Shown here: positions 1 to 64,000 of the stretch, piece after piece
Layout of the letters: every line of letters begins with the position of its first letter
Numbering within the stretch: position 1 is the first letter of the stretch
Notes under the pieces: generated by a model
What the model was told of the DNA's origin: nothing
The model's database searches: none
What the model saw: only the letters and a program-made list of their open reading frames with translations
Assembly: GCA_022484695.1 (NCBI GenBank)
Contig: JAKVKU010000009.1
Coordinates: 62,001 to 126,000, forward strand
Length of the DNA stretch: 64,000 bases
Reading direction: 5' to 3'
Source of the DNA: Lactobacillus sp.
Lineage (GTDB): Bacteria; Bacillota; Bacilli; Lactobacillales; Lactobacillaceae
Translations under genes and position numbers: made by a program

Positions 1-281
1 CTGACACGGCAGAAATAAAGAACATTGCCGTCTTAAAAGCGCACCAACACCAAGGTATAGGATCGCGGCTGATTGAGCATGTGGTGGCAGAAATGACACC
101 AGAAACACGTTATTTATTGGTGGGAACCGGGGATGCGGATGTTCAGAATATATTATTTTATTTAAAAAATGGCTTTCGCTTTGACAGCATTCGGCCTCGT
201 TTCTTTGACCAATATTCAAAACCAATTATGGCCAATGGCGTACTGTTGCGGGATATGGTGGTGCTCAAACGCCAACTTTAA
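1..281 (+). CDS. GNAT-family N-acetyltransferase, C-terminal part (5' cut by window edge)
   Basis: The reading frame is open from base 3, so the gene starts before the window. The visible 92 residues contain the acetyl-CoA pyrophosphate loop of GNAT enzymes (QHQGIGSRLIEHV) and then the beta-strand and helix pattern of motif B, ending near LLRDMVVLKRQL. GNAT proteins transfer an acetyl group from acetyl-CoA to an amine; the substrate cannot be told from this fragment. The gene points toward the CPBP gene on the other strand, with a shared hairpin between them. Confidence 0.8.
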   Translation, partial: DTAEIKNIAVLKAHQHQGIGSRLIEHVVAEMTPETRYLLVGTGDADVQNILFYLKNGFRFDSIRPRFFDQYSKPIMANGVLLRDMVVLKRQL

Positions 282-314
282 TTCAGATGAAATTGGATAA
301 ATGAGCCGATAAAA

Positions 315-351
315 AGACAGGTCTGACATTGAAATCAAGTCAGGCCTGCCT
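315..351 (-). terminator. Intrinsic terminator after the CPBP gene
   Basis: Inverted repeat with 12 of 13 pairs (arms 315-327 and 339-351). Read on the minus strand it is followed by TTTTTATC, so it fits the end of the CPBP transcript. On the plus strand the U run is short, but it may also stop the GNAT transcript. Confidence 0.65.
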
Positions 352-378
352 TTAGAGAAATTGACTCATTTTTTAGCG

Positions 379-1140
379 TTACCTTTTTTTCTGATTTGAA
401 GTGATGCGATGTAATAACACGATGCCAACGGTGATATGGGTGACCACCAATAAGAGTAGGCTCAGGCGATCGATTAAAGAATTACCAATGGTGGAAATTG
501 GTATCGGCGACCAATAATAAGAAGATGCGTCAAGTAAGCCATGCCAAACAATGGTAAAACCAAGATTGTGTGTTGTAAAAAACAAGGCTGCGGCGCCAAA
601 GCCCATGGCTGTGGTGTAGCCTATTTGAATTAAAACTTGTTTAGGATCGGGATTGCTGTGCAGGTTAAACAAATGCAAGCAGCCAAAGATAATAGCCGTT
701 ATGATACTCGTCCACCAACAGGGGGAAAGTTTTTTGGGTGTTTTGGACCAGACCCAAAAGAGTAGTGGGCCTCGTACCAGGGGTTCTTCGAAAATCCCAA
801 CGGCTAAGCCAAATAATAGGGCAGATATTAAGCGCTGATCGCTATAGTCAGGCAAGGGACCGTTGTTCACCAGATTAACGCTAATCATTAAGACAACTGC
901 AATAACACCTGTCCAAAAGTGGCGGGGTTTTGAAAAAATAGGCAGATGAAACCAGCCTATGGTCAGACCGATCATAAAAATACCCGTAACAGCTTCAGAA
1001 ACTACATCCAAAAGTTGGCCGTTATGGATACCCAATTTTTGAAGCAACGCTGGCACGAATAGAAGTACGATAAGAGTTAGTACGTAAAAAAGACCGAGTT
1101 TAGCCCCAAACTTTTTGGGTACCGGTGTTGTGGCAAACAT
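379..1140 (-). CDS. CPBP family intramembrane glutamic endopeptidase
   Basis: A 253-residue multi-pass membrane protein. It carries the family signature in order: EEPLVRG (EExxxR) near residue 117, then CLHLFNL (the conserved His), then WHGLLDASS. These polar residues inside membrane helices form the active site in CPBP/Rce1-type proteases. In lactobacilli such proteins are linked to bacteriocin immunity or to processing of membrane proteins; no bacteriocin gene is seen beside this one, so its role is open. The start is set by AAAGGAG eight bases before the ATG. A hairpin lies in the 5' leader (about 1170-1200). Confidence 0.85.
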   Translation of the reverse strand: MFATTPVPKKFGAKLGLFYVLTLIVLLFVPALLQKLGIHNGQLLDVVSEAVTGIFMIGLTIGWFHLPIFSKPRHFWTGVIAVVLMISVNLVNNGPLPDYSDQRLISALLFGLAVGIFEEPLVRGPLLFWVWSKTPKKLSPCWWTSIITAIIFGCLHLFNLHSNPDPKQVLIQIGYTTAMGFGAAALFFTTHNLGFTIVWHGLLDASSYYWSPIPISTIGNSLIDRLSLLLLVVTHITVGIVLLHRITSNQKKR

Positions 1141-1302
1141 AGCGAGTGCTCCTTTCTTAATTTAAGATGACAACCACTGCTAAAAGTGGCAGTTGTGCGT
1201 TTTTTTAGAGTATTTATATTTTTATACTATAGCATGCTTTTATAAGGCAAAAAAAGTTAGACTTACCATAACAAACCAATTTTGTGACGAGGAGGTTCTT
1301 AA

Positions 1303-2385
1303 ATGTTACACAAACCACCTACTTTAAAACCCGGCGATCAAGTGGGCATTGTCAGTTTATCCCAAGGTACACTGGGGGAAGACTTTGCGGCCCACCAACG
1401 ACAACTGGGCGTTAAACGGCTAGAAGAACTTGGCTTGAAACCTGTATTTATGCCTAATGCCCTAAAAGGGATCGCTTATTTAGCCGCCCATCCTGAAGCT
1501 CGGGCGGCGGATTTAAAAACGGCTTTCTTGAATCCGGAAATTAAAGGTATTTTTTGTGCTATTGGCGGGGATGATACTTACCGGCTGTTGCCATATTTAA
1601 TGACTGATACTGATTTTATCCAGGCGGTCACGATGCAACCTAAGATTTTCAGTGGCTTTTCGGATACGACTATCAATCACCTGATGTTTTATCGTCTGGG
1701 CCTACGGAGTTTTTATGGTCCCAATTTTTTAAACGATTTGGCTGAATTAGATCACAAATTATTGCCCTTTACCCAACAAACGTTAAGACATTATTTTGAG
1801 AACCCAGCTGTCACTGACATCACAGCCAGTCCAGTTTGGTACGAAGAACGGACCGATTTTTCAGAACGAAGTCTAGGCACACCACGGGTTAGTCATCCCG
1901 AGACCCATGGCTTTGAAGTTCTGCGGGGCAGGGGGAAAATTAAAGGGGCACTGCTAGGAGGCTGTTTGGATAGTTTTTACGATATTTTGACTACCAATCG
2001 TTATCCTGATGAAGCAGCAATTGTTGAGAAGTATCAACTATTTCCTGACGCCAAAATTTGGCGGCGTAAAATTTTGTTTATCGAAACCAGTGAAGAACAG
2101 CCAAAACCGGCACTGTATCGCGCTATGTTACAAACATTAGCGCAACAAGGCGTATTAGCCGCTGTGGCAGGTATTATAGTGGGTAAGCCTCAAAATGAAC
2201 GCTACTACGAGGATTATAAGGCGGCGTTGTTGCAGGCAACCGCAGCTTATCAGACGCCAATCATTTACAATGTGAATTTTGGCCATGCCTATCCCCGCAT
2301 TGCGTTGCCTTATGGCGCTGAGGCCTTATTGGACTTAGACCAAGGCCGTATTCAAATTACTGAGCCTTACTTTGCCGAAAATTAA
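1303..2385 (+). CDS. S66 family LD-carboxypeptidase / MccF-like serine peptidase
   Basis: A 360-residue cytosolic protein of the LdcA/MccF fold. LdcA cuts the terminal D-Ala from muropeptide tetrapeptides in recycling, and MccF cleaves microcin C-type peptide nucleotides. Recognisable pieces are the N-terminal LKPGDQVGIVSLS, the nucleophile elbow IGGDDTYRLLPYL, SGFSDTT, the Glu region FIETSEE, and the His region NFGHAYPRIALPYG. At the position where MccF has its nucleophile Ser (GGNNS), this protein has Thr. The length fits the MccF branch. It is a single gene with a GAGGAGG ribosome site. The family is clear; the substrate is not. Confidence 0.87.
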   Translation: MLHKPPTLKPGDQVGIVSLSQGTLGEDFAAHQRQLGVKRLEELGLKPVFMPNALKGIAYLAAHPEARAADLKTAFLNPEIKGIFCAIGGDDTYRLLPYLMTDTDFIQAVTMQPKIFSGFSDTTINHLMFYRLGLRSFYGPNFLNDLAELDHKLLPFTQQTLRHYFENPAVTDITASPVWYEERTDFSERSLGTPRVSHPETHGFEVLRGRGKIKGALLGGCLDSFYDILTTNRYPDEAAIVEKYQLFPDAKIWRRKILFIETSEEQPKPALYRAMLQTLAQQGVLAAVAGIIVGKPQNERYYEDYKAALLQATAAYQTPIIYNVNFGHAYPRIALPYGAEALLDLDQGRIQITEPYFAEN

Positions 2386-2538
2386 TTTGCTATGAAACCC
2401 GTTCCACATTCTAGACTTAGCAGTAGTAAACATTATTAGTAATGGTAAACTGAGGATAAAGCACATTTCTCCGATAGAAGCCTTGCACAATGACCAAGGC
2501 AAGTATTTCCAATTTCAAGCTTAGAAAGGATGAGTATT

Positions 2539-3492
2539 TTGGCAACAATTCGCGATATCGCTAAAGCCAGTGGTTACTCCATCGCCACGGTGTCCCGGGC
2601 TATTAATCATAGTGGCTACGTGTCAGCTAAGGCTCAGCAGGCGATTGAGCGGGTAGTGGCCGAATTAGATTACGCCCCCAATGCCATCGCCCAGGATCTA
2701 AGTGCCGGGGTCACCCACACCATTGGCGTGGTCTTGCCCCACAGCAACCACCCTTATTTCACCCAATTACTAAACGGGATTATGAATGCGGCCTTTGATA
2801 GTGGTTATAAAATCACCATCTTACCCTCCGGTTGGCAACGATCGCTAGAATTAGAGTACCTGGAACAGCTGCGGCGTAAGGCCTTTGACGCCATGATTTT
2901 CACGTCCCACGGGATTCCCTTAAAGGAATTAGCCGCCTATCAGCGTTATGGGCGCATCGTGATTTGTGAAGACCCCAAAGATACTGATTTGCCCGCGGCA
3001 TATTCGGACCGGGAAGTGGCCTACCGGGCGGCCTTTAGCTGGCTCCAGCAAAAGCAAGTAACGCACATCGGCTTTTTGCTCAGTCGGGCCCAAGAACATA
3101 TTAGTGCCACCAGCTACGCCACGTTGCGGGCTTTTCGGGCTATTTATGGCCGCACCCCCGGCAAAGAATGGATCATCTCCGGCATCAATACCTATGAAGA
3201 TGGCTATCACGCCGCAGAGAAATTCCATCAACACCAGATTGAACCAGAATATATCTTCTCCAACGGTGACGATGTGGCCGTGGGGGTGCGCCAGTACTAT
3301 ATTCAACAACACTTACCTGTTCCTGGGTTGGTGGGTCAAGAGAATCAGTTGACCAGTAAATTACTCAATATTCCCACGATTGACCATCATTTCGTCCAAA
3401 TCGGGGCAGCGGCTTTTGAGTTAGCCACTCATCCAGAAGCCACCCCTGATCGGGAAAAATTTCAATCTGATTTTATTTTACGGGGGATCTAA
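2539..3492 (+). CDS. LacI family transcriptional regulator
   Basis: A 317-residue regulator. An N-terminal helix-turn-helix (ATIRDIAKASGYSIATVSRA) is followed by the hinge and a periplasmic-binding-protein-like effector domain beginning at HTIGVVLPHSNHPYFTQLL. The TTG at 2539 is chosen because AGAAAGGA ends eight bases before it and the protein then begins MATIRDIA, as LacI proteins do. The ATG at 2530 overlaps the ribosome site. No sugar operon lies directly next to it; the following gene is an orphan PTS EIIA-like domain, so control of a distant sugar locus is possible. The effector is unknown. Confidence 0.88.
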   Translation: MATIRDIAKASGYSIATVSRAINHSGYVSAKAQQAIERVVAELDYAPNAIAQDLSAGVTHTIGVVLPHSNHPYFTQLLNGIMNAAFDSGYKITILPSGWQRSLELEYLEQLRRKAFDAMIFTSHGIPLKELAAYQRYGRIVICEDPKDTDLPAAYSDREVAYRAAFSWLQQKQVTHIGFLLSRAQEHISATSYATLRAFRAIYGRTPGKEWIISGINTYEDGYHAAEKFHQHQIEPEYIFSNGDDVAVGVRQYYIQQHLPVPGLVGQENQLTSKLLNIPTIDHHFVQIGAAAFELATHPEATPDREKFQSDFILRGI

Positions 3493-3498
3493 CCCTTG

Positions 3499-3533
3499 AT
3501 AAGAAGCCATTTCTCGTGGGTTCTTATTTTTTT
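3499..3533 (+). terminator. Intrinsic terminator after the LacI gene
   Basis: Stem 3499-3509 with 3517-3527 (ATAAGAAgCCA against TGGgTTCTTAT, one G-G mismatch), then seven T. Confidence 0.75.
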
Positions 3534-3637
3534 GACCACAAAAGTGAAATTATCCCTTGACCTGAAACGGGTTTTACAAAGTAAGCTATGGTTGTGCTAG
3601 AGAAAAGCGTGTTATCAATAAAATGGAGGTCATTACA

Positions 3638-4015
3638 ATGATGCGGACAGAATTGAACATTCAACCAGAAACTACTTTAACCCTGGACAGTGGGGATGAA
3701 CTCAGTGCCATTTTGGATATGGCCCAAGCCATCGCGACCCAATTTCAAGCAGATGAACAAACTTTAAAGAGCAGTATTTTAGCCAGTGAAGTGCAAACCA
3801 CAACCATTCTGAAAGAACACATTGTGCTCACCCATGGCTCGGATCCCCAAATTCAAACGCCCCTAGTGGTCCAAGTTGATTTTACAGCACCTATTTTGTG
3901 GGGCAGCGTGGCCACTCAAGTGGACCAAGCCCAGGTCATCTTAGTCCCCAGCGATTATTCTGATAGGGAATACAATGCGCTGAAAGCCCAGTTAACACAA
4001 GCTTTAAACCAATAA
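3638..4015 (+). CDS. Orphan PTS EIIA (fructose/mannitol type)-like domain protein
   Basis: A 125-residue protein that reads like a stand-alone EIIA-Fru/Mtl domain. The segment ILASEVQTTTILKEHIVLTHG lines up with the family pattern (RE..sTgig.giAiPHg), keeping the His before Gly that is phosphorylated in true EIIA proteins, and it is followed by PILWGS and the strand QVILVP. The conserved RE is replaced by SE and the Pro before His by Thr, so the domain is divergent. No EIIB or EIIC is nearby, which suggests a regulatory or phospho-relay role. Start: GGAGG (3625-3629) eight bases before ATG 3638; the ATG at 3623 overlaps that site. Confidence 0.55.
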   Translation: MMRTELNIQPETTLTLDSGDELSAILDMAQAIATQFQADEQTLKSSILASEVQTTTILKEHIVLTHGSDPQIQTPLVVQVDFTAPILWGSVATQVDQAQVILVPSDYSDREYNALKAQLTQALNQ

Positions 4016-4032
4016 AAATTTCGAAATTTAGC

Positions 4033-4064
4033 AGCAGTCATCCCAAGGTGGCTGCTATTTTTTT
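4033..4064 (+). terminator. Intrinsic terminator after the EIIA-like gene
   Basis: Ten-pair stem AGCAGTCATC (4033-4042) with GGTGGCTGCT (4047-4056), loop CCAA, then A and seven T. Confidence 0.85.
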
Positions 4065-4083
4065 GCCAAAAAATCAATATTAG

Positions 4084-4115
4084 TTGTAATCCTATATTAT
4101 ACGTCGTATAATATA
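4084..4115 (+). promoter_or_regulatory. Promoter of the padR operon overlapped by a perfect palindrome (likely PadR operator)
   Basis: The -35 TTGTAA (4084-4089) and -10 TATAAT (4107-4112) are 17 bases apart. A perfect inverted repeat, TATATTATACG (4093-4103) and CGTATAATATA (4105-4115) around one central T, covers most of the spacer and all of the -10. A repressor bound there would block RNA polymerase. The first gene of the operon is a PadR regulator, so autoregulation is the simplest reading (inference). Confidence 0.75.
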
Positions 4116-4148
4116 AACGAAATCAAAATAAGGAATGGAGGACATCCC

Positions 4149-4475
4149 ATGAGCATGCCAATTAGTGCTGATTTACTTGATGGGGTGGTGTTAGCCGTTT
4201 TAAAGCATGATGATGCTTACGGTTATAATCTAACCCAGCAGATCCAAGATAAAATTCCCCTGTCGCCGTCCACCCTATATCCGGTTTTACGACGATTGAA
4301 AGCCCAAGATTGGCTGGAGACTTACGATAAACCCTATCAAGGCCGCAACCGCCGTTATTATCGCATCACCGAAGCTGGTCGCAATCATCTCACCGGATTG
4401 TTGGTGGAATGGACGGCCTACAAGAAACAAATTGATTATTTTCTAAATCCGACCCAACCCCAAAAGGAGGCGTAA
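4149..4475 (+). CDS. PadR family transcriptional regulator
   Basis: A 108-residue winged-helix protein. The PadR core is visible: LDGVVLAVLKHDDAYGYNL, then SPSTLYPVLRRLKAQDWLE (recognition helix and wing) and GRNRRYYRITEAGR. PadR proteins bind palindromic operators as dimers and are released by envelope-active or phenolic compounds. It heads a three-gene operon with a DUF1700 (HAAS) membrane protein and a DUF4097 protein, a combination tied to envelope sensing in Firmicutes. Start: GGAGG 4137-4141 is seven bases before ATG 4149. The palindrome in its own promoter suggests negative autoregulation. Confidence 0.9.
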   Translation: MSMPISADLLDGVVLAVLKHDDAYGYNLTQQIQDKIPLSPSTLYPVLRRLKAQDWLETYDKPYQGRNRRYYRITEAGRNHLTGLLVEWTAYKKQIDYFLNPTQPQKEA

Positions 4476-4479
4476 GCAG

Positions 4480-5118
4480 ATGAGCACAGAGACTTATTTT
4501 CAACAAGTTGAAAAATTATTAGCACCACTAAACCCGGACGAACGCTTTGAAGCCATTGAATACTTCAAAGATTATGCCCAGGATGCCAATCTGGATACGG
4601 GGGATGCGTTGGTCGCCCAATTGGGGACGCCCAAACAATTGTCCCGACAGATTTTGGCAGATTATTCTATCAAAGCCACCGAGACCCAACAAGTTCAAGG
4701 TACTAAAAGCAATAATCGGGCCACAGTCCGGCAAATTTGGTTGGTCATTCTAGCTATTTTGTCTTTACCCATGGCCATCCCCTTGGCAATTACTGTCTTT
4801 GTTTTAATTGGGGCCGCAATCATCGTTTTGATCAGTATTTTGGGCAGTATTTGGATTACCATTGCCGCCGTCACCATCTCCGGATTCTTCGTAGGCGGCG
4901 TGTCGTTATACGCCGCAGTGGGGTTGGTTTTAACCAACTTTATGACGGCCGTGACCTATTTAGGTATGGGCATTGCCGGTTTAGGGCTAGGTTTGATATT
5001 GATTCCTGTCTTAAAATGGTTCACCCAAGCCAGTTTCCGTAGCTTCGCGAAATTCTTCCGGTGGGTCTATCAACGCCTGTCTCGCCGGCGTCAAACAGTG
5101 GAGGTAACGAATAAATGA
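4480..5118 (+). CDS. HAAS/DUF1700 domain membrane protein
   Basis: A 212-residue protein. The N-terminal 65 residues form the helical HAAS domain (YFQQVEKLLAPLNPDERFEA through LGTPKQLSRQILADY). Three to four long hydrophobic segments follow from about residue 87 to 180, then a basic tail (KFFRWVYQRLSRRRQ). HAAS domains are found with PadR regulators and DUF4097 proteins and are thought to pass signals at the membrane; no enzyme activity is known. The gene begins four bases after padR ends and overlaps the next gene by ATGA, so the three are translated together. Confidence 0.85.
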   Translation: MSTETYFQQVEKLLAPLNPDERFEAIEYFKDYAQDANLDTGDALVAQLGTPKQLSRQILADYSIKATETQQVQGTKSNNRATVRQIWLVILAILSLPMAIPLAITVFVLIGAAIIVLISILGSIWITIAAVTISGFFVGGVSLYAAVGLVLTNFMTAVTYLGMGIAGLGLGLILIPVLKWFTQASFRSFAKFFRWVYQRLSRRRQTVEVTNK

Positions 5119-5987
5119 AAAATTTAATTAAAGTTGGGGCGATGTTGTTCGGTGCTGGCTTGATTATTTTCGTGATAGGTTTCTTAGGCCATGGCTTTCA
5201 ACCCATCAATATCGTCAATGGCCGACCTCAAATCACGCAGGTTGAAAAACGCAGCTTGCAGCCGGCTAAATTCAATAAGATGGATGTGAATGTGCGCTAT
5301 CAAGATGTGGTGGTGAAACAAGGTAGCGACTATGAGGTAAATATCACCACCGTTGGGGCAGACGCCATCACCAGCAAAGTGGTGGATGGGGTCTTGCAGA
5401 TTCGTCAGAATGCTAACAACACACCCTTTACCTTTGGGATTGGTTCTTTACCCGCAGATAGGCTAGAAATTACGGTGCCAAGAACGGCTAAACTCAGTGA
5501 TGTGACGATTCATACTGGCAGTGGCAATTTAAATTACAGTTCTGGTCCCGTTGAGAATATGCAGTTAAGTCTGCAAAGTGGCGATTTGAAAGTAGCCCAG
5601 ACCCAAGTGACCAAAATGGCCACATTAACCACTGGGTCCGGCAATATTCGCCTGGTGAACAGCGAGTTGAATAATGCTAAGCTGCAAACTCAAAGCGGGG
5701 ATATTCATGGTGAAGGGGGTCAACTAGCCCAAGGCACGTTGAATGCATCAAGTGGTAATTTGACCCTTCAAGCCATGCGATTTAAAGGCACCACTACTTT
5801 GAATACCAATAGTGGGAACAATCGGATCGAGAATGCCCCGAAGGATGCCGGCTACCGGCTCACCACAGACAGTGGCGACAATAAGTTATTCAATCGCAAA
5901 CGCACGGATAAACAAGTCATTGTGAACTGGGATGCTGAAACCCGCCTAGATTTGCGGGCGGCTAGTGGTAATAACAGCGTGGAATAA
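5115..5987 (+). CDS. DUF4097 beta-strand repeat protein, membrane anchored (LiaG/LiaX-like)
   Basis: A 290-residue protein with one N-terminal membrane segment (about residues 6-26) and an extracytoplasmic domain built from repeated short beta strands marked by SGS/SGN/SGD motifs (HTGSGNLNYSS, LQSGDLKV, TTGSGNIRLVNS, TQSGDIHGEGG and more), typical of DUF4097. Related domains occur in envelope-stress proteins such as LiaX of enterococci. It is the last gene of the padR operon and starts inside the stop of the previous gene. A role in sensing or coating the cell surface is inference from family and context. Confidence 0.85.
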   Translation: MKNLIKVGAMLFGAGLIIFVIGFLGHGFQPINIVNGRPQITQVEKRSLQPAKFNKMDVNVRYQDVVVKQGSDYEVNITTVGADAITSKVVDGVLQIRQNANNTPFTFGIGSLPADRLEITVPRTAKLSDVTIHTGSGNLNYSSGPVENMQLSLQSGDLKVAQTQVTKMATLTTGSGNIRLVNSELNNAKLQTQSGDIHGEGGQLAQGTLNASSGNLTLQAMRFKGTTTLNTNSGNNRIENAPKDAGYRLTTDSGDNKLFNRKRTDKQVIVNWDAETRLDLRAASGNNSVE

Positions 5988-5995
5988 CGAAATCG

Positions 5996-6027
5996 AGCGT
6001 TCTGGAGCAGCCTCCAGGACGTTTTTT
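5996..6027 (+). terminator. Intrinsic terminator of the padR-HAAS operon
   Basis: CGTTCTGGAG (5998-6007) pairs with CTCCAGGACG (6012-6021) with one G-T pair; six T follow. Confidence 0.85.
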
Positions 6028-6043
6028 ATTTTGGGCTGTACAT

Positions 6044-6107
6044 TTTAAGCATTAACTTGGATAATGGCAGATATAACTAGTGCTTAATAATTTAAATTAG
6101 TGCTTAA
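6044..6107 (+). promoter_or_regulatory. Repeated TAGTGCTTAA motif in the levR leader (candidate LevR site)
   Basis: TAGTGCTTAA occurs at 6078-6087 and again at 6098-6107, exactly 20 bases apart (two helical turns). A reversed relative, TTAAGCATT, lies at about 6044-6052. The same AGTGCTTAA recurs as an inverted repeat just upstream of the sigma-54 promoter of the PTS operon (8700-8723). A shared binding site for the LevR-type activator is inferred; the 3' copy abuts the levR ribosome site. Confidence 0.5.
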
Positions 6108-6124
6108 AGGAGTGGCCAAATCTA

Positions 6125-8692
6125 TTGAAAGCCATCGATAAAATCTATACAACTTTAAAACAAGACTACGCCGATAAAAAGTTAACTACCCAGCAGGTAG
6201 CTGATATTGTAGGCTTAACCCGGGGCGTGGTTAGTGCTTATTTGTCCCAACTCCATAGTGCCGGTAAATTGGTGAAAAGTGGCACCCGGCCGGTTTATTG
6301 GCAGGTCAAAGCCCCCCAGACGGCCTTTGACCAGGTTATTGGGGCCAAGGGGAGTTTGCAGGCCATCACCGACCGTTGTTTGGAGGCCATTGTGTATCCG
6401 CCCAATGGCTTCCCCTTGTTGATCACAGGGCCCAGTGGGGTGGGGAAGAGCTTTTTTGCCAATATTATTTTTGCAGAGGCCAAGCGCCTAGGGGTGATTG
6501 GCCCCCAAGCCAAGTTTGTGGTGTTAAATGCGGCGGACTATGCCAACAATCCAGAGTTATTATCCTCGATTTTATTTGGTTATAAGAAAGGCGCCTTTAC
6601 AGGGGCTTTAAGCGATAAGACCGGGTTGATCGATCAGGCGGATCAGGGGTATTTATTTTTAGATGAAGTCCACCGCCTGCCCCAATCTAGCCAAGAAAAA
6701 CTATTTTCGCTGCTGGATACGGGCCAATTTTACCCCTTAGGTGAAACCAGCCAACCCCGTAAAGCCAACGTGCGCTTTATTTTTGCCACCACGGAAAAAG
6801 TGGAGGATACGCTGTTAAAAACCTTACTGCGGCGTATTCCCTTGCAAGTGACCATCCCCACCTTTATTGAACGACCCTTATCTGAACGCTTAGCCATCGT
6901 GGTCCATGCCTTTGAACAAGAGGCAGTACGGGTTCAACGCCCTTATCAAGTAGCCATCGCCACTTTGTTGCAATTGATCCGGGTGGATAAGCCCGGCAAT
7001 GTGGGGGCGGTGCAAAATGATGTGAAATTGCTATGTGCAGCGGCCTATGCCGCCCAGGGCAATGGATCAGTGATTCCGGTGAACGTGGTGGATGACGCCA
7101 ATATTTTGATTCAGCCAAAAGCCGGCTATACCTCGGAGCAGTTAAATCACATCATTAGCCAAGTGATTGACAAGCATGCTGCTTTGACGGCCTTAAAAAC
7201 ACAATTGGTCCAATCTCTGGTGGCCAATGAATCAGTCACTGAACAGAGTCTGCTGGTCAGAAAAGCCGTGAAAACTATTGAACCCGTGGTGGAACCGCAG
7301 CTAGTGGTCACGATTCAAAGTCGGCTGAAAAAAGCCTATCAAGCCACTTTGGCCAAGCGCTATGGCATCAAATTGCCCGAAGATGACGATTTTTGGTATG
7401 TCTGTGCCTTAACGCTGCTGGTGATTGAGCTGAGCCAAAGCAATGAACCAGCGCCAGACCAAGCCTTGACCAAGGCGATTCATAAACGTTTTCCCCGCAG
7501 TTTATACTTGTTCCAGCAATTTAGTGCCGCTTTGTTTGAACAGCCTGAGCAGGAACTGAACAATTTATTATTCTTCCCCTTATTAGCAACTTGGGTGGTT
7601 AAAATTGAAGCCATCCAGTTTAATGGCATTTTACTGGCCCATGGCCAAAGCACTGCCGCCAGCATTCAAGGGGTGGTGAACAATCTTTGTGGCAATTATT
7701 TGTTCAGTGCTTTGGATATGTCGGTGGATGTTTCCGTAAAAGACATCAGCCGCCAAGTCCAGCAATACCTAACCAGCCAAAGCGCCAGTGCCAAGGGGAC
7801 GATTGTGCTGTTTGACATGGGGTCCTTGCAGCAGATGTTCACGGAGATTCGGGATGTGTCCGACCAAGAATTGATGGTGGTGAACAATTTGACCACCGCC
7901 ATGGCCTTAGATATTGGGCTACGCATCCAGCGCAATGACAGCTTTGAAAGCATCGCCAAGGCTTCTTTGAAGTTTGGCGAGACCACCAATACCCAGTATT
8001 ATGAGGGGTTATCCAATCAAAAAAATATCATTGTTTCATGTATGTCTGGGGTGGGCTTATCTGAAGAAATCAAAAAGATGATGACCGCCACCTTGTCCGG
8101 GAAGCTGGAGATCACCACCGAGGACTATAAAGATCTCAATATGATTTTAGAAAATAACGACCAACGTTTCTTTAATAACACCCAATTTGTCATTACCACC
8201 ACGGATATTAAAAGTGATTTGAACATCGACGTGATCAATATTTATGACATCATGGAAAAGCCCGGCTATCAGCGCCTGGAGCACTTGCTTATGGCCGCTG
8301 GGGAATCCAAAAAGAGTGTTAAAAATTTGATGGACCAAATGCTGCGCTTCTTTAGCATTGAAGGGGTCAAAGATCGGTTGCAATTCATGAACCCAGATAT
8401 TGTCATCGGCGAGGTTCAAAAAATCACCGACCGGTACCAGGATTATTATGGGATTGAATTAGACGGGAAAATCAAGTTGAACCTGTACATGCATTTATCC
8501 TTGATGATCGAGCGGATGATTCTAACCTCCCGCACGGGCCAAGGGGCAGCTTATCAGCCCCAAAGTGATAAGGAGCGGGAATTTTATTCCGTGTCCCGGA
8601 GTATTTTTAAAGGGGTGGAGATGAAGTACAACATTAAAATCGAAGATTACGAAATCTCTTTGATGTACCAACTGCTAAAGCCTTATATTTAA
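6125..8692 (+). CDS. levR: LevR/ManR-type sigma-54-dependent transcriptional activator with PTS regulation domains
   Basis: An 855-residue activator. Domains in order: N-terminal helix-turn-helix (about 18-50); AAA+ domain with Walker A GPSGVGKS (102-109), the sigma-54 contact loop GAFTGA (156-161) and a FLDEVHRLP Walker B region; a degenerate PRD-like region (about 385-490); EIIA-Man-like domain with His506 in LLAHGQSTA; EIIB-Gat-like domain with Cys639 in IIVSCMSGVG; and a C-terminal PRD with His790 in YMHLSLMIER. In LevR, HPr phosphorylation of the EIIA-like His activates and PTS-dependent phosphorylation of the last PRD inhibits. The start is TTG at 6125 after AAAGGAG. The target is almost certainly the PTS operon downstream. 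Confidence 0.93.
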   Translation: MKAIDKIYTTLKQDYADKKLTTQQVADIVGLTRGVVSAYLSQLHSAGKLVKSGTRPVYWQVKAPQTAFDQVIGAKGSLQAITDRCLEAIVYPPNGFPLLITGPSGVGKSFFANIIFAEAKRLGVIGPQAKFVVLNAADYANNPELLSSILFGYKKGAFTGALSDKTGLIDQADQGYLFLDEVHRLPQSSQEKLFSLLDTGQFYPLGETSQPRKANVRFIFATTEKVEDTLLKTLLRRIPLQVTIPTFIERPLSERLAIVVHAFEQEAVRVQRPYQVAIATLLQLIRVDKPGNVGAVQNDVKLLCAAAYAAQGNGSVIPVNVVDDANILIQPKAGYTSEQLNHIISQVIDKHAALTALKTQLVQSLVANESVTEQSLLVRKAVKTIEPVVEPQLVVTIQSRLKKAYQATLAKRYGIKLPEDDDFWYVCALTLLVIELSQSNEPAPDQALTKAIHKRFPRSLYLFQQFSAALFEQPEQELNNLLFFPLLATWVVKIEAIQFNGILLAHGQSTAASIQGVVNNLCGNYLFSALDMSVDVSVKDISRQVQQYLTSQSASAKGTIVLFDMGSLQQMFTEIRDVSDQELMVVNNLTTAMALDIGLRIQRNDSFESIAKASLKFGETTNTQYYEGLSNQKNIIVSCMSGVGLSEEIKKMMTATLSGKLEITTEDYKDLNMILENNDQRFFNNTQFVITTTDIKSDLNIDVINIYDIMEKPGYQRLEHLLMAAGESKKSVKNLMDQMLRFFSIEGVKDRLQFMNPDIVIGEVQKITDRYQDYYGIELDGKIKLNLYMHLSLMIERMILTSRTGQGAAYQPQSDKEREFYSVSRSIFKGVEMKYNIKIEDYEISLMYQLLKPYI

Positions 8693-8699
8693 GATAGTC

Positions 8700-8731
8700 A
8701 GTGCTTAATTTTGATTAAGCACTATTTTTTT
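8700..8731 (+). terminator. Terminator after levR built from the AGTGCTTAA motif
   Basis: AGTGCTTAA (8700-8708) pairs perfectly with TTAAGCACT (8715-8723), loop TTTTGA, then A and seven T. It has the form of an intrinsic terminator, but the same half-site is repeated upstream of levR and it lies 35 bases before the sigma-54 -24 element, so it may also serve as the LevR upstream activating site. Confidence 0.75.
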
Positions 8732-8758
8732 ACCCTGACAAACCCCGGTGTAACGCAT

Positions 8759-8776
8759 TTGGCACGCTTCTTGCTT
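8759..8776 (+). promoter_or_regulatory. Sigma-54 (-24/-12) promoter of the mannose-class PTS operon
   Basis: TTGGCACG, four bases, then TTGCTT matches the RpoN consensus TGGCAC-N5-TTGC exactly. It lies about 40 bases before the EIIA start, directly downstream of a LevR-type activator gene. This predicts that the host carries rpoN elsewhere. Confidence 0.92.
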
Positions 8777-8812
8777 ATAGATAAGTGTAAACCCAAGAAG
8801 GAGTGGAAAACT

Positions 8813-9241
8813 ATGAGACGTTTCATCGTTGCCTCACATGGTGACTTGGCAAAGGGGATGGCCAGTACCATCGACTTATTTGCCCGAGATCAAAAAAATA
8901 TAACTTATATTTCGGCCTATGCCAAAGGTGATTTAGATTTAGATCAGCAATTAGACGCTGCTTTAGCCGCCATACAAACTGAGGATACAGCCATTATTTT
9001 TACCGATATTAAAGGCGGCAGTGTGAATCAAAAAATTGCGGTGAAAGTCATGGACCGGGCTAATATTTTTGTAATTGCCGGTTTTAACTTACCCATGATC
9101 ATGGAAGCCATTTTGGCAACGACACCCATTGATCAAGCTTACGTGACCAAATTGATCACCGTGGGCCAACAGGCGATTGAACAAGTTAAAGTCGCCGCCC
9201 CAGATCCAAAACTAAATGATGATGATTCTTTTTTAAATTAG
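8813..9241 (+). CDS. PTS mannose/fructose/sorbose-class EIIA
   Basis: A 142-residue cytosolic EIIA-Man protein. The N-terminal strand ends in the phosphorylated His (FIVASHGDLAKGM), and the family motif FTDIKGGSVNQK follows. It receives phosphate from HPr and passes it to EIIB. The start is ATG 8813 after AAGAAGGAG. First gene of the sigma-54-driven operon EIIA-EIIB-EIIC-EIID-GH13. EIIA and EIIB are separate proteins here, as in the Lev and Sor systems, rather than fused as in ManX. Confidence 0.93.
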   Translation: MRRFIVASHGDLAKGMASTIDLFARDQKNITYISAYAKGDLDLDQQLDAALAAIQTEDTAIIFTDIKGGSVNQKIAVKVMDRANIFVIAGFNLPMIMEAILATTPIDQAYVTKLITVGQQAIEQVKVAAPDPKLNDDDSFLN

Positions 9242-9253
9242 GAGGAAACTAAA

Positions 9254-9745
9254 ATGATTAAAGCTTTGCGTGTTGACGAACGTTTAATTCATGGCCAAAT
9301 CGCCATGGTCTGGTCTCGGGAACTCACATTAGATGGCATCGTGGTGGCCAATGATGCCACGGCGCAAAATGAAACCCAACAGATGGCTTTGAAGATGGCC
9401 GTCCCCAGTGGGATTAAAGTGATCATCAAATCCACGGATGACGCCATCAAGTTACTGCAAGACCCTAGAGCTGACAAAATGAAACTTTTCGTCTTAGTCC
9501 GGACCATTGAAGATGCTTTGAAACTAGCCGAAGCCTTGCCAAATATTGACTACGTTAACATTGGTAATGTGGGCAAAGCCGTTGAAGCTAAGAAGACCAC
9601 TTTATCACAATTTGTCATGTTGACGGATGCAGAAATCACTGCTTTGAAGGCTTTGGTTAAAGTCTATCCAGAAACAGCCCTACAAAACTTACCAAGTGAT
9701 AAAAAAGAATTGGCCAGCGATTTAATTCAAAAGCTGGGCCTTTAA
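9254..9745 (+). CDS. PTS mannose/fructose/sorbose-class EIIB
   Basis: A 163-residue EIIB-Man/Sor protein. The phosphorylation site is in the signature VDERLIHGQIAMVW near the N-terminus (His in LIHGQ), and the family core IVVANDATAQNETQQMALKM follows. It takes phosphate from EIIA and gives it to the sugar bound to EIIC/EIID, and in LevR systems it also phosphorylates the regulator's C-terminal PRD. The start follows a GGAGG nine bases upstream. Confidence 0.95.
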   Translation: MIKALRVDERLIHGQIAMVWSRELTLDGIVVANDATAQNETQQMALKMAVPSGIKVIIKSTDDAIKLLQDPRADKMKLFVLVRTIEDALKLAEALPNIDYVNIGNVGKAVEAKKTTLSQFVMLTDAEITALKALVKVYPETALQNLPSDKKELASDLIQKLGL

Positions 9746-9762
9746 GCTAGGAGGAAACGTAT

Positions 9763-10581
9763 ATGTACGAAGCATTTGCTGTGGCAATTGTGGTCTTCTT
9801 AACCGTTGGGGGCCAGGAATTGCTAGGATTGACCATGTTGGGTCGCCCCATCGTGGTGGGACCATTAATTGGACTTTTATTAGGAGATTTACCCACGGGT
9901 TTAACCATTGGGGCATCTCTAGAAACTATTTTCATGGGTATCGTCAATATCGGTGGCGCCAGTGCCGCTGAACCGGGCTTGGCTTCAGCTTTAGCCGTGG
10001 CCTTTGCCATTAACATGCACGGCGGTTTAGGGGTGGCTTTACCCCTGGCGATTCCTTTAGGCATTATCGGTTTGCAGATTAAAACGCTATTGTACGTTGC
10101 GGTGGTTGGGCCTTTTGCCAGCCGCTTTGACACCTTGGCCGCTGAGGGGAATGAAAGGGGCATCGTCCGGCTGCACTTTGGTTTGTGGGGCTTACAGTGG
10201 TTCTTATATGCTTTGATTCCATTCTTTGCCATGTTGGTGGGTTCCAGTGCCACCCAAGCTGCTTTGAAGTTGATTCCAGCCGTGATTGTCCATGGGTTGA
10301 CCGTTGCCGGCAATGTTTTACCAGCCGTGGGGATGGCCATGTTGATGAAAATTCTCTGGGACAAAAATATTTCGGTATTTTATTTCTTGGGCTTTTTGAT
10401 CGTAGCTTATTTCAAGATTCCACTGATTGCCGTGGCGGTCATGGGCGTGATCATTGCCATTTTAATTGCCCAACGGGATTTCCAGGTCCATCAATTGCAA
10501 GCTAAGCCGGTTGCAGCAAGTGCCGTGGACCATAGTGATGAATCGAAATCACAACAAGAAGACGACGATTTCTTCGGTTAG
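9763..10581 (+). CDS. PTS mannose-class EIIC membrane component
   Basis: A 272-residue integral membrane protein with alternating hydrophobic helices and the EIIC-Man core (LLGDLPTGLTIGASLETIF, then GGASAAEPGLASALAVAFAI). It forms the sugar channel with EIID. The C-terminal 40 residues are polar and acidic (ending QQEDDDFFG), longer than in many EIIC proteins. RBS AGGAGG 12 bases before the ATG. Third gene of the operon. Confidence 0.93.
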   Translation: MYEAFAVAIVVFLTVGGQELLGLTMLGRPIVVGPLIGLLLGDLPTGLTIGASLETIFMGIVNIGGASAAEPGLASALAVAFAINMHGGLGVALPLAIPLGIIGLQIKTLLYVAVVGPFASRFDTLAAEGNERGIVRLHFGLWGLQWFLYALIPFFAMLVGSSATQAALKLIPAVIVHGLTVAGNVLPAVGMAMLMKILWDKNISVFYFLGFLIVAYFKIPLIAVAVMGVIIAILIAQRDFQVHQLQAKPVAASAVDHSDESKSQQEDDDFFG

Positions 10582-10593
10582 GAGTATAAAATT

Positions 10594-11421
10594 ATGTCAA
10601 AAATCACTGCTAAATTAAGTGCAGAAGAGAAGAAAATGTTGCGTCAAACTTATTGGCGTTCCTTTACCTTGTATTCCGCCGTTACCCCTGCTAAGCAAGG
10701 AGCCTCAGGTTTTGAATACTCAATGATACCTTGGATCAATCATTTTTATAAAAACGCCGCTGACAAAAAAGCTGCGTTAGTGCGGCACATGGCTTACTTC
10801 AATACCAACTTAGCCATGTCCCCATTTATCATGGGGGTCACTGCCTCCATGGAGAAACAAAATAGCGAAAAGTCCGACTTCAATGCGGAGTCCATCAACG
10901 CCATTAAGACCAGTTTGATGGGACCTTTGGCCGGTATCGGGGACTCCATTTTCTGGGGTGTGCTCCGGGTCATTGCCGGGGGGATCGCCATTAGTTTAGC
11001 CCAAAGCGGCAATTTCTTAGCGCCAATTATTTTCTTATTGATTTTTAACATCCCCGTACAGTTAGTACGGTGGTATGGTGGCCAGTTAGGCTATACCTTG
11101 GGTTCCAGTTACATCAGTGACTTGTATGAAAAGGGTCTGATCAATATCATGACCAAGGCTGCCAGCATCGTGGGTCTGATGATGGTGGGGGCCATGACCA
11201 GCAGTATGGTCAAGTTCTCCGTGAAGTGGAACATGGTCATGGGTGGCAAAACGATTTTGAAAACCCAGGACATGTTGAACCAAATTTTCATCGGGATTTT
11301 ACCTTTAGGCATCACCTTGCTATGCTTCTGGCTATTGCGCAAGAAGAATGTGTCGATCAACTGGTTGATTTTAGGCACCTTATTGATTGCGATTTTACTG
11401 GCCTTAGTTGGTATCGTTTAG
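10594..11421 (+). CDS. PTS mannose-class EIID membrane component
   Basis: A 275-residue EIID-Man protein: N-terminal cytosolic region (LRQTYWRSFTLYS, then GFEYSMIPWI), the conserved SLMGPLAGIGDSIFWGVLR, and C-terminal membrane helices. Unique to mannose-class PTS, it works with EIIC; the pair is also a bacteriocin receptor in some lactic acid bacteria. RBS GGAG; ends 12 bases before the GH13 start. Confidence 0.95.
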   Translation: MSKITAKLSAEEKKMLRQTYWRSFTLYSAVTPAKQGASGFEYSMIPWINHFYKNAADKKAALVRHMAYFNTNLAMSPFIMGVTASMEKQNSEKSDFNAESINAIKTSLMGPLAGIGDSIFWGVLRVIAGGIAISLAQSGNFLAPIIFLLIFNIPVQLVRWYGGQLGYTLGSSYISDLYEKGLINIMTKAASIVGLMMVGAMTSSMVKFSVKWNMVMGGKTILKTQDMLNQIFIGILPLGITLLCFWLLRKKNVSINWLILGTLLIAILLALVGIV

Positions 11422-11433
11422 GAGGGCTGTAGC

Positions 11434-13107
11434 TTGACGAAACAATGGTGGCAAAACGCCGTGATTTATCAGATCTATCCCAAGAGTTTTTTGGACACTA
11501 ATGGGGATGGCATTGGTGATTTACCCGGCATCATACAAAAGTTAGATTATCTCAAGGACTTAGGGGTGGACGCCCTGTGGCTCAGTCCCGTTTATCAATC
11601 CCCGCAAGTGGACAATGGCTATGACATCAGTGATTATCGCCGAATCGATCCGATGTTTGGCACCAACGCTGATTTTCAAACTTTGATTGACCAGGCCCAT
11701 AGCCGAGGTATCAAAATCATCATGGACTTAGTGGCCAATCATACATCGGATCAGGCCGCTTGGTTTCAGGCATCTCAAAAATCCCGGGATAACTATTTCA
11801 GTGATTTCTACATTTGGCGGGACCCTAAGCCCGATGGCTCTGAACTCAATAACTGGGGCTCTAATTTCGGGGGCTCCGCTTGGACTTATGTCCCGGCCCG
11901 CCAGCAGTATTACCTGCACTATTATGCCCCCGGCCAACCCGACTTGAATTGGGAAAATCCCTTGGTGCGCCAAGGTATCTATGACATCATGCGCTATTGG
12001 AAAGCCCACGGGGTGGACGGTTGGCGCATGGATGTGATTACGTCTATTTCTAAAGATCAAAACTTCCCGGACAACCCCAATCCCCATGGTTTAAAGTATG
12101 TGGTGGCTAATCAAAACGATGGTCCCCGGATGCACGAATTTATCCAGGAGATGCACCAAGAAGTTTTGAAACCTTTTCAAATGATGAGTGTGGGGGAGTC
12201 TCCTGATGCTAAAAGTCAGGATGCCCGGTTATTGGTGGATCCCAGTCGGGAAGAATTGGATATGATCTTCACCTTCGAGCACATGCATGTGGACCGCAAA
12301 CCTGGGGATGTGAATGGCCGCTGGGCCGTGGCACCTTTAGATGTGGTGGCTTTAAAGCGTATCTTGGCCAACTGGCAGGATGCTTTGCGAGACCATGGTT
12401 GGAATGCCCTGTATTTTGAAAATCATGACCGGGCTCGGACGCCTTCGCGCTGGGGGGATGCCAAACATTTCCGCTATGAATCCGCCACGGCCTTTGCCAC
12501 GATTTTACATGGCCTGCAGGGGACGCCGTTTATTTACCAGGGGGAAGAAATTGGCATGACCAATCCCGATTTTGAGCTGAAGGATTATGAAGATATTGAA
12601 TTAAAGACCAATTATCAAAAATTGGTGGCGGATAATCGCAGCATCAGCGCCGCCGACTTTTTAAAGGCTGCTCGGCAAATTAGCCGGGACAACGCCCGGA
12701 CGCCCATGCAGTGGAACGCCACGACCCAAGCCGGCTTTACCACCGGGAAACCTTGGTTCACGGTGAATCCCGATTATCTTAAGGTGAATGTGGCCGCTGA
12801 TCAACAAGCATCCCAGTCTGTATCCCGCTATTACAAGACTTTAATTCACCTGCGCCATACCCAGGCCATTTTAACTGATGGCAGCTTTGACTTACTGTTG
12901 CCCGACGATCCCCATTTGTTCGTCTACCAACGACAATTGGCGGGGAAAATCTGGTTGATTGCGGCCAATCTATCCACAACTGACCAGGACTTGGCCTTAT
13001 TAAAAGATTGGCACCAAGCTAAAGTGATTTTGAATAACTATTCTGACTTTGAAATAGCCACGAAATTACGGCCTTACGAAGTGGTTATTTTAGAACAACA
13101 ATCATAA
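11434..13107 (+). CDS. GH13 alpha-glucosidase (oligo-1,6-glucosidase / dextran glucosidase type)
   Basis: A 557-residue cytosolic enzyme with no signal peptide. The GH13 regions are present: region I IIMDLVANHTS, region II DGWRMDVI with nucleophile Asp200, region III SVGESPD with acid/base Glu255, and region IV YFENHDRAR with Asp332. Val after the nucleophile is typical of enzymes that cut alpha-1,6 links; alpha-1,4 enzymes often have Thr. It is the last gene of the PTS operon and starts with TTG after GGAGGG. It probably releases glucose or glucose phosphate from an alpha-glucoside brought in by the PTS. A phospho-alpha-glucosidase role is possible and cannot be excluded by sequence reading. 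Confidence 0.88.
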   Translation: MTKQWWQNAVIYQIYPKSFLDTNGDGIGDLPGIIQKLDYLKDLGVDALWLSPVYQSPQVDNGYDISDYRRIDPMFGTNADFQTLIDQAHSRGIKIIMDLVANHTSDQAAWFQASQKSRDNYFSDFYIWRDPKPDGSELNNWGSNFGGSAWTYVPARQQYYLHYYAPGQPDLNWENPLVRQGIYDIMRYWKAHGVDGWRMDVITSISKDQNFPDNPNPHGLKYVVANQNDGPRMHEFIQEMHQEVLKPFQMMSVGESPDAKSQDARLLVDPSREELDMIFTFEHMHVDRKPGDVNGRWAVAPLDVVALKRILANWQDALRDHGWNALYFENHDRARTPSRWGDAKHFRYESATAFATILHGLQGTPFIYQGEEIGMTNPDFELKDYEDIELKTNYQKLVADNRSISAADFLKAARQISRDNARTPMQWNATTQAGFTTGKPWFTVNPDYLKVNVAADQQASQSVSRYYKTLIHLRHTQAILTDGSFDLLLPDDPHLFVYQRQLAGKIWLIAANLSTTDQDLALLKDWHQAKVILNNYSDFEIATKLRPYEVVILEQQS

Positions 13108-13120
13108 TATGTAGAAAAAT

Positions 13121-13150
13121 GCCCCACAGTCACGGCTGTAGGGCGTTTTT
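13121..13150 (+). terminator. Intrinsic terminator of the PTS-GH13 operon
   Basis: GCCCCACAG pairs with CTGTAGGGC (one mismatch) and is followed by GTTTTT. Confidence 0.8.
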
Positions 13151-13369
13151 GCGTAATATAGTTTTGTGACGTGATTATTGTGTTTTAAATTGTAAGCACG
13201 GGCTTAACCGACAAACCGTCATAGCTATGAAGTGGCCTACCAACTGAACTTGAGGCCTAGGCATAAGTGACTTGTATAACGGCTATGATATGTTAATATA
13301 CAATAAAACCGGATACAGAAAGACCGCACTTCAGCACATTATTCAGACCCTCAAGAAAGGATGATTGTC

Positions 13370-13525
13370 ATGGCAGACAGCACACTTGCTAAAAGCATTG
13401 CCCAAATGAATCAATTATTGGATGGCAACGATCCCGGTGTTACTATCCATGTACAGCAATTACCGCTGCCGTCTGATGGCACTGGTGATCAAAGCAATAC
13501 CAGCCCTTCGGATTTAAAAGATTAA
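13370..13525 (+). CDS. Small hypothetical protein (51 residues)
   Basis: A short frame beginning MADSTLAKSIAQMNQLLDGN and ending TSPSDLKD. It has a good ribosome site (AAGAAAGGATGA, about 10 bases before ATG 13370), a plausible promoter upstream (TTGTAT at 13272, AT-rich -10 near 13294) and a strong terminator after it. It is hydrophilic and acidic with no membrane segment or cysteine. I recognise no family. It stands alone between the PTS operon and the convergent HAD gene. Confidence 0.6.
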   Translation: MADSTLAKSIAQMNQLLDGNDPGVTIHVQQLPLPSDGTGDQSNTSPSDLKD

Positions 13526-13553
13526 ATCGATTTTTCGACCTGGTTTGCTAAAT

Positions 13554-13595
13554 AATAACGACCTGTCGCATCAATTATGCGCGCAGGTCGTTATT
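13554..13595. terminator. Bidirectional terminator between the 51-residue gene and the HAD gene
   Basis: A perfect 12-pair stem AATAACGACCTG (13554-13565) with CAGGTCGTTATT (13584-13595) lies between two convergent genes. Confidence 0.8.
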
Positions 13596-13599
13596 TATA

Positions 13600-14376
13600 C
13601 TAATCAATTAACTGATAATGTTTCAAGCCTTCCACCACCCCAAATTCAGAGGTGGCCACATAACTGGCTAATTGTTTCAGCTCCGGCGTAGCCACGGCCA
13701 TGGCGATGCCATGATCTACTCGGGCGAACATGGATAAATCGTTGTTTTGATCGCCAAAAGCGTAGGTGGGGACATGCAATAAATCATGTTCGGCCAACAA
13801 GCGGTCAATGCCATGGGCCTTTGAGACTTGTTCTGGTAAAACGTCCACGGCAAAGGGGGCATAACGGACAATCTCTAACTTATCTTTAAAGGCCTGGGTA
13901 TAAAGATCTTCTTGGTCAGAATCGACGTAAATGTTTAGGAAATTTGTATGGTTATGCTGATAAAACAACGGATCGATCTCACAAGGATCCAGCTGCATTT
14001 GATCAATATGAGCCCGGGTACGCTGATTGAATCCGGTGACAGCACAGCGTTGCTGGTTAAAGAAACCCACATCATGGTGATGGACTTTAGCCAGGGCCAG
14101 CAGTTCTTCGATGGTGGCCACTGGGAATTGAGTATCTTGCAAAACTCGACCTTGATAGACGATGTAACAGCCATTGGCCAAGATGTAGGACTGGACTTGC
14201 AACTGTTCTAGCAAAGGTTTCACCTCGTACAAGCTACGCCCTGTGGCGATCACCGGCAAAATTCCCCGGTCCTTAAAGCTATGAAATATGGGCACGATCC
14301 CCGGCGCGGGGACTAAATCGTGATTCGGACATAATGTGCCATCTAAATCGAAGAAAAGTACTTTTCTAATTGTCAT
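13600..14376 (-). CDS. Cof-type HAD hydrolase (sugar/nucleotide phosphatase family)
   Basis: A 258-residue HAD phosphatase. Motif I is FFDLDGTLCPNHDL with the catalytic Asp pair, motif II is VIATGRSLYEV, and motif IV is YAFGDQNNDLSMF. A C2-type cap lies between, which places it in the Cof/YidA branch that removes phosphate from sugar phosphates or flavin precursors. Its start overlaps the end of the SdpI-like gene by 11 bases, with AGGAGG upstream, so the two are cotranscribed. The substrate cannot be assigned. Confidence 0.88.
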   Translation of the reverse strand: MTIRKVLFFDLDGTLCPNHDLVPAPGIVPIFHSFKDRGILPVIATGRSLYEVKPLLEQLQVQSYILANGCYIVYQGRVLQDTQFPVATIEELLALAKVHHHDVGFFNQQRCAVTGFNQRTRAHIDQMQLDPCEIDPLFYQHNHTNFLNIYVDSDQEDLYTQAFKDKLEIVRYAPFAVDVLPEQVSKAHGIDRLLAEHDLLHVPTYAFGDQNNDLSMFARVDHGIAMAVATPELKQLASYVATSEFGVVEGLKHYQLID

Positions 14377-15028
14377 CCGGATTACCTCCTCGGTGATTAC
14401 GTTGTTGGCCCAAATACAGGTGTAAAATCAAATAAATCGTCACCAGGAAGAAGGCCGCCAAAATCACGATGGATACCCAAGCGCTGAACAGGAGGCTGAG
14501 GAACAGCAAAATCCCGGTGATTACCATGGTGTAGCCCATGGCCCGGCTGTATTTGGTCCAATCAGCCGCTGTGCGCTTGCCCCAGCCAAGATGGGTGTAG
14601 CGTTGCTGGCTGTAAGGCACGGTGGGTAGGTAATTACCCAGCATGATAAACATTAAAGCCACTAAGGCCACCACGATGTGGCGCATGTCCACCGGCAGGC
14701 CCAGGTTGTACCCCAGGGTGGCAAAGTAGGCCACGTAGGTCACCAGGGGGATGACGCTAAACAAAATGGGTTCCATCTTAGGCGCAGCTTGGGCGTGTTT
14801 GAGGCTAAAGCGGTAAATACCCGTGAGCAGCAATTGCAATAACGCCATGAGCAGCGGCAGGCCAAAGACCACAAAGGCCTTGTTGGCAAAAGCGTCGGCG
14901 CTACCATGGAAGTTGAAATGGGTGGCCACTTGGGCGGGCAACGTGGGGTAAACCAGCCAGCCCACTATTATTGGTAAAAGGGTCACCAGGGTCGTGAGCC
15001 AAGTTAAGCGTCTTAAGTTACGTTTCAT
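14366..15028 (-). CDS. SdpI/DUF1648 family membrane protein
   Basis: A 220-residue membrane protein with about six hydrophobic helices. The N-terminus carries the DUF1648 signature (LPAQVATHFNFHGSADAFANK) and the C-terminal half matches the SdpI fold (ADWTKYSRAMGYTM). SdpI gives immunity to the SdpC toxin in Bacillus subtilis and also ties up its repressor SdpR. ATG 15028 is chosen because GGGAGG lies just upstream and the gene then overlaps the ArsR gene by 11 bases. No sdpC toxin gene is in the window, so it is an orphan. Confidence 0.85.
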   Translation of the reverse strand: MKRNLRRLTWLTTLVTLLPIIVGWLVYPTLPAQVATHFNFHGSADAFANKAFVVFGLPLLMALLQLLLTGIYRFSLKHAQAAPKMEPILFSVIPLVTYVAYFATLGYNLGLPVDMRHIVVALVALMFIMLGNYLPTVPYSQQRYTHLGWGKRTAADWTKYSRAMGYTMVITGILLFLSLLFSAWVSIVILAAFFLVTIYLILHLYLGQQRNHRGGNPDDN

Positions 15029-15293
15029 GTCTTTTGCCTCCCACATCATAGAGCCAGCTTAAAATATCTTCGAAAACACTGGCGTTTAGATTATAATAAA
15101 TAAAATTTTTATCCTTGGTTTCACTGACTAATTCCGCTTGTTTCAACAATTTCAGGTGATACGAAATCGTGGCCTTGGTCAATTCGAAGTTTTGGGCAAT
15201 TTCCCCAGCCGTCTTGGGACCACTTTTTAACTGCTCCAAGATCTGCCGGCGAATGGGATCGGCTAAGGCTTTCATAGCAGTGGATAGACCCAT
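15018..15293 (-). CDS. ArsR/SdpR-family winged-helix autorepressor
   Basis: A 91-residue ArsR-type regulator: LADPIRRQILEQLKSGPKTA, the recognition helix LTKATISYHLKLLK and the wing. It has no cysteine-based metal site of the ArsR type, which fits the SdpR branch. It lies in an operon with an SdpI-like gene, as sdpR-sdpI do in Bacillus subtilis. Start is ATG 15293 with AGGAGG at 15302-15307 (minus strand). Two palindromic sites flank its promoter, which points to autorepression. Confidence 0.9.
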   Translation of the reverse strand: MGLSTAMKALADPIRRQILEQLKSGPKTAGEIAQNFELTKATISYHLKLLKQAELVSETKDKNFIYYNLNASVFEDILSWLYDVGGKRHET

Positions 15294-15305
15294 GGGTTTG
15301 ACCTC

Positions 15306-15385
15306 CTATTTAGATATATATCTAAATAGATTATCTAAGGTTAGCCATTGGAAGTCAAGACCTATTTAGATATATTTCGAAATAG
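15306..15385 (-). promoter_or_regulatory. sdpR-like promoter flanked by two 24-base palindromic operators
   Basis: On the minus strand -35 TTGACT (15353-15358) and -10 GATAAT (15330-15335) are 17 bases apart. A perfect 24-base palindrome (15306-15329, half-site CTATTTAGATAT) sits between the -10 and the ribosome site, and a second copy with a few changes (15362-15385) sits just upstream of the -35, centres 56 bases apart. A repressor on both sites would cover the whole promoter. Confidence 0.85.
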
Positions 15386-15394
15386 CAGCCGTAT

Positions 15395-15429
15395 AAAAAG
15401 TCATCCACCTTCAAGGCAAATGACTTTTT
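15395..15429 (-). terminator. Intrinsic terminator after the SPFH gene
   Basis: AAAAAGTCAT and ATGACTTTTT form a 10-pair stem with a U run on the minus strand; the symmetric ends allow function in both directions. Confidence 0.75.
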
Positions 15430-15438
15430 GAAAGAGCG

Positions 15439-16356
15439 CTATTTATCAGCAGTTTTTTGTTTCAGTAATTCTTTGACCGCTGGAATTTGGCCTAAGGTAT
15501 CAATGGCTTGGTTAGGCATAACCACGGTGTTAGCTTGACCAGTGGCCAATTTCTCCAGGGCTTCAATATTCTTGTATTGTAAGAATACGGGGGCGTTGTC
15601 CTTTAAGGCTTCGTTCAAGTAGTTGATTTGATCCCGAGAAGCTTGGGCCAATAGCCGTTGACTCTCGGCCCGACCTTGGGCTTGCAAGATTTGCGTTTGT
15701 TTGCCACCTTCGGCTTCCAGGATATCAGCTTGCTTTTGCCCTTCGGCTTTGGCGATGGCTGCTTGTTTCAAACCTTCTGCTTGGGTAATGTTGGCTTCCT
15801 TTTCCCGGGAAGCCCGCAGGAGTTTGTTCATGGATTCTTGAATATCTTGATCCACTTCAACGGAGTCAATGTTGACCCGGTCCACGTTCAAACCATAACC
15901 CGCGGTGACGCCGCTTAGTTGATCAAACAGGTTGTGGTTGACGGTTTCAGTCCCATTTAAGACTTCGTTCAAGTCCATATTCCCGATGATGCCCCGCAAT
16001 TGGGCCCGGGTATCTTGGACCATACTGGTGACAGAATCCTTATTCTTGTAGACAAAGGCATTGACATCAGTGATGTGATATTTCAAGGTTTCGGAGACTT
16101 TTACCACAACGTTATCTTTAGTGATAACTTCTTGTTCGGCAATTTTCATGGGGATTTGTTTTAAGTTCACCACTTGGGTGATGCGATAAATGATGGGCAG
16201 GACCACATGAAAACCTGGTTCCAGCGTTTTAACATAAACCCCTAAACGTTCCACGATCCCAACTTCACCGGTATGGATGATGGCAAAGGATGAAAAGATG
16301 ATAAATAAGACTAATAAGGCCACAATGGCCACGATAATCCAAGTTACAATTGACAT
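15439..16356 (-). CDS. SPFH/Band 7 membrane protein (slipin/QmcA-like)
   Basis: A 305-residue protein: one N-terminal membrane helix (about 3-27), then the Band 7 domain (TGEVGIVERLGVYVKTLEPG through VTAGYGLNVDRVNIDSVEVD), then a long alanine-, glutamine- and glutamate-rich coiled coil (about 185-240). SPFH proteins oligomerise into membrane rings and organise lipid microdomains or proteases. It is preceded by a small NfeD-like gene, the usual partner of SPFH proteins. RBS AGGAGG before ATG 16356. Confidence 0.92.
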   Translation of the reverse strand: MSIVTWIIVAIVALLVLFIIFSSFAIIHTGEVGIVERLGVYVKTLEPGFHVVLPIIYRITQVVNLKQIPMKIAEQEVITKDNVVVKVSETLKYHITDVNAFVYKNKDSVTSMVQDTRAQLRGIIGNMDLNEVLNGTETVNHNLFDQLSGVTAGYGLNVDRVNIDSVEVDQDIQESMNKLLRASREKEANITQAEGLKQAAIAKAEGQKQADILEAEGGKQTQILQAQGRAESQRLLAQASRDQINYLNEALKDNAPVFLQYKNIEALEKLATGQANTVVMPNQAIDTLGQIPAVKELLKQKTADK

Positions 16357-16371
16357 GATAAAACCTCCTAA

Positions 16372-16566
16372 CTAATAAGTTAATTCTGATGCGAATTTGC
16401 GGACCAACAAGTACAACGGGGTCACGGCAATGACTTCCAGCACATCGCCAACTTCAGCGGCGCCTTGTATGTGATAGTGATAAAGCACGCCAAAGAAACT
16501 GACGGTGCCTTTCACTTTGTTGCTGCGATTAACAAATTTTTCACCAATTAAACGTTCATCAAGCAT
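16372..16566 (-). CDS. Short NfeD-like OB-fold protein
   Basis: A 64-residue protein whose core (NKVKGTVSFFGVLYHYHI, then AAEVGDVLEVIAVTPLYLLV) resembles the C-terminal OB-fold of NfeD. It lacks the membrane helices and protease domain of full NfeD, so it is a minimal form. It sits 15 bases upstream of the SPFH gene in the same operon, which supports the assignment because NfeD domains bind SPFH proteins. The sequence match is moderate. Confidence 0.6.
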   Translation of the reverse strand: MLDERLIGEKFVNRSNKVKGTVSFFGVLYHYHIQGAAEVGDVLEVIAVTPLYLLVRKFASELTY

Positions 16567-16589
16567 GCGACCGCCTCCTGGGGTGTAGC

Positions 16590-17906
16590 CTATTTGAAAT
16601 GTTGGTGGCCATAATAAACGGGAATTCCCAAGGCAGTTACCCCTAGCCCAATAAACGCCAAAGCCGGTTCGGTGAGCAAGGTGGCGATCACGATAAAACT
16701 GCCGCCGATAATGGCGATGATGGGGATCACGGGATAAAACAAAACTTTATAAGGCCGCTCTAATTCAGGGTGGCGCTTTCTTAAAACGAAGACGCCCACA
16801 AATAATAACACGCTAAAGGCCCAGATCACGAAGACCAACATGTCCGTTAACGTATCAAAACTTCCTAAGAACATCATAACAATAACTATCGCTAATTGGA
16901 AGATAGCCGCATTCATTGGCACTTTCGTATGCTTGGTCAATTTTTGAAACCATTTGGAAGCGGGCAGAAGATTGTCCAGGCCTAAAGCGTAAGGTACCCG
17001 GGCACCGGTCATGGTGTAGCCATTGATGGCCCCATAGACGGAGATTAAAATACCAATGGTCACTAGACGGCCGCCAAAACCGCCAAATATTTGTAAAGCG
17101 GCGTCACTGGCGGCATTTAGATTGCCGGCTAGGTGAATAATAGGCAGGGTCCTTAAGAAGACGTAGTTTACCACTAAATAAACGATGGTCACAAAGGTCA
17201 GCCCCAAAATAATCGCCCGGGGCAAGTCTTTAGCGGGGTGTTTCAATTCTCCAGCCACATTGCCCACGCTGAGCCAGCCATCGTAGGCAAACATGGTGGC
17301 TAATAAGCCCCCGGAAAAAGCGGTGGGGAAGCTGTGGCCGATACCGGCTTGCACTGGCAACAAGCGAAAGGTGATGGGGTGATTGTACATGAGGCCGAAG
17401 ATAATGATGATGGCAATGGGGATGAGTTTCACCACTAGGGTGATGGATTGCACCAGCCCGCCGACTTTAGAGCCCAATAAATTCAAGACTGATATGGACG
17501 TGGCACAGGCGATGGCCACGGGGATGATCAAGTGATCAGGCAGGGCAAAGAGGTTCACGAACTGGGTGGCAAAAATAATGGCTAAGGCCGCGATATTAGC
17601 GGGAAAGTAAATCAAGGACTGGGCCCAGCCTAACAAAAAGGCGGGAAGCTTGCCATAAGTGTATTCAATATATTTCACAGGGCCGCCGGTTTTGGGGATG
17701 GCCGCGGCTAACTCGGCCACGGTGAGGCCCCCAGCAATGGTCAGTAGACCGGCAACCAAATAAACAAATAAAGTGAGACTGGCGCTGCCAGTGGTTTGGG
17801 CCACATTGGCGATTTTGAAGAAGACCCCGCCACCAATGACGATGCCCATAACGGTGGAAATGGCCGAGAAAAAGCCGATTTCTTTTTTTAATTTTTCCTG
17901 TTGCAT
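16590..17906 (-). CDS. APC-superfamily amino acid permease (LAT/SteT-like)
   Basis: A 438-residue protein with about 12 membrane helices. Helix 1 holds the broken-helix motif GIVIGGGVFFKIANV, where APC transporters bind the amino acid backbone, and AAAIPKTGGPVKYIEYTYGK follows helix 2. Overall it looks like amino acid antiporters of the SteT/LAT group. It comes just before the NfeD-like and SPFH genes on the same strand and may be cotranscribed. The substrate is unknown. Confidence 0.88.
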   Translation of the reverse strand: MQQEKLKKEIGFFSAISTVMGIVIGGGVFFKIANVAQTTGSASLTLFVYLVAGLLTIAGGLTVAELAAAIPKTGGPVKYIEYTYGKLPAFLLGWAQSLIYFPANIAALAIIFATQFVNLFALPDHLIIPVAIACATSISVLNLLGSKVGGLVQSITLVVKLIPIAIIIIFGLMYNHPITFRLLPVQAGIGHSFPTAFSGGLLATMFAYDGWLSVGNVAGELKHPAKDLPRAIILGLTFVTIVYLVVNYVFLRTLPIIHLAGNLNAASDAALQIFGGFGGRLVTIGILISVYGAINGYTMTGARVPYALGLDNLLPASKWFQKLTKHTKVPMNAAIFQLAIVIVMMFLGSFDTLTDMLVFVIWAFSVLLFVGVFVLRKRHPELERPYKVLFYPVIPIIAIIGGSFIVIATLLTEPALAFIGLGVTALGIPVYYGHQHFK

Positions 17907-17952
17907 CTAAACAAAAATCCTTCCTAGTTCAGGGTGATAACGCAAAACAATA

Positions 17953-17977
17953 GGGTTGGCGACCAAGGCGCCAACCC
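17953..17977 (-). terminator. Probable terminator after the DUF4828 gene
   Basis: Perfect 9-pair stem GGGTTGGCG with CGCCAACCC; on the minus strand it is followed by TATTGTTTTG, an imperfect U run. Confidence 0.55.
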
Positions 17978-18046
17978 TTGAAAATAATATCAGTATATAA
18001 TTTCCAAAATAACTGCATAAATCCTGGTACAATGATATGATAATGA

Positions 18047-18409
18047 CTAGTTCTTATCGCTGATTTCATAGGTCTCACCGCTGGATTCATCATAGATTTT
18101 AGCGGGATGAAAATCCTGGGCGAAAATCTTGAGTTGAAAGCCATAGTGATCTAAAAACGTGAGTAAATCTGAACTTAAGCCGATAATGTGCCCATCCAAT
18201 AGTTTGCCATCGATGATGATCTTCAACTGCTCATTGATCACCATGTGATGTTCCTTCTTCGTATGGGGGTCCACAAAGGCCCATTTGCCCTGGAAAATGG
18301 TTGAAAAATCTGGTTCGACATTTTCAACAACCTTGGCATGTCGTTTAATTTTACGTCTTTGACTACGATCGTTTAACCAGCGAATGCTATGTTTGAATAA
18401 ATCTGCCAT
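18047..18409 (-). CDS. DUF4828 domain-containing protein
   Basis: A 120-residue soluble protein. The basic N-terminus (DRSQRRKIKRHAK) is followed by a compact beta-rich region (FSTIFQGKWAFVDPHTKKEH through GETYEISDKN) that I match to the small lactobacillal family DUF4828. No function is known. It is divergent from the Gfo/Idh/MocA gene across about 100 bases of shared promoter region, a neighbourhood I associate with lactobacilli. Confidence 0.6.
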   Translation of the reverse strand: MADLFKHSIRWLNDRSQRRKIKRHAKVVENVEPDFSTIFQGKWAFVDPHTKKEHHMVINEQLKIIIDGKLLDGHIIGLSSDLLTFLDHYGFQLKIFAQDFHPAKIYDESSGETYEISDKN

Positions 18410-18512
18410 GGCGCCTGCTCCCCCCTCTGCTTTAAATATAGCACTTGGGCAAACGGAAACTCAATATCTTTGATTAAAATATCTCAATAAATGTTTTGAG
18501 GAGGGTTTTTAA

Positions 18513-19514
18513 ATGTTAAAAATAGGTTTAATTGGCACAAATTGGCTCACCAAACAATTTGTGGCAGCGATCCGGACCATCGACTATTATCAACTGACAG
18601 CCCTGTATTCTAGAAAACTAGCCCGGGCTCAGGAATTTGGTGTTGAAATTAACCAAGAGTTGGCGTATTTTGATAACTTAACTGCTTTTTTAGCGTCGGA
18701 TTTAGATGTGATTTATATCGCCACGCCCAACAGTTTGCATTTCCAGCAGGTGAAGTTGGCCTTAGAAGCCGGCAAGCATGTGATCGTGGAGAAACCAGCC
18801 TTTGATAATCCCCAACAGATGCAAGCAATCCAAGAAGTTTTACAAGCTCATCCCGGGCAATACCTGTTTGAAGCCGCTCGGCATATCCATGAGCCGAATT
18901 TCCAAGCGGTAACCAAGGCGATTGCGGCGTTTGACCACCAAGATGGGGCGGTCTTGACCTACATGAAGTATTCTTCCAAGTTTGACGCCTTCTTAAAAGG
19001 GGACACCCCCAACATCTTTACCAAAGAATTTGCCGGTGGCGCCCTGCAGGACTTAGGCGTTTACTTGGTTTATGATGCGGTGAGCTGGTTTGGCGTTCCG
19101 GAAAAGGTCCAATATACCCCCACCTTGTTACGCACCGGCATCGATGGCCGGGGGACGGCGGTGTTGACCTATCCGGATTTTCAAGTGACCTTGAATACGG
19201 GTAAAAACGTCCAGTCCCATTTGGTTTCGGAAATTTATTCGGGTAAGCAAACTATCACCATCGACAATGCCGGGGAATTCAATCAGGTCACCTTGACCAC
19301 GACCCCCGGGGCAGATCCTATTGTCTTAAGCCAACAGCCCGACGATAATCCCATGATCCATGAAGCCCAGGCTTTTGGGGATTTCATCAACAATCATGAT
19401 CAAGCGAATTTTGAACGCTTAAATAGTTTGAGTATCAATGTGAACCATGTGTTATATAATTTACGACGGTCTGCGGGCATTGTTTTCCCGGCAGATGAAG
19501 ATGGAAGGAAATAA
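18513..19514 (+). CDS. Gfo/Idh/MocA family oxidoreductase
   Basis: A 333-residue NAD(P)-dependent oxidoreductase. The N-terminal Rossmann fold starts LKIGLIGTNWLTKQF, and the hallmark EKP motif is visible in HVIVEKPAFDN, after YIATPNSLHF. The C-terminal domain includes GGALQDLGVYLVYDAVSWFG. Members oxidise or reduce sugars and related polyols; the exact substrate cannot be told. GAGGAGGG precedes the ATG. The next gene, a helicase, begins eight bases after the stop, so the two may share a transcript. Confidence 0.9.
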   Translation: MLKIGLIGTNWLTKQFVAAIRTIDYYQLTALYSRKLARAQEFGVEINQELAYFDNLTAFLASDLDVIYIATPNSLHFQQVKLALEAGKHVIVEKPAFDNPQQMQAIQEVLQAHPGQYLFEAARHIHEPNFQAVTKAIAAFDHQDGAVLTYMKYSSKFDAFLKGDTPNIFTKEFAGGALQDLGVYLVYDAVSWFGVPEKVQYTPTLLRTGIDGRGTAVLTYPDFQVTLNTGKNVQSHLVSEIYSGKQTITIDNAGEFNQVTLTTTPGADPIVLSQQPDDNPMIHEAQAFGDFINNHDQANFERLNSLSINVNHVLYNLRRSAGIVFPADEDGRK

Positions 19515-19522
19515 ATAATTTA

Positions 19523-20785
19523 ATGAATGCTATTTTAGAAACAGCTTGGCAGCAAGCCGGGTTTGAAACACCTACGGAAATTCAAAGTAAAACCTTTGAT
19601 TTACTGGCAGCCGGCCAGTCCGTTTTAGGCCTAGCCCCCACCGGGACGGGTAAAACCCTGGCCTTTAGTTTGCCAATTCTACAAAACATGCAGGCTAACG
19701 CCGGCTTACAATTGATCATCCTGGTATCTTCGCAAGAACTGGCCCATCAAATGCAAGCGGCGCTACAGCCCTTTGTCAAAGCCCTGGGCATGAGCCAAGT
19801 GGTGGTCACGGGCAATACCAACGTGAAGCGCCAAATGGAACGCCTGAAGGCTAAACCGGACCTGGTCATTGCCACGGTGGGCCGGTTGATGGAATTGTTG
19901 AATAAGGGCAAAATCAAGATCAAGCCTTTAAAAGCCGTGATTTTGGATGAAGCCGATGCCTTGTTATTTGAAAACGGGGCGGATAAGTTGCAGATGATTT
20001 TTGACCATTTGCCAAAGCCGCTGCAAGTGGGCTTCTTTGGGGCCACCACCTCCCGGGCGGTCACCGACTTTGCCGCCGCCAATCACATTGACTTCACCAC
20101 TGTGGACACCCGGCAAAAATTAGTGAAGACCCAAAAGACTGAGCATCTATTCCTGCGGGCCAACAACAATGCCAAGAATGTGATTTTAAAGGAACTCAGC
20201 CGCCAGAAGAGTTTTTACGGGATGGTTTTCTTTAGACAGAAGAATCAATTGATCAAAGTAGCCCATATCATGGCCGATTGGCATGTGCCCGTGGCTATTT
20301 TAGATGGCCGTAAGGACTCGATCCAGCGCCAGCATGCCCTGCAGAGTTTTCGCCAGCACAAGATCAATTTGCTGTTAGCCACCGATGTGGCGGCCCGGGG
20401 GTTGGATATTGATAATTTGACCACTGTGGTGAATTATGATATTCCCGAGACCGAAACGGCTTATGTCCACCGCAGTGGCCGGACTGGGCGGATGTATAAA
20501 CAGGGCCAAGTGTTAACCTTAGGCAATGATCACGATCAACGGGATCTGCAAAAATTATTAGGGACCGAAGTGGCTTTGAAGTTGGTTTACTTAGTGGATG
20601 GTCAATTGACTCAAGAGCGGCCAAGTCACCGAGAATTTAAGACCACCACGGGCCAATCCAGCCGCCAAGCCCCAGGTAGTGGGCACGGTAGCCGTCGGAC
20701 CAGTGAAGCTTTGAAGCAAAGCAAGAAGAAACAAGCATCTCGCCTTAAAAATCGTAAGAACAAAGGCAAGCCTAAACATGGGTAA
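19523..20785 (+). CDS. DEAD-box ATP-dependent RNA helicase
   Basis: A 420-residue helicase. Motifs in order: Q motif (GFETPTEIQ), Walker A APTGTGKT, motif Ib, VILDEADALLFE (DEAD), GATTSRA in place of the usual SAT, then the C-terminal core with LLATDVAARGLDID and HRSGRTGR. A basic, Gln- and Ser-rich tail follows residue 375 and ends in a Lys/Arg cluster that probably binds RNA. It fits the CshB/YfmL type involved in ribosome assembly or cold adaptation; the exact member is not certain. Confidence 0.9.
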   Translation: MNAILETAWQQAGFETPTEIQSKTFDLLAAGQSVLGLAPTGTGKTLAFSLPILQNMQANAGLQLIILVSSQELAHQMQAALQPFVKALGMSQVVVTGNTNVKRQMERLKAKPDLVIATVGRLMELLNKGKIKIKPLKAVILDEADALLFENGADKLQMIFDHLPKPLQVGFFGATTSRAVTDFAAANHIDFTTVDTRQKLVKTQKTEHLFLRANNNAKNVILKELSRQKSFYGMVFFRQKNQLIKVAHIMADWHVPVAILDGRKDSIQRQHALQSFRQHKINLLLATDVAARGLDIDNLTTVVNYDIPETETAYVHRSGRTGRMYKQGQVLTLGNDHDQRDLQKLLGTEVALKLVYLVDGQLTQERPSHREFKTTTGQSSRQAPGSGHGSRRTSEALKQSKKKQASRLKNRKNKGKPKHG

Positions 20786-20858
20786 ATGTTGTATAATTAA
20801 ATTAAATTCCCAAGGCAATTGTTTTGGGGGGATAAATCTGAGAATGGGGCGTTAAATA

Positions 20859-21206
20859 TTGAGTGCTGAACCACAACAAAGTCATAACTATAGCTATCAA
20901 GAAGCTGTTATGAGTCTGCTAGTTAATGGGGGAAATGCTAAGAGCAGTGCGATGGCAGCCATTACAGCTGCGAAATCAAATGACTTTGAAACTGCCAAAG
21001 CCAAATTGGCCGAAGCAGATAAGTATTTAAAAGAAGCGCATGACCAAGAAACGGCGTTGTTAACGGCTGAGGCCAGTGGTGAAGAAGTAGATATTAGTCT
21101 ATTAATGATTCACGGCCAAGACCATCTGATGACTGCCATCACTTTTCGGGATCTAGCACAAGAGATTGTCGATTTGTACCAACGCTTAGCCAAAGATGAT
21201 AAGTAA
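20859..21206 (+). CDS. PTS lactose/cellobiose-class EIIA
   Basis: A 115-residue all-helical EIIA-Lac protein. The phosphorylation motif is LLMIHGQDHLMTAI (usual form VHAQDHLM), and the N-terminal GGNAKSSAMAAITAAK and FETAKAKLAEADKYLKEAH match the family. The start appears to be TTG 20859; only a weak GGGG ribosome site is seen. No EIIB or EIIC follows. A DUF3284 gene lies 37 bases downstream, a pairing seen with cellobiose-type PTS genes, so it may serve permeases elsewhere in the genome. Confidence 0.88.
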   Translation: MSAEPQQSHNYSYQEAVMSLLVNGGNAKSSAMAAITAAKSNDFETAKAKLAEADKYLKEAHDQETALLTAEASGEEVDISLLMIHGQDHLMTAITFRDLAQEIVDLYQRLAKDDK

Positions 21207-21243
21207 GTCCTAGCCTTGAGCAAGCCAGTTTGGAGTGATATGT

Positions 21244-21657
21244 ATGGAACTGAAGCAAGTATTGAAAATTCCCGCTACGTTTTTTTACAGTATGATCATC
21301 AATCCGGTGCTTTATGATGCCAGCCGCTATACGGGCCATCGGGTCCGCGTTGACCAATTACAGGGTATGCAATATACGCGTAAAACTTCAGAGAATAATG
21401 ATGATAAGATTACCATTACCAAAGTCATTCCAAACCGTAATTACACGTATACCTCAGAAATTGGCTCAGCCAAGACCGCCATTAGTTACGTTTTAAAACC
21501 CATTGATGCTGAGAGCTTTCAGCTGATTTATTCTGAAAAGACGGCGGCCACGACCTTATGGGACCGGAGCAAAGAAAAGGTGCGGCAATTTATGTCTGAT
21601 AATCTGCGCAAACGCAACTTGCGTCGGATCTGGAATCAAATTGAGGAATCCTATTAA
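21244..21657 (+). CDS. DUF3284 domain-containing protein
   Basis: A 137-residue protein that begins MELKQVLKIPATFFYSMI and contains GKxR-like positions around the segment LQGMQYTRKTSEN; I match it to DUF3284, a START-like small family often placed beside lactose/cellobiose PTS genes. The C-terminus is basic (RQFMSDNLRKRNLRRIWNQ). Start: GGAG at 21232 is eight bases before ATG 21244. It probably shares a transcript with the EIIA-Lac gene. No biochemical function is known. Confidence 0.65.
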   Translation: MELKQVLKIPATFFYSMIINPVLYDASRYTGHRVRVDQLQGMQYTRKTSENNDDKITITKVIPNRNYTYTSEIGSAKTAISYVLKPIDAESFQLIYSEKTAATTLWDRSKEKVRQFMSDNLRKRNLRRIWNQIEESY

Positions 21658-21681
21658 GTTTGACTTTACAATGCAAATTCC

Positions 21682-21715
21682 AAATGGCAGAATAAGATAA
21701 GTGTCTGCCATTTTT
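21682..21715 (+). terminator. Intrinsic terminator after the DUF3284 gene
   Basis: AAATGGCAGA (21682-21691) pairs with TCTGCCATTT (21704-21713), followed by TTTTTA, just before the tRNA. Confidence 0.8.
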
Positions 21716-21719
21716 ATAT

Positions 21720-21793
21720 GTCTCCGTGGCTCAGTAGGATAGAGCAACCGCCTCCTAAGCGGTAGGTCGCCAGTTCGATTCTGGCCGGGGACA
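21720..21793 (+). tRNA. tRNA-Arg (anticodon CCU)
   Basis: A complete cloverleaf of 74 bases. Acceptor GTCTCCG pairs with CGGGGAC, discriminator A. The anticodon stem ACCGC/GCGGT encloses the loop CTCCTAA with anticodon CCT (reads AGG). The T arm is GCCAG-TTCGATT-CTGGC. CCA is not encoded. It reads a rare Arg codon; this tRNA is a known phage target in Firmicutes, but no integrase is next to it. Confidence 0.95.
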
Positions 21794-21800
21794 ATTCAAG

Positions 21801-21884
21801 GGTTTTCGGGGGTTTCCGAGAACCGTAAAAACCAGCTTTGAAGCATTGATGGGATTGGTACATCAATGTTTCAAGGCTGGTTTT
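21801..21884 (+). terminator. Two hairpins downstream of tRNA-Arg
   Basis: A first stem (GGTTTTCGG with CCGAGAACC, about 21801-21824) is followed by a long imperfect hairpin of about 20 pairs (21827-21884, outer arms AAAACCAGC and GCTGGTTTT). The second ends in four T and probably ends the tRNA transcript. Confidence 0.55.
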
Positions 21885-21994
21885 GGTATTTAGGTAAAAC
21901 TTGATTCGAATTCGTGTTTAGATACAGGATATCAGTTAAAATAATAGGTATAGTCATCGATTCAAATGGCAAATCAAAAGTGGGGTTGAATAAC

Positions 21995-22156
21995 GTGACG
22001 GATAAAAAATTGTTTACCGATAAACGTTGGCAGGGCAACCCAGATGAAATTGTTATTAAAAAGAAAGCTGTTTCTAAAGAAGCTAAAAGAAAGCATGATG
22101 ATTTCATGAGGGAACTTGACAAAATGATAAAACAAAAGAAAGGAGAAGAAAGATAA
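21995..22156 (+). CDS. Small basic hypothetical protein (53 residues), first gene of a two-gene islet
   Basis: Begins MTDKKLFTDKRWQGNPDEIV from GTG 21995, with GGGG nine bases upstream, and is rich in Lys and Glu (ending DKMIKQKKGEER); predicted helical, no membrane segment. Its stop TAA overlaps the ATG of the next gene (TAATG), so the two are translationally coupled. I recognise no family. Upstream frame is open to 21914 but with no ribosome site. The pairing of two small coupled genes resembles toxin-antitoxin layout, but there is no sequence match to support that. Confidence 0.55.
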   Translation: MTDKKLFTDKRWQGNPDEIVIKKKAVSKEAKRKHDDFMRELDKMIKQKKGEER

Positions 22157-22386
22157 TGTTTTATGCCGAAGACGGCGCCGGCGAAGTTATTGCTAGGGCC
22201 CAAGAAAAGTATGAGGCACATTTTGGATATGCCTTTCCGCTGTATAACTACTTGGATATAACCAAAGATGATGAGTATGATTTTTCGTTAGCAGGTGCTT
22301 ATCGTTTGCAGAAGTTTATTAATGAGCGCATTGAAAAAAATAAACCTGTAAGAATCACAGATGAATATTTCGATACACTGTGGTAA
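22156..22386 (+). CDS. Small acidic hypothetical protein (76 residues), second gene of the islet
   Basis: Begins MFYAEDGAGEVIARAQEKY and ends ITDEYFDTLW. It is acidic, rich in Tyr and Phe, with no membrane segment. GGAGAAGAA lies inside the end of the preceding gene as ribosome site. The preceding protein is strongly basic, so the two products have opposite charge and might form a complex. Its AT-rich codon use differs from the neighbouring housekeeping genes. No known domain recognised. Confidence 0.6.
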   Translation: MFYAEDGAGEVIARAQEKYEAHFGYAFPLYNYLDITKDDEYDFSLAGAYRLQKFINERIEKNKPVRITDEYFDTLW

Positions 22387-22399
22387 AAGCCACTTGACC

Positions 22400-22428
22400 T
22401 AGACAAGTCGTAAAACTGTCTATTTTTT
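22400..22428 (+). terminator. Intrinsic terminator of the two-gene islet
   Basis: TAGACA (22400-22405) pairs with TGTCTA (22417-22422), followed by six T. Confidence 0.7.
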
Positions 22429-22515
22429 CGTGCTTAATTGGGATTTCATTAGAAACCGACTTGTTTCGAATAGAATATTCTCTTGAAATGAAAAAATCGA
22501 ATTTAAACACCAAAA

Positions 22516-22573
22516 ATCCCTTCAAATTATCCTTGAGAAATTCTTGCTTTTCTCTAGGGCTATTTGAAGGGAT
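22516..22573 (-). terminator. Intrinsic terminator after the C39-like secreted protein
   Basis: Perfect 12-pair outer stem ATCCCTTCAAAT with ATTTGAAGGGAT, inner pairing CCTTGAGAA with TTCTCTAGG; on the minus strand TTTTTGG follows. Confidence 0.8.
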
Positions 22574-22592
22574 AAGATAATTCAGTTATTTT

Positions 22593-23993
22593 TTAATAAG
22601 AAATAGCCCGGAAATATTGGGTCTGCCAATTGCTAACAAAATCCGCAATTGACACAGTAGCTGCACTATCGCTCCAGCAATCTAAGTAAGTAACGTCCGT
22701 GGCGGTATAGCCGGTGACTACCACGGCATGATATGGAAAGCCGTGCAGTGTTTGCCAAGCTACCACGGGGTGTTTGCGAATGCCGATTTGATAACGGATG
22801 GCGTCAAAGGACATCCCCGTCATGTCAATGGCATTACCAGCGTATTTTTGCACCAGTCCCATCAAAGCCGGTGGGAAAATCGTCACGCCGGAAGCATCCC
22901 AAGGATCTCCCACATAACCCTGGTTAGGGTCAGAAGAACGGGGCATTTCATGGGCTAAGGCGACTTTGTCCACATCAGCGCCGGCATAGCGCAACATCAT
23001 GGTAACGGCGGTGATTTCACAACCGTTGGGGAGTTCTGGCAGTTGGGCAATCAGCGGCACACCAGTCAAGGACGCGGCATCCGGGTAAATGGCGCCGGTG
23101 GTGATGCCACCTTCAGCACTGACCCATTGGTCGCCACCCACTTGATACCAAAGTGACCCGTCATCAGCTACGGCTTGGCGAGCAACTTGCCATTGGCTGC
23201 CAAAGGGCAGTTCTTTGACCTGGGTGCGGCCAGCCTGATAACTGTTATACACGTTAGCCCCCTGTTGGCTGTTGACGGTGATGGTCATCACGGCGTTCTC
23301 GAAATGATCGGGGGCTGAGTTGAAACTGTCAGTCATGGTGATCCATTGATTATCGCCGATTTGATACCAAGTCTCGCCGTTGACTTGGGCTGTTTTGGTC
23401 ACCACCCAAGTAGAGCCCATGGCCAAGGTACGCCCAGTACTTTGACGACTGGCATCGTAGCCCGTGTACAGGGTGGTGGGCTGGGCCAGGGTAATATCTT
23501 GGTAAACCGCTGGGTTGAAGCTAGCGGCCTGGGTGATCCACATATTGGCCCCAACTTCATACCAAGTATTACCGTTGACCGTTTGCTGGGCGCCAACTGC
23601 CCAGTCAGAGCCAGCTGGTAAATCCCGCTGGGTTTTAGTACCCGTATCCCCAGGGGTACCATAGATGGTGGCGGCTTGGGTCAAGTGAATGGGGGCAAAA
23701 GTTGGAGTTGGATTAAACTGGGGGTCTTCAGTGACCCATTGATTAGGGCCCACCTGGTACCAAGTCGTGCTCCCCAAAGTTGCAGTGGCGGCGATTTGCC
23801 ACTGGGAACCAGCGGTCAAGGTCCGATCCGTGGCCGTTGGCGTCGGGCCATAGCCCTGATATAAAGTGGTGTTTTGGTCTAAGGTGAGGACGCCATCGGT
23901 TACGGCAGCCTGGGCTTTGACATTCGGGCCACTACTGAGGGCCAAAAGTGCCGCACCTAGTAAAGGTAAACAGAGCCATCTTTTTTTATGCAT
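22593..23993 (-). CDS. Secreted C39-like cysteine peptidase with four SLAP/SH3-like wall-binding repeats
   Basis: A 466-residue exported protein. A signal peptide (about 1-30, ending near VKAQA) is followed by four repeats of about 65 residues, each with a GSxW element and the ending WYQVGxNQWV. The C-terminal 150 residues form a C39_2-type domain with Cys325 in LPNGCEITAV, His422 in FPYHAVVVTGY and Asp438 in TYLDCW, the expected papain-like triad. Such proteins are wall-attached and cut peptides or peptidoglycan cross-bridges; the substrate is not known. It is divergent from the NlpC/P60 gene, across a 100-base AT-rich promoter region. Confidence 0.85.
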   Translation of the reverse strand: MHKKRWLCLPLLGAALLALSSGPNVKAQAAVTDGVLTLDQNTTLYQGYGPTPTATDRTLTAGSQWQIAATATLGSTTWYQVGPNQWVTEDPQFNPTPTFAPIHLTQAATIYGTPGDTGTKTQRDLPAGSDWAVGAQQTVNGNTWYEVGANMWITQAASFNPAVYQDITLAQPTTLYTGYDASRQSTGRTLAMGSTWVVTKTAQVNGETWYQIGDNQWITMTDSFNSAPDHFENAVMTITVNSQQGANVYNSYQAGRTQVKELPFGSQWQVARQAVADDGSLWYQVGGDQWVSAEGGITTGAIYPDAASLTGVPLIAQLPELPNGCEITAVTMMLRYAGADVDKVALAHEMPRSSDPNQGYVGDPWDASGVTIFPPALMGLVQKYAGNAIDMTGMSFDAIRYQIGIRKHPVVAWQTLHGFPYHAVVVTGYTATDVTYLDCWSDSAATVSIADFVSNWQTQYFRAISY

Positions 23994-24095
23994 CGCATTC
24001 TCCCACTATAAAAATATTTTTGTTTTGTTTTCGATTGTTTTATCATATCATAAGATTACGAAGAAATTTATTTTTTTTGGAGGAGGCAATGGAAA

Positions 24096-25385
24096 ATGAA
24101 GAAAATAGGTAAATGCTTTGTTTGGACCGCTTTGGCCCTGACCACCGCGGCCCTATTAGCGCCGGCACCCCTGGTCCAGGGGGCCAAAACACCCCAAACC
24201 AGCTTAACTACCACCGATCCGGCCAGCACTGGGGAAAAACTGCCAGATCGGTTTGTCATTGGGTTACAACGGGATACCCAGCTTTATAATGGCCCAGGGC
24301 AGACGGCCATTGACCGGACCTTACCAGCAGGGTCTTTGTGGCTGGCGACGTATAAAGCTATCAGCGGCGGTGAAGCCTGGTATGAAATTGGGGCTAATCA
24401 ATGGGTTAAGGCCAAAGACGTGGGGGAGTTGCCCCATAGTGCCAAGACCCCCGCAGACTTCACGGTGACATTAAACAATGACGCGCCTTTATGGGTCGGC
24501 TTTCAATATCAATTTACCGGCCGTTGGCTGCCAAAGGGTTCCCAATGGCGGGTCAGTGGGACCGGGACCACCACCGATGGCCAATTATGGTATGAGTTAG
24601 CTGATAATCAATGGATCAATGCCAACGAGGCCACCGCCCAATCGGCTTATCAAAATCCCAGCCAATATTGGCAAATCAGCGCCACGCAAATTAAACCCCA
24701 AGGCACGGTTGGTTACAACCTAGGCTTGGGGTCAGAAGGTATCAAAACTTGGTTTACCCTGTGGTGGCTGGGGATGGACCGGTCTTATGCCAGTTTGAAT
24801 CAAACCGCTATCAATAAAATCAAGTATTTCCAACAACAGTGGGGCTTGCCAGTCACTGGGGAAGTGGATGTGAATTTTTGGACCCACATGGGCTTTAAAC
24901 AAAGCGATTGGTATGACATCGATAGCTACGTGGCCCCATTGAAGACCAACGCCAACAGCACCCGGGCGGATCATATCGAAGCCATGATCGCCACGGCCTA
25001 TGAATATATGGGCAAACCCTATATCGTAGGCGCTTCTTCAGCCCCTTATTATGGCACGGATTGTAGCGGCTTGGTGATGCAAGCCTTATACAGTAGCGGC
25101 ATCAACCCCCTGCCATCCTCAGCCATTCGCCACGCCCAACCGGGTTTTGAATGGGAATCCCGCAACCTTTGGGATAATCCCCAACTAATGAAGGTGCCTT
25201 ATGCAGAACGCCAGCGGGGCGACCTGATTTTTTATCGGGACCCCAGCAGCGGCTTAATCTGGCACGTGGCCATTTACCTGGGCGATAACCAAGTCATTGA
25301 ATCCTGGCCACCGCAAATCATGGTTCAACCGGTAGAAAATTGGCAGCGTTCTTGGGTTGCCGGCGTTGGTCGGCCCTTTATTTAA
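24096..25385 (+). CDS. Secreted NlpC/P60 endopeptidase with SLAP/SH3-like repeats and a peptidoglycan-binding region
   Basis: A 429-residue exported wall hydrolase. Signal peptide (about 1-29), two wall-binding repeats (about 50-110 and 120-185, with WYEIGANQWV and WYELADNQWI), a helical region resembling PG_binding_1 (NKIKYFQQQWGLPVTGEVD), then NlpC/P60 with Cys323 in GTDCSGLVMQ and His390 in IWHVAIYLG. NlpC/P60 enzymes cut the D-Glu to diamino acid link in the peptidoglycan stem. GGAGGAGG precedes ATG 24096. It is divergent from the C39-like gene, so the pair may be regulated together. Confidence 0.9.
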   Translation: MKKIGKCFVWTALALTTAALLAPAPLVQGAKTPQTSLTTTDPASTGEKLPDRFVIGLQRDTQLYNGPGQTAIDRTLPAGSLWLATYKAISGGEAWYEIGANQWVKAKDVGELPHSAKTPADFTVTLNNDAPLWVGFQYQFTGRWLPKGSQWRVSGTGTTTDGQLWYELADNQWINANEATAQSAYQNPSQYWQISATQIKPQGTVGYNLGLGSEGIKTWFTLWWLGMDRSYASLNQTAINKIKYFQQQWGLPVTGEVDVNFWTHMGFKQSDWYDIDSYVAPLKTNANSTRADHIEAMIATAYEYMGKPYIVGASSAPYYGTDCSGLVMQALYSSGINPLPSSAIRHAQPGFEWESRNLWDNPQLMKVPYAERQRGDLIFYRDPSSGLIWHVAIYLGDNQVIESWPPQIMVQPVENWQRSWVAGVGRPFI

Positions 25386-25432
25386 GCCGGCGGTATAATT
25401 AATGTCCAGTCCAGCTTAGCTACCAGTTTGCG

Positions 25433-26293
25433 TTATTTGAAGTCATTTAACCGCTGCATGGCATAAGTCACTTCTGAAGGGGTAAACTGTTCCCCCTCCA
25501 CTGACAATAAGTGGGCGCGAATTTCTTCAGGGGTCATGGCCAGGGCAGTTTGGCAATACTTAGCAGCTGCTAAGGCATTGGCATTGTAATCGGCCTCGAG
25601 ATTGGCTAGGGCATATTGGGCCGCTTGGGGCGGATAGTTGTCCCCATCTACGGCGGTCAATTCAGCATAGATGCCTTGCTTAGATTTGTGCAGGACCCGG
25701 GAATAAGTGGTTGCTTTGAAAAGCGCCGTTTTGTATTCGGCGGGCACTGCATTTGACTGGTGATTGGCCAGGGGCGTTGCTTTGGCAGCCGTGATGGCAG
25801 TGCCGGGATCGTTTGCCCGGAGATAAGTGGTCATATCGGCCATATTGTTGGTGTGGGCCCATTTATTGTAGGCTTTGATGGCCTGGGGGTTGTCGCCGGC
25901 AAAGTAATCCTTGGATATTTGATTGGTGGTCTGGAAAAAAGCAGTGACCTGTTGGGCTTTCACGTTTTTTGCTTGAACTGAATTCAGGTAATCCCGACTA
26001 ACGGCCGCATAATTTTGCAGGGCCTTGGTCAGGTCTGGTTCATGGTGACTGTTGTTTAATTTGGCTTCTTCGGTATTTAAAGTTTGAATCCCTTGCTTGG
26101 CTTGGGTAACCATTTTGGCATGACTGTAATCAGCGCTGTTTGTTAGTTTAAGATTGCTAATGACGGTGTTGCTGATGTTATTGAACGATGTTTCAAGTTG
26201 ATCTTTAGACATGGCTTGACTGCTGGCACAACTCAACAAGACGACCGGAAAGATAAGTAACAAGACTAAACTTAAAAAATGTCGCTTTTTCAT
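25433..26293 (-). CDS. Ltp-family surface lipoprotein with two Ltp repeats
   Basis: A 286-residue lipoprotein. The N-terminal signal MKKRHFLSLVLLLIFPVVLL runs into the lipobox LLSC. After a helical region (about 30-190) the C-terminal 100 residues hold two tandem Ltp/helix-turn-helix repeats: ALFKATTYSRVLHKSKQGIY to AAQYALANL, and ALAAAKYCQTALAMTPEEIR to SEVTYAMQRL. In streptococcal phage TP-J34, Ltp blocks DNA injection by superinfecting phage; chromosomal relatives are common and mostly unstudied. GGAGG lies before ATG 26293. Confidence 0.8.
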   Translation of the reverse strand: MKKRHFLSLVLLLIFPVVLLSCASSQAMSKDQLETSFNNISNTVISNLKLTNSADYSHAKMVTQAKQGIQTLNTEEAKLNNSHHEPDLTKALQNYAAVSRDYLNSVQAKNVKAQQVTAFFQTTNQISKDYFAGDNPQAIKAYNKWAHTNNMADMTTYLRANDPGTAITAAKATPLANHQSNAVPAEYKTALFKATTYSRVLHKSKQGIYAELTAVDGDNYPPQAAQYALANLEADYNANALAAAKYCQTALAMTPEEIRAHLLSVEGEQFTPSEVTYAMQRLNDFK

Positions 26294-26353
26294 TTTTACG
26301 CCTCCAATATGGTAGAATAAGATTGTGTTGTATTTCCCATTTGGGATACTTAG

Positions 26354-26384
26354 CCCCATTTCGTTCCCGCGAAATGGGGTTTTG
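26354..26384 (+). terminator. Strong hairpin with short T run, upstream of the lytS promoter
   Basis: CCCCATTTCG (26354-26363) pairs with CGAAATGGGG (26370-26379), followed by TTTTGTT on the plus strand. No plus-strand gene ends here, so it may insulate lytST from read-through or end an unannotated short RNA. Confidence 0.5.
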
Positions 26385-26498
26385 TTATGGCATAATGGCT
26401 AGATACAAGGCAAACGTATTATACTTCTCATGAGACAAAAAATAGGCGCTCAGTCCAAGGGCAGGGCGTCGGGACATATTAGCTACATCACAATAGTT

Positions 26499-26528
26499 TT
26501 GGTAAGCGCTTACTAATTCTATTATAAC
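26499..26528 (+). promoter_or_regulatory. lytS promoter with embedded cre-like palindrome
   Basis: GTAAGCGCTTAC (26502-26513) is a perfect 12-base palindrome equal to the core of the CcpA operator cre. It overlaps a -35 TTGGTA (26499-26504) and the spacer before TTATAAC (26522-26528). Binding by CcpA would repress lytST in rich sugar. About 190 bases of leader with small hairpins (for example ATGGC/GCCAT near 26548-26570) lie between here and the lytS start; I see no ORF in it that I would support. Confidence 0.65.
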
Positions 26529-26720
26529 GTCTTTGTAGGTGGGTTACCATGGCTATTATGTGTGCCATCCATTAAATAACTTGGGACCCAGGGATTTAAA
26601 GTATAAGTAGATCCGGATAACGTTGTACTGGCACATTCTACTACCCACTTTGGCCAAAAAACGTTATGATAAGCAAAACGAAAATTTCTTTGGCTGTGCC
26701 ACATCAGGAGTGACAAAATT

Positions 26721-28475
26721 ATGTTGGATTTATTTATTTTAATGATGGAACGGGTGGGCTTGATTATTTTGCTGGCTTTCTTGCTGGTGAACGTGTCTTA
26801 TTTCAAGCGCTTATTGCTACAACGTCAACGGCTGCAAGCTAAGATTTGGCTGATTTTGATTTTTGGGATCTTTGTAATTATTTCTAATTTTACCGGGATC
26901 GAAATTACCGATAATCGCATCATCCCCACCAATTTAGCCACCTATATTTCCGGCAACGCGGCCATCGCCAATACCCGAACCTTGACCATCAGTGGGGCGG
27001 GGTTGATTGGTGGCCCAGTGGTAGGGACGTTAGTGGGGCTCATTGGCGGGGTCCATCGGGTGATCCAAGGGAATGGCCAATCCGCCTTTTATATTTTATC
27101 CTCCATCTTGGTGGGGTTTTTGGCCGGTTTTCTCGGCCAACGCATCGCTGGTAAAACCCGCTTTGTCGCCCCTTGGCAGGCCACCATCATTGGGGTAGCC
27201 ATGGAAACCATTCAGATGACCTTTGTCTTATTTTTCAGCGGGAGCTTGGCCGCGGGCTGGCAATTAGTCCAGCTCATCGGGGTGCCGATGATTTTACTGA
27301 ACAGCATCGGTACCTTCACCTTTATGTCCATCATCACAGCCACCTTGAAACAAGAAGAACAGGCCAAAGCCGTCCAGACCCATGATGTGCTGGAACTGGC
27401 CGCGGCCACCTTGCCTTATTTTCGGGAGGGCTTAAATGAAGCCTCCAGCTATCAAGTAGCCCAGATAATCCATCACTACACCCACGTCTCAGCCATCAGT
27501 ATCACCGATACCCATCAAATATTGGCCCACGTGGGGGCAGGCAGTGATCATCATATCCCCGAAAAAGAGGTCATTACCGAATTATCCCGGCGGGTCTTAC
27601 AAACCGGAAAAATGACCATCGCCCACAACCGCCAAGAAATTGGCTGTACTTTCCCTAATTGTCCTTTGCAGGCAGCCATTGTCATTCCCCTTTATGTGCA
27701 AGAACACATTGCTGGCACCTTGAAGATGTATTTCACCGATGCCCGGGAATTGACCCCGGTGGCGGAAAAATTAGCAGAAGGCCTAGGCTCGATTTTTTCC
27801 TCCCAAATTGAATTGGGGGTCAGTGAAGTCCAGTCGAAGTTATTAAAAGAAGTTGAAATTAAATCCCTGCAATCCCAAGTTAATCCCCACTTTTTCTTCA
27901 ACGCCATCAATACCATTTCTGCCCTGATCCGGGTGAATCAAGAGCAAGCCCGCAAATTATTATTGGAACTGAGCAATTATTTCCGGGGCAATTTACAAGG
28001 TGCGCGGATGACTTTGATCCCGTTGACCCAAGAATTAAAACAAGTTGAGGCTTATTTGTCCTTAGAACAAGCCCGCTTTCCTGATCGCTATCAAATCAGC
28101 CAAGCTATCCCGGCGGAATTGACCAAGTATTATTTACCGCCTTATGCCATTCAAATCCTGGTGGAAAATGCCATCAAACATGCCTTTGGCAATCGGAAGG
28201 ATGACAATCAAGTTAACCTGGTGGTGACCAGGGTGGCTCAACAATTAGTGGTGGATGTGACGGATAACGGCCATGGGATTGCGGCTGACAAGCTGGATAA
28301 ATTGGGTCAAGAAGCCGTGGCCTCGGAAAAGGGCACTGGGACAGCCTTAGAAAATCTCGCCCGGCGCTTAGACAATCTTTTTGGTGCCAAGGCCCAATTT
28401 ATCGCGGAAAATACGGACACGGGCGCCCATTTTCAACTGCGCTTACCCTTAGTAGAACAACAGGAGGTCGGTTAG
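26721..28475 (+). CDS. lytS: LytS-type sensor histidine kinase
   Basis: A 584-residue membrane kinase. Six or so N-terminal helices form the 5TM-5TMR_LYT sensor (ending near residue 210; GPVVGTLVGLIGGVHRVIQG), a GAF domain follows (about 230-355), then the His_kinase region with the phosphorylated His in QVNPHFFFNAINTI, and HATPase_c with NAIKHAFG and DNGHGIAAD. LytS homologues sense membrane potential or pyruvate and control murein hydrolase and LrgAB expression. AGGAGTG lies before ATG 26721. lytT starts immediately after the stop. Confidence 0.94.
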   Translation: MLDLFILMMERVGLIILLAFLLVNVSYFKRLLLQRQRLQAKIWLILIFGIFVIISNFTGIEITDNRIIPTNLATYISGNAAIANTRTLTISGAGLIGGPVVGTLVGLIGGVHRVIQGNGQSAFYILSSILVGFLAGFLGQRIAGKTRFVAPWQATIIGVAMETIQMTFVLFFSGSLAAGWQLVQLIGVPMILLNSIGTFTFMSIITATLKQEEQAKAVQTHDVLELAAATLPYFREGLNEASSYQVAQIIHHYTHVSAISITDTHQILAHVGAGSDHHIPEKEVITELSRRVLQTGKMTIAHNRQEIGCTFPNCPLQAAIVIPLYVQEHIAGTLKMYFTDARELTPVAEKLAEGLGSIFSSQIELGVSEVQSKLLKEVEIKSLQSQVNPHFFFNAINTISALIRVNQEQARKLLLELSNYFRGNLQGARMTLIPLTQELKQVEAYLSLEQARFPDRYQISQAIPAELTKYYLPPYAIQILVENAIKHAFGNRKDDNQVNLVVTRVAQQLVVDVTDNGHGIAADKLDKLGQEAVASEKGTGTALENLARRLDNLFGAKAQFIAENTDTGAHFQLRLPLVEQQEVG

Positions 28476-29207
28476 ATGCATGTGTTAATTGTAGACGATG
28501 AACCCTTAGCTCGACAGGAATTACGCTACCTGGTGGAACAGCATCCAGCGGTGACCTCGGTGGCTGAAGCCGATGCTGTCGCGGATGCGGTGCAACAAAT
28601 GCTGGATCAAAAACCAGCCATCGTATTTTTGGATATCCACTTGACCGATGAGAGTGGCTTTGACCTGGCGGAGAAGCTACAGGGCTTAAAAGAACCACCT
28701 TATTTGATTTTTGCCACGGCTTATGATGAATATGCCTTAAAAGCGTTTGAAGTGAATGCCAGTGACTATATTCTAAAACCCTTTGAAGAGGACCGCATTT
28801 ACCAAGCCATCGACCGGGCCCAACAGCAGCAAACCAAAAGCCAACCGACCTCGGCTAAACCGGCGGCCCAAGGCGGCCAGGGGATGATCCCCATCACCAG
28901 TGACGACCGGATTTATTTACTAGACCCCAAAGAAATTTATGCGGTGGCTGTGGAGGAACACCAGCTGACGATTTTCACCACCGATCAGACCTATCAAACC
29001 ACCGGCACCCTGCACTGGATCAGCGAGCAGCTGCCTAAAAGCAGTTTTTTCAAGACCCACCGTAGTTATTTGATCAATTTAAAAAAGATCCGCGAGATCC
29101 AACCCTGGTTCAATAACACGTTGATGGTGACGTTGACCAATGATGAAAAGGTGCCGGTGAGCCGGTCGTATATCAAAGCCTTTAAGGAAAAAGTCGGCTT
29201 ACAATAA
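28476..29207 (+). CDS. lytT: LytT/LytR-type response regulator (LytTR DNA-binding domain)
   Basis: A 243-residue regulator. The receiver domain (1-120) holds the phosphorylated Asp in IVFLDIHLTDESGF and Lys in YILKPFEED. A linker rich in Gln and Pro leads to the LytTR domain (about 137-243; ITSDDRIYLLDPKEIYAV, then FKTHRSYLINLKKIREI). LytTR domains bind pairs of direct repeats about 21 bases apart; such a pair stands before lrgA. The gene abuts lytS with AGGAGG in the lytS end. Confidence 0.94.
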   Translation: MHVLIVDDEPLARQELRYLVEQHPAVTSVAEADAVADAVQQMLDQKPAIVFLDIHLTDESGFDLAEKLQGLKEPPYLIFATAYDEYALKAFEVNASDYILKPFEEDRIYQAIDRAQQQQTKSQPTSAKPAAQGGQGMIPITSDDRIYLLDPKEIYAVAVEEHQLTIFTTDQTYQTTGTLHWISEQLPKSSFFKTHRSYLINLKKIREIQPWFNNTLMVTLTNDEKVPVSRSYIKAFKEKVGLQ

Positions 29208-29242
29208 GCGGCGACGGGCATCTTTAGGAACCCAGTAAGCAG

Positions 29243-29274
29243 AGAAAGTGCCAATCAGCGCACTTTCTTTTTTT
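29243..29274 (+). terminator. Intrinsic terminator after lytT
   Basis: AGAAAGTGC (29243-29251) pairs with GCACTTTCT (29260-29268), followed by T run to 29274. It separates lytST from lrgAB, which therefore needs its own promoter. Confidence 0.85.
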
Positions 29275-29294
29275 GGCTGCATTTAATGGGGCTA

Positions 29295-29367
29295 TTTTGG
29301 CATATCAGGATGAATTTTTGGCATTTCAAGGAGAAACCGCTACCAAACTGACTTTGTTGCTTATAAT
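29295..29367 (+). promoter_or_regulatory. lrgAB promoter with LytTR-type direct repeats
   Basis: TTTTGGCATATCA (29295-29307) and TTTTGGCATTTCA (29316-29328) are direct repeats 21 bases apart, the known geometry of LytTR binding. A -10 TATAAT (29362-29367) follows but no -35 match is present at the right distance, as expected for an activator-dependent promoter. Confidence 0.75.
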
Positions 29368-29401
29368 AAGGTCAAGAAATCAAAAAAAGGCGGTAGACAT
29401 C

Positions 29402-29830
29402 ATGGAGAAAAAGGTTTATTCATTCTTACAACAAGCATTTATTTTTGCCCTGATCCTATTAATTTCCAATGGCATCGCAAAAATACTACCTATTCCCGTC
29501 CCAGCTGCGGTGATCGGCTTATTGCTATTATTCGCCGCCCTTTGTTTAGGCATTGTCAAATTAGAGCAAGTTGAAGGCTTAAGCCACAGTTTGAATAATG
29601 TCATCAGTTTCTTGTTTGTACCTTCGGGGATTTCCTTGGTTAATTCCCTGGGCTTATTGCGCCAAGCGGGCTTACAAATCATCTTTGTCATCATGGTGGC
29701 CACATTGGGCATCTTGTTATTAACAGGCTGGTCAGCATCCTTCTTGCTCCACGTGAAGGACACCCATTCTGCTAAGATTTTCACCCTCAAAAAACACGCA
29801 GCACCCCTGAAGGAGGTCCATCAACAATGA
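29402..29830 (+). CDS. lrgA: CidA/LrgA family holin-like protein
   Basis: A 142-residue protein with four membrane helices. The family core [19 protein letters not shown] and [15 protein letters not shown] are present. LrgA/CidA proteins act with LrgB/CidB in control of murein hydrolase activity, cell death and, in recent work, pyruvate uptake. ATG 29402 is preferred because the protein then starts with a short cytosolic region ([11 protein letters not shown]) and a ribosome-like AAGGCGG precedes it. It overlaps lrgB by four bases (ATGA). Confidence 0.9.
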
Positions 29831-30510
29831 GTCCTTATGTGGGTATTATCATTTCCTTAGTCGCCTTTGGCATTGGCACGCTGCTGTTTAAAAAGACCAA
29901 TGGGTTCTTCTTATTTACCCCTTTGTTCGTGGCCATGATTTTAGGGGTGATCATTTTAAAAGTCACCGGCATTAGTTACGCTGATTACAGTAAGGGCGGC
30001 AGCATCATTGCTTTCTTCCTGGAACCAGCCACCATTGCCTTTGCCATTCCTTTGTATAAAAAACGTGCTGTCTTAAAAAAATATTGGTTGGAAATCCTGG
30101 CCGCCATCACCATCGGTTCCCTGGGGTCTGTTTTGGCGGTTTACTTAGCCGCTCATTTTATTCATTTGAAACCGGCCGTGATGGCGTCGCTGTTTCCCCA
30201 AGCAGCCACCACTGCCATCGCTGTCCCCCTATCCCAATCCATCGGCGGCATCGCCTCCATCACTGCTTTTTCGGTGATTTTCAACGGCGTGATCGTCTAT
30301 GCCCTGGGCCGGGTGATTTTACAGGTCTTTAAAATTGATAATCCCGTGGCCCGGGGCTTAGCCCTAGGCGCCGGCGGCCATGCCTTAGGGGTAGCCGTGG
30401 GGATGGAAATTGGCGAAACGGAAACCGCCATGGCCAGCATTTCCGTGGTCATCGTGGGTATCATCACCGTGGTGGTAGTCCCGCTGGTAGCGCCTATGGT
30501 GGGTCTATGA
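29827..30510 (+). CDS. lrgB: LrgB/CidB family membrane protein
   Basis: A 227-residue multi-pass protein. It has the LrgB signature: [20 protein letters not shown], then [20 protein letters not shown] and [21 protein letters not shown]. It is the partner of LrgA, translated from an overlapping start with GGAGG upstream. The operon is controlled by the adjacent lytST system. Confidence 0.94.
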
Positions 30511-30526
30511 CCGTTAAAACATTGAG

Positions 30527-30586
30527 AAAAAGCCAGCCGTCAGACATGAACGCGTGAAAAACGTCATGTTTAACGGCTGGCTTTTT
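30527..30586. terminator. Bidirectional terminator between lrgB and the M29 aminopeptidase
   Basis: AAAAAGCCAGCCGT pairs perfectly with ACGGCTGGCTTTTT, with a second inner stem ACATGA/TCATGT. It serves two convergent genes. Confidence 0.9.
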
Positions 30587-30604
30587 AAAGTTTATGGCAA
30601 TAAG

Positions 30605-31840
30605 CTAAGCCCAATCCCCATTGCGGAAAATTGGCACCACAGCTCCGGATTTCGTCAGCCCATCAATGTTCATTTTGTCAGAACCTACCATAAAGTCCAC
30701 GTGGACTAAACTATGGTTTAATCCCGCTTTTTGTAATTCCAGCGGGTTCATTTTGGTACCCCCGGCAATGGAGAAGGGGTAAGCAGCCCCTAGCGCTAGG
30801 TGATTTGAGGCATTTTCATCAAACAAGGTATTATAAAAAATCAAGCCGGATTGGGAAATCGGCGATGGATCGGGAACTAGGGCGACTTCGCCTAAGCTTT
30901 TAGCCCCATCGTCGGTGGCCAGCAAGTGGTCTAAGATAGCTTGGCCGGTGGCGGCACTGGCGGCCACCACTTTACCCGCCTTAAAGGTGAAGTGCATGTC
31001 CGTTAGGGTGGTGCCAGCATAGCTCAGGGGTTTGGTGGCGGCGATGTAGCCGTCAATGCGGCGATAGTCTGGCGCGGTGAAGACTTCTTCGGTGGGCATG
31101 TTGGCCATGAAGGTCTCGCCCTGGGCATTTTCACTGCTGGCGGCTTCCCACTGGTGGTTGGCGGGGAGGCCGATGATTAAATCCGTCCCGGGGGCTTGGT
31201 AGTGGAGGGCATCAAATTGTTGCTGATTCAGCCAAGCGGATTTTTCGTGTAATTTGGCATCGTGGGCTTGCCAAGCAGCTACCGGATCGGCTTGGTCCAC
31301 CCGGGTTGTTTTGAAAATCTGTGTCCATAAGGCGTCCGTGGCTGCTTCGGGAGTTTTGTCCGGGAAAACCAATTGGGCCCATTGGGGACTGGCGGCGGCC
31401 ACCACCGTCCAGCTCACGTCATTATTTTGGGTGACTTCCCGCAAGTGCTGGCGAATTTGCCCAGCGGTCCTTTGATAACTGTTGACCCGGTCATGGGGCA
31501 CGCCAGCTAGCGCATTAGGGTCTGAGGACATCACTGAAATACGTTTAGCCTTGTGGGCGATCCAAGCTTCGATGCGTTCTTTTTGCCATTGGGGTTCGGC
31601 GGTCAAACGCTGCTCGGTAGCATGGGTGATAAAGGCCCGTTGCACCGTGTCATCTTGCCAGTCCACCTGGACTTCAGCGGCGCCTAGTGCGTAAGCGGCA
31701 GCAGTGATTTTCCGGGCTAAGTCAGCTTGGTCTACAGCAATTTGTAATACCACGGTATCGCCCTTGGTCACATTAATGCCAGTTTCTACAATTAAAATTG
31801 CATATTTTTGCAAAGATTCCTCAAAATTTGGTAAGGTCAT
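30605..31840 (-). CDS. pepS: M29 family aminopeptidase (PepS/AmpS type)
   Basis: A 411-residue cytosolic metallo-aminopeptidase of the thermophilic aminopeptidase family. C-terminal metal and catalytic residues are visible in LFDENASNHLALGAAYPF (His and Tyr) and HVDFMVGSDKMNIDG (His, Asp). ATG 31840 (MTLPNFEESLQKYA) is chosen because AGGAAG precedes it and it gives the family's usual length; an upstream in-frame ATG adds 14 residues unlike the family. A promoter lies upstream (TTGGGT, 17 bases, TATAAT on the minus strand). It releases N-terminal residues from peptides in nitrogen nutrition. Confidence 0.9.
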   Translation of the reverse strand: MTLPNFEESLQKYAILIVETGINVTKGDTVVLQIAVDQADLARKITAAAYALGAAEVQVDWQDDTVQRAFITHATEQRLTAEPQWQKERIEAWIAHKAKRISVMSSDPNALAGVPHDRVNSYQRTAGQIRQHLREVTQNNDVSWTVVAAASPQWAQLVFPDKTPEAATDALWTQIFKTTRVDQADPVAAWQAHDAKLHEKSAWLNQQQFDALHYQAPGTDLIIGLPANHQWEAASSENAQGETFMANMPTEEVFTAPDYRRIDGYIAATKPLSYAGTTLTDMHFTFKAGKVVAASAATGQAILDHLLATDDGAKSLGEVALVPDPSPISQSGLIFYNTLFDENASNHLALGAAYPFSIAGGTKMNPLELQKAGLNHSLVHVDFMVGSDKMNIDGLTKSGAVVPIFRNGDWA

Positions 31841-31882
31841 AAAACAGCTTCCTTTCATGTTAAGCGCTATCATGTGCTTCAA

Positions 31883-32234
31883 TTATAGCGGAATTTTTCG
31901 GTAAACCCAACTGAAGATGGTCATAAAATAACTAAAGTTATTGACAAAAATTAGTAAATTAATAGATTGATATAGAATAATATTACATCGTGCACAGCTT
32001 AATTTTAGGAAAAACCCCTAGTTTACATGAGATGTTAGGCTATAAATCCTGGTTTAACAGCATCTTACAATAATGTCACATGCGATTTATTGAGCAATCC
32101 AATAATAAAAAAACAGGATTTAGTTGTTTTTTGAACATATTACCGATACAATAAGCCTATAAACAATAACTAACGACCTAACAAGACGCAACTTAAAAAC
32201 CGACACAACCACAAGCAAGGAAAAAGGTGAACAT
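31883..32234. other. 352-base intergenic region between divergent pepS and tetR
   Basis: AT-rich region with no supported ORF. It holds the pepS promoter at its left end (minus strand). On the plus strand a TTGACA (31941-31946) is present but no well-spaced -10 follows, so the tetR promoter cannot be fixed. The tetR ribosome site (AAAGGTG) is at the right end. No strong palindrome for TetR binding was seen. Confidence 0.5.
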
Positions 32235-32858
32235 ATGGCTCGGAAAAAAACGATCACACGTCAAAATATTTTAGACGCGGCATTTGAATTGGTACTAGAA
32301 CAAGGCTTTAAGAATTTTACCGCTCGCAAAATTGCCAGATGGATGAATTGTTCCACCCAACCGATCTATTTGGAATTTACTTGTATGGATGAATTGAAAA
32401 ACGCGGTTTTACAACGGGTCCAGGAATATTTAGTGACGGAATTTTACGGTCGGACCTATTGCGATGATGCTTTGATTAACTTGGCCTTAGCCTTTGTTGA
32501 TTTGGCCCGGGAAAACAATCATTTGTATCAGGCTGTTTTTGTGGAGGATCATTTTGGCGTGCAAACCATGCGGGAATTTTGTTACAAACTAGCCATTGAA
32601 CGCCTGCAAAGTAACCCCGATGCCAAACGCCTATCTAAAGACCGGCAAATGGATCTGGTGACGGGCTGTTGGATCATCGCCACTGGTATTGCCTCTTTAG
32701 TATCATCAGGTTACATTAACATTGAACAAAAACAAATGATCAGCTTATTGAAGGCCCAAATCAGCGACTTTATTCAGCATGACCGGTTTAACAGTCAACT
32801 AGCACCCGGCTCAATGGCCAATATTTCCTTTGGTGACAGCAAATTAGCGCAACTATAA
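32235..32858 (+). CDS. TetR family transcriptional regulator
   Basis: A 207-residue regulator. The N-terminal helix-turn-helix is ITRQNILDAAFELVLEQGF through ARKIARWMNCSTQPIYLEF. The C-terminal ligand domain (about 60-190) is helical and shows no close family match. It stands alone, divergent from pepS, and followed by a terminator. The ligand and targets are unknown; regulators of this kind often control a nearby divergent gene, but pepS control is speculative. Confidence 0.85.
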   Translation: MARKKTITRQNILDAAFELVLEQGFKNFTARKIARWMNCSTQPIYLEFTCMDELKNAVLQRVQEYLVTEFYGRTYCDDALINLALAFVDLARENNHLYQAVFVEDHFGVQTMREFCYKLAIERLQSNPDAKRLSKDRQMDLVTGCWIIATGIASLVSSGYINIEQKQMISLLKAQISDFIQHDRFNSQLAPGSMANISFGDSKLAQL

Positions 32859-32868
32859 CGTCAAAAAG

Positions 32869-32892
32869 GCCGGCAGAAATGTCGGCTTTTTT
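32869..32892 (+). terminator. Intrinsic terminator after the TetR gene
   Basis: GCCGGCA, GAAA tetraloop, TGTCGGC (one G-T pair), then six T. Confidence 0.85.
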
Positions 32893-32967
32893 CATAGGGA
32901 AATATTGTCCCCCATCAATTTTCTTTGCTATAATGACCAAAGACAATATGTTTGTAAGGAGATTACT

Positions 32968-34110
32968 GTGAAAAAAATTAAAGTAATGACTGTTTTTGGG
33001 ACCCGGCCGGAAGCCATCAAGATGGCCCCACTGGTATTACGGTTAAAAAACAATCCTGATAAATTTGAAACCATCACCACGGTCACGGCCCAACATCGGC
33101 AAATGTTAGATCAAGTCTTAGAGATTTTCCACATTACCCCCGACTATGATTTAAATATCATGAAGGCCCGTCAAACCTTAAGTGACATCACCAGCAATGT
33201 GATTTTGAACTTGGATCAAGTGATCACTAAAGAAAAACCCGATATCGTCTTGGTGCACGGGGACACTACTACCACCTTTGCGGCCAGCATCAGTGCGTTT
33301 TACCATCAAGTGGTCATTGGCCACGTGGAAGCCGGCTTGCGGACTTGGCAAAAATATTCCCCCTATCCAGAGGAAATGAACCGGCAACTAACCGATGTAT
33401 TGAGTGACCTGTATTTTGCCCCCACCAGTCAAAGTAAAGCCAATCTGGCCAAGGAAAATCATGACCTGGACAATGTCTTTATTACTGGCAATACTGCCAT
33501 TGATGCGTTACAACAGACCATCTCTGAGGATTACCATCACGATATCTTAGATTTGATCGACCCGAATAAGCGCATGATCTTAGTGACCATGCATCGGCGG
33601 GAAAATCAAGGTGAACCCATGCGCCGGGTCTTTAAGGTCATGCGCCAAGTCGTGGAGAGCCATGATGATATTGAAATTATTTATCCCGTGCATTTGAATC
33701 CCGTGGTCCAAGAAGCTGCTAATGATATTTTGGGCAATCATCCCCGCATCCATCTGATCGACCCGCTGGATGTGGTGGATTTCCACAACTTAGCTGCCCG
33801 CAGCTACTTCATCATGACCGATTCCGGGGGTGTGCAAGAAGAAGCCCCATCTTTGGGCAAACCCGTCTTAGTGTTACGGGATACCACCGAACGGCCAGAA
33901 GGGGTCACGGCCGGCACCTTGAAATTGGTGGGCACGGATCCTGAAAAAGTCCACGCCGCCATGCTGGACCTGCTAGATGATCAAGCTGCCTACGACAAAA
34001 TGGCCAACGCCAAAAATCCTTATGGCGATGGCCATGCCTCTGAGCGCATATTAGCTGCCATTCAATATTACTTTAAACAGATCGACCAACGCCCAGCAGA
34101 CTTCAAATAG
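32968..34110 (+). CDS. wecB: UDP-N-acetylglucosamine 2-epimerase (non-hydrolysing)
   Basis: A 380-residue cytosolic enzyme that interconverts UDP-GlcNAc and UDP-ManNAc, used for wall teichoic acid or polysaccharide linkage. Signatures: VFGTRPEAIKMAPLVLRL at the N-terminus, VHGDTTTTFA, VGHVEAGLRT-like GHVEAGLRTW, MHRRENQG and TDSGGVQEEAPSLGKPVLVLRD. GTG 32968 is chosen: TAAGGAG lies seven bases upstream and the protein starts MKKIKVMTVFGTRPE as in relatives. It is a single gene, convergent with gtrA only three bases away. Also called mnaA. Confidence 0.95.
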   Translation: MKKIKVMTVFGTRPEAIKMAPLVLRLKNNPDKFETITTVTAQHRQMLDQVLEIFHITPDYDLNIMKARQTLSDITSNVILNLDQVITKEKPDIVLVHGDTTTTFAASISAFYHQVVIGHVEAGLRTWQKYSPYPEEMNRQLTDVLSDLYFAPTSQSKANLAKENHDLDNVFITGNTAIDALQQTISEDYHHDILDLIDPNKRMILVTMHRRENQGEPMRRVFKVMRQVVESHDDIEIIYPVHLNPVVQEAANDILGNHPRIHLIDPLDVVDFHNLAARSYFIMTDSGGVQEEAPSLGKPVLVLRDTTERPEGVTAGTLKLVGTDPEKVHAAMLDLLDDQAAYDKMANAKNPYGDGHASERILAAIQYYFKQIDQRPADFK

Positions 34111-34113
34111 CCC

Positions 34114-34602
34114 TTACTTGTGCTGCCGGTACTTCGCCCAGCGCGCTTTCGCCCGTTGGTAGGTATCCTTAAGGCGGCGGGTGCGGCGATTAAAGACCAG
34201 GACACTGGTTAAGTAATTCAGTAGACCAACTAAGACTTGGTCTATTATTTTTACCCCAATACTGGGGACTTTTAGCAAAGAGATACCCACGAACATGACG
34301 AAATTGTCCACGAAAAAAGACAGAATTCGTGACAGCATAAAGGAAATAAATTCTGCGAGAAATTCTGTCCAGGTGGAATAAGCACTCTTAAAGACCCAGG
34401 ATTTATTGACGAAGAAACTAAATAAGACCGAGATAAACCACGCCAAAGAATTGGCCAACAAATAAGGCAATCCACAAGCGTGGCCCAACAGCCAGTAGGC
34501 CAAAATATTGACCAAAGAAGCCAAGGTCCCAAAAAGCGTGTACATTAAAAAGTTACGGTATTTGGTGATCAGGACTTTTACGGTTTTCATCAAAGAATCC
34601 AT
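34114..34602 (-). CDS. GtrA family membrane protein
   Basis: A 162-residue protein with four membrane helices and the GtrA/DPMS core (FLMYTLFGTLASLVNILAYW, SLAWFISVLFSFFVNKSWVF). GtrA proteins help move or hold lipid-linked sugars for surface glycosylation. It follows the flavodoxin gene by only a few bases on the same strand. ATG 34602 was chosen as the first ATG after the flavodoxin stop; a downstream Met at 34590 is possible, as no clear ribosome site distinguishes them. Confidence 0.85.
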   Translation of the reverse strand: MDSLMKTVKVLITKYRNFLMYTLFGTLASLVNILAYWLLGHACGLPYLLANSLAWFISVLFSFFVNKSWVFKSAYSTWTEFLAEFISFMLSRILSFFVDNFVMFVGISLLKVPSIGVKIIDQVLVGLLNYLTSVLVFNRRTRRLKDTYQRAKARWAKYRQHK

Positions 34603-34606
34603 GGGC

Positions 34607-35056
34607 TTATAATTTTTCTTGGGCCTCAACGAGTTGTTTGGCGAAATTTTCCAAATGGGCGATATCGTCTTCTTCAGGGGCTAAGTCCACTTTGACAATG
34701 TCCGCTCCCTTAGTGGCACCGGTTTTTTCAAAAACAGCGGCAAAGTCATCGATGGACTTGCCAAAATCGTCATAAAAGGTATCCCCTGAACCACAAACGC
34801 CATAAATCTTACCGGATAAGTCCTCTTCTGCTAAATCTTCATAGAAGTCTACAGCCTCATCAGGCAATTCGCCATCACCATAGGTATAAGTGGCCACCAC
34901 ACAAATGTCCACATCTTCAAAGTCCTCAGCATCAGCTTGGGATATTTCAACAGTGTCCACATCGACACCTAAATTTTCTAACGCTTCTTCAACGATACCC
35001 GCAACTTCTTCGTTGTTGCCGGTCATACTAGCATATACAATTTTTGCACTAGCCAT
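34607..35056 (-). CDS. Flavodoxin
   Basis: A 149-residue acidic electron carrier. The FMN phosphate loop is YASMTGNNEEVAG at residues 8-20 (TGN type), and the ring-binding segments are ATYTYGDGELPDEA and GSGDTFYDDFG. ATG 35056 with GGAGG nine bases upstream gives the standard length. It supplies low-potential electrons to enzymes such as ribonucleotide reductase activase or isoprenoid enzymes in anaerobes. Cotranscribed with gtrA, with no obvious functional link. Confidence 0.93.
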   Translation of the reverse strand: MASAKIVYASMTGNNEEVAGIVEEALENLGVDVDTVEISQADAEDFEDVDICVVATYTYGDGELPDEAVDFYEDLAEEDLSGKIYGVCGSGDTFYDDFGKSIDDFAAVFEKTGATKGADIVKVDLAPEEDDIAHLENFAKQLVEAQEKL

Positions 35057-35133
35057 GGAATTGCCTCCAAAATAATGATTTACTAGCAATCATTATAGCA
35101 AAAAAACCCGGTTTTCGGAAACGATTGGCAAAC

Positions 35134-35163
35134 TTGGTACTTTTTCATAAATAAGTTTATAAT
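35134..35163 (+). promoter_or_regulatory. Promoter of the methionine aminopeptidase gene
   Basis: -35 TTGGTA (35134-35139), 18 bases, -10 TATAAT (35158-35163). The -10 touches the ATG at 35164, which shows that this ATG cannot be the start of map. Confidence 0.7.
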
Positions 35164-35196
35164 ATGAAAGGAATTCAATATGTGGAGGTTAAATTT

Positions 35197-35988
35197 TTGA
35201 TTACATTAAAATCACCTAGAGAGATCGAAGGTATGCGCAAGTCTGGTGCTTTATTGGCTGACGTGCACAAAGGCTTAAGAGATATTATCAAACCAGGTAT
35301 TTCCAGTTGGGAAATTGAAGAGTTTTCCAACCAATATATCGTCGACCACGGGGGCGTGCCTTCTGAAAAGGGCTTTGAAGGTTACAAATATGCCACTTGT
35401 GTCTGTGTCAATGACGAAGTTGCCCATGCCATCCCTAGAAAAGACTTGATCCTGTTAAATGGGGATATTGTCAAAGTGGATATGACCGTGGCCTTAGATG
35501 GCTATCAAAGTGACTCCTGCTGGTCATATGCTGTGGGGGAAGTCAGCCCAGATATTAAACATTTAATGGACGTGACCCATAAAGCCTTATACTTGGGGAT
35601 TGACCAAGCCGTTGTGGGTAATCGTTTAGGGGATATCGGCTACGCCATCCAACATTATGTGGAAGATGAAAACGATATGGGCGACGTCCGGGACTTAATT
35701 GGCCACGGCATTCAGCCCAGCATGCATGAAGCCCCTAATGTGCCCCACTATGGTGAACCGGGCAAGGGTCTGCGCTTAAAAGAGGGCATGACCATTACCA
35801 TTGAACCCATGGTGAACTTAGGCACTTGGGAAATTTCAACGCGCGTGGTTCCTGGAGATACTTGGGAATATTATGTGTCTGCCGATGGCACCCCTTCGGC
35901 CCAATATGAACACACCTTAGCCGTTACCAAAGATGGGCCGAAGATTTTAACATCCCAAGACCCTGAATTCGATAAGAAATACTTGTAA
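35197..35988 (+). CDS. map: Methionine aminopeptidase, type I
   Basis: A 263-residue M24 enzyme that removes the initiator Met from nascent proteins. Metal and catalytic residues are in order: His in VNDEVAHAIP, Asp in VKVDMTVALDGYQSDS, His in LIGHGIQPSMHEAPN, Glu in ITIEPMVNLG and Glu in QYEHTLAVT. The start is TTG 35197, nine bases after GGAGG, giving MITLKSPREIEGM. The HGIP motif of most relatives is HAIP here. It has its own promoter and terminator. Confidence 0.95.
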   Translation: MITLKSPREIEGMRKSGALLADVHKGLRDIIKPGISSWEIEEFSNQYIVDHGGVPSEKGFEGYKYATCVCVNDEVAHAIPRKDLILLNGDIVKVDMTVALDGYQSDSCWSYAVGEVSPDIKHLMDVTHKALYLGIDQAVVGNRLGDIGYAIQHYVEDENDMGDVRDLIGHGIQPSMHEAPNVPHYGEPGKGLRLKEGMTITIEPMVNLGTWEISTRVVPGDTWEYYVSADGTPSAQYEHTLAVTKDGPKILTSQDPEFDKKYL

Positions 35989-36003
35989 TAGTTACGCCAA
36001 ACT

Positions 36004-36032
36004 CGCCCGCATTGCTTGCCGGCGGGTTTTTT
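36004..36032 (+). terminator. Intrinsic terminator after map
   Basis: CCCGC pairs with GCGGG across an 11-base loop, followed by six T. Confidence 0.7.
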
Positions 36033-36090
36033 ATTGGCCACATTTCAGGTAAACTTAATTTAAATTCAGCAAGCGCAAGGAAGTGAGTCC

Positions 36091-36774
36091 ATGCAACGTA
36101 TTTTTATTGTGGAAGATGACAAGACTATCGTCCAGGCCATGCAGGCGGCCTTGGCCAAATGGCAGTTTCAAACTCAAACGGTCCAGGACTGGCAGCAAGT
36201 GGCCGCTGAAATTGCCGCCTGTGACCCGGACTTAGTGGTGATGGACATTACCCTGCCCACCTTTGACGGTTTTTATTGGACCGGCAAGATTCGCGCAACC
36301 TCCCAAGTTCCCATCATGTTCGTATCCGCCGGGGAAATGGATCCCAATGCTGTCCGGGCCATTGCCACCGGGGCTGATGATTATATCGTCAAACCCTTTG
36401 CTTTGACCGTGTTCGTGTCTAAAATTCAAGCCATTTTACGGCGCAGCCAGCAAAGTGCCGCCACCCTGGAGACCTTGAATTTTGAGGATTATACCCTGAA
36501 TATCCTGAGCAACGAATTGACCCACGGCGCTGCTTCCGTAAAATTGAGCCCCACAGAAGGGACCATCTTAAAATTATTTTTCCTGAATCCCAATCAAACC
36601 CTATCCAAAAAACAATTGGTGCAAAAAATCTGGCAGGGGGGCTTATTCCTTGATGAGGGCGTGTTAAGTGTCAACATCAGCCGCCTCCGGGAGAAATTAG
36701 CCAAGGTGGACTTAAGGACCCGCTTAGTCACGGAGCGGGGTCGGGGCTATCGCCTGGTGCGGGCCCATGATTAA
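36091..36774 (+). CDS. OmpR-family response regulator (BceR-like)
   Basis: A 227-residue regulator. The receiver domain has the acidic pair in IVEDDK, phospho-Asp in LVVMDITLPTFDG and Lys in YIVKPFAL; the winged-helix output domain spans about 130-227 (LSPTEGTILKLFFLNPNQTL, then GVLSVNISRLREKL). It precedes a small intramembrane-sensing kinase and an ABC transporter of the peptide-detoxification type, so it is the BceR position. It overlaps the kinase start by eight bases. Confidence 0.92.
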   Translation: MQRIFIVEDDKTIVQAMQAALAKWQFQTQTVQDWQQVAAEIAACDPDLVVMDITLPTFDGFYWTGKIRATSQVPIMFVSAGEMDPNAVRAIATGADDYIVKPFALTVFVSKIQAILRRSQQSAATLETLNFEDYTLNILSNELTHGAASVKLSPTEGTILKLFFLNPNQTLSKKQLVQKIWQGGLFLDEGVLSVNISRLREKLAKVDLRTRLVTERGRGYRLVRAHD

Positions 36775-37759
36775 TAAGCAACGCACCAGACAATTATGGT
36801 TGAACCAATGGCCCCTGGTCCTGGGCTATGGGCTGACTTTGGGCCTATTAGGGGGCTTGTTAAAGCTGTATGGCCTGCCCACCGTGCTCTTTTGGGACAG
36901 CCTGCGCTATACCTGGCTCTTGTTGGTATTGGCGGTATTGAGCCGACGTCAGTTGCAAAAACACCGCTTGCAGCGCCTAGATACGGCTTTGAAGACCGGC
37001 CAAGCCCTCCCAGAAGACAGGTTAGAGCTGGTCCAGCGCCAGTACGCCCAGGCTTTCAATCAACTGCAGGCTCAGAATTTAACCTATCAACGCCAAGCCC
37101 AACAACAGGTTAACGCCCACCAAGACTACGTGATGTTATGGAGCCACGAGATCAAAACCCCGCTGACCGCCTTGAATTTGCTGGCAGAAAATGACCCCAC
37201 CATCGATAGTGCCGCGGTGCAACAGCAGGTCTTGTTGATTCAAAATCAGTTGGATTTGTTGCTGAATTATGAAAGGCTGGCTAATTTCAACCACGACTTA
37301 GCCTTTAAGTGGGTGGACTTAAGGGGTTTGGTGACCCCCATCATTCAGCAATATGCGGTGTTTTTTGTGGATAAGCAGTTAAAACCAGTGTTGGTGCTGC
37401 CCAAGTTGCAAGTCCTGACAGATGCCAAGTGGCTGCGTTTTATGATCCAGCAGGTGGCCTTCAACGCCGTAAAATACGCAAAAGCCGGCGGGGCAATTAC
37501 CTTGAAGTGGCAAGCCGACCAACTCCTGATCCAAGACCAGGGCATCGGCATTGCTGCCAGTGATTTGCCCCGGGTGTTTGAGCCGGGCTTCACCGGCAGC
37601 AACGGCCGCCAACAACAAGCCGCCACGGGGATGGGGCTATACATGGTCCAGCAAGTCAGTCAGCAATTGGGCCTGACCTTGACCATCACTTCAAAAGTGG
37701 GCCAGGGAACCCAGGTGGCGATCACCTTTGCCAAAGACCAAGTGCGCCTTGAATCATAA
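36767..37759 (+). CDS. Intramembrane-sensing histidine kinase (BceS-like)
   Basis: A 330-residue kinase. Two N-terminal membrane helices (about 15-35 and 38-57) have almost no extracellular loop, the mark of intramembrane-sensing kinases. The phospho-acceptor is in MLWSHEIKTPLTALNLL, and HATPase_c shows QVAFNAVKYAKAGG, QDQGIGIAASDLPRVFEPGFTG and TGMGLYMVQQV. Such kinases read the activity of the partner BceAB transporter rather than the drug itself. The transporter genes follow after about 90 bases. Confidence 0.92.
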   Translation: MINKQRTRQLWLNQWPLVLGYGLTLGLLGGLLKLYGLPTVLFWDSLRYTWLLLVLAVLSRRQLQKHRLQRLDTALKTGQALPEDRLELVQRQYAQAFNQLQAQNLTYQRQAQQQVNAHQDYVMLWSHEIKTPLTALNLLAENDPTIDSAAVQQQVLLIQNQLDLLLNYERLANFNHDLAFKWVDLRGLVTPIIQQYAVFFVDKQLKPVLVLPKLQVLTDAKWLRFMIQQVAFNAVKYAKAGGAITLKWQADQLLIQDQGIGIAASDLPRVFEPGFTGSNGRQQQAATGMGLYMVQQVSQQLGLTLTITSKVGQGTQVAITFAKDQVRLES

Positions 37760-37764
37760 CAATT

Positions 37765-37819
37765 TGTAAGGTTTCCAACGGGACTGTAACTGGTTTGCCC
37801 CTAGGAAGCCTTTTATAAT
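37765..37819 (+). promoter_or_regulatory. Candidate BceR-type promoter before the ABC transporter genes
   Basis: TTGTAAGG- and CTGTAACT-like direct repeats (TGTAA at 37765 and 37785, 20 bases apart) stand upstream of -10 TATAAT (37814-37819). The -35 position (TGGTTT) is poor, as in activated promoters. This is suggestive only. Confidence 0.4.
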
Positions 37820-37853
37820 GGGGTTATCAACTCAATAAAGGAGTACATCAATT

Positions 37854-38615
37854 ATGGCGTTATTAACCTTAGAACACATTCGCCGGACCTTCACCGCTGA
37901 CCAACAAACCGTCACGGCTTTAAAGGACATCACTTTTACCGTGGATCCCGGAGAATACGTGGCCATCATGGGGGAATCCGGTGCCGGGAAGACCACCTTG
38001 TTAAATATCATGGCCACCTTGGACCAGGCCACCAGCGGGCAAATCACGTTAAACGGTCTGGACTTAAATCAATTGCCGGAAAAAGATGCGGCCAAGTTTC
38101 GCCGAGCTCATTTAGGCTTTGTCTTTCAAAATTTCAACCTGTTAGATACCTTTAATAATCAAGATAACATTTTTCTACCCTTGGTCTTAGCTAAAACACC
38201 CTTAAAGGAAATGCAGCGGCGTCTGAGTCCCTTGGCCAAGGAATTAGCCATCACCGAAATTTTAAAACGGTATCCCTACGAAATTTCCGGGGGCCAACGC
38301 CAGCGGGTGGCTGCCGCTCGGGCCTTGATCACCCAACCCGAGCTTTTGTTGGCCGATGAACCCACGGGGGCCTTGGACTCCCATAATGCCGCCAGCCTGT
38401 TGCACTTATTTGACCAGGTGAATCGCCAGGGCCAGACCATTATCATGGTGACCCATAGTGCCGTCACCGCCAGCCATGCTAAACGCACCCTGTTCATCAA
38501 AGATGGCATCATTTATCACGAACTCTTTCGGGGGGATCAAAGTCAAGGGGATTATCTGGCCAAGATCACCGATAGCTTAACGGCCTTGGTGGCCCAAGGT
38601 GGTGACGTGTCATGA
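37854..38615 (+). CDS. ABC transporter ATP-binding protein (BceA-like)
   Basis: A 253-residue ATPase: Walker A GESGAGKTT, Q loop FQNFNLLDTFNNQDNIFLP, signature ISGGQRQRVAAARAL, Walker B LLLADEPTGALDS, His in MVTHS. This is the MacB/BceA branch that powers removal of bacitracin or lantibiotics from their lipid targets. It overlaps the permease gene by ATGA. The upstream kinase and regulator complete the module. Confidence 0.93.
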   Translation: MALLTLEHIRRTFTADQQTVTALKDITFTVDPGEYVAIMGESGAGKTTLLNIMATLDQATSGQITLNGLDLNQLPEKDAAKFRRAHLGFVFQNFNLLDTFNNQDNIFLPLVLAKTPLKEMQRRLSPLAKELAITEILKRYPYEISGGQRQRVAAARALITQPELLLADEPTGALDSHNAASLLHLFDQVNRQGQTIIMVTHSAVTASHAKRTLFIKDGIIYHELFRGDQSQGDYLAKITDSLTALVAQGGDVS

Positions 38616-40525
38616 TTCACTTTAAACTCGCCTGGCATGGTCTGATGCACCATCGCCGCCAATATGGCTTATTTCTAATGGCCAGTATTGCCCTAGTGGT
38701 GGTGAACTTCACCTTCTGGGCCACTTTATTGAACCCCTCCATTCGCCACAGTGCTAACGGCGCCCTGGTACAAAACGTCATTGGCATTGGCGTGGGTTTT
38801 GTGTTGATTATTTCCGTGCTGTTTATGTTTTATGTGAATAGTTTTTTGATTCGGCAACGGGATCAAGAGCTGGGGCTCTATAACATTTTAGGCCTGACTC
38901 GCAATGACCTGCGGGGTATCTTGGCTCTGGAAACCGGCCTGTTATTTGGGGCCACCTTGATCGGCGGTTTTGTGATTGGGGCGACGTTTTTAAAGTTGAT
39001 TTTCCAAGCCTTAAAGCAATTACTGCAGGTGGATCAAATCAAAGAAGCCTTTGTGCCAGCAGCTTTTGGCAATGTGGCCGCCTTGTTCGCGGTGATTTTT
39101 CTGGGCATGTTGATTTATGATATTTGGCGCATCCATGGGGTCAATCCCATGGCCCTGTGGCAAGGGTCGGAAAAAGGGGAGCAGGAGCCCAAAAGCCATT
39201 GGATTGCTGGGGTTTTAGGGCTGGTGATTTTAGCCGCCGGTTATTGGCTGGCGGTGACCACCAAACCCACAGCCATGACCTTCTTGCAATTTATGGCGGC
39301 CATTGTCCTGGTGGTCATTGGCACCTACTTGGTGTTTATCACCGGCAGTGTGGTGCTGTTGAAAGCCTTAAAGAATCGCCCTAATTTTTATTACCGCCCC
39401 AATCATTTCATTTCAGTATCGGGGATGTTGTACCGGATGAAACAAAACGGGGCCGGCTTGGCGTCCATTTGCCTGTTATGTACCTCAATTTTGGTCACCA
39501 TGATTGCCGCCATGAGTTTGTTCATGGGCAGCGAAAATTTGGTGAAACAATATAATCCCTATGATATTTTGATGACCACCAAGGATGCCTTGAACGCCCA
39601 GCACCGGCAAACTATCCGCCAGGTGGCCCAAACCACCCACGTGACAACCAGTACCGTGAGAGATTTAGCCATGACCACCCCCAGTGCCGGTAGCCTTACC
39701 ACCACAAGCTTTACCACAGCTAATGAGAACGCGGCTACCCAGCAATTGGCCACCGTGACCTTAGCGGATTATAACCACATCCAAGGGACCCACCAGCAGC
39801 TCAAGGCCAATCAAGTCTTGTTGTATACCCCGGATCGTCATTATCACACCACAACACTGAAGCTCAACGGCCAGGCCTACCAGGTGAAAATCCTGCCCAA
39901 GTTTGACTTCTATTTCAACTATGGCCATTCGATTTTCCAACCTGTGTTTGTGGTGACGGCCAATGCCAAAATCGCCCGGCAGATCAATCCCAATCCCTGG
40001 GTCCACATCACCGGCTTTAATGCCACTGGCACTGCCAGCGCCCAGACCAAGTTTGCCACCCAACTACAAGCTAAATTGGCCTTGCCTAACGACAGCTATT
40101 CGGCCAAAGTTGTCATGGCCAAGTTCTTCCGCTCAATTTTTGGGGGTTTCTTATTCGTGGGGATGCTCATCAGTTTGACCATGGGCCTCACCACCGCCCT
40201 GGTAATTTATTACAAGCAACTTTCTGAAGGTTACGCGGATCAAAAGCGCTTTAAGACCATGCAACAAGTGGGGCTCAGCCGCCGAGAAAGTAAAAAGGCC
40301 ATCCACAGCCAAGTGTTGATGGTCTTCATGTTACCTATTGTGGGGGCAGTGGTACATTTGCTATTTGCTTATCCCGCCATTAAAAGTGTGCTCCAAGTCT
40401 TTTCCATGTATGACTTAAACTTACTAATTGGTGTTAGTTTAGCCACCCTAGGCATCCTGGTAGCCGCCTATTTAGGCTTGTATAGTTTGACTACCAAAGT
40501 CTATCAGCGGATCGTGGGGGCTTAA
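38612..40525 (+). CDS. FtsX-like ABC transporter permease (BceB-like)
   Basis: A 637-residue permease with 10 predicted membrane helices and a large extracellular domain (about residues 310-510) between helices 7 and 8, as in BceB. FtsX regions are visible around FYVNSFLIRQRDQELGLYNI and KQLSEGYADQKRFKTMQQVG. The extracellular domain binds the antimicrobial peptide or its lipid-II or UPP complex and helps signal through the kinase. The spectrum (bacitracin, nisin or others) cannot be read from sequence. Confidence 0.93.
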   Translation: MIHFKLAWHGLMHHRRQYGLFLMASIALVVVNFTFWATLLNPSIRHSANGALVQNVIGIGVGFVLIISVLFMFYVNSFLIRQRDQELGLYNILGLTRNDLRGILALETGLLFGATLIGGFVIGATFLKLIFQALKQLLQVDQIKEAFVPAAFGNVAALFAVIFLGMLIYDIWRIHGVNPMALWQGSEKGEQEPKSHWIAGVLGLVILAAGYWLAVTTKPTAMTFLQFMAAIVLVVIGTYLVFITGSVVLLKALKNRPNFYYRPNHFISVSGMLYRMKQNGAGLASICLLCTSILVTMIAAMSLFMGSENLVKQYNPYDILMTTKDALNAQHRQTIRQVAQTTHVTTSTVRDLAMTTPSAGSLTTTSFTTANENAATQQLATVTLADYNHIQGTHQQLKANQVLLYTPDRHYHTTTLKLNGQAYQVKILPKFDFYFNYGHSIFQPVFVVTANAKIARQINPNPWVHITGFNATGTASAQTKFATQLQAKLALPNDSYSAKVVMAKFFRSIFGGFLFVGMLISLTMGLTTALVIYYKQLSEGYADQKRFKTMQQVGLSRRESKKAIHSQVLMVFMLPIVGAVVHLLFAYPAIKSVLQVFSMYDLNLLIGVSLATLGILVAAYLGLYSLTTKVYQRIVGA

Positions 40526-40596
40526 AACCAACATTGCCACGCTTGCCTGGAATCGGTTATGATAAGGAGATGACAACAGGTAGGCGAGGCTAAATC

Positions 40597-41517
40597 ATGG
40601 AATTTGCAAAATTGAAAACAACAATTAAAGACTTTATCGCGGCCATCATGGCCCGGACAACGGATGCAGAGGTGAGCAACAGCGCCAAGGTGATCACCTA
40701 CTACATCCTATTTTCCGTGTTGCCCTTATTGATTTTCATCGGTAACTTATTGCCGCTGTTTCATCTACCGGTAAAAGCCGTGGTGGATTATGTGAAAATG
40801 GGCTTGCCCACCCAATTGGCCAAAATGCTGATACCCATCATGCAAGATATTTTATCCAGCAGTTCCGGGGGCTTGTTATCCATTTCGGCGGTGACGGCTT
40901 TATGGGGGGCCAGCCGGGGCATCAATATTTTGCGGTTGTCCGTGAACAAGGCCTATCAAGTAGATCCCCAATATGGCCACCAAGCCCTATTAAGTGTGGC
41001 GATTCGGCGGCTCATTGCTTTTTTCTTCACCCTAGGTTTTGTCATTGCCCTATTTGCCATCTTCTTGATTTTCATCTTTGGCCAGCGCTTTTTAGAATGG
41101 CTGGTGCCCGCCTTCCATCTGCAAGCCGATGTCTTGTTGCTGTTTGCCAGATGGAAGTGGCCGGTGACCACCGCCACCATCTTCTTCTTGCTGTGGCTGT
41201 CTTATTACACCTTGCCTAATGCCCGGGTGAAGTTATTAGAAGCTTTGCCGGGGACCTTGATCACCGCGGTGAGTTGGCTGGCCATTTCGCAAGGCTTTTC
41301 CTTTTATGTGACCCGCTTTAGTCGCTGGTCGTCTTATGGGACCTTGGGTGTGTTTGTCATTTTATTATTCTGGTTAAACTTGATTTTCATGTTGTATATG
41401 TTTGGTGCCGTCTTCAATGCGGTCTTGTTCCAAAGCCGCCATGGTGCCGTGGACGTGCGTAAACTGGGCAAGAAGACCCCACTGGTAAAGAACATTCGGC
41501 AAAAATTCAAAAATTAG
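40597..41517 (+). CDS. YihY/virulence factor BrkB family membrane protein
   Basis: A 306-residue inner-membrane protein with about six helices and the YihY core (NSAKVITYYILFSVLPLLIF, then ALWGASRGINILRLSVNKAY, and WSSYGTLGVFVILLFWLNLI). The C-terminus is a basic cytosolic tail. Despite the old RNase BN label the family's function is not settled; a transport or envelope role is likely. It is a single gene downstream of the Bce module. Confidence 0.88.
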   Translation: MEFAKLKTTIKDFIAAIMARTTDAEVSNSAKVITYYILFSVLPLLIFIGNLLPLFHLPVKAVVDYVKMGLPTQLAKMLIPIMQDILSSSSGGLLSISAVTALWGASRGINILRLSVNKAYQVDPQYGHQALLSVAIRRLIAFFFTLGFVIALFAIFLIFIFGQRFLEWLVPAFHLQADVLLLFARWKWPVTTATIFFLLWLSYYTLPNARVKLLEALPGTLITAVSWLAISQGFSFYVTRFSRWSSYGTLGVFVILLFWLNLIFMLYMFGAVFNAVLFQSRHGAVDVRKLGKKTPLVKNIRQKFKN

Positions 41518-41622
41518 CTCAAAATGTGATTTTAATGTAAATTCAGGGTAAACGTATACAAAGACATAGACTTTAATGCTATGATGAATAGTGTAAATAA
41601 ATTAAAAAGAAGGTTTTTGTTC

Positions 41623-42501
41623 ATGAAAGTACGTAAAGCAGTTATTCCTGCCGCTGGTTTAGGAACCCGTTTCTTACCAGCTACAAAAGCTATGGCCAAA
41701 GAAATGCTGCCAATCGTTGATAAACCAACTATCCAATTTATCGTGGAAGAGGCCAAAGCTTCTGGTATTGAGGATATCTTGATTGTCACGGGAAAAGCCA
41801 AACGTCCAATTGAAGACCATTTCGATTCCGCACCCGAACTGGAACAGAATTTAACAGCTAAACATAAAACTGATCTCTTAAAATTAGTCCAACAAACCAC
41901 CAATTTAGGGGTGAATTTATACTTCATCCGCCAATCTTATCCTAAAGGCCTCGGGGATGCGGTGCATTTAGCCAAATCCTTTATTGCCAACGAACCTTTC
42001 ATCGTCATGTTAGGCGACGATTTGATGAAGGATAAGGTGCCATTGACCAAGCAATTGATCAATGACTACAATGAAACCCATGCGGCCACTTTAGCAGTGA
42101 TGAAGGTGCCTCATAAAGACGTCAGCAAATATGGGGTCATTGCCCCTGGTAGCAAGATGAAAGATGGCTTGTACAACGTGGAGAGTTTCGTAGAAAAACC
42201 TGCCGTTGACAAGGCCCCTAGTGATTTAGCAATTATCGGGCGGTACTTATTGACCCCAGAAATCTTTGATATCTTAGACACCCAAAAACCTGGTGCCGGG
42301 GATGAAATTCAATTGACCGATGCCATTAACACGCTGAACAAAACCCAGCGGGTCTTCGCCCATGAATTCAAGGGTGAACGTTATGATGTGGGCAATAAGT
42401 TTGGTTACTTAAAGACCTCCATTGAATATGGCTTGCAACATCCAGAAGTTAAGGATCAATTGAAGGTCTACTTAAAAGAATTAGCGAAAACTTTGAAATA
42501 A
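41623..42501 (+). CDS. galU: UTP-glucose-1-phosphate uridylyltransferase
   Basis: A 292-residue nucleotidyltransferase making UDP-glucose for glycolipids, teichoic acids and polysaccharide. Signatures: [20 protein letters not shown] with the basic UTP-binding motif, [30 protein letters not shown] and [14 protein letters not shown] 41623 after AGAAGG is chosen; the upstream in-frame ATG 41581 would add a 14-residue extension absent in relatives. Confidence 0.95.
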
Positions 42502-42792
42502 TTATTGCACCAAGGCTTTGCCATTTTCCAGGCGAAAGCCAAAAACAGCTTGGGACTGTTGCTTTGCTTCTTGTACGTAAAGAAGGTGGGGCAACAGTTC
42601 TTTTTGTTGTAAGAGGACAAATAATTCCCATTGCTGCCGGGGTTTTTGCTTGGGGGCGGTTAGGAACACCAAGTGCTCATTTTCGATTTTAAAGTCCACG
42701 ATTGGTATAATAGTCTTATCTGAGGTTTCGAAGTAAAATAGGGTTTGGCGATTTAAAGTGCGGATCAACGCTAAGAAATCTAATACACGCAT
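42502..42792 (-). CDS. Hypothetical protein (96 residues)
   Basis: Begins MRVLDFLALIRTLNRQTLFY; soluble, with alternating beta strands (IIPIVDFKIENEHLVFLTAP) and a Gln-rich helical part (VQEAKQQSQAVFGFRLENG). I do not recognise a family. ATG 42792 is preferred, with AAGGA about 11 bases upstream on the minus strand. It directly abuts the galU stop in convergent orientation, with no terminator between. Confidence 0.65.
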   Translation of the reverse strand: MRVLDFLALIRTLNRQTLFYFETSDKTIIPIVDFKIENEHLVFLTAPKQKPRQQWELFVLLQQKELLPHLLYVQEAKQQSQAVFGFRLENGKALVQ

Positions 42793-42938
42793 AATATAAT
42801 GAGTCCTTTTTTTTATTTTGGTAAAAATGATCAAAAGCCTGTCTTTTTTCAGGGGTTATCCCTTATAATATAGTTTCATTCGAATCGGTTAAATATGTGG
42901 GCCAGGGCATTAAATAGCTGGTCCTCAGGAGGTTTTCA

Positions 42939-44126
42939 ATGTCTGATAATCAAAAAATCGTGATTGTAAGTGCCAAACGGACCCCTATTGGCAAATTAGG
43001 GGGCCAGTTTGTGAACTTAACGGCTAAAGAACTAGGGGCGGTGGCAGCTAAAGCGGCGATTGCCGCCAGTGGTCTGGAACCCGGCAGCATCGACCAAGCC
43101 ATTATTGGTAATGTCTTGCAAGCTGGTTCCGGTCAAAATATTGCCCGACAAATTGCCATTGCCGCGGGCATGCCCGTGACCAGTACGGCCATGACTATTA
43201 ATGAAGTCTGTGGTTCTGGTTTAAAGGCGGTACATTTAGGCCAAGCCGCCATTGCCATGGGCGACGCGGACGTGGTCTTAGTGGGGGGCACGGAAAGCAT
43301 GTCCCAAGCCCCATTTTTAGCCAACATGCGTTTTGGGCAAATTATGGGCAACGCGCCGTTAGTGGATAGTTTGTTAAACGATGGTCTGATTGATAGTTTC
43401 TCTAAGGAACACATGGGTCTGACAGCGGAAAAAGTTGCCGAGGAATTTCACATCGATCGCCAAGCCCAAGACCTGTATGCGGCTGAGTCTCAGCAAAAAG
43501 CCGCCACGGCCACCAAGGCTGGCTGGTTTGAACCAGAAATTGCCCCGGTGACGGTCACCGATAAAAAGGGCAAGACGACGGTTTATACCAAGGACGAAGC
43601 CATTCGACCGACTACCAATCCAGAAATCTTGAGTCAGTTAAAACCTAGCTTCAAGGCCCATGGCACTGTGACTGCCGGCAACGCCTCCGGGTTAAACGAC
43701 GGGGCTGCGGCGTTGGTATTAATGTCTAAAGCCCAAGCGGATGCCCAAGGGATCGATTATTTAGCTACCATTGATGGTTTTACGGAAGTGGGTATCGACC
43801 CTTCGATCATGGGCTATTCACCAGTGATCGCCATTGATCAGTTGTTGAAAAAGCAACACTTAGCTGCTGATGAGGTGGATCTTTATGAAATCAACGAAGC
43901 CTTTGCCGCCCAATCCGTGGCCGTGGCTCGAGATTTAAAGCTGTCCGCGGATAAAGTTAACGTGGCCGGCGGCGCCATTGCCTTGGGCCATCCCCTAGGG
44001 GCGTCCGGGGCTCGGGTCCTCACCACGTTATTATACCAATTACAGCGCCTAGATAAGCAAACCGGGATTGCGTCATTGTGCATCGGCGGTGGCCTGGGTG
44101 TTGCCATGCAGATTACACGGAGGTAA
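42939..44126 (+). CDS. thl: Acetyl-CoA acetyltransferase (thiolase), first step of the mevalonate pathway
   Basis: A 395-residue thiolase that condenses two acetyl-CoA into acetoacetyl-CoA. The acyl-accepting Cys is in NEVCGSGLKAVHLG, and C-terminal motifs NEAFAAQSVAVA, GHPLGASGARV and SLCIGGGLGVAMQI carry the His and second Cys. AGGAGG precedes the ATG. It is first in a three-gene operon with HMG-CoA reductase and synthase, which fixes its role in isoprenoid synthesis. Confidence 0.95.
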   Translation: MSDNQKIVIVSAKRTPIGKLGGQFVNLTAKELGAVAAKAAIAASGLEPGSIDQAIIGNVLQAGSGQNIARQIAIAAGMPVTSTAMTINEVCGSGLKAVHLGQAAIAMGDADVVLVGGTESMSQAPFLANMRFGQIMGNAPLVDSLLNDGLIDSFSKEHMGLTAEKVAEEFHIDRQAQDLYAAESQQKAATATKAGWFEPEIAPVTVTDKKGKTTVYTKDEAIRPTTNPEILSQLKPSFKAHGTVTAGNASGLNDGAAALVLMSKAQADAQGIDYLATIDGFTEVGIDPSIMGYSPVIAIDQLLKKQHLAADEVDLYEINEAFAAQSVAVARDLKLSADKVNVAGGAIALGHPLGASGARVLTTLLYQLQRLDKQTGIASLCIGGGLGVAMQITRR

Positions 44127-44128
44127 TT

Positions 44129-45415
44129 GTGGTTAAATTTTACGAATTAAGTCGACAAGCGCGCCTGGCCCAGCTTAAGGCCCAGGGGCTATTAAGTGCG
44201 GCTGACTATGAAACTTTACTGGCCAACACCCCTATCCCCGAACAAGTGGCCACCAGCATGGTGGAAAATCAGCTGACGGAGTTTTCCCTGCCAGAAGGTG
44301 TGGTACAAGACGTGGCCATCAATGGCCAACTTTACCAAATTCCCATGGTCACGGAAGAGCCCTCCGTGATTGCCGCGGCCAATAAAGCAGCGGGGATCGT
44401 GGGCCGCCACGGGGGCTTTCAGGTCACGGTGAAGCGTCCGGGGCTCATTGGCCAAATTATTTATACTTTCACTGATGATGCCCCGACGAATACGGCCAAA
44501 ATTGCGGCAACTGTGGCTTATTTAAAAACTGCTGCTGCAAAAATTGCCAGCGTGGCCAAAGAAGCTTATCCCTCCATTGTGCAGCGGGGGGGCGGTTTGC
44601 GGCAGCAAAAAATCACGGCAGTCAATAATGAATTTGTGAAATTGGAATTGTTGATCGATACCAAAGATGCCATGGGGGCCAATATGGTCAATACCATCTG
44701 TGAAGCCGTGGCTGCGGCCCTACAGCCCAAACTGGGGCAACCTTTAATGGCAATTTTATCCAATTATGCCCCACAAGATGTTACAATAGCTACAGTAGCA
44801 CTACCCTTGAACGCTTTGACCCAAAAAAATCGGTCTGGTTTAGCGGTGGCTCAACAGATTACGCGGGCGGCTAAGTTTGCCCAATTAGATGTGGGCCGGG
44901 CTGTGACCCATAATAAAGGTATCATGAACGGCATCAACGCCGTGGCCTTGGCCTATGATAACGATACCCGGGCCCTGGCCGCCACGATCCATAGTTATGC
45001 CGTGACTGCTGGCCAGTATCGGGCCTTGAGTACTTGGACCTTGGATGCAGCCAACACCACCTTGACCGGCCGTTTAGCCGTGCCACTGCCAGTGGGGGCC
45101 GTGGGCGGCTCTATTGGCATCGTGCCCATGGCTCAGGCTAATTTACACTTGGGTCGCGTTGAAGATGCCAAGATATTGCAGGCACAAATTGCCGCCATCG
45201 GCTTGGCGTCTAACTTTGCGGCCTTATTGGCCCTAGTTACCGATGGCATTCAAAAGGGGCATATGCATCTGCAATACAAGTCCTTGGCCATTGCCGCCGG
45301 GGCAACAGGCGCAGAAATCGCTTGGTTACAGGAAAAATTAAGTCAAAGTACCCAACCCAATTTAAAAACAGCACAGGCGTTATTAAAAGACAAACAAAAG
45401 AAAAGAGAATCGTAA
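44129..45415 (+). CDS. mvaA: Hydroxymethylglutaryl-CoA reductase (class II)
   Basis: A 428-residue class II HMG-CoA reductase, which makes mevalonate from HMG-CoA. Visible: ENQLTEFSLPEGVVQ, catalytic Glu in EEPSVIAAANKAA, the cofactor segment KDAMGANMVNT and the Lys region HNKGIMNGINAV. GTG 44129 lies two bases after the thiolase stop and five bases after GGAGG; an upstream in-frame ATG inside the thiolase gene is not used. Confidence 0.95.
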   Translation: MVKFYELSRQARLAQLKAQGLLSAADYETLLANTPIPEQVATSMVENQLTEFSLPEGVVQDVAINGQLYQIPMVTEEPSVIAAANKAAGIVGRHGGFQVTVKRPGLIGQIIYTFTDDAPTNTAKIAATVAYLKTAAAKIASVAKEAYPSIVQRGGGLRQQKITAVNNEFVKLELLIDTKDAMGANMVNTICEAVAAALQPKLGQPLMAILSNYAPQDVTIATVALPLNALTQKNRSGLAVAQQITRAAKFAQLDVGRAVTHNKGIMNGINAVALAYDNDTRALAATIHSYAVTAGQYRALSTWTLDAANTTLTGRLAVPLPVGAVGGSIGIVPMAQANLHLGRVEDAKILQAQIAAIGLASNFAALLALVTDGIQKGHMHLQYKSLAIAAGATGAEIAWLQEKLSQSTQPNLKTAQALLKDKQKKRES

Positions 45416-46594
45416 ATGGAAATTGGCATTGATAAGATTGGCATGTACACACCAAATCAGTATGTGGATTTAGTAGAATTAGCCATTCATCGCAAAATTG
45501 ATCCTGATAAGTTCACTATTGGCATTGGCCAGGACAAAATGGCTGTGGCACCCTTATCTCAAGATACCATCTCCATGGCCGCCAATGCAGCCGCCCAAAT
45601 TTTAAGCGATGCAGATAAGGCTGCCATTGATTTGGTAATTTTGGGCACCGAATCTGGGGTGGATAACTCAAAAGCCGGCGCATTATACGTTCAGCGGCTA
45701 TTAGGTATTTCCAATAAAGCCCGGGTCTTAGAGATTAAAGAGGCCTGTTATGGGGCGACGGCGGGGCTGCAATTTGCCAAGTTGCATATTGCCCAAAACC
45801 CTAAAGCCAAAGCCTTAGTCATTGGCTCAGATATTGCCCGCTATGGTCTGGATACCCCAGGAGAAGTCACCCAAGGTGCTGGGGCCGTGGCCTTATTGGT
45901 GGCCGCTAATCCGCGTATTTTAGCCTTAGATATGCGCTCAGCTTATTACAGTTCAGAAATCAACGACTTTTGGCGGCCCCTGGACCAATTGATTGCCGAA
46001 GTTGATGGTAAATATTCCAACGAAGCTTATATCAAATTCTTCCAAATGGTTTTTGAAGATTATCAACAACAAACTGGCTACCAGCTCAATGACTTTGCCG
46101 CCATGGTCTTCCACTTGCCTTATACCAAAATGGGCTTAAAGGCCCTGCGGAAGGTCTTGGATCAAGCAGACAACGCCCAGCAAGATAGCCTGCAGCAGCA
46201 CTACCATCAAAGCACCCTGTACAGCCGCCGCATTGGTAATATCTACACTGGGTCTTTGTATTTATCATTCTTGTCTTTGATCAACAATGACATGACCTTA
46301 AAGCCGGGGATGCGCATTGGCTTGTACAGTTATGGCTCCGGGGCCGTGGGTGAATTCTTCTCAGGGACGCTGCAGGAAAATTACTTGGATATGCTTGATC
46401 CCATGCATTACTTGGAAATGTTTGAAAATCGCACGAAGTTAAGTATCGCGGAATATGAAGCCCAATTTAAGAAACAATTGACCCCGGGTATTGAGGCTCA
46501 AAAACTGATTAATACCGACTTAAATGCCCCTTATTATTTCGCTGGTATTCAAGCCAAGCAACGACAGTATAAAGCGGGGGCCAAAATAGTCTGA
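45416..46594 (+). CDS. mvaS: Hydroxymethylglutaryl-CoA synthase
   Basis: A 392-residue thiolase-fold enzyme joining acetyl-CoA and acetoacetyl-CoA. The catalytic Cys is in EIKEACYGATAGLQFAK; His in VFHLPYTKMG and the Gly-rich YSYGSGAVGEFFSG follow. It begins exactly after the mvaA stop, so translation is coupled. The gene order thiolase, reductase, synthase is a compact upper mevalonate operon. A terminator follows. Confidence 0.96.
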   Translation: MEIGIDKIGMYTPNQYVDLVELAIHRKIDPDKFTIGIGQDKMAVAPLSQDTISMAANAAAQILSDADKAAIDLVILGTESGVDNSKAGALYVQRLLGISNKARVLEIKEACYGATAGLQFAKLHIAQNPKAKALVIGSDIARYGLDTPGEVTQGAGAVALLVAANPRILALDMRSAYYSSEINDFWRPLDQLIAEVDGKYSNEAYIKFFQMVFEDYQQQTGYQLNDFAAMVFHLPYTKMGLKALRKVLDQADNAQQDSLQQHYHQSTLYSRRIGNIYTGSLYLSFLSLINNDMTLKPGMRIGLYSYGSGAVGEFFSGTLQENYLDMLDPMHYLEMFENRTKLSIAEYEAQFKKQLTPGIEAQKLINTDLNAPYYFAGIQAKQRQYKAGAKIV

Positions 46595-46617
46595 AAACAG
46601 CTTTGAAAACTCGTTAT

Positions 46618-46647
46618 ATCGCCATTTTAAAAGATGGCGATTTTTTT
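46618..46647 (+). terminator. Intrinsic terminator of the mevalonate operon
   Basis: ATCGCCAT (46618-46625) pairs with ATGGCGAT (46634-46641), then seven T. It separates the operon from the ncRNA promoter. Confidence 0.9.
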
Positions 46648-46658
46648 GAGTTCAAATG

Positions 46659-46687
46659 TTGCAAACGCATACATTATATGCTATATT
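46659..46687 (+). promoter_or_regulatory. Extended -10 promoter of the large noncoding RNA
   Basis: -35 TTGCAA (46659-46664), 17 bases, -10 TATATT (46682-46687) with TG one base upstream (TGcTATATT). It predicts a start near 46692-46695, exactly where the closing helix of the RNA begins. Confidence 0.85.
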
Positions 46688-46691
46688 ATAA

Positions 46692-47611
46692 GTGCGGAAG
46701 GGATAAGCGATTATCCTACCAAAGCAATTCAAGGCAGAGCCTGATCCGCTATGAATTGAATTGTTTCAAGCAACACTGAACCATGGTTGAAGTGATTCAT
46801 GCCATGGCTTCCGTTACTAAAACAATATCGATATTGTGTCAGAGTACGGCAATAGCCGTATGATGAGTTATTAGAACCAAGAATTATGAACCAAGCGACA
46901 TTAAGAATTTGAGAACCAGGTGCCAAGTTATACGAAGTACCAATCAACAGTTCCAGCGTAATCAATTAAAAGATTCGTGTACCAAGATAATGAAACGCGT
47001 TAAGCAGATCATGGTCTGATGTACCATTTGAGGTTTTTTACGACAGAACTAGTTTCAAATGTATCAAGTATTACAAGCATCGAGCATTGATGTAACAAGC
47101 ATTAAGTAAGCGTCACAAGTTATTTAGTGGTACAAAAATGTGCGATGGTTTGAGGGTTTCTTCTCGAAACAAGAAATACCCGAGTTGGCTTCGATATCAG
47201 TTATGGCTTTCGGTAAGGTTACCGGATTAACTAATTGAAAAAGCTCAGCGCCTGCGCAACAAGCATAGTTTATATTGATACCATAAACGTGTTTGTCCCA
47301 AAAAAATTTAGACTAATGTGGAGGTGTATGTCTGATAACTAGGCATATTTCCGAACCAAAACCAGTCATTGGTGTACTGAAAAAGTCTAGCTTTTGAACA
47401 TCAACCATTTGAGCATGTTATAGTAGACAGTCATAAAAAATAGCAGACATGTCACCGATAACTGACTACAATTGAATAGAATTACAGAGGTGGAACATTA
47501 TTCAAGTTTTCTTAATTAAGTGGGATATAACTTATCCAACTTCCGCAAATGCAAACTGAGAGACCATTGTGCCGGACGCCGACAGAATGGTCTTTTAGTT
47601 TGCATTTTTTT
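46692..47611 (+). ncRNA. Giant structured noncoding RNA, GOLLD-class candidate (ROOL as alternative)
   Basis: About 920 nt without a supported ORF, AT-richer than the flanking genes, with its own promoter and a strong terminator. Structure is visible by eye. A closing helix joins TGCGGAAG (46693-46700) to CTTCCGCA (47540-47547), about 850 nt apart. Just inside lie two matching hairpins, GGATAA-GCGA-TTATCC (46701-46716, GNRA loop) and GGATA/TATCC (47523-47537). Further stems: CAATTCA/TGAATTG with inner AGGC/GCCT (46725-46758), the perfect 16-base palindrome 46822-46837, TACGGC-AATA-GCCGTA (46845-46860), GGGTTTCTT/AAGAAAtACCC (47154-47181), CGGTA/TACCG (47211-47224), and CAAGCA..GTTTAT/ATAAAC..TGTTTG (about 47259-47296). 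Size, closing helix and host order fit GOLLD; ROOL RNAs are nearer 580 nt. Class is inference; existence of one large folded RNA is well supported. Confidence 0.8.
47547..47611 (+). terminator. Strong intrinsic terminator of the large ncRNA
   Basis: AAATGCAAACT (47547-47557) pairs with AGTTTGCATTT (47597-47607), and AGACCATT (47561-47568) with AATGGTCT (47586-47593); seven T end it. It starts where the closing helix of the RNA ends. Confidence 0.9.
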
Positions 47612-47671
47612 GGTGCTATAATTGTGTATTAGTACAATAATGCGTGTGACATTCAAAAGGAAGGCTAATTT

Positions 47672-49051
47672 ATGACCCAAAAACAACATTTCGACGCCAC
47701 TAGTCCTAAGAAAACCAGTCCCAAGAAACGGGTCAAACTGTCCAGCCGCCATCATATGGCTATTCTTTGGCAAAACTTTGCCCGGGATACCGACGTCACC
47801 GCCAAAGATGCCACCCTGCGGGAAAAGGCCTCAGTGGTGGGCCGGGTGGGTATCTTGATGTTATCCTGTGGTACCGGGGCCTGGCGGGTCAGAGATGCCA
47901 TGAATACCATCGCCCGGGATCTGGAAGTGACTTGTTCTGCCGATATTGGTTTCACCTCCATTCAGTTTACCTGTTTTGCCAATGGCCACAGTTATTCCCA
48001 GGTCTTAGCTTTAGCCAATACCGGGGTGAATACCGATAAGTTAAACACCTTGGAACATTTCGTCAAGGAATTTGAAACTGTTTATGCTCCCTTGACTATT
48101 CAACAGATTCATCAAGAAATTGATAAAATCCAAAGCCAAAAGGGCAATTATGCCCCCTTAAATGCCGGGTTGGCCGCGGCGATTGCCTGCGCCGGCTTTA
48201 TTTTTCTCCTGGGTGGGGGTTGGCCGGAAATGATCTGTGCTTTTATCGGTGCCGGTTTGGGGAATTATGTCCGCCGGAAGATGATCGACCGGCACATGAC
48301 CACTATTGCTAACATTGCCGTGGGCGTGGCGGTGTCTTGTCTCAGTTACCTGGTGATCTTCAAAGCCCTTGAAGCCTTGTTACATATACCCGCGGGCCAC
48401 GAAGCCGGCTACATTGGCGCCATGCTCTTCGTGATCCCTGGTTTTCCCTTCATTACCAGTATGTTAGATATTTCTAAATTAGACATGCGTTCCGGGCTGG
48501 AGCGCCTAGCTTATGCCATCATGGTCACCATTGTGGCCACCTTAGTGGGCTGGTTGGTGGCTTTGGCGGTGGACTTAAAACCCGCCAACTTCTTACCCCT
48601 GGGGCTCAGTCCGTGGGCCTTGTTGCTCCTGCGACTGCCTGCCAGTTTTTGTGGGGTCTACGGCTTTTCCATCATGTTCAATAGTTCCCGAAAAATGGCG
48701 GCCACAGCCGGTCTGATGGGGGCCTTAGCCAATACGCTGCGGCTGGAGTTGGTGGATTTGACCAACATTCCCCCCAGCGCGGCGGCCTTTTGCGGGGCAC
48801 TGTTAGCGGGGATCTTAGCCTCTTTGATCAATCGCTATAATGGTTATCCGAGAATTTCCCTCACCGTGCCGTCCATTGTCATCATGGTCCCGGGCCTGTA
48901 CATTTACCGGGCTGTGTATAATATCGGCTTCAATAACATCGGGGTGGGGGCGTTATGGCTTACTAGAGCTGCCTTGATCATCATGTTCTTACCCTTTGGT
49001 TTATTCGTGGCCCGAGTCTTATTTGATAAAGATTGGCGGCACTTTGATTGA
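47672..49051 (+). CDS. ThrE-family threonine/serine exporter
   Basis: A 459-residue membrane protein. A cytosolic N-terminal domain (about 50-165; VGILMLSCGTGAWRVRDAMN, ITCSADIGFTSIQF-like region) is typical of ThrE/DUF1212, followed by about ten hydrophobic helices covering the ThrE and ThrE_2 (DUF3815) regions fused in one chain. The first 35 residues are Lys/Ser-rich and disordered. Members export small amino acids or dicarboxylates. AAAGGAAGG precedes ATG 47672. It is a single gene with its own promoter (TATAAT at 47617) beginning directly after the ncRNA terminator. Confidence 0.88.
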   Translation: MTQKQHFDATSPKKTSPKKRVKLSSRHHMAILWQNFARDTDVTAKDATLREKASVVGRVGILMLSCGTGAWRVRDAMNTIARDLEVTCSADIGFTSIQFTCFANGHSYSQVLALANTGVNTDKLNTLEHFVKEFETVYAPLTIQQIHQEIDKIQSQKGNYAPLNAGLAAAIACAGFIFLLGGGWPEMICAFIGAGLGNYVRRKMIDRHMTTIANIAVGVAVSCLSYLVIFKALEALLHIPAGHEAGYIGAMLFVIPGFPFITSMLDISKLDMRSGLERLAYAIMVTIVATLVGWLVALAVDLKPANFLPLGLSPWALLLLRLPASFCGVYGFSIMFNSSRKMAATAGLMGALANTLRLELVDLTNIPPSAAAFCGALLAGILASLINRYNGYPRISLTVPSIVIMVPGLYIYRAVYNIGFNNIGVGALWLTRAALIIMFLPFGLFVARVLFDKDWRHFD

Positions 49052-49058
49052 TAATATA

Positions 49059-49096
49059 GCTGCATTGGGCTTAAAGGCCTGGTGCAGCATTTTTTT
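49059..49096 (+). terminator. Intrinsic terminator after the ThrE-type gene
   Basis: GCTGCA (49059-49064) with TGCAGC (49083-49088), inner GGGC/GCCT, then seven T. Confidence 0.85.
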
Positions 49097-49140
49097 GATT
49101 GGTGGGTCCTTTCCCTGGGCCGGCCATAGGGGCCTAGAGG

Positions 49141-49177
49141 AATAGCGTCACAGCTGAATTTGAGCTGTGACGCTATT
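49141..49177. repeat. AATAGCG-type hairpin, copy 1
   Basis: Perfect 15-pair inverted repeat (49141-49155 with 49163-49177), loop GAATTTG. Same outer arm AATAGCG/CGCTATT as copies at 53061 and 60081, with different but compensated inner bases. It lies at the left edge of the uronate islet. Confidence 0.75.
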
Positions 49178-49208
49178 TATAAGCCTTCAGACGACGCTAG
49201 AAAAAATA

Positions 49209-49281
49209 TTGACAGATGGGATGTTAAACGTTACAATGAAAACGCATTCAGATATACTAGAATATCAGTTTAACATTCTAG
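49209..49281 (+). promoter_or_regulatory. Promoter, cre-like site and inverted repeat upstream of the uronate islet
   Basis: -35 TTGACA (49209-49214) and -10 TACAAT (49232-49237), spacing 17, are near consensus. TGAAAACGCATTCA (49237-49250) matches the cre consensus except one base and sits at the transcription start, where CcpA would repress. CTAGAAT (49257-49263) and ATTCTAG (49275-49281) form an inverted repeat 11 bases apart, a candidate operator for a local regulator. About 180 bases of untranslated leader follow, with no ORF seen. Confidence 0.75.
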
Positions 49282-49461
49282 CGTGTTTTCCGAGCTTTTT
49301 AGTCAATAGCCGGTGGGGAGGGTAAATAAACATCAGCAATTGATTAAATTATGGCTATTGTTGTGAAAAATGTTACATATGGGTTGATCACAATTGTATT
49401 TTAAGTACCGCTGGTTGTAGTTTTTACGGTCTTATTCACAGAAAGAGAAAGGATGAATGAT

Positions 49462-51024
49462 ATGAATCATAACCGTTGGGTTTATACGCCTAAGGAGATC
49501 AATGTTAAGCGGGGGGTTGCTTACGGCCTAACCGATTTAATGGGCGGTGGTTGGAACAACATTGTTTCAGGGGTTATTTTTGCGTACTTAACGTTGTCAG
49601 TCGGGCTTAATCCTGCAATGGCTGGTGCTATTACCGGTATTGCACGAATATTTGATGCTATTTTTTCCCTGACATTTGGCACGATTACGGATGGCTTTTA
49701 CAAAACCAGGCTGGGTCAAAAGTACGGTCGCCGGCACTTTTGGATGTTCGTTGGTTTGATTGGTTTTGCGATTTCGTTTCTGGCATTTTGGGTGCCGGCA
49801 ACTGCTATTTTTGGGCCCGGCCATGATTTTATTTATTATCTTGTCGTTTATACCCTGACCGAAATATTTGTTGGGATGATCCTAATTCCATGGGAAACAC
49901 TACCAACCGAAATGACGACGGATTATACCAAACGCACCATTTTGTCTGGATCCAGAATGTTTATTTCCGCAACTGGGACATCACTGGTATTTTTCATCTT
50001 AGCTATTCTTCAGTCATTGCCGAGTGCACAAGCTAAAAAGAATGCTTATCTTTTTGCCGGTATCTTATGGACAGTCTTGTTTGTCATTGCAATTTATACT
50101 TCCTATCGGATGACCTGGGAACGACCGCTGACAAAAGAGTTTATTGCGGAATTGGATGCCAGACCAAAACTCACTTTTGGGCAATATCTTAAGGAAACGT
50201 TGCACGATTATGGTCAAACTTTCCGTAATTCGGCTTTTCGCAAGCATTTAACGATTTATATTTTCTCCTTTACCGGTAAAGATTTCTATGCCACTTTGTT
50301 ACCGACATTTATTGTTGTTTGTATGGGCATGGCATCTAACACACCTTGGGTTCTTAATGCCTTTGCTGTCTTTGGTATTCTATCCACATTATTGGCTGCT
50401 AAGTTGATGATTACCCATGGCCCCCGCTTTTTATACAGTGTTTCCTACATTGGTATTATTGTGGCGATGATTGGCTATGGCTTGACTTACTTCTTGCATA
50501 TTCATAATCCTTTTGTAATTTTGGTTATCATCACAATTGTTTATCAACTTTCTCGCGGGATTCTGGAATTTACACCTTGGAACGTTTTCCCGTTTATCCC
50601 TGATGTTGATCATATGATGACCCGCGGTGACAAGGCCGGCACATACGCGGCCGTGATGACTTTCTTCCGTAAATCTACTGGGGCTTTGGCAACTTGGCTT
50701 GCCGGCATTTTGTTGGAAGAGTTTGGTTATGTTTCAACCGCCTCTAAGCAGGCAGCTGGGATAACTGATCGGGTTGCCTGGCTCTTTGTGATTGCGCCGA
50801 TCGTACTGGTGGCAATTGCGCTGGTTGTATCCTGGACCTTCCGCTTGAATCGGCAAACTCATGAAGTTTTGCAGTCGGAAATTAACCGTTTGCAAAATGG
50901 TGGTTCCAAGAAAGATGTTACGCCGGAAGCTAAGAAAGTGGCTGAAGAGCTGACCGGTCATCCATATAACGAACTCTGGCCCAGCAAAACTTATGAAGAA
51001 TCACACATAGATAAAAAGAAATAA
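49462..51024 (+). CDS. GPH-family (MFS) sugar:cation symporter, probably for hexuronates
   Basis: A 520-residue protein with 12 membrane helices. The N-terminus has the glycoside-pentoside-hexuronide signature (VAYGLTDLMGGGWNNIVSG, then IFDAIFSLTFGTITDGFYK and RLGQKYGRRHFWMF). ATG 49462 is nine bases after AAAGGA; ATG 49453 overlaps the ribosome site. It is followed by an unknown gene and uronate isomerase, so galacturonate, glucuronate or a uronide is the likely substrate. Codon use (more GTT, GCA, ACA) differs from the flanking genes, suggesting transfer. Confidence 0.88.
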   Translation: MNHNRWVYTPKEINVKRGVAYGLTDLMGGGWNNIVSGVIFAYLTLSVGLNPAMAGAITGIARIFDAIFSLTFGTITDGFYKTRLGQKYGRRHFWMFVGLIGFAISFLAFWVPATAIFGPGHDFIYYLVVYTLTEIFVGMILIPWETLPTEMTTDYTKRTILSGSRMFISATGTSLVFFILAILQSLPSAQAKKNAYLFAGILWTVLFVIAIYTSYRMTWERPLTKEFIAELDARPKLTFGQYLKETLHDYGQTFRNSAFRKHLTIYIFSFTGKDFYATLLPTFIVVCMGMASNTPWVLNAFAVFGILSTLLAAKLMITHGPRFLYSVSYIGIIVAMIGYGLTYFLHIHNPFVILVIITIVYQLSRGILEFTPWNVFPFIPDVDHMMTRGDKAGTYAAVMTFFRKSTGALATWLAGILLEEFGYVSTASKQAAGITDRVAWLFVIAPIVLVAIALVVSWTFRLNRQTHEVLQSEINRLQNGGSKKDVTPEAKKVAEELTGHPYNELWPSKTYEESHIDKKK

Positions 51025-51049
51025 TGATGCAAGAAAGGATGTTTCTAAC

Positions 51050-51424
51050 ATGTCAAATTCAATAATTGTCTATAACCAACCGAAACAAAAGTTTTTGAAC
51101 TTTGATTTAGATAATCAGGCGCTTGCCCAAGCTGATCTCTCGTCAATTGATTTATCAACTGATACCGACCTTAGCCATTTGGTTAACTCAGAAACATTTG
51201 CCTTGGTCTTTGACGGGACAAACTGGGATAGTCAAACGTATATGCAATGGGAAGACTTAAGAATCAACGAAGCCTTGCAAAGCGTTAGACATCAGTTTAC
51301 CCAACCTACGCAGGATATCCTTAGCCAATTTGTCGCCGGAATGGATATTAAATACCAGGGTAACAAATCTTGGACAGCATTGTTAGAAGATCTTGGCCAA
51401 GAAATTGAGGAGGCAATCAAATAG
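51050..51424 (+). CDS. Hypothetical protein (124 residues) between symporter and uronate isomerase
   Basis: Begins MSNSIIVYNQPKQKFLNFDL and ends EDLGQEIEEAIK. It is acidic and soluble, with a strand-rich first half and a helical second half; no motif recognised. AGAAAGGA lies before the ATG. Its stop overlaps the GTG of uxaC by one base, so it is translationally coupled to the isomerase and probably acts in the same pathway or stabilises the enzyme (inference). Same foreign-looking codon use as its neighbours. Confidence 0.7.
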   Translation: MSNSIIVYNQPKQKFLNFDLDNQALAQADLSSIDLSTDTDLSHLVNSETFALVFDGTNWDSQTYMQWEDLRINEALQSVRHQFTQPTQDILSQFVAGMDIKYQGNKSWTALLEDLGQEIEEAIK

Positions 51425-52839
51425 TGGTTTTATTAAATGACGATTTTTTGTTAAAAACAGATGTGGCGCGGAAATTATTTCACGAATACGCAGAGGATCT
51501 GCCAATTATTGATTATCACTGCCATTTGGAGCCCAAAGAGATATACGAAAATAAGAATTATGCCAATATCTCGCAAATTTGGATCAATGAAGGGCTGTAT
51601 GGGGACCATTACAAATGGCGTTTGGAACGTGATCATGGTGTTCCTGAAGAACTCATCACCGGCGATGGTGATGACTATGATAAGTTTGTTGCCTGGGCTA
51701 AAACAATTGATAATGCACTAGGGTCTCCACTTTATGAATGGTCACATTTGGAATTGCGCCGCTTTTTCGGAATTAACAAGCGGTTAAATGCCGAGACAGC
51801 TAAAGAAATTTGGGATGAAACAAATCGTCAGCTGGCGACTCCTGCATTTACACCGCGGGCATTGATTTCCCGATCCAATGTTCAGGTAGTTGTGACAACC
51901 GATGCGCCTGAATCGGATTTAAAGTACCATGCACTGCTTGCCAAGGAGAATTTGGCGTTTAAAGTATTGCCCGGCATGCGACCTGATGATGCTTTCAACA
52001 TAACCGGGGACGGGTATGTTGACTACTTAAAACAGTTAGGAGCTTCTGCAAGTATTACGATTACTAGTTTTAAGAGCCTCAAAGAAGCGCTGACACAACG
52101 TGTTCAATTCTTTGCGGACCACGGTGGTAAAATTGCCGATCTTGGTTTGAATACCTATTACTATGCTGAAGCAACGGACGATGAATTAGAGGCAATTTTC
52201 CAAAAAGGTGTTAAAAATGAATCCTTAACAACTGAAGAAAATAATCAGTTCGTCACAGCGCTTGTCCAAGTAATGATGGAATTGGCACAAAAACACGACT
52301 GGGTATTGCAGTATCATGTCAACGTGGCACGTTCCCAAAATAAGCCAATGTTTGATAAAATTGGTCCTAATACCGGTTTTGATTCCGTTGGAACACAAGC
52401 CGATTTGAGTGAACAGATTCGACGGTTATTTTACAACGCGCAGACAAAGGGGATTATGCCAAAGACAATCTTCTATTCTTTGAATCCCAATGACTGGATG
52501 GCCATTGCGACACTCTTAGGAAACTTCCAAGAAGGTTCTGTCCAAAAGATGCATCTCGGGGCCGGCTGGTGGTTCAACGACACCCACGATGGGATGGAAA
52601 GTCAAATGAAGCTTTACGCTAACGTTGGAATGTTCCCTAACTTTCTCGGTATGCTCACCGATAGTCGTTCCTTCCTCTCTTATCCTCGACACGAATATTT
52701 CAGACGCGTTTTGTGTGATGTATTGGGCCAATGGGTCAGTGACGGCCAGGCACCTGAAGATTTGGACTATCTGGGTGGTATTGTTAAGCGGATCAGTTAT
52801 AGTAATGCTCGTGATTACTTTGGCTTTTTTAATAAGTAG
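51424..52839 (+). CDS. uxaC: Uronate isomerase
   Basis: A 471-residue member of the amidohydrolase superfamily that converts glucuronate to fructuronate and galacturonate to tagaturonate. The metal-binding HxH is in IIDYHCHLEPKEIYENK, and family segments VVTTDAPESDLKYHA, ADHGGKIADLGLNTYYY and QYHVNVARSQNKPMF are present. Start GTG 51424 overlaps the previous stop; GGAGG is 12 bases upstream, slightly far. The later steps (reductases, dehydratase, KDG kinase) are not in the window and must lie elsewhere for the pathway to work. Confidence 0.95.
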   Translation: MVLLNDDFLLKTDVARKLFHEYAEDLPIIDYHCHLEPKEIYENKNYANISQIWINEGLYGDHYKWRLERDHGVPEELITGDGDDYDKFVAWAKTIDNALGSPLYEWSHLELRRFFGINKRLNAETAKEIWDETNRQLATPAFTPRALISRSNVQVVVTTDAPESDLKYHALLAKENLAFKVLPGMRPDDAFNITGDGYVDYLKQLGASASITITSFKSLKEALTQRVQFFADHGGKIADLGLNTYYYAEATDDELEAIFQKGVKNESLTTEENNQFVTALVQVMMELAQKHDWVLQYHVNVARSQNKPMFDKIGPNTGFDSVGTQADLSEQIRRLFYNAQTKGIMPKTIFYSLNPNDWMAIATLLGNFQEGSVQKMHLGAGWWFNDTHDGMESQMKLYANVGMFPNFLGMLTDSRSFLSYPRHEYFRRVLCDVLGQWVSDGQAPEDLDYLGGIVKRISYSNARDYFGFFNK

Positions 52840-52907
52840 GCTTCATAAAGGTAATTATTAGCGACGGCAAGTACGAAAGAAATTAAATAATCAGCAGAAT
52901 AGTTATG

Positions 52908-52966
52908 CGCCTCCTTAAGTAGACAGGTAAATCATCAAAACCTGTTGTCTTAGGGAGGCGTATTTT
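52908..52966 (+). terminator. Intrinsic terminator downstream of uxaC
   Basis: CGCCTCC (52908-52914) pairs with GGAGGCG (52954-52960), with further pairing AGACAGGT/ACCTGTtgTCT inside, then TATTTT. Confidence 0.8.
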
Positions 52967-53061
52967 GATGGGCGCAAAAGGTGCTAGCGACCGGACAGTG
53001 GCCAAGTTTTTCGATATTGGCCTGGTTGCTCATCAAAATTGGTAGTCCGCAGGCCAAATAA

Positions 53062-53097
53062 ATAGCGGCGCAACTGAAATTTCAGTTGCGCCGCTAT
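53062..53097 (-). terminator. AATAGCG-type hairpin, copy 2 (terminator of the 3D-domain gene)
   Basis: A perfect 36-base palindrome (18-base arms 53062-53079 and 53080-53097; the loop would be AAATTT). On the minus strand TTTATTTGG follows, so it can end the 3D-domain gene. It also marks the right edge of the uronate islet. Confidence 0.75.
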
Positions 53098-53117
53098 GAG
53101 TATAGGCAAATTAAGTT

Positions 53118-53927
53118 TTAAGACAACACACTAACGGTGACGTTTTGCCGACCGAATTGCATGGCTTGCCAGTTTGGCATTGCAATGTCTAATTGGTTCG
53201 GGTTGGCATAGGCAAAAGTACCCGTGTCCCGGACCACATAGTCTTTAATTGAGCCATCGCCAAAGGTAATGCGTAACTTCGTCCCTCGAGGGTAGACGTT
53301 TAAGTTAGCAGCGACGGTATCATAGCCGAAGGTATAGTTGCCAAGGACTCTTGGATCATAAGCCGTAGCATTCATTACAACACCAGGGGCTTGGGTAACG
53401 GGTTGGTCAAAGGTCATATCTGGCCCCCAGACCCATTGGTTGCCGCCCACTTGATACCAAGTGTCGCCGCCAACGGTAACTTGGGCGCTAACTTTCCAAC
53501 CAGAGTTTTTATCTAAAACTTGGCCAGTTTTTACGTTGCCCGTATAAGGGGAGTTGTAAACCGCTGCCCCATATTGGGAAGCGACGTAAAGGGTGGCATC
53601 GATTGGGGAAGCAGCCGGGTTATCCGACATAGTCGCGCCATTGACCCATTGGTCGCCGCCCACTTCATACCAAACTTGATTGTTCACCACGCGGCTGGCT
53701 GAAATATGCCAAGCCGTGCCAGCAGCTAAAACTTGAGCTGAAGGCAACCAGTTAGGGGCTGCGTTCACCGTAGTCGCTGCAGTGGCGTACATGGTCTTAT
53801 CTAACGGTGTGTCCCCAGTAGTGGCAGCAGAGACCGTATTTGACGTTGAAGTGGCTGTAGTTGCTAAAGCACCAGTAGTGACCGTTCCTAAAGTCATTGC
53901 AGTTAAAAGTAAGTAGCGCAGTTTCAT
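53118..53927 (-). CDS. Secreted 3D-domain protein with two SLAP/SH3-like repeats
   Basis: A 269-residue exported protein. Signal peptide (about 1-28), two wall-binding repeats ending WYEVGGDQWV and WYQVGGNQWV, and a C-terminal double-psi barrel 3D domain (about 190-269) with its three Asp: NATAYDPR, VVRDTGTF and LDIAMPNWQAM. 3D domains resemble the lytic transglycosylase MltA and occur in Sps and resuscitation-type proteins. ATG 53927 follows GGAGG; the upstream in-frame ATG only adds six residues before the signal. Its binding repeats match those of the two secreted enzymes at 22593 and 24096. Confidence 0.85.
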   Translation of the reverse strand: MKLRYLLLTAMTLGTVTTGALATTATSTSNTVSAATTGDTPLDKTMYATAATTVNAAPNWLPSAQVLAAGTAWHISASRVVNNQVWYEVGGDQWVNGATMSDNPAASPIDATLYVASQYGAAVYNSPYTGNVKTGQVLDKNSGWKVSAQVTVGGDTWYQVGGNQWVWGPDMTFDQPVTQAPGVVMNATAYDPRVLGNYTFGYDTVAANLNVYPRGTKLRITFGDGSIKDYVVRDTGTFAYANPNQLDIAMPNWQAMQFGRQNVTVSVLS

Positions 53928-54125
53928 ATATATAATTGCCTCCAAAATTTTTCTTCCGTGTTGATTACTGTTCCACTATACAAGAGGAATGAAGAAAAAA
54001 GTTGGATTAAACCGAAACGTTATGGAGATGTAACCAAACTGTCATATGGCTTAACATTGCTGTCACATAAGGGGCTTTAGATTACAATTGTTATCAAATT
54101 CACATTTGAAATATGGAGTCTGGGG

Positions 54126-54608
54126 CTATTTAGCTGGGAGGTAAGCGCCGATGCGTTGCACCAGGGCGGCTTCATCGGTGACGATTTCACCGTTTAATTT
54201 CACCAAACCAGCGACATACAAGTTGATATAAGCAAATTGGTTTTCAGCGACTTGCTTTAAGGCCGCTAGTTTTTGCGGGTTATCTGCCCCCAGGCGCCGA
54301 CTGTCGGTATAAAGGCCCAAGATAGGAATTTGTTTAGCATAGGCGATGCCGATTTCAGCGGCCACCCCGGGATCGATCACGGCCCCATCTAAGACGGCAA
54401 TCAACAGTTGGCTCTTTAAGACCCGGTCTGTATCCGCCTGGGCAATCATTTTCGAATCCCCGTAGGCACTTTTATCATTGATGCTGGCATTTTCTTGGGG
54501 CAAATAGACCTCAACTTCCGGATAGGTCTTGCGAATGGCCGCCACTAGGTTTTGATTGTACAGGCGATCCGCATTGGAAAATAAACTGTTGGCAAAATAA
54601 ATTAACAT
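54126..54608 (-). CDS. Nucleoside 2-deoxyribosyltransferase
   Basis: A 160-residue enzyme that swaps bases between deoxyribonucleosides in purine and pyrimidine salvage, a lactobacillus hallmark. The N-terminal MLIYFANSLFSNADRLYN and the nucleophile Glu region in DPGVAAEIGIAYA are visible, as is LLIAVLDG. ATG 54608 follows GGAGG nine bases upstream. It lies downstream of the RlmD-type gene on the same strand with a short gap, so cotranscription is likely. Confidence 0.88.
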   Translation of the reverse strand: MLIYFANSLFSNADRLYNQNLVAAIRKTYPEVEVYLPQENASINDKSAYGDSKMIAQADTDRVLKSQLLIAVLDGAVIDPGVAAEIGIAYAKQIPILGLYTDSRRLGADNPQKLAALKQVAENQFAYINLYVAGLVKLNGEIVTDEAALVQRIGAYLPAK

Positions 54609-54623
54609 GGCGCTAACCTCCAA

Positions 54624-56003
54624 TTATTTCAAAGATAATTTAACAATGGCTTCACAGCGGGCTGTTTGGGGGAACATGTCGATGGATTGAATGTAATCCA
54701 CCCGGTAAGCTTGGCTTAGGGCTACTAAGTCCCGGGCCAAGGTGGACGGGTTACAGGAAATGTAGACGAATTGCTTAGGTTTGGCCCGGGCAATCGCTTT
54801 GGCTAAAGCTTCTGTCAAACCAGTGCGGGGTGGGTCCACCACTAGGGCATCGATGCGTTGGCCGGCTTTAAACCAGTCCGTCAACAAGACCTCGGCTTTC
54901 CCCACTTCATAATGGCAATTGTTGGCGCCATTTAATCTGGCATTGGCTTTGGCATCTGCGATCCCTTCGGGGATGATATCCATCCCCCGGACGGTTTTCA
55001 CCCGATCCGCCATGGTGATGCCCAACGTCCCCACGCCACAATAAGCATCGGCTAAGGTTTCCGAACCGTTGAAGTCAAAGGCTTCAGTGGCTAGCTTGTA
55101 CAGGGTTTGGGTTTGTTTAGGATTTAATTGGAAGAAAGCTTGAGGCGAGAGCTTGAAGGTTTTGCCATTGATTTTTTCGGTAATCGTCTCGGTCCCAAAG
55201 ATATGGGTGGTGTCTTCGCCCCAAATTAAAGAAGTTTTCTGGGGATTAACGTTGATGAAAAAGGAAGTAATGGCCGGGATGCGGGTTTGAATGGCCGCAA
55301 ACAGGGCATTGTCCCGCAATAATTCGGAATCAGACACCACTAATGTGACTTGAATCTCAGCGGTGGTGGCACTGGCCCGGACTACTAATGTCCGCACGCC
55401 AGGGTTTTGCCGGCGTTCATTATAGATTGGTGTCTTTAAATCCTCTAGGACAGTTTTTAATTGGTTGATGATTTTAGTTACCACGGGCATTTGGGTATTG
55501 ATGGTGGTCACGTTTACCAAGTGGTGGCTGCCTTCTTCATAAAGGCCGGCGATTACGTGGTTATCTTGTAAAGCCACGGGAAACTGGGCTTTATTGCGAT
55601 ATTGGTAGGGGGCTGAGGGAATTGTAGGGCGGAGGTCATAATTTTCATAACCCTGGGGTTTGAATTTTTCTAAGGATTGGGCCACCACGTCCCGTTTAAA
55701 GGCCAGCTGGGCATTATAGTTCATATGCTCTAAATCTAAGCCACCCACCTTGCCATATAAGGGATCCACTGGTTTGACCCGGTCAGGGCTGGCAGTGCGC
55801 AGCCGTTGGACCTTGGCCCGAATGAAATGGGGGGCCACGGCGATGACTTTGGCGGTGATGACTTCATTGGGAAGGGTTTCGGGGACAAACACGATTTTGT
55901 GTTTGAAATAACCGATGCCTTCCCCATTGATGCCCAGGCGTTTAATAGTTAAGGGAAACTTTTGGCCGACGGTGACGTCGACATTTTTGGACTTGCTTTG
56001 CAT
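54624..56003 (-). CDS. rlmD: 23S rRNA (uracil-C5)-methyltransferase, RlmD/TrmA family
   Basis: A 459-residue SAM-dependent enzyme. An N-terminal TRAM domain (about 8-66; VGQKFPLTIKRLGINGEGIG) is followed by the TrmA fold: KAQFPVALQDNHVIAGLYEE, SAM motif DAYCGVGTLGI, ALVVDPPRTGL, and the catalytic Cys in FVYISCNPSTLARDL. Firmicutes usually carry one or two such proteins (RlmCD, YefA); which uridine is modified cannot be told. The usual iron-sulfur cysteines of Escherichia coli RlmD are absent at the N-terminus. AGGAGA precedes ATG 56003. Confidence 0.9.
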   Translation of the reverse strand: MQSKSKNVDVTVGQKFPLTIKRLGINGEGIGYFKHKIVFVPETLPNEVITAKVIAVAPHFIRAKVQRLRTASPDRVKPVDPLYGKVGGLDLEHMNYNAQLAFKRDVVAQSLEKFKPQGYENYDLRPTIPSAPYQYRNKAQFPVALQDNHVIAGLYEEGSHHLVNVTTINTQMPVVTKIINQLKTVLEDLKTPIYNERRQNPGVRTLVVRASATTAEIQVTLVVSDSELLRDNALFAAIQTRIPAITSFFINVNPQKTSLIWGEDTTHIFGTETITEKINGKTFKLSPQAFFQLNPKQTQTLYKLATEAFDFNGSETLADAYCGVGTLGITMADRVKTVRGMDIIPEGIADAKANARLNGANNCHYEVGKAEVLLTDWFKAGQRIDALVVDPPRTGLTEALAKAIARAKPKQFVYISCNPSTLARDLVALSQAYRVDYIQSIDMFPQTARCEAIVKLSLK

Positions 56004-56077
56004 GTGTTCTCCTTTGATTGACAGTAATTTTTTGGCTTGCTAGACTGGATAGGACTGAAGAAAGTGGGTCTTATATA

Positions 56078-56875
56078 ATGAAGATTACCAAAATTGAGGT
56101 ACAAAAGCACCATAAAGATAGATACAGTATTTATTTAGATGACGAATACGCCTTCCCCGTGGCCGAATCGGTGTTGATCCAGTTCGTTTTAGCCAAGGGC
56201 CAAGAACTCACGGAAGCTGATGTGACCAAGATCAAAAATGCCGACAATAACGCCAAGGCCTATAGTCGGGCCCTGGATTATTTGTCCCACCAATTGCGCT
56301 CGGTGAAGGAAGTTAAAAACGACCTGTATGACAAAGATTATAGCACGCCGGTGATTCAAAACGTTATTGCCAAATTAAAAACGTTGAACTACTTAGATGA
56401 TGAAAACTTTACCCGGAGTTTGATTCGTACCGATATCCGCATCGCTAAAAAAGGGCCCCGGACCATTGCCGGCAAGCTGCGGCAAAAGGGCATTGAGGCG
56501 CCTATGATCGAAATGGCCATGGCCGACGAATATCCCTTAGAAACCCAGGTGGACAATGCCTTGGCTTGGGTGGAAAAACTTAGCCAGCATAGTGGCGGTA
56601 AATCTTTTTTTGCCCTGCAACAAAAGATCAAACAGAACTTATTGCAAAAGGGCTTTGATATGGACGTGATCAAGGCGGCACTGGATGCGGCTGATTTACA
56701 AAAGGATAGCAGTGATGAACAAGATGCCCTGGCCAAAGCCGGGGATAAATTGTGGCGCCGCTATGCCACGTTACCCCAAGGTAAACAAAAAATCAAACAG
56801 ACCCTCTATCGTAAGGGCTTTGCCCTAGACGATATTCAACGCTATCTGGATGAGAAGGCTGAGGCCGACGCATGA
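56078..56875 (+). CDS. recX: Recombination regulator RecX
   Basis: A 265-residue all-helical protein that inhibits RecA filament growth. Tandem three-helix RecX repeats are seen: ALDYLSHQLRSVKEVKNDLY, IAKLKTLNYLDDENFTRSLI and further C-terminal copies (LWRRYATLPQGKQKIKQTLY). ATG 56078 is chosen since MKITKIEVQKHHKDRYSIYL is the usual beginning; the longer frame to 56018 would start inside the divergent promoter region. It overlaps mutY by ATGA. Confidence 0.92.
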   Translation: MKITKIEVQKHHKDRYSIYLDDEYAFPVAESVLIQFVLAKGQELTEADVTKIKNADNNAKAYSRALDYLSHQLRSVKEVKNDLYDKDYSTPVIQNVIAKLKTLNYLDDENFTRSLIRTDIRIAKKGPRTIAGKLRQKGIEAPMIEMAMADEYPLETQVDNALAWVEKLSQHSGGKSFFALQQKIKQNLLQKGFDMDVIKAALDAADLQKDSSDEQDALAKAGDKLWRRYATLPQGKQKIKQTLYRKGFALDDIQRYLDEKAEADA

Positions 56876-57969
56876 CCCCCAAAGATATAACGGCCTTTCA
56901 AACCACATTTTTAACCTGGTATGACGCCAATAAACGGGATTTGCCCTGGCGTCGAAATCACGACCCTTATTTGGTGTGGTTATCCGAAGTGATGTTGCAA
57001 CAAACCCAGGTCCAGACCGTCCTGCCTTATTTTCAACGGTTTACCCAGGCTTTGCCCAATTTAACGGCTTTAGCGGCGGTTGACGACGCCCAGCTTTTGA
57101 AGCTATGGGAGGGGCTGGGTTATTATTCCCGGGCTCGGAACTTGAAAAAAGCAGCTCAGCAGCTATTGGCGGACTATGACGGCCATTTTCCCCAAACGGC
57201 ATCAGAACTAGAAAACATCATTGGGATTGGCCCTTATACCGCTGGGGCCATTGCCAGCATTGCCTTTGAAGAAGTGGTGCCGGCTGTGGACGGCAATGCC
57301 TACCGGGTCTTTAGCCGCCTGTTGGCCGATGACTTTGATATCAGCCAGTCTAAGGCCCGGGCCCATTTTGCCCAGGAGATCCAACCCCTATTGCCTAAAA
57401 AGCGCCCCGGGGATTTCAACCAGGCGGTGATGGATCTGGGGTCCAGCATCTGTACCACAAAAGATCCCGCCTGTTTATTGTGTCCCATTCAAGCCTATTG
57501 CACCAGTTATCAAACCGGCAGCCAATTGGATTTTCCTGTGAAAACTAAGAAAATTCGTCAAAAAAAAGTGCAGTTAATTGCCTTGGTGATTCAAAATGAC
57601 CAGGGGGCTTATTTATTGCAACAACGGCCGGAACAAGGCTTACTGGGGGGCTTGACCACCTTGCCGTTGGTGGCCTTAGATGACTTAGATCTGGCTGAAC
57701 AAACAAAACCCCAGGCCATTCAAGCTTACTTCGCTGCCAATTACGATTTGGCTTTGACCCAGGTGCAAGACCTCAAATTAAAACCGGTGGTCCATGTGTT
57801 TACCCACTTGCATTGGACCATTCACTTATTTGCGGCTAAGCTTGGTGATCCCCAAGCAGATGTGGCCTATTTCCCCGGCTACTTCGTCCCCAAAGCCCAA
57901 TTAGGGAACCAGGCCCAGGCAACCTTGCAAAAAAAGTTATTGAAAAGGGCGAACCTATCTAAAAAATAG
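56872..57969 (+). CDS. mutY: A/G-specific adenine glycosylase
   Basis: A 365-residue base-excision enzyme that removes A mispaired with 8-oxoguanine. The catalytic Glu is in WLSEVMLQQTQVQTV and the Asp in VPAVDGNAYRVFSR; the HhH motif is IGIGPYTAGAIAS. The iron-sulfur loop has the spacing C-x6-C-x2-C-x5-C in CTTKDPACLLCPIQAYC. A NUDIX-like C-terminal domain follows (about 225-365). It is translationally coupled to recX, a DNA-maintenance pair. Confidence 0.95.
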   Translation: MTPKDITAFQTTFLTWYDANKRDLPWRRNHDPYLVWLSEVMLQQTQVQTVLPYFQRFTQALPNLTALAAVDDAQLLKLWEGLGYYSRARNLKKAAQQLLADYDGHFPQTASELENIIGIGPYTAGAIASIAFEEVVPAVDGNAYRVFSRLLADDFDISQSKARAHFAQEIQPLLPKKRPGDFNQAVMDLGSSICTTKDPACLLCPIQAYCTSYQTGSQLDFPVKTKKIRQKKVQLIALVIQNDQGAYLLQQRPEQGLLGGLTTLPLVALDDLDLAEQTKPQAIQAYFAANYDLALTQVQDLKLKPVVHVFTHLHWTIHLFAAKLGDPQADVAYFPGYFVPKAQLGNQAQATLQKKLLKRANLSKK

Positions 57970-58036
57970 ACTTAGTAATACAGGCCGTTATCTGCTATAA
58001 TATTATTGGAAAACGTATTTGAAAGCTGGGTCGCTA

Positions 58037-58573
58037 ATGCCTGTTCCCAAAGAAGGAGATTACATTGCGATTCAAAGCTACAAGCATGATGGGAGCTTAC
58101 ATCGGACCTGGCGGGATACAATGGTTTTAAAGACCAGTGAATATGAACTAATTGGTTGTAATGACCATACTTTAGTTTCAGAATCAGATGGCAGACGTTG
58201 GTTGACCAGAGAACCAGCAATCGTCTACTTTCATAAACGTTACTGGTTCAATATTATTGCAATGATTCGTGAAAGCGGGGTCGCTTATTATTGCAACTTG
58301 GCTTCTCCTTATGTCTTGGACAAAGAGGCCTTAAAATATATCGATTATGATTTAGATGTTAAGGTTTTTGCAAATGGTGAAAAACGTTTACTAGATGTGG
58401 ATGAATATGAAGAACATGCTGCTAAGTGGCATTATTCCGCTGAAGTGGATCATATTTTAAAATCAAACGTCAAAGTGTTAGTGGATTGGATCAATGAACG
58501 CAAAGGGCCTTTTTCAAAGGAATACGTGGATCTTTGGTACAATCGCTACCTTGAGCTATCCCATCGCCAATAA
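58037..58573 (+). CDS. ntdP: DUF402 family nucleoside tri-/diphosphatase
   Basis: A 178-residue protein that starts [20 protein letters not shown] and includes [20 protein letters not shown], the FomD/DUF402 fold with acidic residues in [14 protein letters not shown] and [10 protein letters not shown]. Relatives in staphylococci hydrolyse NTP and NDP. ATG 58037 is chosen on the family's N-terminus; the ribosome site is weak. It has its own promoter (TATAATATT near 57996) and a terminator. Confidence 0.85.
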
Positions 58574-58597
58574 GAATCGCATATGCTTCGCAAACCC

Positions 58598-58640
58598 GGA
58601 GGCCGGGACAAAACAATGTTTTGTCCGGCCTCCTTGTTAT
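58598..58640 (+). terminator. Intrinsic terminator after the DUF402 gene
   Basis: GGAGGCCGG..ACAAAACA pairs with TGTTTTGT..CCGGCCTCC with one bulged base, followed by TTGTTATT. Confidence 0.75.
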
Positions 58641-58703
58641 TGACAGCAGGGCCAGCAACCCAGCACCATACCAGCAACAATTGCTAAGGGAGTTTTTGAA
58701 TAA

Positions 58704-59528
58704 ATGCCTAAACGTAAGCAACCCGCAAAGTTACCAAAGTTTATTTTAACGGGTTTGATTGCCATTGCCGGTTTGTTGTTATATACCGGCAAAACAGTCA
58801 ATCCCCATACCACCACCCCCACGGCACCCACCAGCCAAACTGCAACTGGCCCCACCACCAATGCCCCCAGCGCCGGTAATGGCCAAAGCAGTGACCCGGC
58901 GGCTGGTCAAAATAACCAGCAACAAGCTACCGGGGGCAATACCGCTGATTTAGCCAATTTGAATTATACCAATCGGCAAATCATTGCGGTGAATAACAAT
59001 GAGCCTACTTTTTCTCAGGGCGATCTGTCCTTGGCCCAGGGGGTGTGGCAGCGCTATAGTGATTTAGATGGGTTAAACCGGGCCGGGGTGGCCGATGCCA
59101 TGTTAAGCAAGGCCCTCATGCCTACAGCCAAGCGAGAGCGCTTATATGTGCAGCCCACGGGGTACCACAACAAGCGCATCACCATTGGGACCCATCAAGA
59201 TTGGCTGTATAATCGCTGTCACTTGATTGGTTTTCAGCTCACGGGGCAAAATAACAATTTGAAAAATCTAATCACGGGGACCCGGTCTTTAAATGACCCG
59301 GCCATGACCTATTATGAAAATCAAATTGCCAGCTACATCAAATCCACCAATCATCATGTGCGCTACCAAGTCCGCCCGGTTTTCCGGGGCAATGAGCTGG
59401 TGGCCCGGGGGATTCAGATGCAAGGCCGCTCCATTGAAGATGACAAGATCGACTTTAATATTTATATATTTAATGTTCAAACTGGCTATCAAATTAATTA
59501 TCAAGATGGTACCAGCCAGGCCGGATGA
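58704..59528 (+). CDS. Membrane-anchored DNA/RNA non-specific endonuclease
   Basis: A 274-residue protein. A basic N-terminus and one membrane helix (about 13-29) lead into a low-complexity Thr/Pro/Asn/Gln linker (about 33-80) and then a beta-beta-alpha-metal nuclease domain (about 95-265). The catalytic region is YNRCHLIGFQLTGQNNNLKN, aligned with the DRGHL motif of EndA/NucA; the first Asp is Asn here, as in many lactobacillal and streptococcal relatives. It faces outward, so it may degrade external DNA for nutrients or act at DNA entry. The next gene follows 15 bases later. Confidence 0.85.
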   Translation: MPKRKQPAKLPKFILTGLIAIAGLLLYTGKTVNPHTTTPTAPTSQTATGPTTNAPSAGNGQSSDPAAGQNNQQQATGGNTADLANLNYTNRQIIAVNNNEPTFSQGDLSLAQGVWQRYSDLDGLNRAGVADAMLSKALMPTAKRERLYVQPTGYHNKRITIGTHQDWLYNRCHLIGFQLTGQNNNLKNLITGTRSLNDPAMTYYENQIASYIKSTNHHVRYQVRPVFRGNELVARGIQMQGRSIEDDKIDFNIYIFNVQTGYQINYQDGTSQAG

Positions 59529-59543
59529 GGAGAAATTAAAACC

Positions 59544-60074
59544 ATGGATATTGTGCAAACTGTTAAACCAATTCGCTTTATTGGCAAACCTTATTTAGCA
59601 TCAATGTTGGATGAAAACGGTAGTTTAACCTCTGCTTGGCAGGCCATGACGGACAGCGGCGCTTTAGGGCAGTTGGACCAATTGGCCGACAATGCTGGCC
59701 AGGAGAAGAACCGAACGACTTTAGTGGTTTTTTCGCCTTACGCCTTTGTGGCCTGGGTGGGGGCCTTATTGCCCCTGGATACTCAGGTGCCGGCGGGGTT
59801 AAATCGCTTAGACCTCCCCGAAAGCCAAGCCGCCATTTTAGAAGCTAGTGCCAGTATTCCCATGTTACAACTACCCCTAAGCAGCATTATAAGTTTGGCC
59901 ATGGGGAAGATTACCAAACAAGGGGTCGCTTTGCCCGAGCACTTAGGGCAGACGGATAAACCTTACTTTTTGGAACGCTATGCCTTGGATGATAATTTAG
60001 AAACCACCCGTGTGAAACAACAGGTTTATCTCGGTCAAGAAAATCCCAACGGGGATGAGACCTACTTGGATTAA
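59544..60074 (+). CDS. Hypothetical protein (176 residues) following the nuclease gene
   Basis: Begins MDIVQTVKPIRFIGKPYLAS; soluble, mixed alpha/beta, with a hydrophobic central stretch (TTLVVFSPYAFVAWVGALLP) and a C-terminal PYFLERYALDDNLET. The layout faintly resembles GyrI-like effector-binding proteins, but I cannot support that assignment. GGAG lies eight to ten bases before the ATG, and the spacing to the nuclease gene suggests cotranscription. Confidence 0.65.
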   Translation: MDIVQTVKPIRFIGKPYLASMLDENGSLTSAWQAMTDSGALGQLDQLADNAGQEKNRTTLVVFSPYAFVAWVGALLPLDTQVPAGLNRLDLPESQAAILEASASIPMLQLPLSSIISLAMGKITKQGVALPEHLGQTDKPYFLERYALDDNLETTRVKQQVYLGQENPNGDETYLD

Positions 60075-60080
60075 GCCGCA

Positions 60081-60126
60081 AAAATAGCGTTGCCCTCAAT
60101 TGTTTGGTTGAAGGTAACGCTATTTT
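60081..60126. terminator. AATAGCG-type hairpin, copy 3 (bidirectional terminator)
   Basis: AAAATAGCGTT with AACGCTATTTT plus TCAA/TTGA inside; U runs on both strands between convergent genes. Third member of the hairpin family seen at 49141 and 53062. Confidence 0.8.
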
Positions 60127-60138
60127 ACTGGCGATGTT

Positions 60139-60597
60139 TTATTCCGCCCCGTCCACGCTCAATAAGTCATATTCCAGGTAAGCGCCGATCAAAGCCGAGG
60201 CGAACATCATGGCTAAAACGATGCCTAAGATATCCCCCATGATCCGGTCAGGGCTAAAGATTTGGCGAATCCCCCAAGTGGCGATACCGGATAAAATGAA
60301 GTCCACGATCAAATTGGCGCCAACTTTGCGTTTGGATTCGGTGATCCAAAAGCTATTGACCAAAAAACGCAGAAATTTGTTATGAACGAAATTTAAAATA
60401 ATTTCTAAAGGCCGTTCCACGGTGATTTTAACCGCTAACATGATACAAGCCCCCACAACACTGCCCACCATGGTCCGCCATAGACTGGCACTGTGCAAAA
60501 CTAAAGCGTTAAAAGATATGCCAATTAATGCTAAACTTAGGACATAGGGAATCACGAGTAAAAAGGTGTAGACTAAAATTGCTTTTTTATTAGACAT
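60139..60597 (-). CDS. Hypothetical four-helix membrane protein
   Basis: A 152-residue protein with four hydrophobic segments (about 7-28, 38-56, 93-112 and 120-142) and a basic loop (NKFLRFLVNSFWITESKRK). AGGAG precedes ATG 60597. No family recognised. It is on the same strand as, and just downstream of, the GNAT gene. Confidence 0.65.
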   Translation of the reverse strand: MSNKKAILVYTFLLVIPYVLSLALIGISFNALVLHSASLWRTMVGSVVGACIMLAVKITVERPLEIILNFVHNKFLRFLVNSFWITESKRKVGANLIVDFILSGIATWGIRQIFSPDRIMGDILGIVLAMMFASALIGAYLEYDLLSVDGAE

Positions 60598-60621
60598 TTT
60601 ATACTCCTATATTTTCAATCA

Positions 60622-61068
60622 CTATTGATTATACCGCATTTCCCGATGGACGATGCCTGCGTCTAAATAAGGCGGGTCTGTGGGGATGACGGCAAACCCT
60701 AGACTTTCATAAAACCCCACGGCTTGAGTTTGGGCCCCTAATTGCAGGTGGACCTTAGGGTAGTGGGCTTGGTGATAGCTAATCACGCCTTGGATGATGG
60801 TGGCCCCCACGTGGTGCTTGCGAAAGGCCTTTAAGACCGCCACTCGCTGAATCAAGTTAAAGTCCTGATCACTTTGGGGCAATAAACGGGCGCATCCGGC
60901 CGGTTGGCCATCAATGTAAGCCACGAAGTAAATGGTCTTGGCTTCATTGGCATCGACTTCTAAGTCCTCAGGCACATGCTGTTCCTGGACAAAGACGGTC
61001 TGACGAATGGCTAGGGCGTCTTGATAAATGGGGCTGTGCAAATCTGTGGTTGTTTTAACGACTATCAT
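60622..61068 (-). CDS. GNAT family N-acetyltransferase
   Basis: A 148-residue acetyltransferase. It shows AIRQTVFVQEQHVPEDLEVD, CARLLPQ, the acetyl-CoA site VLKAFRKHHVGATIIQGVIS and the C-terminal strand AVGFYESLGFAVI; the pattern is that of the ElaA/YjcF group. The QxxGxG loop is changed to KHHVGA. ATG 61068 after AGAGGTG fits the family length. It is divergent from the AI-2E transporter gene. Substrate unknown. Confidence 0.88.
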   Translation of the reverse strand: MIVVKTTTDLHSPIYQDALAIRQTVFVQEQHVPEDLEVDANEAKTIYFVAYIDGQPAGCARLLPQSDQDFNLIQRVAVLKAFRKHHVGATIIQGVISYHQAHYPKVHLQLGAQTQAVGFYESLGFAVIPTDPPYLDAGIVHREMRYNQ

Positions 61069-61137
61069 GGCTACACCTCTATTACGAATATTGATTCTAT
61101 TATAATACAAATTTAGTGCCTTAAGGAGTTTTGTCCC

Positions 61138-62280
61138 ATGCCAAAAAAATTAAAGGAGTCAAAAGTGGTCTTGTGGTTGGCCATCGCCTTATTATGTGCC
61201 ACCTTGATTTTTGTATTATCCCGCATTTCGTTTCTATTCGCCCCCATTGGGACCTTTGTATCCACCTTGTTTGGGCCGGTGATCGCCGCGGGGTTTTTAT
61301 ATTATTTGTTAAATCCGCTGGTGAATTTACTGGAGAAAATTAAAGTCAAACGGCCCTTGGGGATTTTGATCGTCTTTTTGGTTTTAATTCTAGCGATTGT
61401 CGGCATTATCATGACAGTTATCCCCAATTTAGTGACGCAAATTACCGCCTTGGCCAGTAACATCCCCTATTTCTTGAGCAAAGTCCAAGCTGGCGTCAGC
61501 GATTTTGTCAGCCATCACAGCATGTTACAGAAGTTGAATTTGACCAAACTCATCAGCAGCATTGATGTATCGCCTAGTAAAATCGCCAAAAATAGCTTTT
61601 TTGCCTTCACCAACAATCTTGGCTCCGTGGTGAGTTCGGCGGCGGGCATTGTGATCAATTTGATCACCATCCCCGTGATCTTGTTTTATTTCCTAAAAGA
61701 TGGCAATAAGTTTGGTCCCAATATTCGCAAGTTCTTCCCGGCCCGGTATCGGGATCGGGTCAGTGATTTATTACATCAAATGAATAAGACCATTTCCCGG
61801 TATTTTGCCGGTCAAATGATCGAGTGTTTATTCGTGGGGACCTGTACGTTTATCGGCTATACCATCATCGGCATGCCCTATGCTTTCTTGCTGGGGTTTG
61901 TGGCCGGCATCTGCAACATCATCCCTTACTTAGGCCCTTATTTGGGGATTGCCCCGGCGCTAGCCATTGCCTTGATCGATTCTTGGCCTAAAGCCATTGC
62001 CGTGGTGATCATTGTCTTGATCGTCCAACAAGTGGACGGCAACTTCATTTACCCCAACGTGGTGGGCAAAGCGCTGGATATTCATCCCTTGACCATCATT
62101 TTGATTTTACTGGCTGCTGGGAATTTAGCCGGCTTGCTGGGCATGTTACTGGCCATCCCACTATATGCCGTGGCCAAAACCGTGGTGACCTACACCATTA
62201 ATTTGATTCACTTGAGTCGCGAAAATAATATTGTCAATGTGGATAAACCTGATAATAACGCCAATAAAACGAAATCTTAA
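61138..62280 (+). CDS. AI-2E family transporter (TqsA/YtvI-like)
   Basis: A 380-residue membrane protein with eight helices and the family core (SVVSSAAGIVINLITIPVIL, then GICNIIPYLGPYLGIAPALA and DGNFIYPNVVGKALDIHPLT). Despite the family name, members move varied solutes, including cations in some Firmicutes; an AI-2 role is not shown by sequence. AAGGAG precedes the ATG. The C-terminus is Asn-rich. Confidence 0.88.
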   Translation: MPKKLKESKVVLWLAIALLCATLIFVLSRISFLFAPIGTFVSTLFGPVIAAGFLYYLLNPLVNLLEKIKVKRPLGILIVFLVLILAIVGIIMTVIPNLVTQITALASNIPYFLSKVQAGVSDFVSHHSMLQKLNLTKLISSIDVSPSKIAKNSFFAFTNNLGSVVSSAAGIVINLITIPVILFYFLKDGNKFGPNIRKFFPARYRDRVSDLLHQMNKTISRYFAGQMIECLFVGTCTFIGYTIIGMPYAFLLGFVAGICNIIPYLGPYLGIAPALAIALIDSWPKAIAVVIIVLIVQQVDGNFIYPNVVGKALDIHPLTIILILLAAGNLAGLLGMLLAIPLYAVAKTVVTYTINLIHLSRENNIVNVDKPDNNANKTKS

Positions 62281-62347
62281 TTGAATTTAAGGCCACATAT
62301 TGTTATAATTTTTCTACTATTATAAATTGAGAAGAGAGTGAATGTAT

Positions 62348-63694
62348 ATGAGTGGTGATGGTAGTTCGGTCACTGGCCAGATAATTCTGATTATTGTTTT
62401 AACGCTAGTTAATGCGTTCTTCGCGGCCGCAGAAATGGCCATTGTGTCCGTTAGCCGCAGTCGCATCGCATCCCAGGCCGAATCAGGGGATAAGAAAGCC
62501 GGCCAGATTTTAGAGGTCATGAATGACTCCTCGCAGTTTTTGGCAACGATCCAAGTTGCCATTACCTTTGCCGGTTTCCTATCCTCCGCCAGCGCTTCCA
62601 CGTCGTTAGCCGGGTATTTGACCCCATTTTTAGGGGGCCTGCCTTGGGCGCATGAAGCCGCCGTGATTATCATCACGGTAATTTTGTCGTATGTTTCCTT
62701 AGTTTTTGGGGAATTATTCCCCAAACAAATCGCCTTACAACGGGCCGAAGCCGTGGCTAAGTTCACGGTCACGCCGGTGCAAGTCACCCGCGTGATCATG
62801 CGGCCCTTTGTCTGGTTATTGTCCGCCTCTACGAATATCTTATTGAAGATCGTGCCCATTGACTTCAGTCAAAAAGACGATGCCATGACCAGAGAAGAAA
62901 TGCGGGCGGTGATTCAAACCTCCCGGAATACCGGGGTAATTGACCCTGATGAATTTGAAATGCTGGAGGGCATCATCAGTTTTAGCGACAAGATGGCCCG
63001 CGAAGTCATGGTCCCTAGAACCGACGCTTTCATGGTGGATATCAATGACAATAGTGCTGCAAACATCAGCGCTATTTTGCAAAGCCCTTATTCCCGTGTG
63101 CCGGTTTATGCCAAGGACAAAGACCAGATCATTGGGCTGATCCATATTAAGGACCTGTTAAAAGCGGCCCATAAAGTGGGCTTTGATAAGTTAAAAATCG
63201 CCGATATCATGAATGAACCCCTATTTGCTCCGGAAACCATGACCATTGATGAATTATTGTTGAAGTTTAAGAAGACCCAACAGCAATTGGCCATTTTAAG
63301 AGACGAATATGGCGGTGTGGTGGGCTTAGTCACCATTGAAGATGTGATTGAAGAAATTGTCGGAGAAATTGATGACGAGTCCGATCATGCCCAAAAGCTA
63401 TTTAACAAGATCAACGATCATGAATACGTGATCGTTGGGAAGGTCACATTAGATGCCTTCAACAATTTTTTTGATACCGATATCCAAAGCTCCGATGTGG
63501 ATACCATTGCCGGGTATATGATCACCAAATTAGGGATGATCCCCGCCAATAGCCAACGCATTAAACTGCCATTAGATAATGGCATCGACTTATATACCGG
63601 ACGCATGAACGGTTCCCGCTTAGAAACCATCGTGGTGAAACTGCCCGAACAACAGGCGCCTGCTAAGGATTTAGAATCAGAAAACTCGAACTAA
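62348..63694 (+). CDS. CNNM/CorC-type transporter (DUF21, CBS pair, CorC_HlyC)
   Basis: A 448-residue protein. The N-terminal DUF21 domain has three to four helices ([20 protein letters not shown]), then two CBS domains (about 205-325; [40 protein letters not shown]) and a C-terminal CorC_HlyC domain (about 345-430; [20 protein letters not shown]). Such proteins are linked to magnesium export. ATG 62348 is preferred for spacing from GAGAGTG; ATG 62342 is possible. Confidence 0.9.
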
Positions 63695-63710
63695 AGGAAT
63701 GGAGATTTCA

Positions 63711-64000
63711 TTGAAAACAATTACAAACTTAGAGCAAGCAGTCGCCAAACGACGGACCTTTGCGATCATTTCCCACCCCGATGCCGGGAAGACCACCATC
63801 ACTGAACAATTGCTGTTACTGGGGGGCATCATCCGCAGTGCCGGGACGGTCAAGGGTAAAAAGAGTGGTCATTATGCCACTTCTGACTGGATGGCCATTG
63901 AAAAGCAACGGGGTATCTCCGTGACCAGTTCTGTGATGCAATTTGACTATCAAGGCAAACGGGTGAATATTTTGGACACCCCCGGGCATGAGGACTTCTC
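63711..64000 (+). CDS. prfC: Peptide chain release factor 3 (5' part, cut by window edge)
   Basis: The first 96 codons of RF3, the GTPase that recycles RF1 and RF2. The N-terminus shows [20 protein letters not shown] (G1), [13 protein letters not shown] (switch I) and [10 protein letters not shown] (G3). The start is TTG 63711 after GGAATGGAG. It begins 16 bases after the CBS/CorC gene. The C-terminal part lies outside the window. Confidence 0.95.

Follow-up and report, generated by a model that had tools for sequence, protein, structure and literature searches.

The analysed stretch of DNA (the window; 64,000 nucleotides of a 3.34 Mb Lactobacillaceae genome, whose genus we took to be Agrilactobacillus) encodes a discrete, highly structured noncoding RNA with its own promoter and terminator and no conserved ORF (46692..47611, + strand; a closed body of ~0.86 kb plus terminator). 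Comparison with relatives indicates that this RNA probably represents, in Agrilactobacillus, a Lactobacillaceae family that is undescribed and has no matching entry in Rfam. Sequence analysis establishes the RNA gene, its structure, its conservation and a promoter carrying a catabolite responsive element (cre, the binding site of CcpA). As to its role, we consider it an evenly balanced proposition that the RNA belongs to a catabolite-controlled family, is repressed by CcpA, and acts in trans as a regulatory RNA by base-pairing.

The gene lies between mvaS (HMG-CoA synthase; 45416..46594, + strand; PF08540 and PF01154) and a ThrE-type exporter gene (47672..49051, + strand), the latter being replaced by a different gene 3' of the RNA in other Agrilactobacillus species. 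A terminator-like hairpin of mvaS (~46617-46649, from sequence) precedes the sigma-A promoter (46659..46687, + strand), which consists of a -35 element (TTGCAA, 46659-46664), a 17-nt spacer, and an extended -10 element (TGC-TATATT, with TATATT at 46682-46687). The cre TTGCAAACGCATACAT (46659..46674, + strand), which was missed in the initial annotation, overlaps the -35 element and spacer in a register conserved in relatives, and agrees at all positions with WTGNAANCGNWWNCAW, which we take to be the cre consensus. Alignment with the RACE-mapped 5' end of the Enterococcus faecalis RNA RF02639 (PMC3166299) places the probable transcription start at 46692. The ends are closed by helix P1, in which the 5' strand UGCGGAAG (46693..46700) and the 3' strand CUUCCGCA (47540..47547) form 8/8 pairs, and the intrinsic terminator (47548..47611; hairpin 47548-47606 and U-run) begins directly after 47547. 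The promoter, both ends, the terminator, the exact eight-pair helix and the start of the terminator where that helix stops had all been annotated previously, and were confirmed on the sequence. Inside the closing helix, a lineage-variable middle region (approximately 46820..47200, + strand) is much shorter in other Agrilactobacillus species, and is followed by a 3' domain conserved among relatives (47258..47547, + strand), which from ~47317 (AUGUGGAGGUGUAUGUCUGAUAAC..) is common to genus g11 and Loigolactobacillus (g3, g9, g11, g25 and g38 are genus labels; f2 is a family label). The 3' domain contains a family-wide motif, ACAAUUGAAUA..GAGGUG..UUAUUCAAG (47436..47510, + strand; 39.6 bits with profile R1, described below). 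The terminator loop (GUGCCGGACGCCGACA, 47569-47585) was identical in 4/4 Agrilactobacillus sequences, while the sequence flanking it diverges.

The RNA was predicted to fold far more stably than expected by chance. Positions 46692-47611 gave -266 kcal/mol versus -207 kcal/mol in shuffled sequences (z of -7.8; 0/20 shuffles as good), and with the terminator removed (46692-47547) z was -5.2, again with 0/20 shuffles as good. The initial annotation had described a giant, end-closed structured noncoding RNA, and this part of the claim is borne out by the folding scores and by covariation (below); the GOLLD or ROOL identity attached to it is not supported, as the locus matched neither model. The local hairpins reported just inside both ends are possible, but their strands can equally pair with each other as an inner terminal helix, P2 (GGAUAAG, 46701..46707, with CUUAUCC, 47531..47537, + strand). 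The minimum free energy structure favours P2, which agrees with the inner terminal helices of other genera, and both pairings can form in all Agrilactobacillus sequences.

End-to-end pairing was also evident across the family. Among 75 RNAs, the first ~24 nt paired with the ~30 nt preceding the terminator at a mean of -17.1 kcal/mol, compared with -10.6 kcal/mol when partners were taken from dissimilar RNAs. In 46 distinct RNAs, the third pair column of P1 was U-A, A-U or C-G and the eighth was G-C or A-U. Overall, 88.9% of positions were paired in the P1 register versus 81.2% with permuted partners (maximum of 500 permutations: 84.5%), both of the first two percentages being inflated since the register was chosen by maximising pairing. 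Compensated pairs, proposed earlier as a check on the helices, exceeded shuffled expectations in two genera. The Agrilactobacillus consensus structure (an alignment of four rows from three distinct lineages) contained 15 doubly compensated pairs versus 6.2 after shuffling (0/500 shuffles reached this) and 1-2 when the register was slid. In Secundilactobacillus (11 species), 25 of 107 consensus pairs had changes on both sides, versus 8.5 shuffled (0/500) and 2-5 slid, and compensated pairs stood at 6/16 in Limosilactobacillus plus g3; all of these structures came from the same alignments on which they were tested, which favours the unslid register.

Relatives were found well beyond the genus. 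BLASTN recovered the RNA in four Agrilactobacillus genomes, including its own, where its location is unchanged, the 3' ~370 nt are conserved and the middle varies; elsewhere, matches mostly covered the first ~50 nt, comprising the promoter with cre in the -35/spacer followed by a purine-rich 5' end. The promoter pattern matched in 185 of 398 Lactobacillaceae genomes, and its reversed counterpart, used as a control, in none of the 398. Some of these matches were ordinary mRNA promoters, and cre promoters running straight into ORFs (e.g., L020-L024, L068, L083-L085) were excluded as mRNAs; many others led into 230-1070 nt without a long ORF and then a terminator. The recurring unit in Lactobacillaceae is a cre promoter, a 5' end (GUGNGGAAGG) that pairs with the 3' end, and a terminator, over 230-1070 nt; in the food species Levilactobacillus brevis, the member measures ~0.58 kb. 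A strict promoter and 5'-end pattern, from which the window copy itself departs at one cre position, gave 59 exact hits when run against 84,980 species genomes of bacteria and archaea, every one within Lactobacillaceae (Agri-, Levi-, Secundi-, Limosi-, Compani-, Loigo-, Pauci- and Bombilactobacillus, Pediococcus, and Lactobacillus jensenii and psittaci).

A second shared element lies near the 3' end. In seven genera, the motif AAUUGAAUA - spacer - GARGGUG - AUU lies ~60-80 nt ahead of the closing strand, and the window RNA carries it (AAUUGAAUA..GARGGUG..AUU) together with the covarying structure and cre promoter by which we define the family. We represented this motif by a sequence profile, R1, which is blind to the promoter and contains no base pairs, RNAalifold having detected none in the short alignment across genera. 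With a cut-off of E 0.01, R1 matched 80 of 398 genomes; the weakest of these matches may be chance. For the best 30 of the R1 loci, a GUGNGGAAAG-type 5' end was located upstream in all 30 (331-995 nt away), and a cre was recognisable in 29, being degenerate in L188. This check is partly independent, since several of the 30 loci were also used to build the motif; others, many of them from genus g38, were new.

Gene neighbourhoods connect forms of very different size. In Agrilactobacillus, Companilactobacillus, g25 and g9, mvaS is the gene immediately upstream of the RNA, one other downstream gene connects g9 and Lactobacillus, and two connect Levilactobacillus and Secundilactobacillus. Based on these shared neighbours, the compact and giant RNAs of these genera are likely orthologous despite little sequence similarity. 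Companilactobacillus often carries the RNA as two or three copies in tandem, with a separate cre promoter for each; such tandem ~400-nt RNAs of Companilactobacillus type were seen at L026, L029-L031, L033, L035-L039 and L043. In genus g38 (L046-L049, L051-L053), a second cre promoter leads into a conserved leader of ~300 nt (AUCGGAAGAAUCUCAGGUCAG..) that precedes an ORF; this is a different conserved element. In Secundilactobacillus and Levilactobacillus (L128, L151, L127), the RNA is near rpiA-like, phosphopentomutase-type and NupC-type nucleoside transporter genes (named by eye). We found no report of the Lactobacillaceae RNA in the literature searched, subscription journals and supplements being outside the search. 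The large Lactobacillaceae forms are new; catabolite-controlled regulatory RNA, as a kind, is already known.

Outside the Lactobacillaceae, the closest architectural counterpart was enterococcal. A genome from another family of the same order (G097) carried the same promoter and a ~330-nt RNA that aligned to RF02639 over its full length (38.7 bits, E 4e-7, against a gathering score of 533). RF02639 was detected in 9 of 58 Enterococcaceae genomes and only in that family, and at all nine loci (L246-L254) a cre-like site sits in the -35/spacer in the same register, the 5' end is of the GUGUAAGGAAGG type, and a helix joining both ends is predicted. RF02639 corresponds to EF0869_EF0870/Ref19C of E. 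faecalis, a stationary-phase-specific RNA whose Northern signal appeared only after 24 h of starvation, and whose 5' end was mapped by RACE (PMC3166299). Ern0160 is its Enterococcus faecium counterpart at the same queA-mgtA locus, and directly represses mRNAs of LysM proteins (PMC12870237). Like the window RNA, Ref19C/Ern0160 is chromosomal, lacks a conserved ORF, and combines the cre register and an extended -10 with a GUGUAAGGAAGG 5' end (GUGN..GGAAGG in both) and ends paired before the terminator. However, it is ~350-470 nt long, is flanked by queA and mgtA, and its RF02639 model had no match to the window RNA up to E 10. Primary sequence comparisons did not establish homology: the best nhmmer match between Lactobacillaceae and Enterococcaceae RNAs had an E of 0.09 (decoys, 1.7), R1 reached E 0.09 in a single Enterococcaceae locus, and the two-block motif exceeded shuffles in 3 of 10 Enterococcaceae RNAs, all three from one genus. 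The promoter register, 5' end and closing helix nevertheless make Ref19C/Ern0160 a possible distant relative of the Lactobacillaceae family. Separately, a third family (f2; L221-L223) has a similar unit, a cre-promoted, structured RNA of ~330-360 nt with AAAGAGAG/CUCUCUU ends and no Rfam match.

Because the cre lies over the -35/spacer, we infer that CcpA would repress the RNA promoter in the presence of glucose. A precedent is 6S RNA of L. lactis, whose level is ~3-fold higher when ccpA is missing, and a cre located across the -35 is considered repressive (PMC8414754); a ccpA gene is present in the window genome (541 bits). While a preferred sugar is present, CcpA bound to the cre would block the promoter, and upon sugar exhaustion the ~0.9-kb RNA would be transcribed from 46692, fold with its ends paired (P1/P2), and stop at the 47548-47611 terminator. 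We hypothesise, by analogy with Ref19C/Ern0160 and a putative link to it, that the RNA would then act in trans, repressing mRNAs by base-pairing as Ern0160 does in E. faecium. The internal sequence differs strongly among genera, an unusual trait in antisense regulators whose targets are conserved, and one that argues against this mode of action.

That variability is more in keeping with a different role, in which the RNA would be a scaffold or an RNA-only or RNP assembly (like GOLLD, ROOL and OLE) that binds protein, the ribosome or itself, with catabolite control setting only its timing. The large closed fold, the conservation of the ends and 3' domain while the middle expands freely, and the scarcity of any evident antisense segment conserved across genera are all consistent with this role, and the alternative local and terminal pairing of the Agrilactobacillus ends could allow domain-swapped multimers. 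Members as short as ~230-290 nt have the same ends, however, and Ern0160, with its similar architecture, targets mRNAs directly and was assigned no protein partner by Grad-seq, though a higher-mass peak was present (PMC12870237). We regard a scaffold as rather unlikely, though it is the most probable of the alternatives. A broader formulation, in which one catabolite-controlled RNA class spans Lactobacillaceae, Enterococcaceae and the third family, with a fixed promoter/end module around a growing interior (230 to >1000 nt) and giant forms that serve as scaffolds or assemblies and not as antisense RNAs, is tentative and in our judgement doubtful. Strong length variation between fixed ends offers a natural experiment in the growth of large bacterial RNAs.

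If the preferred reading of a CcpA-repressed, trans-acting family is correct, it adds a large structured RNA family of many food and gut lactobacilli that is absent from Rfam 15, and makes CcpA and glucose a directly testable control for a large RNA family. The link to Ref19C/Ern0160 is itself testable, and Ern0160 affects gut colonisation (PMC8631354) and virulence of E. faecium. Every RF02639-type promoter examined has a cre-like site; CcpA is not mentioned in the Ref19C/Ern0160 literature covered by our word search.

Two local explanations are very improbable. The RNA lies between mvaS and the ThrE-type gene on the same strand as both, and could in principle be a long cis-acting leader or attenuator of the latter or a 3' UTR of the former. 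Its own promoter follows the terminator-like hairpin of mvaS, though, and a strong terminator precedes thrE. Different genes lie downstream in the various Agrilactobacillus species and genera, which argues against a cis role and led us to reject a ThrE leader; mvaS is upstream in only four genera. The RNA might instead encode a small regulatory peptide and have a dual function, which we rate just as improbable. By eye, two Agrilactobacillus species have a 22-codon frame after GGAGGUG inside a conserved hairpin, but the frame ends at codon 5 in the window sequence, the SD spacing is poor, and the hairpin accounts for the conservation. The longest + strand ORF within the RNA has 36 codons compared with a shuffle mean of 54, the longest on the - strand (78 codons) was reached in 26% of shuffles and is not unusual, and no ORF within the RNA matched Pfam. 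A protein-coding reading of the locus was rejected on these grounds, in agreement with the earlier observation of no supported ORF between mvaS and the ThrE-type gene.

Membership in GOLLD or ROOL is extremely improbable. The RNA resembles GOLLD in outline (length, a terminal helix, and a large structured RNA of Lactobacillales with conserved 3' and variable 5' parts), and its length had been taken initially to favour GOLLD over ROOL, which is likewise a long ncRNA class of Lactobacillaceae (RF03087; the L. salivarius lncRNA, PMC5643018). That preference did not hold. A cmscan of the window at gathering thresholds returned tRNA only, and a permissive scan of 46580-47690 (E of 10 or less) returned six matches, each scoring far under its gathering threshold; no large-RNA family was among them, GOLLD and ROOL included. 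Neither the GOLLD (RF02032) nor the ROOL model matched anywhere in the window genome. These searches did recover GOLLD in G370 (E 1e-20, below the Rfam cut-off) and ROOL in G352 (E 1e-24, above it), showing that both models work within Lactobacillaceae, and G352 carries ROOL and a member of the cre-controlled family at separate loci. Genes for GOLLD and ROOL reside in phage and prophage genomes, in many cases close to tRNA islands (PMC12286853). In contrast, the window RNA is chromosomal, beside mvaS and under a cre promoter, and the nearest tRNA within the window is at 21719. Its sequence had no match in the phage and plasmid collections and the promoter/5'-end pattern was absent from IMG/VR, on which basis a phage or plasmid origin was rejected. 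The G370 match (L125; G370:C1:646685-646856) was partial, at 78.9 bits.

Finally, 6S RNA can be practically discounted: a cre overlaps the -35 of the 6S gene in about a third of LAB species (PMC8414754), as it does here, but 6S RNA is a ~190-nt rod with a central bubble and an RNAP-binding fold, unlike the window RNA in size and structure, its model (RF00013) had no match at the locus, and the window genome has a separate ~195-nt 6S candidate (G000:C5, E 1e-6). Given the predicted CcpA control of the window RNA, a further likeness is to RsaI of Staphylococcus aureus, a CcpA-repressed regulatory RNA of ~144 nt from an unrelated family.
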